The notes beneath the pieces were generated by a model. It searched no databases and was not told where the DNA came from. It saw only the letters and a program-made list of their open reading frames with translations. From Candidatus Pacearchaeota archaeon (GTDB lineage: Archaea; Nanobdellota; Nanobdellia; Pacearchaeales; GW2011-AR1): a stretch of 32,036 nt of DNA. Below are positions 1-32,036 of this stretch, one piece after another. Each line of letters starts with the position of its first letter. Position 1 is the first letter of the stretch. The stretch covers positions 1 to 32,036 of the forward strand of contig VGKS01000009.1 in assembly GCA_016866935.1 (NCBI GenBank), given 5' to 3'. Position numbers and translations under genes: made by a program.

Positions 1-351
1 GTCTTTTTTCGTAAATATTCCTTGTGCTAAGCCATATCCTTTCGTTATTTTTTCTGTTGCTTGTTGTAGATGATAAATGGCAGTAGGGAAGTCTTGCTTC
101 TTGTATCTTTGATTTCCTGTCTCTAAATCTTTTTTGGCTAATGATATAAATTCTTTAGCCAATAGAATCTCATCGGAAAAACCTTTTTCTTTTTGAATAA
201 GAAACATTAACTTTTTAGCCTCTGGAATAAGCAAATCCCCTTTTGCTTGATCTATTTGACTTTTTTTTGGCAAAGCGCTGTTTACGATTTCTAGTATTTC
301 TTCATTACTAAAATTCTCTAGTATCTTTCTTTGTTCTTCTTCTGATAACAT
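1..351 (-). CDS. HEPN-domain-like protein, 3' end cut by window edge
   Basis: An open frame of 117 codons runs off the left edge. It starts with ATG at 351-349, one base after the hsdM stop codon, so the two are almost certainly translated from one message. Residues about 64-110 are helical and match the HEPN pattern: AKEFISLAKKDLE, then AIYHLQQATEKITKGY (91-106), like the usual A-x-x-H-x-Q-Q-A-x-E-K-x-x-K core. The first 60 residues are charged and helical. HEPN proteins are commonly RNases or their partners in toxin-antitoxin and restriction loci. The catalytic R-x4-6-H motif, if present, lies beyond the window, so activity is undecided. The slot after hsdM is where hsdS often sits. The frame is clear; the family call is moderate. 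Confidence 0.68.
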   Translation of the reverse strand, partial: MLSEEEQRKILENFSNEEILEIVNSALPKKSQIDQAKGDLLIPEAKKLMFLIQKEKGFSDEILLAKEFISLAKKDLETGNQRYKKQDFPTAIYHLQQATEKITKGYGLAQGIFTKKD

Positions 352-352
352 T

Positions 353-1939
353 TTATAATCTCCAGCCCAAACCACTCAAATTCTTCTTTATCTCAAGCTC
401 AAGCTTCTCGCCTTCTTTGAATTGCTCTGCAAGCTCTTTAGTTAATCTTGCCATTTTATCTTCAAAGGGTTCGCCATCATCGGCTTCTTCCGTAATACCA
501 ACATACCTTCCAGGGGTTAGAATGTGTTCATGTTTTCTTATCTCATCTAATGAAGCACTCTTAGAGAATCCTTTAACATCCTCATATTTACCTTGCTTTC
601 CAGAATCCAAAGGCTCTCCCCTCCATGCATGATAAGTATCTGATATTTTGATTACTTCTTCTTGTGTTAAATCTTTATTTCTTCTATTAATCATTATCCC
701 TAAATTTCGAGCATCAATAAACAAGACCTCGCCTTTTCTTTTTTCTTTATCCTTTCTAATAAACCATAAACAAGCAGGAATCATTGTATTGTAAAAAAGC
801 TGGGAAGGCAAAGCAACAATACAATCCACAAGATCTGCTTCTATAACATTCTTTCTAATTTCTCCCTCTCCGCTTGTGTTAGATGACATCGAACCATTAG
901 CTAACACAAAACCTGCAACTCCCCTTGGAGCAAGGTGATAAATCATATGCTGGACCCATGCAAAGTTAGCGTTTCCTACAGGAGGAATTCCGTATTTCCA
1001 TCTCTTATCTTCTCTTAAACTTTCTCCATCCCAATCAGAAATATTAAAAGGAGGGTTTGCAAGAATATAATCTGCTCTAAGTTCAGGGTTTTTATCTTGA
1101 TGAAATGTATCTCCCAAAGCAATTCTATCATTATCTATATGTCTTATTGCAAGATTCATCTTACACAATTTCCATGTAGTAGGGTTTGACTCCTGCCCCC
1201 AAACGGAAACATTATCGAGTCTTCCTTGGTGTTCTTCAATAAATTTTTCAGACTGAACAAACATCCCTCCGCTTCCGCAACAAGGATCGTACACCCTTCC
1301 TTTAAATGGTCTAAGCATGTAAACAAGAGTTTTAACTATGCTTTTAGGAGTGTAAAATTGCCCTCCTTTCTTCCCCTCTGCATCTGCAAACTCTCCTAAG
1401 AAATACTCATAAACTCTCCCCAAAATATCTTTACTCTTGCTCTCTTTATCTCCAAGTCCTATTCCTGAAATTAAATCAACTAGTTGACCAAGCCTCTTTT
1501 TATCTAAAGTAGATCTTGCATAACTTTTAGGCAAAACATCTCTTAATGAAGTATTTTCCTTTTCAATCAAGTCCATCGCATCATCTATTATTTTACCAAT
1601 TTCAGGCATCTTCGCATTAGACTGAATAAAATGCCATCTTGCTCTTTCAGGTACATAAAAAATATTTTCAGCAAGATATTCATCTTTATCTTCAAGGACT
1701 TGATATCTGGCAGGAGGATCTTTAACATACATCCCGCTTTTTGGATCTTCAGTATCTTTCTTTAATTTACCATATTTTTCTTCAAAAGAATCTGATATAT
1801 ACTTTAAGAATATCAATCCCAAAACAACATGTTTATACTCGGCAGCATCCATGTTATTTCTAAGCATGTCTGCTGCAGACCAGAGTTTTCTTTCAAAACC
1901 TAGATCTTCGTTATTACTCGGTTTTGCCATACCCCTCAC
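353..1939 (-). CDS. hsdM: Type I restriction-modification DNA methyltransferase subunit HsdM
   Basis: It transfers a methyl group from S-adenosylmethionine to the N6 of adenine within the type I restriction-modification complex; target choice comes from a separate HsdS subunit. In this 528-residue frame, residues 14-150 form the HsdM N-terminal helical domain ([20 protein letters not shown]). GGQFYTP is at 192-198, the SAM-binding motif DPCCGSGG at 218-225, and the catalytic NPPF at 295-298. Length is normal for the family. The start may be GTG at 1939, with GGGTGGG a few bases upstream, or ATG at 1930 (MAKPSNN). It follows a 38-aa membrane ORF by 18 nt and precedes the HEPN-like gene by 1 nt. 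Neither hsdS nor hsdR is in the window; they may lie past the left edge. Confidence 0.96.
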
Positions 1940-1957
1940 AGAAAACCCACCCTTTTA

Positions 1958-2074
1958 TTAATTTCTGTTCATATCTTTATCTTTGCTAAAAAACACATCA
2001 TAGATTATATTGAACCATAAGATAAAAAGACTACCTATGAAGAAACCTAATCCGAAACATTCTTTGAAAGCCAT
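1958..2074 (-). CDS. Small single-span membrane protein heading the hsd operon
   Basis: A 38-residue frame (MAFKECFGLGFF...), with ATG at 2074-2072 and TAA at 1960-1958. The middle, GFFIGSLFILWFNII, is one hydrophobic helix, followed by a charged tail (SKDKDMNRN). The ATG lies 20 nt after a minus-strand TATA box at 2095-2103, the spacing most leaderless starts in this window show, and hsdM begins 18 nt beyond its stop. This suggests a real first gene, or a leader ORF, of the hsd operon. No family is recognised. It could instead be untranslated leader, but start, promoter spacing and hydrophobicity agree. Confidence 0.5.
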   Translation of the reverse strand: MAFKECFGLGFFIGSLFILWFNIIYDVFFSKDKDMNRN

Positions 2075-2079
2075 ACAAA

Positions 2080-2093
2080 TGTCTGTACAGACA
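2080..2093. promoter_or_regulatory. Palindromic operator 1 of the hsd promoter
   Basis: TGTCTGTACAGACA is a perfect 14-bp palindrome. It lies between the minus-strand TATA box (2095-2103) and the ATG at 2074, over the expected transcription start. A dimeric repressor bound here would block initiation. It shares TGTCnGTnCnGACA with the site at 2106-2119. The regulator is unknown; the AbrB-type protein encoded next door is one candidate. Confidence 0.65.
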
Positions 2094-2094
2094 A

Positions 2095-2103
2095 CTATAT
2101 AAA
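2095..2103 (-). promoter_or_regulatory. TATA box of the hsd operon
   Basis: Read on the minus strand it is TTTATATAG, ending 20 nt before the ATG at 2074. That matches most other leaderless promoters in this window. It sits in the 12-bp gap between two similar palindromes. Confidence 0.6.
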
Positions 2104-2105
2104 TG

Positions 2106-2119
2106 TGTCGGTGCCGACA
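2106..2119. promoter_or_regulatory. Palindromic operator 2 of the hsd promoter
   Basis: TGTCGGTGCCGACA has perfect 6-bp arms around TG. It lies just upstream of the minus-strand TATA box, where TFB would contact DNA. It matches operator 1 at 11 of 14 positions, and the two centres are 26 bp apart, between two and three helical turns. Confidence 0.62.
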
Positions 2120-2150
2120 TTATAACTATAAGGTAGTGTAGGTACCAACT

Positions 2151-2158
2151 TTTAAATA
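2151..2158 (+). promoter_or_regulatory. TATA box of the AbrB-type gene
   Basis: TTTAAATA ends 20 nt before the ATG at 2179, consistent with a leaderless transcript. Confidence 0.5.
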
Positions 2159-2178
2159 TTTCAAAAATATTCAATAAT

Positions 2179-2340
2179 ATGAAACTTCAGAGACAATTAT
2201 CAAAAAAGAGAGGAGATAAAATTTATCATAAATATGTATTGGTTGTTCCAGAAGATAAGGTTAAAGAGGCTGGGTTAAGTGAGGGAGATGAGTTGGAAGT
2301 TAATGCTAAGAAAGGTGAGTTGAGTTTGAGGAAAGTTTGA
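2179..2340 (+). CDS. SpoVT/AbrB-type DNA-binding protein
   Basis: A 53-residue protein (MKLQRQLSKKRGDKIYHKY...) with the swapped-hairpin AbrB layout: a basic start, the strand KYVLVVPEDKVKEAGLSEGDELEV at about 19-42 with the typical I/V-P...G-x-x-x-G-D-x-L-x-V pattern, then KKGELSLRKV. Such proteins bind DNA as dimers and act as repressors or antitoxins. It is transcribed away from the hsd operon, with the paired palindromes between them, so it is a candidate regulator of that promoter and perhaps of itself. Its last 55 bp recur with one mismatch at 4161-4215. Start: ATG 20 nt after TTTAAATA. Confidence 0.82.
   Translation: MKLQRQLSKKRGDKIYHKYVLVVPEDKVKEAGLSEGDELEVNAKKGELSLRKV
2284..2338 (+). 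repeat. 55-bp direct repeat, copy A (3' end of the AbrB-type gene)
   Basis: It matches 4161-4215 with a single A/G difference (2334 against 4211). It encodes GDELEVNAKKGELSLRKV in both copies. Because synonymous positions are also conserved, the duplication is recent or maintained by gene conversion. Confidence 0.9.
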
Positions 2341-2369
2341 ATTTATTTATTTTTCTTCCTTCTTTACAA

Positions 2370-3113
2370 TCATCTCGTATGCCTCCGATTTCTAAAGCCT
2401 ATCGGGCTTTTATTTTCATAAATTACCTTGTAATCAAAATGTTCTCCATGAATAAGCCATTTATCTTTTCCGATATTTTTGGCTTTTCGGCTTCTGATTT
2501 TGTTAATTACCCATTGTGGAATTTCTTGTAGTCTTTCCCAGCCTTGCAAGTCAACTCCCCCACCAACGATTACTGGCTGAGTTGCTGGCTTTATTTGATT
2601 AAGAGATTTACCTGTGATCTTTGTAATTAATCCTTCGAAAAGCTGACCTGCGAGAGTTTCTTCGCCTAACTTTCTTTTAGTCACTTTTACATATTTATCA
2701 ATTATACTATTTGGAATGTTTCTAAAAGGCTTCATATCTTTGATTCCTTTAAAATTCTCTCCCTTCAGATAAATTTCTTCAATGCTTTGAGAGAGTATAG
2801 CATCTTTTGTAAGAAAAACGACAAAACCTTCTGGATAAGGAAACATATGCTCTTTCTTTATTTTTCCTTCGCTTCTAAATTTTACTTCTACAAAAAAGGC
2901 TTCGTTTTGCGAATTTATAATTACAAAATCTGGCTGATGCCTAATAAAATCAGAAGCTCTCCCTTGAAGAAGGTTATCCTTATTTGCTAATTCAGGAAGT
3001 AAATGTTCATAACCATATCTTACAACTTTAAATCCTGCTTCCTCGAATAAATCTTTAACTATATTTTCGGCAATCTTGCCACGTTCCATACTGTTTAATG
3101 TTGTGTCAATCAT
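2370..3113 (-). CDS. PD-(D/E)XK-type nuclease, probable restriction endonuclease
   Basis: In this 247-residue protein the N-terminal 80 residues form a PD-(D/E)XK core: E16 in a first helix (ERGKIAENIVKDLFEEAGFKVVRYG), PD at 61-62 (HQPDFVIIN), and E-V-K at 76-78 (FFVEVKFR). The rest is basic and may bind DNA; it includes VDLQGWERLQEIPQWVINKIRSR near the C-terminus. Subfamily and target are not recognised. The gene sits in the hsd/AbrB island. Its ATG at 3113 overlaps the end of a 19-codon leader ORF (3165-3106) that starts at the leaderless distance from a TATA box, so translation may depend on re-initiation. It could also be a repair nuclease. Confidence 0.78.
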   Translation of the reverse strand: MIDTTLNSMERGKIAENIVKDLFEEAGFKVVRYGYEHLLPELANKDNLLQGRASDFIRHQPDFVIINSQNEAFFVEVKFRSEGKIKKEHMFPYPEGFVVFLTKDAILSQSIEEIYLKGENFKGIKDMKPFRNIPNSIIDKYVKVTKRKLGEETLAGQLFEGLITKITGKSLNQIKPATQPVIVGGGVDLQGWERLQEIPQWVINKIRSRKAKNIGKDKWLIHGEHFDYKVIYENKSPIGFRNRRHTR

Positions 3114-3165
3114 TTTTTATTCTTTCCAAAATAATATTCTTCTTTAAATTATTACAAATATCCAT
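3106..3165 (-). CDS. Leader mini-ORF (19 aa) before the PD-(D/E)XK nuclease
   Basis: MDICNNLKKNIILERIKND starts with ATG exactly 21 nt after the TATA box at 3187-3195, and its TGA (3108-3106) overlaps the first codons of the nuclease frame. A second mini-ORF (4070-4017) has the same promoter, the same first residues (MDI, then NL) and the same stop-start overlap. The arrangement suggests that a leaderless ribosome translates the mini-ORF and re-initiates on the nuclease. It could be a coincidental short frame, but the paired occurrence argues against that. Confidence 0.5.
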   Translation of the reverse strand: MDICNNLKKNIILERIKND

Positions 3166-3205
3166 ACTAAAATAACTCAAGACTGGTATTTTAAACCTTC
3201 TTAAG
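3160..3205 (-). repeat. 46-bp promoter repeat, copy A
   Basis: It is about 90% identical to 4065-4110. Read on the minus strand it carries GGTTTAAAATACC (TATA box at 3187-3195), then CAGTCTTGAGTTATTTTAGT and the start ATGGAT of a mini-ORF. The TTTAAA core lies in a near-palindrome, GGTATTTTAAACC. Confidence 0.85.
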
Positions 3206-3271
3206 CGGCGGGATAAAACTGAAAAAGAAATAATGAGCCTTTTCTCAAGCAATCAATAAAAATTGAATGGA

Positions 3272-3667
3272 TTAATTATTTTTATTGAATTTATTTACGA
3301 AGGTAAGCATAGTAGGCTCAATACTATTCTTGAAATGATTTGAATACCATTCTTCAAAAGAATTTCGGTCTTTCCAGTTACCATTTTTATACATTTTTTC
3401 TTTTCCATGATAGATCTTATGTTCCTCCTTACCAACTACAACTAGATTTTTTATCCTATTATCTTGATGATTATGATTAATATGATGAACTACTAGCTGT
3501 TTGGTAGAGCAACCTCTTTTAAATGCCTCTTCATCAATCTTCCCTAGTGTGTCCATTAACCATCTATGAAAACTTAAATATTTTTTTCCAATTTTTTTTA
3601 CCAAATAACAATTAAAATCATCATATTCTACATCCATTTCAGAGGAACTAAATTCTTCTTTAAACAT
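3272..3667 (-). CDS. HNH endonuclease
   Basis: A 131-residue protein whose middle is an HNH motif: HHINHNHQDNRIKNL at 61-75, with the metal and catalytic His pair at 61-62 and DN at 69-70, then EHKIYHG at 82-88 supplying the last histidines. HNH enzymes make nicks or double-strand breaks in DNA. Upstream, LSFHRWLMDTLGKI (31-44) resembles the AP2-like segment found before some phage HNH domains. The start is ATG at 3667 because GGAAGG lies 7 nt before it; the frame stays open to 3706. It overlaps the 3' end of the preceding gene by 40 nt, so the pair is co-translated. It may be a restriction enzyme or a mobile nuclease. Confidence 0.82.
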   Translation of the reverse strand: MFKEEFSSSEMDVEYDDFNCYLVKKIGKKYLSFHRWLMDTLGKIDEEAFKRGCSTKQLVVHHINHNHQDNRIKNLVVVGKEEHKIYHGKEKMYKNGNWKDRNSFEEWYSNHFKNSIEPTMLTFVNKFNKNN

Positions 3668-4017
3668 CTTATATCCTTCCTTGCAAAATATGAAATTAAT
3701 ACCCAAGTATTCTTATGAATTTCGTTAGGACTTTTAAAATCCAATATTTTAATAGGAGATAATTTCTTACTTGGAAAGTCAGAAATAACACTTTGAATTG
3801 GCTTGTAAGAATTGGATTCTTCTCTAATAATAAAAGCTTTATTTTTTTCATTTTCTTTGGGCGTAGAATATTCAGTTTTTGCAAACTCAATATTTTGTAA
3901 ATTTTCTGCGTCTGATTTAGAAGTTATCTTTTTTCTGTTTAACTTAATCGATATCTTTTTTTCTTTTGATTTATCTTTTCTAAAAATTGCTAAAAATAAT
4001 CTTTTTAAAAAATTCAT
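3628..4017 (-). CDS. Hypothetical protein with hydrophobic N-terminus, partner of the HNH gene
   Basis: A 129-residue protein of unknown family. It opens with an amphipathic or membrane-anchoring segment (MNFLKRLFLAIFRKDKSKEKK), followed by a Lys/Ser/Asn-rich, probably disordered stretch to about residue 75 and a short hydrophobic C-terminus (WVLISYF, then basic residues). The start is ATG at 4017: GGGAG lies 8 nt upstream, and this A is also the last base of the TAA that ends a 17-codon leader ORF (TAATG). The reading frame continues upstream to a TTG at 4032, but that codon directly precedes the Shine-Dalgarno GGGAG. The 3' end overlaps the HNH gene. Confidence 0.55.
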   Translation of the reverse strand: MNFLKRLFLAIFRKDKSKEKKISIKLNRKKITSKSDAENLQNIEFAKTEYSTPKENEKNKAFIIREESNSYKPIQSVISDFPSKKLSPIKILDFKSPNEIHKNTWVLISYFARKDIRCLKKNLVPLKWM

Positions 4018-4070
4018 TATTCTATCTCCCAAGTCCTCTTTCCTAAAACTAAATTATCCTTGATATCCAT
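4017..4070 (-). CDS. Leader mini-ORF (17 aa) before the HNH pair
   Basis: MDIKDNLVLGKRTWEIE starts with ATG 21 nt after the TATA box at 4092-4100. Its TAA overlaps the next ATG as TAATG. It parallels the mini-ORF at 3165-3106 (MDI, then NL shared). The downstream gene has its own GGGAG inside the mini-ORF, so re-initiation is likely. Confidence 0.5.
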   Translation of the reverse strand: MDIKDNLVLGKRTWEIE

Positions 4071-4110
4071 ACAAAAACAACTCAAGACTGGTATTTTAAA
4101 CCTTCTCAAG
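4065..4110 (-). repeat. 46-bp promoter repeat, copy B
   Basis: Second copy of the repeat at 3160-3205, carrying the minus-strand TATA box TTTAAAATA (4092-4100) and the first codons of the mini-ORF. It directly abuts the AbrB remnant on the other strand, so it may mark a module boundary. Confidence 0.85.
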
Positions 4111-4115
4111 TCTAG

Positions 4116-4217
4116 ATCAGGCGTGTTGAAGATTTGGTTGAACGGGCAGGGTTTAAGGAAGGAGATGAGTTGGAAGTTAATGCTAAGAAAGGTGAGTTGA
4201 GTTTGAGGAAGGTTTAA
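4116..4217 (+). pseudogene. Decayed AbrB-type gene fragment
   Basis: This frame encodes the C-terminal 33-34 residues of an AbrB-type protein (VEDLVERAGFKEGDELEV and on to SLRKV) and ends with TAA at 4215-4217. It has no start codon: an in-frame TAG precedes the first codon. The last 55 bp match the intact gene at 2179-2340 with one difference, while the part before it has diverged (AGFKEGD against AGLSEGD). Confidence 0.75.
4161..4215 (+). repeat. 55-bp direct repeat, copy B (AbrB remnant)
   Basis: Matches 2284-2338 with one mismatch; the copies lie 1.9 kb apart in the same orientation. Recombination between them would delete the PD-(D/E)XK and HNH genes. Confidence 0.88.
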
Positions 4218-4317
4218 TAAACAAAATTGGCTTGTTTGTTTTGTGAAAAGAGTGATTTACATACTGGGTTTTGTCTTTTTAGCTTAGTTTTATTAATTGA
4301 TTATTCTTACCTTAATC

Positions 4318-4731
4318 ATGGTTGAGATGGCGACAATTATTGTTATTATTCTTTCTTTACTGATTGGATACTTAATTGGACATTATCTTACTTTTGTCAG
4401 AAGGAATAAGCATTGGGAAGCGCAGATTGACTTCCATAGACAAGATGCTATTGCACGTTCTAGGTCTGTTCTTGCTGGGCATTTTTCAGAACAACTTGCA
4501 CCATACTTGCCTAATTTTCCTTTTAATCCAAGCGAGTGCAAGTTTATCGGTAAACCAGTTGATTTTATTGTGTTTCACGGACTTGATGAAAAGAATGTGA
4601 CTGGGGTAAGTTTTGTAGAAGTTAAAAGTGGGAAAGCTAAGTTGAGTGGGACCGAGAAATCAATTAAGGAAGCTATTGAGAAGAAGAACGTTCAATGGGT
4701 TGATTATAGAGTTCCTGATGATATTAGATAG
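4318..4731 (+). CDS. Membrane-anchored Holliday-junction-resolvase-like endonuclease
   Basis: A 137-residue protein of the family annotated as endonuclease related to archaeal Holliday junction resolvase. Residues 5-26 form one membrane helix (ATIIVIILSLLIGYLIGHYL). Then come RQDAIARSRSVLAGHFSEQLAPYLP, the family signature, and a PD-(D/E)XK core: D in GKPVDFIVF and E-x-K in VSFVEVKSGK. The C-terminal KSIKEAIEKKNVQWVDYRV is also typical. The anchor suggests it acts on DNA at the membrane, perhaps incoming DNA; the true substrate is unknown. Start: ATG at 4318, 21 nt after TTTTATTAA, so leaderless. It converges on the next gene with 1 nt between the stops. Confidence 0.82.
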   Translation: MVEMATIIVIILSLLIGYLIGHYLTFVRRNKHWEAQIDFHRQDAIARSRSVLAGHFSEQLAPYLPNFPFNPSECKFIGKPVDFIVFHGLDEKNVTGVSFVEVKSGKAKLSGTEKSIKEAIEKKNVQWVDYRVPDDIR

Positions 4732-4732
4732 C

Positions 4733-5044
4733 TTACCTTTGAACTTCTGTTGGGTTTTTTTCTATTGCGATTACAAGACCACTTGCTCTGAATCTTCCAT
4801 CTTTTAGAGAATCTATTTTTATATTACATATTCCAAAACTATAGTTTTCAAGATGTTCACTTTTTTCTAAATTGTCTTTTGCATATTCTTCAAATCTTTT
4901 TAATAATGAATCAAATGCAGAACTTTCTCTTTCAGAAGTTGAGGATAGCCTAACATTTTTATTATTGGATATTATATTATATGCTTTTTTGTATTCTTCT
5001 ACCTTTATTAGTGTATCCCCTGTAACAAGATATTTGTAACTCAT
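4733..5044 (-). CDS. Hypothetical protein, intact member of a tandem paralogue pair
   Basis: A 103-residue soluble protein (MSYKYLVTGDTL...) of unknown function. It has a helical middle (residues about 40-62), then YSFGICNIKIDSLKDGRFRASGLVIAIE, which alternates like two beta strands. The next gene upstream (5378-5076) has the same layout, ending SRFGLCNI...LRGDLVITNFKV. FG[IL]CNI is the best shared landmark, so the two look like diverged duplicates. Start: ATG at 5044 with TTAAAAA about 20-25 nt upstream. Base use is like its neighbours. Confidence 0.65.
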   Translation of the reverse strand: MSYKYLVTGDTLIKVEEYKKAYNIISNNKNVRLSSTSERESSAFDSLLKRFEEYAKDNLEKSEHLENYSFGICNIKIDSLKDGRFRASGLVIAIEKNPTEVQR

Positions 5045-5075
5045 ATTAACATGAAGATTACAGGGTTTTTAAGTA

Positions 5076-5378
5076 TTATTTTACTTTAAAATTTGTTATT
5101 ACTAAATCTCCTCTTAGAATTGTTTCTGGAGGATTACTTAATTCTATTATGTTACATAAACCAAATCTTGATTCGTTTTTAACAATTGATTGATAATGTC
5201 ATAATTGAGTCATTAGTTTACCAAATGCTTCAGTGTAGTTCCTGCCACTTCCAAGTACCTTTACCCTATCTTCGCTTTCTGTTGATTCTCCAAAATGGAC
5301 ATATCTTATTCTGATTCCTTCATTTGCTAAATCTTCTGCTGACCTTTTTGTTATTGGTCCGTAATTTTGTTTTTTCAT
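5076..5378 (-). pseudogene. Paralogue of the preceding gene, interrupted by in-frame TGA
   Basis: A 100-residue frame (ATG 5378, TAA 5078-5076) with one internal TGA at codon 60 (5201-5199), between KLMTQL and HYQSIVKN. The frame is otherwise uninterrupted on both sides, and the second half keeps the similarity to the neighbour (FGLCNI). TGA ends other genes here, so the simplest reading is a recent nonsense mutation of a Trp or Arg codon. Read-through or a sequencing error remain possible. The promoter CTTAAATAG lies 20 nt before the ATG, inside the end of the helicase gene. Confidence 0.7.
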
Positions 5379-5398
5379 GAAAATATGGTTTTTATGGC

Positions 5399-8173
5399 CT
5401 ATTTAAGGTTTTGGCAGAAATCACAGTTCTTTTCAGTTGCACACGACCTAAAACCTAGTCTTCTTGCTTGCATTATACTTTGCGCGGTTTCTACAATTTC
5501 TTTTTTTACTTCCTCCAAATCAAAGTAGGTTCTTGGAGAATGGATTTCTTTTGCTATGCCTTGAGAGTTTATTTCAAAAATTAGAGGTGTTTCTTTTTGA
5601 AGCATGTCTAAGATTAGACGTTTTGGTTTTCCTAGGTCTTTTGAGGCTAGAGCATATATTCCTAACTGCCAGTTTCTGTATCTTGGTTTTACATCATATT
5701 TGCCTGTTTTGTAGTCTATTATTGTTAGATCTCCTGTATCTGAAATATCTATTCGGTCTGCGTAACCTGTAAATGTTATATTATTTATTCTGCTTTTTAG
5801 GTGAACTTCGACTTGAGAGTTTTCATTGTAGAATTTTTTATTTCTTTCTAAAAAGACTCTAATCATAGGAAGAGCTTCTTCTAGATTAAGTTCATTGTAT
5901 TCTTCTAATTGCATTATCTTTGCTAAATCTTCTATTTCTTTTTGAGTCTTGATTTTTTGTTTTACTGCTTCTTCTAGGACTCTGTGTATAAATGACCCAA
6001 GAGTTATGGCTTCCCAGCTTTGTGGTGTTGGGTCTGGCATATTGTAGATATATTTCATTTCATAACGTTTTTGACATTCATCGAATAATTGTAAAGAGGA
6101 AGGAGAAAATGAGATATATGTTTCTTCTAATTGGTTTGCTTGTTTAATTTCAGGCTCTGGTTCTTTGTATTTTTCTTCATTATCTATAATGAATTCTATA
6201 TCCAGATTATTTTGATAGGATATTTCGTTTAGGAATTGACTAACATCGAATTTTCTTTGACCATATTCTTTTGCATAAGTTAAGAATAGTTTGTATCTTG
6301 CTCTTGTGAATCCTACATAACATAAGCGTCTTTCTTCTGCTATTTGGTTTTTTAGATTGTCTCCTTCATCAATTCTTTCTATAGGGAACTTTTTCTGTAC
6401 CATAGATGACATAATGACTATATCATACTCAAGACCTTTAGTTGCATGATTAGTCATTATTCTTATACCATCTTTTACTAATTCTGGAGCCTCTACATTA
6501 ATATTAAGAGAGTCTATGGTGTTTAGATGATAGATTAGCCCTGTTAAATCTGAGTCTGACTCTGGGAGGTCTTTAACGAAAGTATGGAATTTTTCTAATA
6601 AAGGGATGGAGTTTTTGTCCTCAATGTTAAGAATTTCATATAGTTTCTTTACTATTTCATGGGCTTTCTTTTCTTTTATTTCTAACAATTGATTTATTAT
6701 CTTTTTTGCTGAATTTATTTGTAATTGGCTTGATTCTTGTATTTGGAATTCTTTATTCATAAATTCATTTGTTATGCATTCGCTTTCTTTTATTTTTTGA
6801 ATATCTTTTGTTATTGTGAAATTATCTTTTTGGTCTGTTACTGATTGGTTTACTATTTCCCATATTGCTCCTTCTCCGCCTTTTGATTTATTATGAATTT
6901 TATCTGTTATTGTTAGGTATGCTCTAATTAATTTTATTTTCTTGTCTTTTAGAAGAGATTCTTTGTTTACGCTCGTAAATGGTATTTGTTCATATTCTAA
7001 TTGTTTTTTTAGTAAGTTAGATTGTTGATGTGTTCTGAATATTACACATACCTTGTTTAAAGGAGTGTTTTTTTGTATTTCTTCTCTAATAATCTCTATT
7101 ATTTTTCTTACCTCTTCTTTGGAGTTTTTCAATTCAAATAATCTTATCTTTTCGCCTTCAAAATTATGGGCATTTCTTACTTTAAAGCAATCTTCTTTGT
7201 TTTCATAATTATTTTGAATTAATTCATGTGCTATGTTTAGTATTTTGTTTGTTGAACGATAGGATTTTTCTAGTTTGAAAATATTATCATTTTTTACTTG
7301 GAATTTTTGTTTGAAATAGTTAAAATTGTCTTGGTATGCTCCTCTGAATCTATATATTGATTGATTTAAGTCTCCTACTACAGTTATGTTTTTCTTTATT
7401 GCTATTTTTTCTAATAAGTCACATTGTATCTTATTAGTATCTTGGAACTCATCCACTATTACATAATCAAATTGATTTGTTATCTCTGGGTGTTTTGTTA
7501 GGAGTTCTAGAGCTTTATGATGTAAATCTGAATAGTCTAGGCCTGATTGAGATTGTTTTATCTTTTCATAGCTTTTCCATGCTTGAATGAACTTTGCTTG
7601 TTTGATTTGTTCTTCTAAATCATCTCTCTTTTGTTTTATTGTATCTATTTGTTCTTTTGATAGCTTATTTATGTGATTTGTATTTATTTTGAATTTAGAT
7701 TCTTCTAACTCCCTTGATAGGTTTTGTATTTGTTCAGAAGTTCTTTCATTTTTTTCATAATTTTCTATTGTTTCTCCCAAGTCTTTTTTTGTTCCTATTT
7801 CGTCAATGTATTTATTACATAATATTGGAAGTGTCTTGAAATATTTGTGTAAAAGTATTTTTCCATCATCTGGAGTTATTATTTTGAAGTTTTGTTTAAT
7901 TTTTATTTTTTCTCCGTGAGCTCTTAGGATGTCTGCACAAAATGAATGAAATGTTGCTATTATTGGTTCTTTGTTCTTTAGATGAGGGATAATTCTTTCT
8001 TTTAGATTGTTTACTGCTTCGTTAGAGAAAGTTAAACAAACTACATTTTCTATTGAAAATGGTTTATTGTTAATTATGTATTTTAGCTTTTCAATAATGC
8101 TTCTTGTTTTTCCTGTTCCAGCTCCTGCAAGGATTGCACATGGTCCTTGGGTTTTTGAAAGATAGGTTTCCAT
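5399..8173 (-). CDS. UvrD/Rep-type helicase fused to a RecB/AddB-type Fe-S nuclease domain
   Basis: A 924-residue DNA helicase-nuclease for end processing or recombination. Helicase superfamily 1 motifs in order: Walker A GAGTGKT (17-23), DEFQD (241-245), GDLNQSIYRFRGA (267-279), KSYRST, NHATKGLEYDIV and LCYVGFTRAR. After about residue 690 comes a RecB-type nuclease: FSPSSLQLFDECQKRY, GSFIHRVLEEA, GYADRIDI and IDYKTGK. C in DEC plus C911, C917 and C920 form the four-cysteine iron-sulfur staple seen in AddB and Cas4. Start: ATG at 8173, with TTTATATT at 8197-8204 (AATATAAA on the minus strand) 23 nt upstream and an in-frame TAA just before, so leaderless. Oddity: Walker A begins at residue 17, leaving no room for the usual upstream Q motif. 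Confidence 0.93.
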   Translation of the reverse strand: METYLSKTQGPCAILAGAGTGKTRSIIEKLKYIINNKPFSIENVVCLTFSNEAVNNLKERIIPHLKNKEPIIATFHSFCADILRAHGEKIKIKQNFKIITPDDGKILLHKYFKTLPILCNKYIDEIGTKKDLGETIENYEKNERTSEQIQNLSRELEESKFKINTNHINKLSKEQIDTIKQKRDDLEEQIKQAKFIQAWKSYEKIKQSQSGLDYSDLHHKALELLTKHPEITNQFDYVIVDEFQDTNKIQCDLLEKIAIKKNITVVGDLNQSIYRFRGAYQDNFNYFKQKFQVKNDNIFKLEKSYRSTNKILNIAHELIQNNYENKEDCFKVRNAHNFEGEKIRLFELKNSKEEVRKIIEIIREEIQKNTPLNKVCVIFRTHQQSNLLKKQLEYEQIPFTSVNKESLLKDKKIKLIRAYLTITDKIHNKSKGGEGAIWEIVNQSVTDQKDNFTITKDIQKIKESECITNEFMNKEFQIQESSQLQINSAKKIINQLLEIKEKKAHEIVKKLYEILNIEDKNSIPLLEKFHTFVKDLPESDSDLTGLIYHLNTIDSLNINVEAPELVKDGIRIMTNHATKGLEYDIVIMSSMVQKKFPIERIDEGDNLKNQIAEERRLCYVGFTRARYKLFLTYAKEYGQRKFDVSQFLNEISYQNNLDIEFIIDNEEKYKEPEPEIKQANQLEETYISFSPSSLQLFDECQKRYEMKYIYNMPDPTPQSWEAITLGSFIHRVLEEAVKQKIKTQKEIEDLAKIMQLEEYNELNLEEALPMIRVFLERNKKFYNENSQVEVHLKSRINNITFTGYADRIDISDTGDLTIIDYKTGKYDVKPRYRNWQLGIYALASKDLGKPKRLILDMLQKETPLIFEINSQGIAKEIHSPRTYFDLEEVKKEIVETAQSIMQARRLGFRSCATEKNCDFCQNLK

Positions 8174-8251
8174 TATCTTTTAGAAAAATTAATCTGTTTA
8201 TATTAATTTGTGGGGCTTTAGTGCAAATGTGTGACAAGCACATATACTTCT

Positions 8252-9427
8252 TTACTTGAGAATTTCACCGTGGCCGATGAGGCGCCAGTGATTATTGATA
8301 TTTCTAGCTATTCCAACTTTATCTCCTTTGAAAGGAACTATCGGGATTTTTAGAGATATTTCAGCTTCGTCCTTGTTTAGCTTAATTATGTTTCCTACTG
8401 TTACTGAAGTATTAATTGATAACATTAGATTTTCTCCAGGTTTTAATGGAGGTATTTGTGTTCCTCCTATTTGTTCTTTGAAAGTACTTTGTTTTATTGT
8501 GATTTTTGTTGTTATTTCTGGAAGATTTCCTTCTGTTGAAACTACGCAACCTGATAGGGCGTCTGTTTTTCCTATTGACATATCAAGTTCTGTTTCGATT
8601 GCAGCATTTCCTCCTGGACTTATCTCTTTAGTTTTTGTTGAACCTTTGTATAGGGAAGTTATTTTTGTTTTGATAGTTTTGTATTTTATTTGATTCGCTT
8701 CTTTAATCATTATACCTGGCTTTAGTTCAATTGTATCTCCTACTTTTAGAACTCCTTTCTTTAGAGTTCCTCCAACTACTGCTCCATGTAGGTTTTGAGG
8801 TTTTGTTCCTGGTTTGTTTATATCAAATGATCTTGCTACTAAAAATAGGGGTTTATCGTTTGGGTTTCTTTTAGGAACAGGTACTTCGCATAATGCTTCG
8901 TAAATTCTTTCTAGGTTTATTTCTTGTTGAGAAGATACGGGGATTACTATTGCATTTTCAGCAATTGTTCCTTTGAATTCTTTTCTTATAGTTTTATAGT
9001 TTTCAATTGCTTTTTCCTTGCTGACAAGGTCAATTTTATTTTGGACTATAATTACATTTTTGATGTCTTTTGCTTGTAGAGCCATTAAGTGTTCTCTTGT
9101 TTGAGGTTTGATTCCTTCATTAGCTGCTACTACTAGGACTGCTGCATCTACTATTGCAGCTCCAGATAACATTGTAGCCATAAGCATTTCGTGACCAGGA
9201 GCATCAATGAATGTTACGTATCTTTTTTTCTCTCCCTTGCCTTGAATGTTATAATCTCCGTTTTTTGATATTGTAACATCAGCATATCCTAGTTTGATTG
9301 TAATTCCTCTTTTCAATTCTTCAGAGTGAGTATCGGTCCATTTTCCACTTAGCTTGTATAATAAAGTGGTTTTACCATGGTCAATATGACCTGATATAAT
9401 AACATTAATTGTATCTAGTTCTTGCAT
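8252..9427 (-). CDS. eif2g: Translation initiation factor aIF2, gamma subunit
   Basis: This GTPase delivers methionyl initiator tRNA to the small ribosomal subunit. It has 391 residues with G1 GHIDHGKT (13-20), the switch I region THSEELKRGITIKLGYAD, G3 DAPGHE, G4 NKID and SS at G5, followed by the two beta-barrel domains. SEELKRGITI and GIKPQTREHLMAL are distinctive of the gamma subunit. Most archaeal and eukaryotic homologues have a cysteine zinc knuckle between switch I and DAPGHE; here that segment is ISKNGDYNIQGKGEKKRY and has no cysteine. ATG at 9427 lies 21 nt after a TTTAAAAA box, so leaderless, with its own promoter. Confidence 0.96.
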   Translation of the reverse strand: MQELDTINVIISGHIDHGKTTLLYKLSGKWTDTHSEELKRGITIKLGYADVTISKNGDYNIQGKGEKKRYVTFIDAPGHEMLMATMLSGAAIVDAAVLVVAANEGIKPQTREHLMALQAKDIKNVIIVQNKIDLVSKEKAIENYKTIRKEFKGTIAENAIVIPVSSQQEINLERIYEALCEVPVPKRNPNDKPLFLVARSFDINKPGTKPQNLHGAVVGGTLKKGVLKVGDTIELKPGIMIKEANQIKYKTIKTKITSLYKGSTKTKEISPGGNAAIETELDMSIGKTDALSGCVVSTEGNLPEITTKITIKQSTFKEQIGGTQIPPLKPGENLMLSINTSVTVGNIIKLNKDEAEISLKIPIVPFKGDKVGIARNINNHWRLIGHGEILK

Positions 9428-9463
9428 AAAAATAGAGTAATTTGTAGGTTTTTAAAGATACTC

Positions 9464-9856
9464 TTATAGAAGATTATCCTTTATTAGTTGAAGGAATAAA
9501 TGTTTCTTAAAATTATCAAAAACAATTACTTTTTCTGTCTGAATTTCTTCTTTGCTTAACCATTTTATTTCTTCAATTTCGTTGCAAGGTTTTGGAACAC
9601 CTCTAAATGTTACAATATAGCTTTCTTCTTTTTGAGGAATTTTAAATTTTGTATGAACACATTCACGAACATAATATAACTCAGCCTTTTCTACCTCTAT
9701 ATTAAGTTCTTCTTTAATTTCCCTTTTTAAGGCATCAAGATTTTCTTCACCTTTATCTACTGCCCCTCCAGGAGTACCAAATATCTCGCCAGAGTATTCT
9801 TTTTCTAGAAGTATTTTCTTGTCTTTGATGATTATTGCTGCAACCCTTATTCTCAT
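9464..9856 (-). CDS. Nudix hydrolase
   Basis: A 130-residue enzyme that hydrolyses a nucleoside diphosphate linked to another group, with Mg2+. The Nudix box is at about 31-53 (GAVDKGEENLDALKREIKEELNI, fitting G-x5-E-x7-REUXEEXGU apart from the final Gly). The fold starts at MRIRVAAIIIKDKKILLEK and ends with helix EIQTEKVIVFDNFKKHLFLQ. Substrate cannot be read from sequence; EIEEIKWLSKEEI is typical of MutT-like members. ATG at 9856 follows the S6e stop by 3 nt, so it is co-transcribed with S6e. Confidence 0.93.
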   Translation of the reverse strand: MRIRVAAIIIKDKKILLEKEYSGEIFGTPGGAVDKGEENLDALKREIKEELNIEVEKAELYYVRECVHTKFKIPQKEESYIVTFRGVPKPCNEIEEIKWLSKEEIQTEKVIVFDNFKKHLFLQLIKDNLL

Positions 9857-9859
9857 GAT

Positions 9860-10297
9860 TTATTGAGCAGGTGCTTTAGCTTCTTTAGGCTTGTTTTGAT
9901 CAGGGAATAATTCATGCAATGATTTTGAGCCATGCTTTGTAACTAGCATGTTAATTTGAATAGTTTTTTCAGATATTTGTTGTCCTCTTACTGTTTTTCT
10001 TAGTCTTAGGCCGTCAAATGTTTGTCTGTGTTTCTTTCCGCCTCTTCTAGGAACTTTATGCATACCCCAACCCTTTGATAATATTACTCTCTTCATTTCG
10101 CTTCCTTGAAGGCCAGGTTTATGAGGGAATCCTGAAGAATCTGTTCCTCCAGTGATTTTTAATGTATAGCCTGTTAGATTTTCAGATAATTCAGATCCAT
10201 CTACTTCTTCACCTATTTTCTTACCGATAATTGTCTCGCTAGAAGATTCTACTTTCCAAGCTTTTCCCTTATCAGATATGTTTAATTTGAATACCAT
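9860..10297 (-). CDS. rps6e: Small-subunit ribosomal protein S6e
   Basis: A 145-residue protein. The S6e signature runs from MVFKLNISDKGKAWKVE through ITGGTDSSGFPHKPGLQG to VRGQQISEKTIQINMLVTKHG. It is unique to archaeal and eukaryotic ribosomes. The C-terminus is a short charged tail (PDQNKPKEAKAPAQ). A TATA box TTTAAAA at 10321-10327 ends about 23 nt before the ATG at 10297, so the transcript is probably leaderless and continues into the Nudix gene. Confidence 0.97.
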   Translation of the reverse strand: MVFKLNISDKGKAWKVESSSETIIGKKIGEEVDGSELSENLTGYTLKITGGTDSSGFPHKPGLQGSEMKRVILSKGWGMHKVPRRGGKKHRQTFDGLRLRKTVRGQQISEKTIQINMLVTKHGSKSLHELFPDQNKPKEAKAPAQ

Positions 10298-10336
10298 TAA
10301 CTTGTGTTATAATTATGGGTTTTTAAATGTTATAGG

Positions 10337-10822
10337 TTACTCTTTTAGAACGATTATATTAGTCATTCCTCTGCGTTTTCTTTCTACCAGGCCTTTTCCT
10401 TCTAATCTGTCTATTATTCTTGTTATTTTTGCTTTATTGAAACTGGTCTTATCTATGATATCTGCTTGGAATATTGTTTTGTCTTTTATTATTAGGTTTA
10501 ATACTAGTTTTTCTTCTTTTGTTAAATTGCTTGTATCTATTGGTTTTGACTGCTTTTTCTTTTCTATAGTTTTTATTACTAGTTTTTCTTGAGGTTTTGA
10601 TATAATTAATACTAAAGATACGATTAATAAAATTCCTACTATTGCTAAAGAAAGATATGTTTGTTGAGATATAGTATCATACATGGGACAGTAATTTCCT
10701 CCATGTGCTAAAGTGCAGGAAGAGTCTACAAAACTAGTCAGGGCTGTTTTGAACATAAATATGATTAGGGTGATTAAAATAGAAATGCCTAGTAAGATGT
10801 AACCCACATTTTTGTTTTCCAT
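10337..10822 (-). CDS. Membrane-bound winged-helix regulator of the copper locus
   Basis: A 161-residue protein with two membrane helices (about 8-26 and 53-75), joined by an outside loop carrying C36, H40, C45 and M47 (CTLAHGGNYCPMYD). After a Lys-rich linker come LTKEEKLVLNLIIKD and a winged helix (IFQADIIDKTSFNKAKITRIIDRLEGKGLVERKRRG) of the kind seen in archaeal membrane-anchored MarR-like regulators. A loop with Cys, His and Met could bind copper or form a disulfide, making this a one-component sensor. It is divergent from the copper genes, with the palindrome 10861-10874 between. Start: ATG at 10822, 19 nt after TTTTAAAAATA; the frame is open to an ATG at 10840, but that lies too close to the box. 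Confidence 0.8.
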   Translation of the reverse strand: MENKNVGYILLGISILITLIIFMFKTALTSFVDSSCTLAHGGNYCPMYDTISQQTYLSLAIVGILLIVSLVLIISKPQEKLVIKTIEKKKQSKPIDTSNLTKEEKLVLNLIIKDKTIFQADIIDKTSFNKAKITRIIDRLEGKGLVERKRRGMTNIIVLKE

Positions 10823-10860
10823 AATAATATCGATAATCATCTATTTTTAAAACTACCTTC

Positions 10861-10874
10861 TGAAACTAGTTTCA
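10861..10874. promoter_or_regulatory. Palindromic operator between regulator and copper genes
   Basis: TGAAACTAGTTTCA is a perfect 14-bp palindrome between the two TATA boxes (10842-10852 on minus, 10884-10891 on plus), 10 bp upstream of the plus-strand box. It is well placed to control both directions. The winged-helix protein encoded next door is the obvious candidate ligand (inference). Confidence 0.65.
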
Positions 10875-10883
10875 CAAAAGGGC

Positions 10884-10891
10884 TTTTATAT
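10884..10891 (+). promoter_or_regulatory. TATA box of the copper operon
   Basis: TTTTATAT ends 20 nt before the ATG at 10912, consistent with a leaderless first gene. Confidence 0.55.
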
Positions 10892-10911
10892 CTGAGTTTC
10901 TTTTGTTTTTT

Positions 10912-11580
10912 ATGAGTTTGAAAGAGTTTGGGGAAACGAACTTGAATAGTTTGGTAAAGACTATTTTTGTATCTTTAATTACTTCTTTTATTGTATTTTT
11001 AATAGCTTATTTTATTCGTTTGAGAAGTATTGATAACTTTATGCCTAAATACGGATTTTTTATTTTCTTTTCTATATTGAGTTATGCTATCCTTATGCCT
11101 GCTTTCAAAAAAATAAGAGTTTATGATGGTCTTGCATGCATGCCTGGAATGATGATTGGAATGACAATGGGAATGATTGCTGGGTTTTTGCCTGGTTTCT
11201 TTGTTGGATCTACTAACGGTATGTTTTATGGAAGTGTTTGGGGAATGATTGTAGGAATTACATTTGGGGCATGGTCTGGAAAATGTTGTGGTTTAATGGG
11301 TATAATGGAAGGAATGATGGCTGGTTTCATGGGTGGATTAATGGGTGCGATGACTGCGGTAATGATGGTTAATGATAATTTGAGAATTGCAGGGGTTGTT
11401 GTATTTATGGTTTCATTGTTTATAGTTACGGGATTGAATTTACTTATTTATAGAGAAACTAAGGAACATACTAAGAAGTTTGAGGGTGACGAATTATTCA
11501 CTATGGTGCTTAGCTTCATTTTGGCTACAATTACTATATGGATAAGTGTGTTTGGTCCAAGGAGTGCTTTGTTCGGATGA
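10912..11580 (+). CDS. Methionine-rich multi-pass membrane protein, copper locus
   Basis: A 222-residue protein with about six hydrophobic segments. The centre is packed with Gly-Met pairs (MPGMMIGMTMGMIAG, then LMGIMEGMMAGFMGGLMG) and contains the pair KCCG. Met and Cys in membrane helices are typical soft ligands for Cu+, and it heads an operon with cupredoxin, CopZ-like and CopA genes, so a role in copper movement or sensing in the membrane is likely. No named family is recognised. Start: ATG at 10912, 20 nt after TTTTATAT, giving MSLKEFGE. Its stop overlaps the next start (ATGA at 11577-11580). Confidence 0.75.
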   Translation: MSLKEFGETNLNSLVKTIFVSLITSFIVFLIAYFIRLRSIDNFMPKYGFFIFFSILSYAILMPAFKKIRVYDGLACMPGMMIGMTMGMIAGFLPGFFVGSTNGMFYGSVWGMIVGITFGAWSGKCCGLMGIMEGMMAGFMGGLMGAMTAVMMVNDNLRIAGVVVFMVSLFIVTGLNLLIYRETKEHTKKFEGDELFTMVLSFILATITIWISVFGPRSALFG

Positions 11581-11954
11581 AGTCGTATATATTTTACTTC
11601 ATAGGCATTGCTTTGATTGTTTTATTATTTGGATTTATTATGGTTGAAAGAAACTCAGATAATTCTGAAGTATATATTGTTCCTATTGTTGATGGGGTTC
11701 AGGAAGTTACTTTTAGTCTAAAAGATTATAATTATTATCCAAATACTATCAAAGTTAAATCTGGAGTTCCTGTTAGAATATATCTTGATTCTTCTGTTGT
11801 AGGATGTTTGAGATCTTTTACTGTTAAAGAATTTGGAGTTAACAAGCATTTACCAGGTTCAGAAGATTATGTTGAATTTACTCCTACAAAAACAGGGAGA
11901 TTTGCTTTTGCATGTAGTATGAATATGGGTACTGGAACATTGGTGGTTGAATAA
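11577..11954 (+). CDS. Membrane-anchored cupredoxin-like protein
   Basis: A 125-residue protein. One N-terminal membrane helix (residues 4-22) anchors a cupredoxin domain outside the cell. The domain shows FSLKDYNYYPNTIKVKSGVPVRI, VVGCLRSF and a C-terminal loop FACSMNMGTGTLVV, where C, M and M are plausible copper ligands with C-L-R. This matches the Cupredoxin_1-type domains next to CopA in many genomes, thought to hold or hand over copper. ATG at 11577 overlaps the previous stop; the frame continues 13 codons upstream but those are inside the previous gene. The next gene starts 1 nt after its stop. Confidence 0.85.
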   Translation: MKSYIFYFIGIALIVLLFGFIMVERNSDNSEVYIVPIVDGVQEVTFSLKDYNYYPNTIKVKSGVPVRIYLDSSVVGCLRSFTVKEFGVNKHLPGSEDYVEFTPTKTGRFAFACSMNMGTGTLVVE

Positions 11955-11955
11955 G

Positions 11956-12201
11956 ATGAAAATTCAAAGTGACTCTATTTTAATTGTAGCAATAGTTCTA
12001 TTTTTATTATTCTTTTTAGGAGGTTCTGGTATGAATGGAATGCACAACATTTATGGAAATGCTTATTTGTGTTCTAGTGTTGGAGGAATATGGTGCTATT
12101 TGCCTTTGTTGAATCTTGTCTTTGTAATTTTCATGTTAATTGTTTTTATTATTTTGGTTGTTTTGATTATTAAGAGATTTCAAAATAGAGGTGCTAAATG
12201 A
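11956..12201 (+). CDS. Small two-helix membrane protein with outside Cys loop
   Basis: An 81-residue protein with two membrane helices (8-23 and 51-74) and an outside loop GMNGMHNIYGNAYLCSSVGG followed by IWC. The loop has M26, M29, H30, C39 and C47. The C-x7-C with GG-x-aromatic-C recalls the C-x8-C loop of the regulator at 10337-10822 (GGNYC). Candidate copper-binding or redox loop; no family is recognised. Start ATG is 1 nt after the cupredoxin stop; the stop overlaps the next start (ATGA). Confidence 0.7.
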   Translation: MKIQSDSILIVAIVLFLLFFLGGSGMNGMHNIYGNAYLCSSVGGIWCYLPLLNLVFVIFMLIVFIILVVLIIKRFQNRGAK

Positions 12202-12410
12202 AGAAATTAAAGATTTCAATTGAAGGAATGCATTGTGCTTCTTGTGCTTCTAATGTAGAGAAAAGTGTTTCTAAAGTATCTGGAGTAAAGAGTTGTTCTG
12301 TTTCATTGATGCTTAAGAAAGGAAATATTGAGTGTGAAGATAAAATCAATATCGAAGATATAAAGAAAGCCGTTGCTAAAACAGGTTATAAGGTTGTGAA
12401 GGTAGAATGA
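12198..12410 (+). CDS. copZ: CopZ-like heavy-metal-binding (HMA) copper chaperone
   Basis: This 70-residue protein is a single HMA domain with the metal-binding motif GMHCASCA (residues 10-17), normal length and an Ile/Val-rich ferredoxin-like pattern (VEKSVSKVSGVKSCSVSL, then IKKAVAKTGYKV). It should bind one Cu+ through the CxxC and pass it to the ATPase encoded two genes on, which has no HMA domain of its own. The start codon overlaps the preceding stop as ATGA, and its own stop overlaps the GNAT start the same way. Confidence 0.93.
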   Translation: MKKLKISIEGMHCASCASNVEKSVSKVSGVKSCSVSLMLKKGNIECEDKINIEDIKKAVAKTGYKVVKVE

Positions 12411-12835
12411 AAATTTTAGAAGTTAATGTAAATAAGATTGATGATCTTGTTAACATTGAGATGTCTTCAGGATATCACGAAAATCCATCTAAATCTGAAA
12501 TAACCAAACTATTTTTGAATTTTTTTAATTCTTCAAGACCTAATGCTTATGTTATTTATATGAATGAAAAGGCCATAGGATATTTTGCATTTAGAATTAT
12601 TAGAAATAATTGCGAACTAGATTATATCGCAGTGTCTAAAGATTATCAAGGTAAAGGTTATGGTAAGAAATTAATTGATAAACTTCTAAATTTGTGTAAA
12701 AAATTAGAGATAGATAAAATTAAGCTTTCTGTCCGTTCTTCAAATAATATTGCTATAAATTTGTATAAACTTTATGGTTTTGTTATTATTAGAAATGAAG
12801 GAAATAAAACATATATGGTCAAGGAGCTAAAATGA
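12407..12835 (+). CDS. GNAT-family N-acetyltransferase in the copper operon
   Basis: A 142-residue acetyl-CoA-dependent acetyltransferase of the RimI-like GNAT fold. The acetyl-CoA loop is AVSKDYQGKGYGKKLI (Q-x-x-G-x-G), followed by NNIAINLYKLYGFVIIRNE, the usual C-terminal substrate and CoA region. Its substrate is not evident. It overlaps both neighbours by ATGA, so it is made together with CopZ and CopA, which is unusual company for a GNAT. A link to copper is only positional. Confidence 0.9.
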   Translation: MKILEVNVNKIDDLVNIEMSSGYHENPSKSEITKLFLNFFNSSRPNAYVIYMNEKAIGYFAFRIIRNNCELDYIAVSKDYQGKGYGKKLIDKLLNLCKKLEIDKIKLSVRSSNNIAINLYKLYGFVIIRNEGNKTYMVKELK

Positions 12836-14772
12836 ATGGTGAAAATAATTCAAATGATGATTCTGAAATAGGGTCTTGGAAGAAAAAATTAATTTGGTCT
12901 TGGATTTTGACTATTCCTATAGCTTTGATAATGTTGTCTGAAAGGTTGTTTGGCTTTGAACTGATTGAAATGCCTTATTCTGTTATTGTTATGTTAGTTC
13001 TTGGTTTTCCAGTATTGTTTATTTTTGGTTATGATACTATAAAGAGCGGATTAAGAGGATTCTTTACATTCTACTTTAATATGGATTCTCTTATTGCTTT
13101 AGGTACCATAGTTGCATATATTACAGGATTCCTTTCTTTATTTGATTTCATTGCAGATTATTCCGGTGTAGCTGCGATGATTATGGCTTTCTTTACAACT
13201 GGTAAATATGTAGAAGCTAAGGCTAGAGGAAGAGCAAGTGCTGAAATAATGAAACTTTTACAGCTTGGAGCTAAGAGTTCTATTGTTATAAGAAATGGAA
13301 AAGAAATAGAAATTCCTATTGATGAAGTTGTTGTGGGAGATGTAATGGTTGTAAAACCTGGAGATAAGATTTCAACTGATGGCGTAGTCGTAAAAGGAGA
13401 GAGTAGCGTTGATGAATCGATGGTTACTGGAGAGAGCTTGCCTGTTGATAAGAAAAAAAATAGTTTGGTAATTGGAGCTACAATAAATCAAGACGGAATT
13501 TTATATGTTAAAGCTACTAAAATTGGAAAAGATACTTTTCTTGCACATATAATTGATTTAGTAGAAGAAGCTCAAGGAAGTAAAATACCTATTCAGAAAC
13601 TTGCTGATAAAATAACCTCGGTTTTTGTTCCTTCTATAATCATTCTTTCAATTCTTGCTTTCTTAAATTGGTTAATTATTTTTAGGGATTTGAGTAGGGC
13701 AATTGGAGTTGCTGTTTCAGTTCTTGTTATTGCATGTCCTTGTGCTCTTGGATTAGCTACCCCTACAGCTTTGATGGTTGGAAGCGGAATGGGAGCTAAG
13801 AGAGGAATATTAGTTAGAAAAGGAGAGGCAATACAAACTATGAAAGAAATTAAGACGGTTGTTTTTGATAAGACTGGAACTATAACAAAAGGAAAGCCTG
13901 AAGTTACAGACATTTATTCTAAGATTAAAGAGGACAAATTGCTTGAAATTGCTGCTTCTTTAGAAAAGTTGAGTTTACATCCTATTGCTCATGCAATAGT
14001 TGTCAAAGCGAATTTGAAGAAATATAGAAAAGTTACTGGATTTTCAGTTGTTAGGGGCAAGGGAGTAATTGGAAAGATAGGATCTAAGGAAATAGCTATA
14101 GGAAATAGAGCCTTGATGAATGATAGAAAAATAAAATATTCTGATTTTAATTCTCAGATCGAAACTTTTGAGAATTCTGGAAAAACTGTAATGATTGTTT
14201 CTGAAGATAAGAAAGTCATAGGAGTTATTGCCGTTGCAGATGCTGTTAAAGATGATTCTGTTGAAGCTATTCAGAGATTGAATTCATTAGGATATAGAAC
14301 TGTAATGCTTACAGGAGATAATGAAAGAACTGCCCGTGCAATTGCATCTCAGGTAGGCATTAAAGAGGTAATTGCAAATGTTCTTCCTGAAGATAAGGCT
14401 AAGAAAGTGGAAGAATTGCAGAAAGAAGGATTTGTTGCATTTATTGGAGATGGAATAAATGACGCTCCTGCTTTGAAACAGAGCAATGTCGGAATTGCAA
14501 TGGGAACAGGAACAGATATTGCAATTGAAGCAGGCGATATTGTTCTTGCAAAAGGTTCATTATTAGGAGTCGTTCAATCTATCAATTTGAGTAAGGCTAC
14601 ATTTAGGAAGATAAAACAAAATTTATTTTGGGCATTTGCTTACAATATTGTTGCTATTCCTTTAGCAGTCTTTGGACTATTACATCCTGTTATTGCAGAG
14701 ATCGCTATGGCTTTATCTTCAATTTCAGTTGTCACAAATGCTAATTTATTGAGAAGAGCTAGGGTTGATTAG
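12832..14772 (+). CDS. copA: Copper-exporting P1B-type ATPase CopA
   Basis: A 646-residue Cu+ pump in the cell membrane that uses ATP to export copper. Seen: TGES (199-202), the transmembrane metal site CPC (302-304), phosphorylation site DKTGT (346-350), HP (383-384), GDGINDAP (539-546), and the Cu+ signatures YN in helix 7 (604-605) and MALSS in helix 8 (626-630). No N-terminal HMA domain is present; it starts directly with the first helices after an Asn/Asp-rich tail, and the free HMA protein at 12198-12410 may substitute. Start ATG overlaps the GNAT stop. Its TAG overlaps the convergent VKOR stop. Confidence 0.95.
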   Translation: MNGENNSNDDSEIGSWKKKLIWSWILTIPIALIMLSERLFGFELIEMPYSVIVMLVLGFPVLFIFGYDTIKSGLRGFFTFYFNMDSLIALGTIVAYITGFLSLFDFIADYSGVAAMIMAFFTTGKYVEAKARGRASAEIMKLLQLGAKSSIVIRNGKEIEIPIDEVVVGDVMVVKPGDKISTDGVVVKGESSVDESMVTGESLPVDKKKNSLVIGATINQDGILYVKATKIGKDTFLAHIIDLVEEAQGSKIPIQKLADKITSVFVPSIIILSILAFLNWLIIFRDLSRAIGVAVSVLVIACPCALGLATPTALMVGSGMGAKRGILVRKGEAIQTMKEIKTVVFDKTGTITKGKPEVTDIYSKIKEDKLLEIAASLEKLSLHPIAHAIVVKANLKKYRKVTGFSVVRGKGVIGKIGSKEIAIGNRALMNDRKIKYSDFNSQIETFENSGKTVMIVSEDKKVIGVIAVADAVKDDSVEAIQRLNSLGYRTVMLTGDNERTARAIASQVGIKEVIANVLPEDKAKKVEELQKEGFVAFIGDGINDAPALKQSNVGIAMGTGTDIAIEAGDIVLAKGSLLGVVQSINLSKATFRKIKQNLFWAFAYNIVAIPLAVFGLLHPVIAEIAMALSSISVVTNANLLRRARVD

Positions 14773-15155
14773 AGAGTTATTATTAGAGTAGAAATAAATA
14801 CATTAATTATTGCTGTTGTTATACACCATGAACAATAATTGTTTAGAACTCTTGTTTGAATTCCTATAAGTATTATTGAAACTGCAGATGCTAGAATTGA
14901 AATTAATTTAGTTACTAGTAGAATGCTTCCTGACTGATTTGTAAATATTATGTATAAGACTGCAATATAGTACACTAATCCAATAATTTCGTTTTTCACT
15001 CCGAAAGTCCTTGAGTATTTGCTGTCTAGAACTACATTACAGCTTTTACTGTTTACAGGACAAATAACTTTCTTTTTCAATGCGTGTGCAATCGCAATAT
15101 AAGATGTTATTGCTATTCCTATTGCACATAATATTAAGATTATTATTTGTTGCAT
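14769..15155 (-). CDS. VKOR-family thiol-disulfide membrane enzyme
   Basis: A 128-residue membrane protein with four helices and the four cysteines of the vitamin K epoxide reductase family: the outer pair C32 and C39 (CPVNSKSC) and the active-site CSWC (108-111). Other signature residues are CNVVLDSKYSRTFGVKNEIIGLVYY. In bacteria and archaea VKOR re-oxidises a DsbA-like partner using quinone. A DsbA-like gene lies at 27215-27973. Lacking a fused thioredoxin domain, it needs a separate partner. It is convergent with copA (4-nt overlap) and starts at ATG 15155. Confidence 0.9.
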   Translation of the reverse strand: MQQIIILILCAIGIAITSYIAIAHALKKKVICPVNSKSCNVVLDSKYSRTFGVKNEIIGLVYYIAVLYIIFTNQSGSILLVTKLISILASAVSIILIGIQTRVLNNYCSWCITTAIINVFISTLIITL

Positions 15156-15182
15156 AAATGTAATTAGAATATATTGTTTATA

Positions 15183-16910
15183 TTACTTGCCCCAATCAGA
15201 CTTCGATTTTCTTTTGATTTCTGCTATCTCCATTAAGGCCTTGATTTCACTTTCTTTTAGAAGATCCTTATTTTTCTTGAAAGTTTTGAATTGGTTTTCA
15301 CTTACTTGACTGTATAAATAGCGTTTGTCTGCTAATTGTCTTTCGAAATTTACTCCTGGTAATGATATTGCTAGTTCTTTGCCTTCTTCTGCTTCATCTA
15401 CACTGTCTTTGTTCTCTTGTAATGCTTTAACTCTTGCTATATCTTCTCCACTTTCATCTATAAGGGGAATATTCTTCTTTAGTTTGCCTGCCAAGACTTT
15501 TATTCCAAATACCGCAGGATTTGAGTTTCTAAACTGATACTGGTGAAGAATTTCTAGTTTACATATAGATGCTAGTTCCATTAGCCTTTCTTTTTCTATT
15601 TCTCCTGCTTTTGACTGTCTCCATTCTTTGAGGTCTTCAATTAATTTGTAAACTACTTGATTTGTTAGTATTTTTATGTTTTTTTTGTCGTAATCTAGGC
15701 CTGTTTCTTTTTCTACATTGAATCCAAGAATTATTGCGTTTAACGGATTTAGTTCTAAGTTTGCTTTTGCTGCTACAATATCAGATTTCCCTATGTTTCC
15801 TATTGAAGCTTTTACTACTGGTATGTTTGCTTGCTTTAATAGAGTCAATAGAGCTTCTAGGCTTCCTAAAGAATCTGCTTTTACTATTATCCCCTCTGAT
15901 TGTGTTTGGATAGTGTTTTTGAACTCCTTTGCGAATTTTTGTTGTATCTCTTTTTCATTATTCTCTATTTTTTGGAACGGCATTCCAGATAGTATCTCTT
16001 CTTTGTTTGTTAATTGTAATCTGATTCCGTTTGTTGCTATTGTTTCTTTTGTTGATTTAAACCTGAAACTTAAAGGCATTACTTCTTCTAAACATCTAAT
16101 TTTTGTTACTATTAATTTTCCTTCTAAGGTTGCTATTCCTATTGTATCTCCTTCTTTTAATTGACCATCATATAGTATTGCTTCTGCTGTTTCCATTGCT
16201 CTTTCTTTTTTGACTTCTAATAGAATTCCTTTTGCTTCATCAGATAATTGTAGTCTTTCTCTTAGGAATTTTTGAGATAGGCCACATAAAACCAATAGAA
16301 GTTCTGGTATACCTTCTCCAGTTCTTGCAGAACATGGAACTATTGCTATTTTCTTAGTAAAGTCTGGAACATCATAGAACAAGTCTGCATTAAATCCGTG
16401 GTCTTGTAATGATGCTTGAAAAGTTGCTAAAGATATTTCAAATTCGTTTCTTGCATGAATTGGTAGATTCTCAAGCGATTTCTTTATGGTTTCTTCTTTT
16501 CTCCATCCAGATAATTTGTCTACTTTGTTTAAAGCTATAACAAAAGGAGTCTTATTTGCTTTTAAGATTTGAATTACTTCTGCTGTTTGAGGTTGAATTC
16601 CTTCTTTTATATCTACTACCAGGATTACTATGTCTGCTAAACTTCCCCCACGTTGTCTAAGGTTTGTGAATGCTGCGTGTCCTGGGGTGTCTATAAATAG
16701 GAATCCTGGAATTTTTAGGTCAATTTTGGCTTTTTCTATCAAAGGACAGACTTTCTTTATTTGTTCCAATGGATATTTTGTAAAAGAAATCTTTTGAGTG
16801 ATTCCTCCTGCTTCTTTTTCTTGAACAGAGCTACCTCTAAAGTAATCTAGCAAGGAAGTCTTTCCATGGTCTACGTGACCTGCTACAGTGATTATTGGTT
16901 GGCGTATCAT
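15183..16910 (-). CDS. infB: Translation initiation factor aIF5B
   Basis: A 575-residue GTPase that promotes ribosomal subunit joining. G1 AGHVDHGKT (9-17), then GGITQKI, G3 DTPGHAAF, G4 NKVD and SA-R at G5, followed by barrel domain II, the SKADSLGSLEALL-like segment here (VKADSLGSLEALLTLLKQ) of domain III, and the long helix into domain IV (FGIKVLAGKLKKNIPLI). Length is the usual short archaeal form without an N-terminal extension. ATG at 16910 is 22 nt from the symmetric box TTTTAAAA at 16933-16940, which also serves the gene at 16960 on the other strand. Confidence 0.97.
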   Translation of the reverse strand: MIRQPIITVAGHVDHGKTSLLDYFRGSSVQEKEAGGITQKISFTKYPLEQIKKVCPLIEKAKIDLKIPGFLFIDTPGHAAFTNLRQRGGSLADIVILVVDIKEGIQPQTAEVIQILKANKTPFVIALNKVDKLSGWRKEETIKKSLENLPIHARNEFEISLATFQASLQDHGFNADLFYDVPDFTKKIAIVPCSARTGEGIPELLLVLCGLSQKFLRERLQLSDEAKGILLEVKKERAMETAEAILYDGQLKEGDTIGIATLEGKLIVTKIRCLEEVMPLSFRFKSTKETIATNGIRLQLTNKEEILSGMPFQKIENNEKEIQQKFAKEFKNTIQTQSEGIIVKADSLGSLEALLTLLKQANIPVVKASIGNIGKSDIVAAKANLELNPLNAIILGFNVEKETGLDYDKKNIKILTNQVVYKLIEDLKEWRQSKAGEIEKERLMELASICKLEILHQYQFRNSNPAVFGIKVLAGKLKKNIPLIDESGEDIARVKALQENKDSVDEAEEGKELAISLPGVNFERQLADKRYLYSQVSENQFKTFKKNKDLLKESEIKALMEIAEIKRKSKSDWGK

Positions 16911-16932
16911 ATATTTTTGAGTTTAGAGATGC

Positions 16933-16940
16933 TTTTAAAA
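16933..16940. promoter_or_regulatory. Shared symmetric TATA box for aIF5B and the divergent gene
   Basis: TTTTAAAA is its own reverse complement. It lies 22 nt from the aIF5B ATG (16910, minus) and 19 nt from the ATG at 16960 (plus). No other TATA-like box fits either gene, so one box seems to serve both directions. Confidence 0.55.
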
Positions 16941-16959
16941 GTTGATGGTATTCATTTTT

Positions 16960-17211
16960 ATGAGAAAATTGCTTATTATTGGACTTTTTCTGATAGTCTT
17001 TACTTGTTCTTTTTTTGTTGCTGGATATTATGTAATGTTTGACTTGCCTTTTAATGGGAGTTATACAAAGGCAGTTTGCGAAGGAAATTTGTGCGCAGAT
17101 TACGAATTTACTTGTTCTCAAGGTGTTATTGTTGATTCAAAAAGAATAAGCGGTTTTTTGGTTGTTGAAGATGATTGGATAGATACTAGAGATAAAGAAA
17201 ATAAGTGTTAA
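16960..17211 (+). CDS. Small secreted or anchored cysteine-containing protein
   Basis: An 83-residue protein. Residues 4-24 (LLIIGLFLIVFTCSFFVAGYY) are a signal anchor. The outside part has C45, C50, C57 (CEGNLCADYEFTC) and a last-residue Cys, suggesting disulfides. No family is recognised. The ATG at 16960 is the best start by TATA spacing; upstream in-frame ATG and TTG codons at 16945 and 16942 lie too close to the box. Confidence 0.6.
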   Translation: MRKLLIIGLFLIVFTCSFFVAGYYVMFDLPFNGSYTKAVCEGNLCADYEFTCSQGVIVDSKRISGFLVVEDDWIDTRDKENKC

Positions 17212-17240
17212 TTTCAAATATAGGATAAAAAGCAAATGAA

Positions 17241-17597
17241 TTACATTTCCATTTCTTCATAATTGCTTTTTGCAGTCTTCTTTGCTACTTTTGGTCTTTC
17301 TTCCTGCTTTGTCTGTACCGGTTTTTGTTTTTGTGATTTTGATTCTTGGTATTTCCTTGCTTCTTCAATAGCTTGTTCTGAAACTTGGAAATCTGCCTCG
17401 TTTATTGAATTGATTGCTTTTTTGAAGTTTGCAAATTGCTCTGCTGAAATTCTTGTTCCTGCTTTAGTGAAACCAGTATATCTTTCAGATTTTACAAATT
17501 CTCTAATTGTAAGTCCTGCTTTTCCTCCGAAATCATCAATTCTGATAACTATATCTGTTTCTTGGTTTTTTGGGATGCGGTCAATGTCTTTTTCCAT
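17241..17597 (-). CDS. PC4-like single-strand DNA-binding transcription cofactor
   Basis: A 118-residue protein. The first 62 residues fit a PC4/YdbC-type domain: IVIRIDDFGGKAGLTIREFV, then YTGFTKAGTRISAEQFANFKKAI. Such proteins bind single-stranded DNA and act in transcription or repair. The C-terminal half is a disordered, Lys/Gln-rich tail (SKSQKQKPVQTKQEERPKVA). ATG at 17597 lies 22 nt from the TATA box at 17620-17627, shared with the divergent dihydrouridine synthase. Confidence 0.75.
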   Translation of the reverse strand: MEKDIDRIPKNQETDIVIRIDDFGGKAGLTIREFVKSERYTGFTKAGTRISAEQFANFKKAINSINEADFQVSEQAIEEARKYQESKSQKQKPVQTKQEERPKVAKKTAKSNYEEMEM

Positions 17598-17619
17598 ATA
17601 ATTAATGGATTTGGATATG

Positions 17620-17627
17620 TATTTAAG
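17620..17627. promoter_or_regulatory. Shared TATA box for the PC4-like gene and dus
   Basis: TATTTAAG on plus, CTTAAATA on minus. It is 22 nt from the ATG at 17597 (minus) and 21 nt from the ATG at 17649 (plus), both inside the range used by this organism. Confidence 0.6.
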
Positions 17628-17648
17628 GATTTGTGTCTGGATTTGTTT

Positions 17649-18584
17649 ATGGCTTTGAAAATTGGAAATATAAAATTGAAGAATAGATTGTTTCTTGCAC
17701 CTATGGTTGAAGTTACTGATTGTGCTTATCGTTTGCTTTGTCGTTCTGAAGGTGCCGCAATGGCATATACGGAGATGATTTATGTTGATGCGATATTACA
17801 TGAGAATTCTAGAACTCAGGGTTTGATGAAGATTGCTGGAAAGAAGGATAGACCTGTTGGGTTACAAGTTACTGGAAATAATCTTTCTGAGTTTACTAAG
17901 TTTTCTAAGCTTAAGATTTTAGAAGATTACGATTTAATTGATATTAATTGCGGGTGTCCATCAAGTAGAATTGTAGGTAATGAGGCTGGAAGTTACTTGC
18001 TTAGAACTCCTGATAAAATTGGGGATATGATTAAGGTCCTTAAGGATACTGGGAGAATTGTGACTGCTAAAATTAGATTGGGATTCAAGAATAATAATGT
18101 TTTACAAGTATCTAAAGTAGTTGAGAAAGCTGGAGCTGATTTACTTACTATTCATGCAAGGACTGCTGACCAGAAGTATACTGATGCGCCTGATTGGAAT
18201 TGGATTTCAAAAGTTAAACGGGAGATAGGAATTCCTGTTGTAGGTAATGGGGGTATTGTTTCTGGAGAGAGTGCTTCTAAAATGCTTGATATTTGTGATG
18301 GTGCAATGGTTGCTTCTGCGGCTATAGGCAATCCATTTATTTTTAGAGAGATTTTACGCTATCTTAAAACAGGTAAAGAAAATGAGATAACTAAGAAGGA
18401 TAGAATTGATGGTTTTTCTGAATATGTTAAATTAGCTGAAAAGAATGAGGTCTTTGAGATGTCAAGAGTGAAATATATTGGAAGTAATTTCTTCAAAAGT
18501 TTTGAAGGAGCTTCACAAGCTCGTGTAAATTTGATGAAATGTAAGTCAATTAAGGATGTTAAAGAAATGCTTAATTCACTTTGA
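17649..18584 (+). CDS. dus: tRNA-dihydrouridine synthase
   Basis: A 311-residue FMN enzyme that reduces uridines in the tRNA D-loop. Signatures in order: FLAPMVEVTDCAYRLLCR, YTEMIYVDA, DINCGCPS (with the active-site Cys), GSYLLRTPDKIGDMI, TIHARTADQKYTDAPDW, VVGNGGI and MVASAAIGNPFIF. It has the DusB-like layout with the short C-terminal helical domain. Start: ATG at 17649, 21 nt after the shared TATA box; the open frame reaches back to 17562, but through the promoter. The target position in tRNA cannot be assigned. Confidence 0.94.
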   Translation: MALKIGNIKLKNRLFLAPMVEVTDCAYRLLCRSEGAAMAYTEMIYVDAILHENSRTQGLMKIAGKKDRPVGLQVTGNNLSEFTKFSKLKILEDYDLIDINCGCPSSRIVGNEAGSYLLRTPDKIGDMIKVLKDTGRIVTAKIRLGFKNNNVLQVSKVVEKAGADLLTIHARTADQKYTDAPDWNWISKVKREIGIPVVGNGGIVSGESASKMLDICDGAMVASAAIGNPFIFREILRYLKTGKENEITKKDRIDGFSEYVKLAEKNEVFEMSRVKYIGSNFFKSFEGASQARVNLMKCKSIKDVKEMLNSL

Positions 18585-18647
18585 ATTATATTTTTCCCAT
18601 ATTTTTGTATTAGAAATCCTTAAAACATAGATTATTCTGCTTATTTT

Positions 18648-20006
18648 ATGGATGTAGAACTTTACAATACATTGACTAGAAAAAAGGAAAAATTTGTGCC
18701 TATCAAAAAAGGAAAGGTGGGAATGTATTCATGTGGACCCACAGTTTACTGGTATCAACATATTGGAAACTTTAGAAGCATGTTACTTGCAGATTTTATC
18801 AAAAGAGCGTTAAGTTATAATGATTTGAAGGTAAATCACATAATGAATTTTACAGATGTTGATGATAAAACTATAAAGGGTAGTCAAAAAGAAGGATTAA
18901 GTCTGAAAAAATTGACTTCAAAATATGAAGATATCTTTGTTCAAGACATGGATAGTTTGAATATAATCAAACCTAAGTTTTTGAGAGCTACTGATAATAT
19001 TGAGGAGATGGTTAAAATAATTAAGGTTTTGATTAAAAAAGGAATTGCCTATAAATCTGACGATGGAATTTATTTTTCAATTTCAAAGTCTAAGAATTAT
19101 GGAGGAATTGCAGGACTGCATAAAATAACCAATACTAAAGAAAGAATTAGAAAAGATGAATATGATAAAGATAATGCTCAGGATTTTGCATTATGGAAAT
19201 TTTATTCAAATGAAGATGGTGATGTTTTTTGGGATACTGAAATAGGAAAAGGTCGTCCTGGTTGGCATATAGAATGTTCTGCAATGTCTATTTCTGCGTT
19301 AGGGGAGCATTTTGATATTCATACAGGGGGATTAGATTTAGTATTTCCTCACCATACTAATGAGATTGCACAAAGTGAAGGATATAGTGGTGAGAAATTT
19401 GTTAATTATTGGGTTCACGGAGGAATGCTTAATCTTAAAGAAGGAAAGATGTCTAAGTCTCTTGGTAATATTTACACCATTGCAGATTTGAAGAAAGAAG
19501 GATTTATACCCTTACATTATAGATATCTATGTTTGCAAACTCATTATCGCAAACCTCTTGAATTTTCATTAGAATCTCTTACTGCTGCTAAAAATGCATA
19601 TGAAAAGATTGAGAGAAAAATTATTAGGTTACGCAAAGAGAAGAATCCTGGTAACACGGATGTTGAAGATCTTAGGAACGAATTTCTTGATGCTATAAAC
19701 GATGATTTGAATTTGCCAAAGGCTCTTGATGTTTTTTGGAGTGTTATGGAAGAGGGGAATATGGAATCCAAAACTAGACTTAGTTTACTTGAAGATTTTG
19801 ATTGCGTTTTAGGTTTGGGAATTAAAGATATGAAGGAGAAGAAAATAGTTATTCCTAAGGATGTTTTAGCTTTACTTGAAGAGAGACAGAAAGCTAGAAA
19901 GAACAAAATGTTTGCCGAGGCTGATGCTATTAGAGATAAAATAAAAGAAAAGGGATTTGTTATTGAAGATTTAGGAAAAGATGGTCCTGAGCTTAGACCG
20001 ATTTGA
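18648..20006 (+). CDS. cysS: Cysteinyl-tRNA synthetase
   Basis: A 452-residue class I synthetase that charges tRNA-Cys. Seen: SCGPTVYWYQHIGNFR (zinc Cys 29 and the HIGH-type HIGN), NFTDVDDKTI, WHIECSAMS, HTGGLDLVFPHHTNEIAQSE with further zinc ligands, and KMSKSLGN. The C-terminal helical part ends EADAIRDKIKEKGFVIEDLGKDGPELR, as usual. ATG at 18648 lies 21 nt after CTTAAAAC. The full set of motifs makes it functional. It ends shortly before a convergent helicase gene. Confidence 0.97.
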   Translation: MDVELYNTLTRKKEKFVPIKKGKVGMYSCGPTVYWYQHIGNFRSMLLADFIKRALSYNDLKVNHIMNFTDVDDKTIKGSQKEGLSLKKLTSKYEDIFVQDMDSLNIIKPKFLRATDNIEEMVKIIKVLIKKGIAYKSDDGIYFSISKSKNYGGIAGLHKITNTKERIRKDEYDKDNAQDFALWKFYSNEDGDVFWDTEIGKGRPGWHIECSAMSISALGEHFDIHTGGLDLVFPHHTNEIAQSEGYSGEKFVNYWVHGGMLNLKEGKMSKSLGNIYTIADLKKEGFIPLHYRYLCLQTHYRKPLEFSLESLTAAKNAYEKIERKIIRLRKEKNPGNTDVEDLRNEFLDAINDDLNLPKALDVFWSVMEEGNMESKTRLSLLEDFDCVLGLGIKDMKEKKIVIPKDVLALLEERQKARKNKMFAEADAIRDKIKEKGFVIEDLGKDGPELRPI

Positions 20007-20019
20007 TTATTTACTTTTA

Positions 20020-22053
20020 TTAAACTTGTTCGTGTTGTAGTTTTCTTACTGATTGTAATACCCTTATATCTGGAGATAGGATATAAACATGGTCTTCCTT
20101 GCTTCTTACCGCTCTATATATTCTTTGTAGGAATTCTCTATATGCTTTGTCTCTGTAGAAGTCCCAGAAGTGATCTGGGTGTGTCTTTTGAAGTATTTTC
20201 CAGAAAGTATCGGAGATATTAGGATTAGGGTATTTTGTGAAGACTACTGAATTACACATATTTCCTGGAAAGTCTATTCCTCTGGAACACTTTGTTGTAA
20301 ATAGTTTGTCATTTAATCCTTGCTTGAATATCGCTATCTGTTTTCCACTTTTATCGTTTCTTTGTAAATCTATTAATGATTCTTGAGATGTTAGTTGAGA
20401 TAAATTATACTTTGATTTTTCTTCTTCTGTTGGAAGGTCTTGAAATGCGTTTACATGTATTAAAGTCGGTCTCTTTGCTTTTTCTACTGCAATATTTAGA
20501 GCTTCTAAATACTCTTTTCTTGTATGGTTGTTTGTTGTGAAGTTTGAATATCTACAATCTTTCTCTCTTCCAGTCATCTGTATTTCTATTGCACCTTGCT
20601 GTAATGTTTCTGCTTGTATAACTTTAAAGTTTGATATCCCAAATATGTTTTTTATTACGCTTTGTGAATGTAGTGTTCCTGACATGAATAGTAAGGCTTT
20701 GCTTTTGTTTAGAAGTTCCTCAATTTTTTGAGATAGATTTGTGCTTACTAATTTTATGTAAAGACTTTCTTCCTCTTTTCTATAAGTTAGATATATTTCA
20801 TCAGTAATTTCTTCTAGTGAATGAGCTATTTCTAAGGCTTTGTTTGCATAATTGTTGTCATCAACTAGAATTTCAGATTCTAACTCTTTGTCTTTTGCTA
20901 GAAGTTTGAATATCTTTTTAATTTTTGAATCATCTAAGTGGTATACTTCGTTTTCATCTATTCCTAAAGCTCTTTTATTTTGTTCTTCCATGCTTATTAA
21001 ATCCAGAATAGACTTTATTGTTTCTCTGCTTTCTTGGGACTCTGGAACTATGGTGTTTAGATTGTTTGCTAGTCTTGTTAGATTTATTTCTTCTTGTTGA
21101 AATAGACTATCCAGGAATTCATCAGATTCGTCTATTATTTCTATCTCAGTTTCTGGTTTTCTTCCTATTGATAGTTCTGCTTTGTATTTTGCTCCATTGA
21201 ATATTATTACATCTGCATTTTTGTAAGCTAAGTATTGATCATAGTACGAGCAACCAGACTTTCTATGGTAGAACGTGTATTCTCTGTTATCACATCCGAT
21301 ATATTTTATCTTTTTAGCATCTTTTAGTTGATTTAAGTCGTAACTGCTAGGCACGATAGGGCTCCAGTATGGATTTGAAGGAGCTATAGATAACCTTCTT
21401 ATGTTTTTATGGTCTGGGACATCTTGTCCAGAAACAAATGGATTATTTCTAAAGTAGTCTGCTATTTTGTTGTAATTTTTTTCTGTGATTTTTATATTTT
21501 CAGGTAAATCGGGGTCTGCACATGATAGTCCAGGATTTATTATGGAATCGTGATTTTCTCTGCCAGTTAAAACGGCTATTTTCATTTTTTGTCCAGATGG
21601 TTTGTATAAAAATTTCTTTTCAGTATAATCATCTTCATATTGTTTCTGTAAAGCTTTTACTGGGACTATTATTGATGATTTTCCTAATCTTCTTGCTACG
21701 TTTAAAGCTATAGCAGATTTACCAGTTCCACAAGCTCCATGCAAAAAGATTATCCTATTTCCATGTTTTATTGTATCTAATATTTCATTTACTACATCTT
21801 CTTGAGTTTTTCCATTTGAAAACTTTAATGGAGGTATTTTTCCATTTTTATCATTTAGATCCCAATTAGCTCCTGCGAAGATATTTTCTGCTTTTTCTTC
21901 ATTTTTTAAGAAGCTCAAACTGTTAGATGTTTTTAATGTGCCTTCTGTTAATTCTTCAAAATCTTCAGGAAGTATTACTGTTTCTTTAGGTTTCCATTTT
22001 TGCGGAGCGTTTGTTTGTAGACTTTGAAGTCTTGATTGATCACCACTTGACAT
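20020..22053 (-). CDS. XPD/DinG-like superfamily 2 DNA helicase
   Basis: A 677-residue ATP-dependent helicase. Walker A GACGTGKS (106-113), a DEAH-equivalent DESD (308-311), MSGTL, then SRGIDFPG and RIYRAVRSKEDHVYILSPD as motifs V and VI, in the Rad3/XPD style. C178, C254 and C268 lie in the position of the XPD iron-sulfur domain, but I see only three cysteines there, so cluster binding is uncertain. The 100-residue N-terminal extension before Walker A is not recognised. ATG at 22053 follows TTTATAAG by 21 nt (leaderless). A role in repair is inferred from the family. Confidence 0.85.
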   Translation of the reverse strand: MSSGDQSRLQSLQTNAPQKWKPKETVILPEDFEELTEGTLKTSNSLSFLKNEEKAENIFAGANWDLNDKNGKIPPLKFSNGKTQEDVVNEILDTIKHGNRIIFLHGACGTGKSAIALNVARRLGKSSIIVPVKALQKQYEDDYTEKKFLYKPSGQKMKIAVLTGRENHDSIINPGLSCADPDLPENIKITEKNYNKIADYFRNNPFVSGQDVPDHKNIRRLSIAPSNPYWSPIVPSSYDLNQLKDAKKIKYIGCDNREYTFYHRKSGCSYYDQYLAYKNADVIIFNGAKYKAELSIGRKPETEIEIIDESDEFLDSLFQQEEINLTRLANNLNTIVPESQESRETIKSILDLISMEEQNKRALGIDENEVYHLDDSKIKKIFKLLAKDKELESEILVDDNNYANKALEIAHSLEEITDEIYLTYRKEEESLYIKLVSTNLSQKIEELLNKSKALLFMSGTLHSQSVIKNIFGISNFKVIQAETLQQGAIEIQMTGREKDCRYSNFTTNNHTRKEYLEALNIAVEKAKRPTLIHVNAFQDLPTEEEKSKYNLSQLTSQESLIDLQRNDKSGKQIAIFKQGLNDKLFTTKCSRGIDFPGNMCNSVVFTKYPNPNISDTFWKILQKTHPDHFWDFYRDKAYREFLQRIYRAVRSKEDHVYILSPDIRVLQSVRKLQHEQV

Positions 22054-22101
22054 AGATTGTTTTGAGTTGGCTTGCTTATAAAAGTGTTTCTTTACAAAGT
22101 C

Positions 22102-22109
22102 TTTTAAAT
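22102..22109 (+). promoter_or_regulatory. TATA box of the tRNA-Leu gene
   Basis: TTTTAAAT ends 22 nt before the mature 5' end of the tRNA. Confidence 0.55.
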
Positions 22110-22131
22110 CGAGCTAATTTGACTGATTTAC

Positions 22132-22215
22132 GCGGGGATGCCAGAGTGGTCAAATGGGACACGTTAAGGCCGTGTTAGCTTAGTGCTTTCCTAGGTTCGA
22201 ATCCTAGTTCCCGCA
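22132..22215 (+). tRNA. tRNA-Leu, anticodon read as AAG
   Basis: A class II tRNA. Acceptor GCGGGGA pairs with TTCCCGC (one G-U). The D arm CCA/TGG has GG and A14; the anticodon stem ACACG/CGTGT is perfect around loop TTAAGGC; a 15-nt variable arm with AGC/GCT follows; the T stem CTAGG/CCTAG surrounds TTCGAAT. Discriminator is A, typical of Leu; CCA is not encoded. With this pairing the anticodon is AAG, which is unusual because archaea normally avoid A34. Its last 16 bases recur downstream in an 87-bp repeat array. Confidence 0.88.
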
Positions 22216-22390
22216 TTTTTATTAATAGGATTCGAAGTCCTCACAAACTGATGTTCGTGGGAACTCCAATTCTTACGAATTGTAGTAATCCTAGTTCCCG
22301 CATTTTTATTAATAGGATTCGAAGTCCTCACAAACTGATGTTCGTGGGAACTCCAATTCTTACGAATTGTAGTAATCCTAGTTCCCGCAT
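22200..22390 (+). repeat. 87-bp tandem repeat array sharing the tRNA-Leu 3' end
   Basis: Two identical 87-bp units (22200-22286 and 22287-22373) plus a 17-bp partial third (22374-22390). Each begins with AATCCTAGTTCCCGCAT, the tRNA 3' end plus one base. The 70 bp between cores holds TAGGATTCGAA, an inverted copy of the T loop, then GTGGGAACT and the hairpin CAATTCttacGAATTG, which could pair with the next AGTTCCCGC. Core, spacer, core, spacer, core looks like repeated attachment-site copies or a tandem duplication. No ORF is seen here. Confidence 0.92.
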
Positions 22391-22496
22391 ACTATTTTTA
22401 AATGAGATTAAGATTTAAATAGGATCGTGAATTAGTGTTTAAGTAAGGCCTATAACCTCACAAAATAAAAATTCTAAACTCTTAACGGAGAATTTT

Positions 22497-23333
22497 ATGA
22501 CTAATAAACTAACTAATCTATCTTTGGCTGCAATTTTAGGTTTAGGAGCTTGTGCTGGTTCAGGGCATAATTTTAGACCATGGGCTCCCTTTTTTAATGG
22601 AGAGTCTAATGTTGTAGCCGTTGAACCTGTTAAAGGGTCTGATGCCGGCCAGACTGGCCAGAAATCTCTTTATGGTCCAAATTCAAATATACTTTATAGT
22701 AGAAATAATGATTATGGATCACCAAATTCTATGAATAGAGATTTAGATAATTCATCTGTTCATCAAGCTAATTTTGATAGTTATATTACAGGATTACCTG
22801 TTCAGATAGCTGATAATTCCACTTCTGTAGATTTAGGAATTGCAAGACTTGCTCCTTCTTCTTCTGGGGAGTTGGTTTTATTAAGGCCGATTTATTCACA
22901 TACCTATAAAATCTCTTTAGATAACGGTATAAATCTAAGAAGATATCAAGATAACACTACTGATTCTTTTCCAAATCCTATTTATTTTCAACATCAAGAT
23001 TCTTTTATGACATTTGATGATGATCCTCAAAGAGTTGAGAGGGAAGAAGGTGTTGTAATATCTAGTCTATTGAAGTGGGTATGGGGTTGGGATGTTTTTT
23101 CACCTATAAGAAATACAGCTAATGGTGTAAGAGATTATTCCGATGGGGTTGTTAAGGATACTCTTGGTTCAAATTCAAATGTTGATTTTACTGGAAGAAG
23201 AGTCATCTTAGGTTATAATATCCCTATTTCTGATCGCTTTTATTTAGAGGTTCAGGGTTGGGCAGATATGGCTGATATTGATCAGAGCGGAATTGCTATT
23301 CAAATGAGTCTTCCTTTTGGAACCAATCGCTAA
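22497..23333 (+). CDS. Lipoprotein-like secreted protein with beta-rich C-terminus
   Basis: A 278-residue protein. It has a lipoprotein-type signal (TNLSLAAILGLGACAGS) with lipobox LGAC and C19 as the candidate lipidated residue. The rest is rich in Asn, Ser and Asp. Its last 60 residues alternate polar and apolar (RVILGYNIPI, FYLEVQGWADM, GIAIQMSLPF), like beta-barrel strands ending in Phe. No family is recognised. Unlike the leaderless genes around it, it has an approximately 50-nt leader (TATA-like TTTAAAT at 22414-22420) and GGAG 6 nt before the ATG. This may reflect transfer or different regulation. Its 3' end overlaps the convergent protease gene. Confidence 0.7.
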   Translation: MTNKLTNLSLAAILGLGACAGSGHNFRPWAPFFNGESNVVAVEPVKGSDAGQTGQKSLYGPNSNILYSRNNDYGSPNSMNRDLDNSSVHQANFDSYITGLPVQIADNSTSVDLGIARLAPSSSGELVLLRPIYSHTYKISLDNGINLRRYQDNTTDSFPNPIYFQHQDSFMTFDDDPQRVEREEGVVISSLLKWVWGWDVFSPIRNTANGVRDYSDGVVKDTLGSNSNVDFTGRRVILGYNIPISDRFYLEVQGWADMADIDQSGIAIQMSLPFGTNR

Positions 23334-24262
23334 TTAGTGCTAAGACTTGCTCTATTATTATCTTCAGATATTTCAGTTATTTGATTTTGATAGTCTATTA
23401 CAAATTCTATATCATTTGCAGCTAGAGGGACTTTGAGGTTTTCTACATCAATTATTTTCTTTGCACCAACTGCTATGGAATTAAGCTCGAAATCGTCTAC
23501 AAATTCTCCATCTGAATATAATCCGACTTTTACGTTATTTGTTTGTATTAATCCTTTATTTATTACTTCCATATGAAAGTTTAGATACCTTCCGCTTTTT
23601 GTAGCAGTTAATTCTTCAAATGCTAAATCAGGAGCTGAAGCTATTTCGTATAAATCGTTTATGCTTTCTATTATTTCTTCATCTATTATTTGATTGCAAG
23701 CTAATGTTGGATAGAGTATACTATTTTTATCTTTATTATGGTCAAATCCTAATGCGTGAAGTAATTCATGTATTGCTACATTTGCATTGTTACAACTTCC
23801 TTCTCTATATAGAGCTACTTTTCCTTCTAATATTACTGAATATAATGTGGAGTTAATCACCTTGGACGGGCCACCTTCTCCTGCAATGAAGTGGTTCTCC
23901 TCTTCAGCTTCAGGAGATATATCAGAACATAATATCTTTAGTATTGCGGTAGACTCATCTGAAGGATTGAATTCTAATATTGTCTTTTCTTCAAGAATTG
24001 AAAAAGCCTCTTTCATTATATTTTTTTTATTTTCCGGACATGATTCTGCTATATTATAGGATATTAAATTACTTGGATATCTCATATTTTCATAGAATTG
24101 TTTGCTAGGAATAGTATTAGTTGTTTTGACTTGTTCTGAATTTGTGTTTATTAGATTTATTGTATGTCTTGGAATATTTTGGTATAAGTAATACGCTGCA
24201 TAAGCCATAGCTATTAGAAAGAGTACTACAAAAAACGCTCCAAAGAATCCTCTTTTGTTCAT
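23330..24262 (-). CDS. Secreted matrixin-type metalloprotease with CARDB domain
   Basis: A 310-residue protein: N-terminal signal anchor (FFGAFFVVLFLIAMAYAAYYLY), then a metzincin-type catalytic domain with HELLHALGFDH (HExxHxxGxxH), where three His bind zinc and Glu is catalytic. The usual Met-turn appears as SILYPT, Leu-Tyr rather than Met-Tyr. After about residue 215 comes a CARDB-like beta domain (APDLAFEELTATKSGRYLNF to EISEDNN), an adhesion or cell-surface fold. It should act outside the cell. The second ATG (24262) is chosen, 21 nt after TTTATATA; the first ATG at 24268 is too close to it. Confidence 0.87.
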   Translation of the reverse strand: MNKRGFFGAFFVVLFLIAMAYAAYYLYQNIPRHTINLINTNSEQVKTTNTIPSKQFYENMRYPSNLISYNIAESCPENKKNIMKEAFSILEEKTILEFNPSDESTAILKILCSDISPEAEEENHFIAGEGGPSKVINSTLYSVILEGKVALYREGSCNNANVAIHELLHALGFDHNKDKNSILYPTLACNQIIDEEIIESINDLYEIASAPDLAFEELTATKSGRYLNFHMEVINKGLIQTNNVKVGLYSDGEFVDDFELNSIAVGAKKIIDVENLKVPLAANDIEFVIDYQNQITEISEDNNRASLSTN

Positions 24263-24306
24263 ATTCATTTTAAATTTTCAGTGTATATAAATTATCTTTT
24301 TCTTAT

Positions 24307-24702
24307 TTATTCTTCTGCTTTCTTTTTCATACTCTTGAAATTTAGTGAGCAAGAGTTTATGCAGAATCTTTTTCCCGTTTTATCTACAGGACCATCATCA
24401 AAAACATGACCTAAATGGCTTCCGCATTTGGTACAGACTACTTCTGTTCTTTTCATTCCCAGGCTATTGTCTTCTATGAATTTGACTGAACCGGGTATAG
24501 AATCATAGAAAGATGGCCATCCTGTTCCCGAGTCGAATTTTACCTCTGATTTGAAGAGTTTATTTCCGCAAGCTGCACATTCATACATGCCTTTTTCTTT
24601 GTTATTATAGTATTTGCCTGTAAATGGTCTTTCTGTTGATTTTTCTCTTAATACTTGATATTGTTCTTTTGTTAGTTTTTTCTTAAAATCTATTTCTTTC
24701 AT
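24307..24702 (-). CDS. msrB: Peptide-methionine (R)-S-oxide reductase MsrB
   Basis: A 131-residue enzyme that reduces the R form of methionine sulfoxide in proteins. Two zinc CxxC pairs (CAACG and CTKCG), FDSGTGWPSFYDSI, LGHVFDDGP, and the active-site Cys in RFCINSCSLNF. Length is normal. Most MsrB have CINSASL; the second Cys here (INSCSL) could be resolving or incidental. ATG at 24702 with TTTAAG about 22 nt upstream. It may protect Met-rich and secreted proteins encoded nearby. Confidence 0.96.
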   Translation of the reverse strand: MKEIDFKKKLTKEQYQVLREKSTERPFTGKYYNNKEKGMYECAACGNKLFKSEVKFDSGTGWPSFYDSIPGSVKFIEDNSLGMKRTEVVCTKCGSHLGHVFDDGPVDKTGKRFCINSCSLNFKSMKKKAEE

Positions 24703-24808
24703 CTAATTATATAGTTCCTTTAATCTTAAATTTTTATCTTAATATCTATGTAACTGTTCAGTAATTACAAATAGTAAGGTTTAAATAGCAAGTTTTTTGA
24801 ATTTTTAT

Positions 24809-25186
24809 ATGGTAGATGCAACTCAATTTCAAGGACTTGGTATTTATCCTGAACCTAGAGGGTACAGACCAACTGATCAAAAATTTGATTTACTTGAGAG
24901 TATACAATTTGGACTTTTAGATGCTACTCAAAAAGTAAATAGAGCAATAGAAAGTGGAGTATCCAATTATGATATTCTTGGAACTTTAGAAGATCAAATG
25001 CGTCAGATGAGGTGCTTAGGAAAGGCTTTTGATGCTGGAATTATTTGTCATGAAGACTATGGTTTGGCAAAAAAAGACATACTTCAAGGATACGTTGCTT
25101 TAATTGAAGAACTCAAATTTGCAATGAATGGTGGAGATAGGCATACTGCTAGTCAAGGTGCTAGGTCTTTAGATGTCCGGGTTTAA
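24809..25186 (+). CDS. Hypothetical helical protein, first of a pair
   Basis: A 125-residue soluble protein (MVDATQFQGLGIYP...) of unknown family, mainly amphipathic helix after residue 30. ATG at 24809 is 21 nt after TTTAAATA (leaderless); the frame is open 4 codons further upstream. The C-terminal part LGKAFDAGIICHEDYGLAKKDI parallels LDRTRYAGASKDDILLIRKR in the next gene, so the two may be distant paralogues and likely partners, with 1 nt between stop and ATG. Confidence 0.6.
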   Translation: MVDATQFQGLGIYPEPRGYRPTDQKFDLLESIQFGLLDATQKVNRAIESGVSNYDILGTLEDQMRQMRCLGKAFDAGIICHEDYGLAKKDILQGYVALIEELKFAMNGGDRHTASQGARSLDVRV

Positions 25187-25187
25187 T

Positions 25188-25493
25188 ATGGTAGACGCTG
25201 AAAGAATGACTCCTTTAGAAGAGACAGAATTTTTATTGAAGATTGTAGGGGTTAGAGTTAGAGATTTTTTTAGGAATGAGCAAATTGGTCTTGCGACTGA
25301 TGAGGTAAACATGGCTTCCGCATTTGGTATGAGGTCTATTTTAGATAGGACTAGATATGCTGGTGCTTCAAAAGATGATATTTTATTAATTAGAAAGAGA
25401 TTTGATGATGCTACGTCCTCACTTTATGCACAGATAGAGGAGCAGAAACGTATGCAGGAATATGAAAGTTTTGAGCGTGCAGTATTTGGATAA
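25188..25493 (+). CDS. Hypothetical helical protein, second of a pair
   Basis: A 101-residue soluble protein beginning MVDAERMTPLEE; both proteins of the pair start with MVDA. Helices at about 9-30 and 50-95, the last a coiled-coil-like IRKRFDDATSSLYAQIEEQKR. ATG is 1 nt after the previous stop; an ATG at 25173 in the same frame would overlap it by 14 nt. No function is recognised. Confidence 0.58.
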   Translation: MVDAERMTPLEETEFLLKIVGVRVRDFFRNEQIGLATDEVNMASAFGMRSILDRTRYAGASKDDILLIRKRFDDATSSLYAQIEEQKRMQEYESFERAVFG

Positions 25494-25538
25494 ATCTTTA
25501 CACCAAAGGTTTATATAGATTAAACGAACTCTAACAAT

Positions 25539-26009
25539 ATGAAAAATTACTCAAGAATTGCATTTTTTGTCTTTGTAGCTTTATTTTTACTAATTCTGAC
25601 AGGTTTTGTAAGTGCAGCTCATCCTTATAATACTTATACCTACACAGATAGAGACTCATTTTCTTATTACGAGAGTAATAGCGGATTTAAGATTAGTAAT
25701 GATGATAGCAATACGAATCGTTATAGCTATAGCAACAGAGGATATTCTCGTTGCGGAGATGTTTACAGTTGGAGGTCTTACGGATGTTCTTATCATTATG
25801 GAAATAGACCTTACTATCCAGATCATGCTTATTATGAAGATAGTTATGATAAAGATGCAGCGATAAAATATGCTTTTGACACTTATAGAGAAGGTAAGAA
25901 GTATGATTATCAGATTGAAAAATTAAGAATACAAGAAGAGGCTAGGCAATATAGATATGGTGGATGGGGTTATGGATACTTTGGTAGATTGTACAGTTAC
26001 GGCTGGTAA
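25539..26009 (+). CDS. Secreted Tyr/Ser-rich protein
   Basis: A 156-residue protein. Signal peptide 1-26 with cleavage predicted after VSA. The mature part is low-complexity, very rich in Tyr, Ser, Asn, Asp and Gly (NRYSYSNRGYSRCG, then YHYGNRPYYPDHAYYEDSY), has two Cys and ends YGYFGRLYSYGW. A charged helix (KYDYQIEKLRIQEEARQYR) lies before the end. Likely cell-surface; no family is recognised. ATG at 25539 is 21 nt after TTTATATA. Confidence 0.65.
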   Translation: MKNYSRIAFFVFVALFLLILTGFVSAAHPYNTYTYTDRDSFSYYESNSGFKISNDDSNTNRYSYSNRGYSRCGDVYSWRSYGCSYHYGNRPYYPDHAYYEDSYDKDAAIKYAFDTYREGKKYDYQIEKLRIQEEARQYRYGGWGYGYFGRLYSYGW

Positions 26010-26047
26010 TTAGATAATAATAAAAAGAGGTTCTTGTTTTCTTTGTT

Positions 26048-26272
26048 GTGAGAATTGTGAATAAGTTTAGGTTTTATATTGGAATTTCTATAGTCTTTGT
26101 TCTACTTTTTGGATATTTTCTTAAAATAGAAGTTGATTCTGGAGCTAATTATGCTGTTAATGATACTCTGCTTGGAATAATAATATTTCACAATCTTTTT
26201 ATTTTTATTATTTATTTACTAATTGCTTTATTTTTCATATTTACTGGTTTTAGGAAGGTAAGAATTTTATGA
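26048..26272 (+). CDS. Small two-helix membrane protein, GTG start
   Basis: A 74-residue protein with membrane segments at about 9-26 and 45-68 and a short polar loop between. GTG at 26048 is the likely start: an ATAATAAAAAG box lies about 20 nt upstream, and no better ATG is in frame. Its stop overlaps the next start (ATGA), so it pairs with the CxxC membrane protein. No family is recognised. Confidence 0.6.
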   Translation: MRIVNKFRFYIGISIVFVLLFGYFLKIEVDSGANYAVNDTLLGIIIFHNLFIFIIYLLIALFFIFTGFRKVRIL

Positions 26273-26781
26273 GTTTTATTAAAGGTCTAAAAGAGGTTTA
26301 TTCAAAATCTTTCTATATTTTTGTTGCTTTAGCAGGAGTTTTACTTTTTTATTTAATAGATGTAATTTTATTAGACTTTTCTGACTTGAAGGCTATTTCT
26401 GATCAGGGTTCTTTGAAACTTTTATTTTATTATTTTGTAGGATATCCTTCAACAATTGATTCTTATTCTAATTTCTTTCTTTTTGCCATAGCTTTTTTAT
26501 TTGGTTCTTATATTGCTCTTGCAACTTATAAGACAAGTCATGTCAAGACCGAAAAGGTATCTTTTTTTGGTTCTGTTGGTTTATTTTTTGGTCTTTTAGC
26601 ACCCGGTTGTGCTGCTTGTGGTGTCGGGCTGGCTTCAGTTTTAGGTATTGGGGGCGCACTTATTGCCTTACCATTTAATGGAAAGGAAGTTTCTATTGTT
26701 GCTTTTGCTTTATTGCTTTATGCTAACTTTAAGATTGCTAAGAAAATAAACCAAAATACATGTTCAATAAGCTTTAAATAG
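26269..26781 (+). CDS. Multi-pass membrane protein with intramembrane CxxC
   Basis: A 170-residue protein with four or five hydrophobic segments. The conserved-looking piece is LLAPGCAACGVGLASVLGIGG, a CxxC at the start of a helix, seen in small archaeal membrane proteins of unknown role. The CxxC may carry a redox or metal function. It overlaps the preceding small membrane gene by ATGA and should be co-translated. Confidence 0.65.
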   Translation: MSFIKGLKEVYSKSFYIFVALAGVLLFYLIDVILLDFSDLKAISDQGSLKLLFYYFVGYPSTIDSYSNFFLFAIAFLFGSYIALATYKTSHVKTEKVSFFGSVGLFFGLLAPGCAACGVGLASVLGIGGALIALPFNGKEVSIVAFALLLYANFKIAKKINQNTCSISFK

Positions 26782-26801
26782 GGATATTATTTCGTTTTTT
26801 T

Positions 26802-27131
26802 ATGGTAATAAGACAGGCATTTGGAAGAGAACAATTGAAGAATATAGATTCCCTAGATCAAAATGGTTTTGAAACGGTTGAATACGTCGTTCAAGATACT
26901 TCTAATTTAGGAAGCCATAATTTAACTGTTCTTTTAAGAGCCGATGGTACTAAACTATCTACATCTGGGCAACATGCTTTTACATTTTTAGGTGAAAATG
27001 GGCCTTATATTACTGATTTTTTACATTCTATGGGGGTAACTAAACAATCTCAACTTAAAGGAAGAAGGGTTTTAGGGTACTTTAACGGATTAACGGGCTT
27101 AGTAGAAGCTTTATATCCTATTGCTAGATAG
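26802..27131 (+). CDS. Hypothetical soluble protein
   Basis: A 109-residue protein (MVIRQAFGREQLKNIDS...) with no recognised family. No membrane segment or signal is seen. Its TATA box TTTAAATA (26773-26780) lies within the last codons of the preceding gene and 21 nt before the ATG, so it is leaderless and separately transcribed. Confidence 0.6.
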   Translation: MVIRQAFGREQLKNIDSLDQNGFETVEYVVQDTSNLGSHNLTVLLRADGTKLSTSGQHAFTFLGENGPYITDFLHSMGVTKQSQLKGRRVLGYFNGLTGLVEALYPIAR

Positions 27132-27214
27132 TTATTGGAAGTTAACAAAAGCTTTATTAAAGATTGAAATTAAATTTCTTGATGAATACTGAGAATGTGA
27201 AAGGGGGTTTAAAT

Positions 27215-27973
27215 ATGGAACAAAAAAGTGAAACAATTACAATAAGGAAGGATACTCTTTGGAAATATTCAACATTCATTTTACTAGGTGTTGTTATTCT
27301 CGGAGTTACATTTTATGTTTTACCTGGCGGAAGCATAACTGGTACTGTTGTACAAGAACCTGGACAGCAGGTACCTACAGGACCTGCTCAAGCAATAGAA
27401 GTTGATATTGAAGGTGCTCCTGTAAAAGGAAACGTTAATGCTGAAGTTACAGTTGTTGAATTTACAGATTATGAATGTCCATTTTGTCAAAGACACTATA
27501 CTCAAACTGGTAGTGTTCTAGAAGATAGAATTACTTCTGGAGAATTGAATCTTGTCACTATGGATTATCCTTTACCTTTCCACGCTCAAGCACAGAAAGC
27601 TGCTGAGTCAGCTCATTGCGCTCGTGATCAGAAAGGAGACTCTGCTTACTATGAAATGCATGATTTGCTTTTCACTGGCGGAGTTGCTGGTGGAGTTCCT
27701 GCTTTCAAAGAATATGCTAAGCAGATTGGTCTAGATACTAAGAAATTTGCATCTTGTTTGGATAATGGAGACTTTGCTAAGACTGTTAGCGATAACATGG
27801 CTTATGGAGCAAGTATTGAAATACAGGGAACTCCTGGGTTCTTTGTCGGTAATGATAAGGAAGGATATAGAATGATAAGTGGAGCATGTCCTGTTTCTAC
27901 ATTCAATTATGCAATTGATGCAGTATTGGATGGTAAAGAGTGGGGAGTTGTAAACTGTCAACCTACAGCCTAA
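27215..27973 (+). CDS. DsbA-like thiol-disulfide oxidoreductase, membrane-anchored
   Basis: A 252-residue protein. Membrane anchor at about 17-36 (YSTFILLGVVILGVTFYVL), Pro/Gln-rich linker, then a DsbA-type thioredoxin fold: VVEFTDYECPFCQRHY with the active-site CPFC at 88-91, a helical insert (QKAAESAHCARDQKGDSAYY), and the cis-Pro loop IQGTPGFFVGND. Further Cys occur outside the active site. It probably makes disulfides outside the cell, re-oxidised by the VKOR protein at 14769-15155. Start: ATG at 27215 with AGGGGG 7 nt upstream; ATG at 27182 (21 nt after TTTATTAAA) fits a leaderless start and would add 11 residues. Confidence 0.9.
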   Translation: MEQKSETITIRKDTLWKYSTFILLGVVILGVTFYVLPGGSITGTVVQEPGQQVPTGPAQAIEVDIEGAPVKGNVNAEVTVVEFTDYECPFCQRHYTQTGSVLEDRITSGELNLVTMDYPLPFHAQAQKAAESAHCARDQKGDSAYYEMHDLLFTGGVAGGVPAFKEYAKQIGLDTKKFASCLDNGDFAKTVSDNMAYGASIEIQGTPGFFVGNDKEGYRMISGACPVSTFNYAIDAVLDGKEWGVVNCQPTA

Positions 27974-27986
27974 ATTTATTTTTATT

Positions 27987-28655
27987 TTATTTTTCTTTTT
28001 TTCTGAATATTTTTATTAGAAACCAACTAGTTATTAGTATCATTATAAATTGAGCTATGAACCATTCTGCTATGTATGGAAGACCAAATGAGAAGTTAGC
28101 ACAGTTATGGTATACACAATTCACATTCTTTTCATAATCTGTAGATAGTCTTGATACTATAAAGACTAGAGATATTTGTATGATGCTTACTATCGGAAAT
28201 CTTATTGATTTTAATCCTATTAGGTGTAATGAATAGAGGCTTAATGGAAGATTGAAAATATGTTGTAGAGTTATTATTTTTCCACTCAATGGACCTTCTA
28301 TAAAGAAGTAATCTGTTATTCCAAATAAGGAGTTTCCAGTAATTAAATGATGGAAGAAATCTAAATTCCAGAATATATATGGGATAAATATTATTGCTAT
28401 CTGGCTGGCTACTAAAGATGCGTTTTTTCTTAATATTCCTATTCCTAGTAATATAAGAGATATATAACTCATCCATAAAAGTGGAGCTATCCCTGTGTTT
28501 ATTTTGAATATATTATCTATAACTGCTGCTATGCCCCAGATAAAAAATAAAGACCCTATTAAATTGAGAATTCTTATATTAGCTATTGCTTTCTTGTTCA
28601 TGTCAAAGTGTTTTTTTACTGATCTTTGGAAACATTTTGAGCATCCAAAAATCAT
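27987..28655 (-). CDS. Multi-pass membrane protein
   Basis: A 222-residue protein with six or seven membrane helices. Landmarks: LFFIWGIAAVIDNIF, HHLITGNSLFGITDYFF, LQHIFNLPLSLYSLHL and VNCVYHNCANFSFGLPYI. I do not recognise a named family. The ATG at 28655 overlaps the preceding stop (TAATG), giving an N-terminus MIFGCSKCFQRSVKKHFD with a CxxC; an alternative ATG at 28601 (MNKKAIAN) would remove it. It is translated with the small membrane gene before it. Confidence 0.68.
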   Translation of the reverse strand: MIFGCSKCFQRSVKKHFDMNKKAIANIRILNLIGSLFFIWGIAAVIDNIFKINTGIAPLLWMSYISLILLGIGILRKNASLVASQIAIIFIPYIFWNLDFFHHLITGNSLFGITDYFFIEGPLSGKIITLQHIFNLPLSLYSLHLIGLKSIRFPIVSIIQISLVFIVSRLSTDYEKNVNCVYHNCANFSFGLPYIAEWFIAQFIMILITSWFLIKIFRKKEK

Positions 28656-28933
28656 TATTTACCATGGTTTTTTGATTTCTTTTTTAGCGTTTTGGACTTA
28701 TTATGTTTGATTATATGGAAAATACCGTAAATTCCTATTAAAAACCAAATTATATTTGTTAGAAATGATGGGTATGCTTGTATTACTAAAGTATTTATCG
28801 CTAATAGGAGTGACCCTATAATGTTCATCCATTGATACATTTTAGAACGGCTATTTAGGTTTTTATGAATTAATAAGAAATAAGCTAGAAGAAGTAGGAT
28901 TGCTCCTAACCAACCTATTAACGAAACTATCAT
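28655..28933 (-). CDS. CBU_0592-like small membrane protein
   Basis: A 92-residue protein with three membrane helices and a Lys-rich tail (KSKTLKKKSKNHGK). The middle (MYQWMNIIGSLLLAINTL, then WFLIGIYGI) fits the CBU_0592-type family, whose role is unknown. ATG at 28933 is 21 nt after TTTATTAA. Its stop overlaps the next start. Confidence 0.72.
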   Translation of the reverse strand: MIVSLIGWLGAILLLLAYFLLIHKNLNSRSKMYQWMNIIGSLLLAINTLVIQAYPSFLTNIIWFLIGIYGIFHIIKHNKSKTLKKKSKNHGK

Positions 28934-28962
28934 GTTTAATTTTATTGATTTGGATTAATAAA

Positions 28963-29721
28963 CTATTCTAATAAACTCTTGAAATTCTTTTCTATTTGTA
29001 ATTCAACTTCTGTTAACTTCATTTTCTTTATTTCAGCTATTTTTTTGTAACTGTATATTACATTAGCAGGTTCATTTGGCCATTTTTTTAATGGGTGTAA
29101 GTACGGGGTATCTGTTTCACATAATAAATTTTCTATTGGAACTCTTTTGATTACATCTTGAAATTGTTGAGAATAATGAGAATTTGCAGGAATTGATAAA
29201 AACCATCCATTTTTTGCAATTCTCTCTGCTAGAGACATCTTTCCAGAGAAACAATGCATGATTACTTTTTTTACATTTAACTCTTCTAATAATTCTATTG
29301 TATGTAACTCTGCTTTTCTTGAGTGAATTATTGCTGGTTTGTTTAGTTTTATTGCTAGATTTACGAATTTTCTTAGATTAATTTTTTGTTTATCTAATGT
29401 TTTATGCAGTTCTTCCTCTTTTAGGTCTAAACCTACTTCTCCTATTGCTGCAATTTTGTCTTTGTTTTGTTTTATGAATTCTATTTCTTCATCTATCTCT
29501 GATTCTGATAACTTGAGAGCGTCAATTGGATATATTCCTAAGGCAGGAAGGACTTCTTTGTGTATTTTTGCTAAGTCTAAAATAATTTTATTTTGTTCAT
29601 GGTCTGTTCCATTTACAATCATTCTTTCTACACCTTTCTTTTTAGCATTTTTAATAGCTTTATCTGTTGGTACACCTTCATCAATTAGTTTGTCTAGGTG
29701 GCAGTGAACATCTATGAACAT
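28963..29721 (-). CDS. tatD: TatD-family metal-dependent hydrolase (DNase)
   Basis: A 252-residue TIM-barrel hydrolase. Metal ligands and signatures in order: IDVHCHLDK (5-10), GEVGLDL, PAIIHSRKAE, IMHCFSG and LLCETDTPYLHP. TatD enzymes are 3'-5' exonucleases and DNases. Length and motifs are complete. ATG at 29721 lies about 20 nt after TTTTATAC, so leaderless. Confidence 0.94.
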   Translation of the reverse strand: MFIDVHCHLDKLIDEGVPTDKAIKNAKKKGVERMIVNGTDHEQNKIILDLAKIHKEVLPALGIYPIDALKLSESEIDEEIEFIKQNKDKIAAIGEVGLDLKEEELHKTLDKQKINLRKFVNLAIKLNKPAIIHSRKAELHTIELLEELNVKKVIMHCFSGKMSLAERIAKNGWFLSIPANSHYSQQFQDVIKRVPIENLLCETDTPYLHPLKKWPNEPANVIYSYKKIAEIKKMKLTEVELQIEKNFKSLLE

Positions 29722-29846
29722 GTTTTATTTTGGTTAGGCGGGTATAAAAGATTGGTGTTTTGGTTAATTATTAAGAATATTATTTCTTAAGTAGAAGGCT
29801 AAATTTAAAATATCTAGTTTATCTATTAGAATAGGGGAAGATAAAG

Positions 29847-30284
29847 ATGATAAATATAAGAAAATACTCTAATAAGGACTTTAGTGAGGTTTTTAAAATA
29901 ATAAAGCAGGAGTATGGAAAAGAACCGTATAATGAAAAGTGGACAAGAAATAATGCTCTAAAAACTTTAAATCATTATTCTAAGGTTGGAAAGATTTATG
30001 TTGCCGAGATAGGAAAAAAGGTTGTTGGGTTTTTAGTTCTTCATAAAGAATTTTATAACACTGGAGCTCAACTTGATCTAAAAGAAATTGCAGTTAATTC
30101 TAGATTCCAAGGCCAGGGAGTAGGCAAGGCATTGATAAAGAAAGCTGAAGAATTTGCGATAAAAAATAAAATAAAACAAATCTATCTTACTACTCACTTA
30201 GATGCTCCAGCATATCTCTTTTATGTTAAACACGGGTTTATTCCTGCTAAAAAAACTGTATTTTTTAGAAAGGAATTAAAATGA
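29847..30284 (+). CDS. GNAT-family N-acetyltransferase
   Basis: A 145-residue acetyltransferase. LKEIAVNSRFQGQGVGKALIKK carries the acetyl-CoA loop Q-x-x-G-x-G, followed by LDAPAYLFYVKHGF, the usual C-terminal part. Substrate unknown. ATG at 29847 has GGGGAAG about 7 nt upstream, so it has a leader and Shine-Dalgarno. Its stop overlaps the next ATG (ATGA). Confidence 0.9.
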   Translation: MINIRKYSNKDFSEVFKIIKQEYGKEPYNEKWTRNNALKTLNHYSKVGKIYVAEIGKKVVGFLVLHKEFYNTGAQLDLKEIAVNSRFQGQGVGKALIKKAEEFAIKNKIKQIYLTTHLDAPAYLFYVKHGFIPAKKTVFFRKELK

Positions 30285-30520
30285 AAAAGAAAAAAGTGAT
30301 GGTATTAATTGGAGATTGGCCAAGACATTTTATAGAAGACTTAAAATTCTTTGAAGAGGTAAGTAAAAGGTTTAATAGTCCAGTAGTAAAAGTTAATAAG
30401 TTTAGATATAAAATCTCAATAGGAAATAAGGAAATAATCTTTCAGTTTTGTTTTGGTCCAGATGATGATGAGGTTTGGCATATACGAAGCGCAACAAGAG
30501 GTAAAGAAAAAGGAGGTTAA
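30281..30520 (+). CDS. Hypothetical protein after the GNAT gene
   Basis: A 79-residue soluble basic protein (MKKKKVMVLIGDWPRHF...) with an alpha/beta pattern: VMVLIG, helix LKFFEEVSKRF, then VVKVNKFRYKISIGNKEIIFQF. No family is recognised. It starts by ATGA overlap with the GNAT stop and carries GGAGG for the next gene near its 3' end, so three genes form a translationally coupled unit. Confidence 0.6.
   Translation: MKKKKVMVLIGDWPRHFIEDLKFFEEVSKRFNSPVVKVNKFRYKISIGNKEIIFQFCFGPDDDEVWHIRSATRGKEKGG
30512..30516 (+). promoter_or_regulatory. Strong Shine-Dalgarno GGAGG deciding the next start
   Basis: GGAGG (in AAAGGAGGT) lies 5 nt before the ATG at 30522, fixing that start; the same frame is open back to 30453. 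Confidence 0.75.
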
Positions 30521-30521
30521 G

Positions 30522-30689
30522 ATGAGTAATAGAGATTTTGCAGAAATAGAAAACACTATCCGTAACTTAGAAAGACAAGCAAGAGAAACAGTTAGAAGAG
30601 TGGAAGCTGAATCAGGAATGGTTATGAATGGAACTAATACTAAACACGGAGGTTTATTCTTTTCACTAAGAGATTTAGAATTAGGATAA
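30522..30689 (+). CDS. Small hypothetical helical protein
   Basis: A 55-residue protein (MSNRDFAEIENTIRNLERQ...), mainly one charged helix, then NGTNTKHGGLFFSLRDLELG. It starts 1 nt after the previous stop with a strong GGAGG. No family is recognised. Confidence 0.6.
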   Translation: MSNRDFAEIENTIRNLERQARETVRRVEAESGMVMNGTNTKHGGLFFSLRDLELG

Positions 30690-30828
30690 CACCGACGATA
30701 AAGGGTTAATGATAATGCCTTAACTTCTTATTTTTCTTTATTGTAATGGCTTCTAAGTAGAGCAACTCAAGTATTTGGTGGCTAATTTGAAAACGATTAT
30801 TTAATAATTATAGATTATTCTAATTTAA

Positions 30829-31803
30829 ATGATAAATACAAAATTCAAAAAAGGACAAATTCCACATAATAAAATAAATTTTAAAGAAGAAGATATTGAA
30901 AAAATTCTAAATTTATATTTTAATTCTAAATATTCTCATTCAGAAATTGCTAGGATTTATTCGATTAACGCCTCAACAATAGGTGATTTATTAAAGAGAC
31001 TGGGAAAAAAATCCAGGAAATCTGGAAAGCGTTTAGGAGTAGCAAAAAAGTTGACTAGAAAAGAATTAGAAGAGCTATATATTAATCAAAAGAATTCTGT
31101 AAATAAAATATCTTCAAAGCTTGGAGTCTCAAAAGATACTATTAAGCATTGGATAATTTCTTATAATTTACATTATCGTGGAATTGGTAATAGGAAGTTA
31201 CCGAAACTTTTTCAGAGACCTTCAAAAGAAGAACTAGAAAGATTACATCACATTGATAAAAATTCAAAAAATAATATCGCTTTAAAGTTTGGGGTTTCTA
31301 AGACAACTATTTCTAGATGGTTCAAAGAATATGAAATTACTCCAAAACTTTACACCAAACATTCAAATATAGAGTTAATAATGAAAAGTTTGCTGGAAAA
31401 TAATAATTTGATAGAAGGTCTAAAAGAGCAATATGTGATTAAACTTTCTAAAGGATATACCAGAGCAGATTTTGCCTTTCCAAATCAAAAAATAGCAATC
31501 TATTGCGATGGAGATTATTGGCATGGAAATTGGCATTCAATTGGAAAAAATAAAGATTTAATTAAAGAAGGTCCAAGAAAAAAACACATTTTTGAAAAAA
31601 CAGTAGTTAAAGATGGAAGAATTCATTTCGAGTTAATGAGTTTGGGATGGGTTACACTTAGGTTTACTGAACAGGATATTAAAAATAACGGTTCAAGTAT
31701 TATGGAAATAATAAAAAAGAATCTCTTTGACAAAGAATTCATAAAAAATAGAAAATTAGAAATAACTAAAGCATTATATATTAGGAAGAAGCAGGGACTC
31801 TAA
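30829..31803 (+). CDS. Triple helix-turn-helix protein with Vsr/DUF559-like endonuclease domain
   Basis: A 324-residue protein. Residues about 18-60, 75-110 and 135-170 are three similar HTH units (SEIARIYSINASTIGDLLKR, VNKISSKLGVSKDTIKHWI, NNIALKFGVSKTTISRWFKE). The C-terminal domain has YTRADFAFPNQKIAIYCDGD followed by YWHG, then LMSLGWVTLRFTEQDI, the Vsr/DUF559 layout within the PD-(D/E)XK fold, also found in EDxHD homing endonucleases. So it is likely a site-specific DNA nuclease, mobile or defensive. ATG at 30829 is about 22 nt after TTATTTAATA, so leaderless. A tRNA-like 3' end lies 117 bp downstream. Confidence 0.82.
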   Translation: MINTKFKKGQIPHNKINFKEEDIEKILNLYFNSKYSHSEIARIYSINASTIGDLLKRLGKKSRKSGKRLGVAKKLTRKELEELYINQKNSVNKISSKLGVSKDTIKHWIISYNLHYRGIGNRKLPKLFQRPSKEELERLHHIDKNSKNNIALKFGVSKTTISRWFKEYEITPKLYTKHSNIELIMKSLLENNNLIEGLKEQYVIKLSKGYTRADFAFPNQKIAIYCDGDYWHGNWHSIGKNKDLIKEGPRKKHIFEKTVVKDGRIHFELMSLGWVTLRFTEQDIKNNGSSIMEIIKKNLFDKEFIKNRKLEITKALYIRKKQGL

Positions 31804-31920
31804 TTAAAAGTATTAAAAGTGATAGGCACTACTATTAATTTTTCAATTAGACGATTTAAGAATAATTATAAGCTTATTAAACTATCAAGGGTATACGGTT
31901 AAAAAATATCAAAAATAAAA

Positions 31921-31994
31921 TCCCCTCACCAAGAGTCGAACTTGGGTAACGCGGGTACTACATATTTACCAATGATTTCTAGCGAAACCATTCT
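31921..31994 (-). tRNA. tRNA-like 3' part near the window edge
   Basis: On the minus strand CCAAG/CTTGG around loop TTCGACT forms a good T arm, followed by TGAGGGG and A at 31921, a normal acceptor 3' strand and discriminator; a T-rich tract follows. Upstream is a possible long variable arm and a hairpin ATGGTTT/AAATCAT. No matching 5' strand (CCCCTCA) or D arm is seen before 32036. Either the 5' half and an intron lie past the edge, or this is a tRNA fragment such as an attachment-site remnant. Confidence 0.42.
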
Positions 31995-32009
31995 GATTGT
32001 GTTTCATCT

Positions 32010-32032
32010 TTTTTTCCCGAGGAAGGGAAAAA
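32010..32032. other. Hairpin at the right edge
   Basis: On the minus strand TTTTTCCC and GGGAAAAA pair perfectly around a 6-base loop. It lies just 5' of the tRNA-like sequence on that strand and may be part of an intron. It ends a 233-bp stretch (31804-32036) with no protein-coding gene. Confidence 0.4.
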
Positions 32033-32036
32033 TCCA

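Follow-up and report, generated by a model that had tools for sequence, protein, structure and literature searches.

tRNA genes are classic landing sites of mobile DNA, and the known elements that use them are mostly kilobases long, each usually fitting one or a few tRNAs. Archaeal integrases favor the 3′ ends of tRNA genes, and the T stem-loop offers a dyad-symmetric target (PMC8371274). Tyrosine recombinases use targets in the T arm and 3′ end, with a 7-nucleotide (nt) overlap in the T loop flanked by dyad arms, and the tRNA is restored (PMC8371274). Here, we describe an array of short repeats behind a tRNA-Leu gene of an archaeon. The array is a member of a hitherto unnamed family, the units of which measure ∼65 to 120 bp and stand behind many tRNA genes, class-wide in tiny-genome archaea. 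It resembles the tRNA elements of tyrosine recombinases in its target (the T arm and 3′ end), in the restoration of the tRNA by a copy of its 3′ end and in identity across the T loop. Unlike those elements, the unit has neither an integrase nor cargo within its ∼65 to 120 bp. An inverted, host-matched copy of the T arm and a conserved hairpin block are further parts of the unit, which often stands in tandem, and one family sits on many different tRNAs.

Three other kinds of described sequences invite comparison. Somewhat like integron attC sites, the units may be seen as imperfect hairpins with conserved unpaired bases, stand in tandem behind a fixed site and could, by analogy, act as folded single strands. 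They differ in that the attC motifs (RYYYAAC … GTTRRRY) were found in 0 of 26 distinct units, in the absence of a gene from the unit, in the use of the tRNA T arm as a target and in a matched strand that tracks the tRNA; the likeness to attC is one of analogy, not of membership. REP/REPIN sequences and hairpin MITEs are likewise short, palindromic, noncoding, dispersed and moved in trans if at all, but the units described here are tied to tRNA T arms in the genus, have a re-copied end at each junction and lack a co-occurring Y1 transposase. Casposon target sites and CRISPR-like arrays share the repeat-spacer look. In our array, however, the spacers are 100% identical, the inverted ends of casposons are lacking, and Cas1 was found in 1 of 15 block-bearing genomes and in none of the genus; the initial annotation of the locus had set CRISPR aside on the identity of the spacers, and we concur.

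RESULTS

Anatomy of the array

The window, i.e., the whole stretch of DNA that was analyzed, is a 32,036-bp contig from an archaeal genome of 0.69 Mb in 43 contigs, and it carries the archaeal markers eIF2-gamma, ribosomal protein S6e and an IF-2/aIF5B-type GTPase. Behind the gene for tRNA-Leu(AAG), the 17-bp core AATCCTAGTTCCCGCAT (tRNA nt 58 to 74) is present three times, with the cores split by two identical spacers of 70 bp each (Table 1). The resulting 87-bp periods, 22200 to 22286 and 22287 to 22373, show 100% identity; the initial annotation had described this layout exactly. Each spacer begins with an AT-rich linker, continues with TAGGATTCGAA, which is a perfect 11-bp inverted copy of tRNA nt 54 to 64, and ends in two hairpins (P2 and P3). 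The inverted T-loop piece that had been noticed earlier is therefore real, and it is the key feature of the unit. Folding prediction also recovered the proposed pairing of the spacer with the next core around the CAATTCttacGAATTG hairpin, CAATTCttacGAATTG being the top of hairpin P3, and the predicted structure of the array is nonrandom (z = −3.5). An inverted piece of the acceptor had been read into the spacer as well. While GTGGGAACT does resemble an inverted acceptor end at this array, it does so only here: the sequence is the foot of hairpin P2, the varying pairs of which read GTGGCAACT, GTGGTAACT or GTGGGAACT in other units and do not track the acceptor stem. The likeness is incidental.

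The host tRNA-Leu has an A at position 34 (anticodon AAG), as do those at L095 (genome G001) and L110 (genome G040); A34 tRNAs are uncommon in archaea. The other Leu tRNAs detected in the source genome have the anticodons TAG, TAA and CAA, and GAG was not found there. The window also contains two possible mobile-element genes, one for an HNH_3 endonuclease (3272 to 3706, minus strand) and one with helix-turn-helix repeats and a weak Vsr endonuclease match (30829 to 31803, plus strand).

Table 1. Coordinates of the array and its host tRNA gene in the window
Feature	Positions	Strand	Remarks
Host gene, tRNA-Leu with anticodon AAG	22132–22215	+	ARAGORN; Rfam RF00005, 48.5 bits
Core 1, tRNA nt 58–73 plus one base	22200–22216	+	3′ end of the intact tRNA
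Unit 1, inverted copy of tRNA nt 54–64 (TAGGATTCGAA)	22226–22236	+	First 7 nt form the 5′ strand of P1
Unit 1, hairpin P2	22239–22261	+	Bulged T at 22241; internal A·C mismatch; bulged/joining A at 22262
Unit 1, hairpin P3	22263–22286	+	ACTCCAATTC-TTAC-GAATTGTAGT
Core 2, re-copied tRNA 3′ end	22287–22303	+	First 7 nt form the 3′ strand of unit 1 P1
Match to model R1, unit 1	22226–22293		E = 2.1e-19
Unit 2, inverted copy of tRNA nt 54–64	22313–22323	+	
Unit 2, hairpin P2	22326–22348	+	Same sequence as in unit 1
Unit 2, hairpin P3	22350–22373	+	Same sequence as in unit 1
Core 3, re-copied tRNA 3′ end	22374–22390	+	R1 match at 22313–22380

The units share a three-way junction

The common fold of the units is a three-way junction formed by stem P1 and the hairpins P2 and P3. 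P1 is a 7-bp stem in which the spacer strand pairs with the start of the next tRNA-end copy (its first 7 nt). P2 has GC/GC, AC/GT or CC/GG as foot pairs and a 1×1 mismatch; one of its sides has a bulged T and the opposite side a joining A. P3 has the form ACTTCAACTC-loop-GAGATTGAAGT. The same junction was recovered when single units of the source genome were folded freely. We aligned 12 full units from 12 tRNA loci and found 91.7% of the cells to be paired, with 15 of the 25 pairs changed on both sides; sliding the alignment as a control brought pairing down to 29 to 44%. In a larger alignment of 26 distinct units, which had been fitted to the model and hence leans toward it, 91.9% of the cells were standard pairs, 20 pairs had two-sided changes, and two-sided cells outnumbered one-sided cells by 123 to 10 (as high in 0 of 500 shuffles). 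The bulged T was present in 22 and the bulged A in 23 of these units. At tRNA-Arg(CCT), P1 changes along with the tRNA between two congeners (TAGG/CCTA versus GCAGG/CCTGC). It had been suggested that the array, if transcribed with the tRNA, would yield a series of acceptor-like hairpins. The analysis does not support this: what the three-way junction occupies is T-stem nt 58 to 64, not an acceptor stem.

On this strand, G·U pairs made up 2.2% of P2 and 1.3% of P3, compared with 6.9% of the tRNA acceptor stems and 4.1% of the T stems in the same genomes. As proof of selection at the DNA level, the low G·U content is only suggestive, because A·C cells, which would be G·U on the other strand, amount to ∼4% and are about as frequent as G·U in T stems. 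A scan of the window with Rfam 15 gave no family above its gathering score, and by E value only tRNA was significant. Two candidate identities were rejected. A tRNA intron with a bulge-helix-bulge motif would need the 3′ exon for P1, and hand inspection showed the T-loop spacing to be without 3-nt bulges. A hammerhead-like CUGAUG/CGAA motif is not kept in other units, where the P2 loop is TTCG or AAA.

Each unit matches its own host tRNA

In the 36 tRNA/unit pairs that we compared, the unit opens with an 11-nt reverse complement of nt 54 to 64 of its own tRNA. Across the T loop (nt 54 to 60), the match was seen in 32 to 36 of the 36 units, the variable nt 57 and 59 included. The informative positions are nt 57, 59, 63 and 64, because these vary between tRNAs. 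Nucleotide 59 matched in 36/36 pairs and nt 57 in 35/36, and the proportions dropped to 0.53 and 0.60, respectively, when units were swapped between tRNAs. The corresponding values were 0.81 (0.30 swapped) for nt 63 and 0.61 (0.31 swapped) for nt 64, and beyond the 11-nt stretch the match faded to 0.47 at nt 53 and 0.06 at nt 52. Pairing with the next core in P1 can account for the match at nt 58 to 64. This explanation does not extend to nt 57, as the core starts at nt 58 and nt 57 therefore lies outside P1. The match at nt 57 thus means that the inverted stretch fits the whole 7-nt T loop plus one strand of the T stem.

Re-copied tRNA ends and copy number

To count re-copied 3′ ends, we used the 37 tRNA genes detected in the source genome (G000) and the 27 detected in congener G001, and we required the last 10 nt of the tRNA to recur at most 450 bp downstream with no more than one mismatch. 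Such ends were found at 24 of the 64 genes, against 0.38% in a chance control that compared tRNA ends with the flanks of other tRNAs. A third congener had them at 4 of 19 tRNAs, and a nearly complete relative with no detected block had them at 0 of 16. An exact inverted 7-mer of nt 58 to 64 lay within 120 nt at 9 of the 24 re-copied ends but at only 1 of the 40 tRNAs without one, so that the inverted copy and the re-copied end come as one package. The direct repeats vary in length (13 to 21 nt) and, depending on orientation, in their start (nt 58 to 62). Point changes occur in some of the re-copied ends, so these copies are under loose constraint.

Six arrays contain exactly two identical units of 81 to 92 bp each, and one further array has two 121-bp units that are 98% identical. 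The latter lies downstream of tRNA-Ile(GAT) (L050; G000:C17:11072) and has extra hairpins in the linker. In genome G139, the tRNA-Gln(TTG) array is broken by two contig ends (C1 and C57), both of which carry one and the same unit. Since at least three such units repeat past the usual k-mer lengths, the number of two units per array may in part be an assembly ceiling. The last or distal unit is often decayed or truncated, with truncated ends in the Phe, Leu-CAA, Pro, Glu and Gln arrays. The initial annotation had held that a copy number fixed at one in relatives would speak for simple local duplication; we observed zero, one and two units, in addition to arrays broken at contig ends.

Two tRNA-Gln(CTG) genes of congener G001 (L027:1449–2540), 937 bp apart, have identical units. 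The acceptor stem of the second gene is mismatched, and this copy may be a pseudogene. Between the pair lies a host gene, whose orthologue in the source genome stands next to the empty tRNA-Gln. A second repeat family (CTCGGAGACTCGCTGCGGAGTA / TTGCTCGA..CTCCTCATG) also occurs behind tRNA genes of the genus, at L040:1720–1765, L049 (3′ of tRNA-Gln), L085 (3′ of tRNA-His) and L092, and is sometimes found inside the arrays of re-copied ends.

Distribution across relatives

A search for the spacer elsewhere, which had been proposed as a check, showed that the exact spacer is unique and that homologous units are numerous. With the array as the query, a second unit was found in the source genome directly behind tRNA-Phe. 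It is 81% identical to the first, with the 3′ end of tRNA-Phe re-copied and the inverted T arm of Phe in place of that of Leu. One congener has a unit behind tRNA-Leu(CAA). An exact-like pattern searched across the family was restricted to this genus, and a looser pattern and covariance models were needed for the others. Among 200 genomes of the order, 13 carried the loose pattern (T arm, inverted copy and then GAAGT), at 21 places in total, and almost all of these followed Ser, Leu, Gln, Cys or Phe tRNA genes. Of 180 genomes of the order, 31 gave block matches to covariance model R1. The source genome has the block at 14 places, all of them behind tRNA genes except C5:11196–11246, and congener G001 has it at 18. 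The block was further present in 21 of 371 genomes of a phylum sample and in 22 of 378 of a class sample. In other families of the class, it mostly lies right behind tRNAs (Leu, Gln, Glu, Trp, Ala and Met), and P1 fits the tRNA in question; with Ser, these make up the tRNA kinds linked to the block class-wide. Some copies in other genera of the same family are located off tRNAs. One block copy (G167, L115:1501–1567) lies in frame within a DNA polymerase B-like gene, the frame of which is unbroken.

Searches of GTDB contigs for the exact core hairpin CACAAACTGATGTTCGTG and of IMG/VR for CACAAACTGAKGTTCGTG returned only chance matches in unrelated sequence, and the pattern of a T arm with its inverted copy gave no match in IMG/VR. 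Among titles and abstracts of the open literature, we found none describing such units.

In genome G053 (L029:700–1700), two decayed units accompany an orphan T arm to which no full tRNA is attached; an opposite-strand reading frame that by eye looks like a LAGLIDADG homing endonuclease precedes it. Another unit (L170; G152:C45:4305–4385) has a tRNA-like 3′ end, GTTCGATTCCTTGCAGGCTC, and no tRNA was detected nearby.

Occupied and empty sites and candidate enzymes

With the same neighbor genes, the Gln-TTG, Gln-CTG, Pro, His and Leu-CAA sites are empty in the source genome and occupied in congener G001. The tRNA-Phe site is occupied in both genomes, with the blocks in opposite orientations. Where the block is inverted (Ile-GAT, Ile-TAT, Phe, Pro and Arg-CCT), it lies within a second T-arm copy, between ∼nt 60/61 and 61/62. 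Blocks resembling one another occupy different tRNAs within a genome and also recur between congeners. At the level of genome comparison, the occupied and empty sites, both orientations and copies elsewhere show mobility. The earlier proposal of serial insertion by a tiny tRNA-targeting element, or of duplication of an attachment site, is well supported by these sites and by the relatives behind many tRNAs.

The unit is noncoding, and no recombinase gene lies within it. Tyrosine recombinases were present in 19 of 20 genomes searched, and those of the source genome lie at C17:3034–3501, C1:47889–48365, C36:2036–2500 and C29:2573–3106; because nearly every relative has one, their presence is uninformative, and none was found to be linked to the unit. 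Y1 transposase was absent from the source genome (88.6% complete) and from five other block-bearing genomes, and it was found in 4 of 10 block-rich versus 5 of 10 block-free genomes, i.e., without co-occurrence. Among the scanned genes neighboring the array were one helicase, one CysRS and one gene without a Pfam family, and no guide-dependent transposase or nuclease.

DISCUSSION

The anatomy of the units, the covariation of their pairs, the matching to the host tRNA, the association with tRNAs and the occupied and empty sites are direct observations. Our preferred reading, to which we assign a probability of roughly one-half, is that the array consists of two tandem copies of a noncoding integrative mini-element that inserts at the tRNA T arm. 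With the block oriented as in this array, insertion would occur between nt 57 and 58 and leave a copy of the tRNA 3′ end (nt 58 to 74) at each junction, so that the tRNA stays intact; core 3 would then be the original tRNA 3′ end, now displaced. The unit would comprise tRNA nt 58 to 74, an AT-rich linker, inverted nt 54 to 64, P2, an A and P3, followed by the next tRNA end. Its inverted copy, with the full 7-nt T loop (as long as a classical tyrosine-recombinase overlap) and one T-stem strand, would pair with the next tRNA-end copy to form P1, allowing one strand to fold as a three-way junction. The attachment site would be this folded or inverted T-arm site, and the tRNA-matched bases could be accounted for if, as we propose, identity with the target T loop is needed. 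We infer recombination by way of a circular or single-stranded intermediate, with the unit moved in trans by a recombinase, which may be a resident Xer-like enzyme or an archaeal integrase. Tandem copies could stem from repeated insertion or from unequal exchange between identical cores. The class-wide linkage to tRNAs, the insertions off tRNAs and the frequent decay or truncation of distal units count in favor of integration. Several observations count against it: no recombinase gene was found in the unit or linked to it, the linker end shows no conservation, the direct repeats differ in length and start, some re-copied ends have point changes, and certain terminal units are cut short in the way expected from slippage.

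The strongest competing explanation treats the units as structured RNA of the tRNA trailer. Co-transcribed with the tRNA, it would fold so that P1 sequesters the redundant end or governs 3′ processing, and selection on the RNA would maintain the re-copied end and the matched strand. Such an RNA would fit the conserved fold with its two-sided changes, the ability of single units to fold on their own, the class-wide linkage to tRNAs, the position of the array downstream of a transcribed gene and the joint change of P1 and tRNA-Arg(CCT) in the two congeners. We nevertheless consider it unlikely, since blocks stand behind tRNAs in both orientations and also off tRNAs, and since they are missing behind most tRNAs and at syntenic orthologues. 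G·U pairs are also rare on this strand (1.3 to 2.2% in P2/P3), although A·C reaches ∼4%. Furthermore, the match at nt 57 would require pairing with the tRNA's own T loop, leaving the tRNA unfolded. A trailer RNA thus accounts for the fold but not for the inverted orientation, the off-tRNA copies or nt 57. Movement is dispensed with altogether if the inverted T-arm copy arose by snap-back, the tRNA end was duplicated by slippage and the hairpins drove the copy number. Slippage is promoted by hairpins, units within one array are usually identical, and the truncated last units listed above would be expected. This purely local origin seems rather improbable to us, as it is weakened by the presence of homologous P2/P3 blocks at distinct tRNAs within a single genome and in separate families of the class: homologous blocks at nonhomologous loci need either movement or parallel origin. 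A further point against it is that the inverted T-arm copy is almost confined to tRNAs with a re-copied end.

The remaining rivals accept movement and differ in its agent. A REP/MITE-like hairpin element that owes its movement to a T-arm-preferring transposase of the IS200/IS605 type (Y1) would suit a small palindromic block that has a conserved bulged T and mismatch and is dispersed in both orientations. The distribution of Y1 described above, including its absence from the source genome, speaks against such an element, which would also leave the re-copied tRNA end and the tRNA-matched strand unexplained, and we regard it as distinctly improbable. Finally, the 11-nt T-arm-complementary strand might serve as the guide of a small structured RNA directing insertion, given that a target-matched strand adjoins conserved hairpins. 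With so short a match and no guide-dependent enzyme identified among the scanned neighbors, this appears very improbable.

The integrative reading is close to the one preferred in the initial annotation, which was mostly right; the finding is larger in that it concerns a class-wide family of tRNA-matched units. We suggest, as a tentative extension, that the units might represent a new kind of cargo-less archaeal mobile DNA with a folded-strand attachment site customized to the host T loop, so that one family could colonize many tRNAs by copying or matching 11 nt. Annotators would do well to bear in mind that a re-copied tRNA end behind an archaeal tRNA may mark the junction of an element, and that arrays of this kind may be cut down to two units in short-read assemblies. 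A unit of ∼65 to 120 bp fits many kinds of tRNA, and its matched strand tracks the host tRNA, including a T-loop base outside the unit's own stem. If our reading is true, the family would provide a minimal model for the change of target by a site-specific element, and the units could be used as markers of unseen recombination in uncultured archaea.
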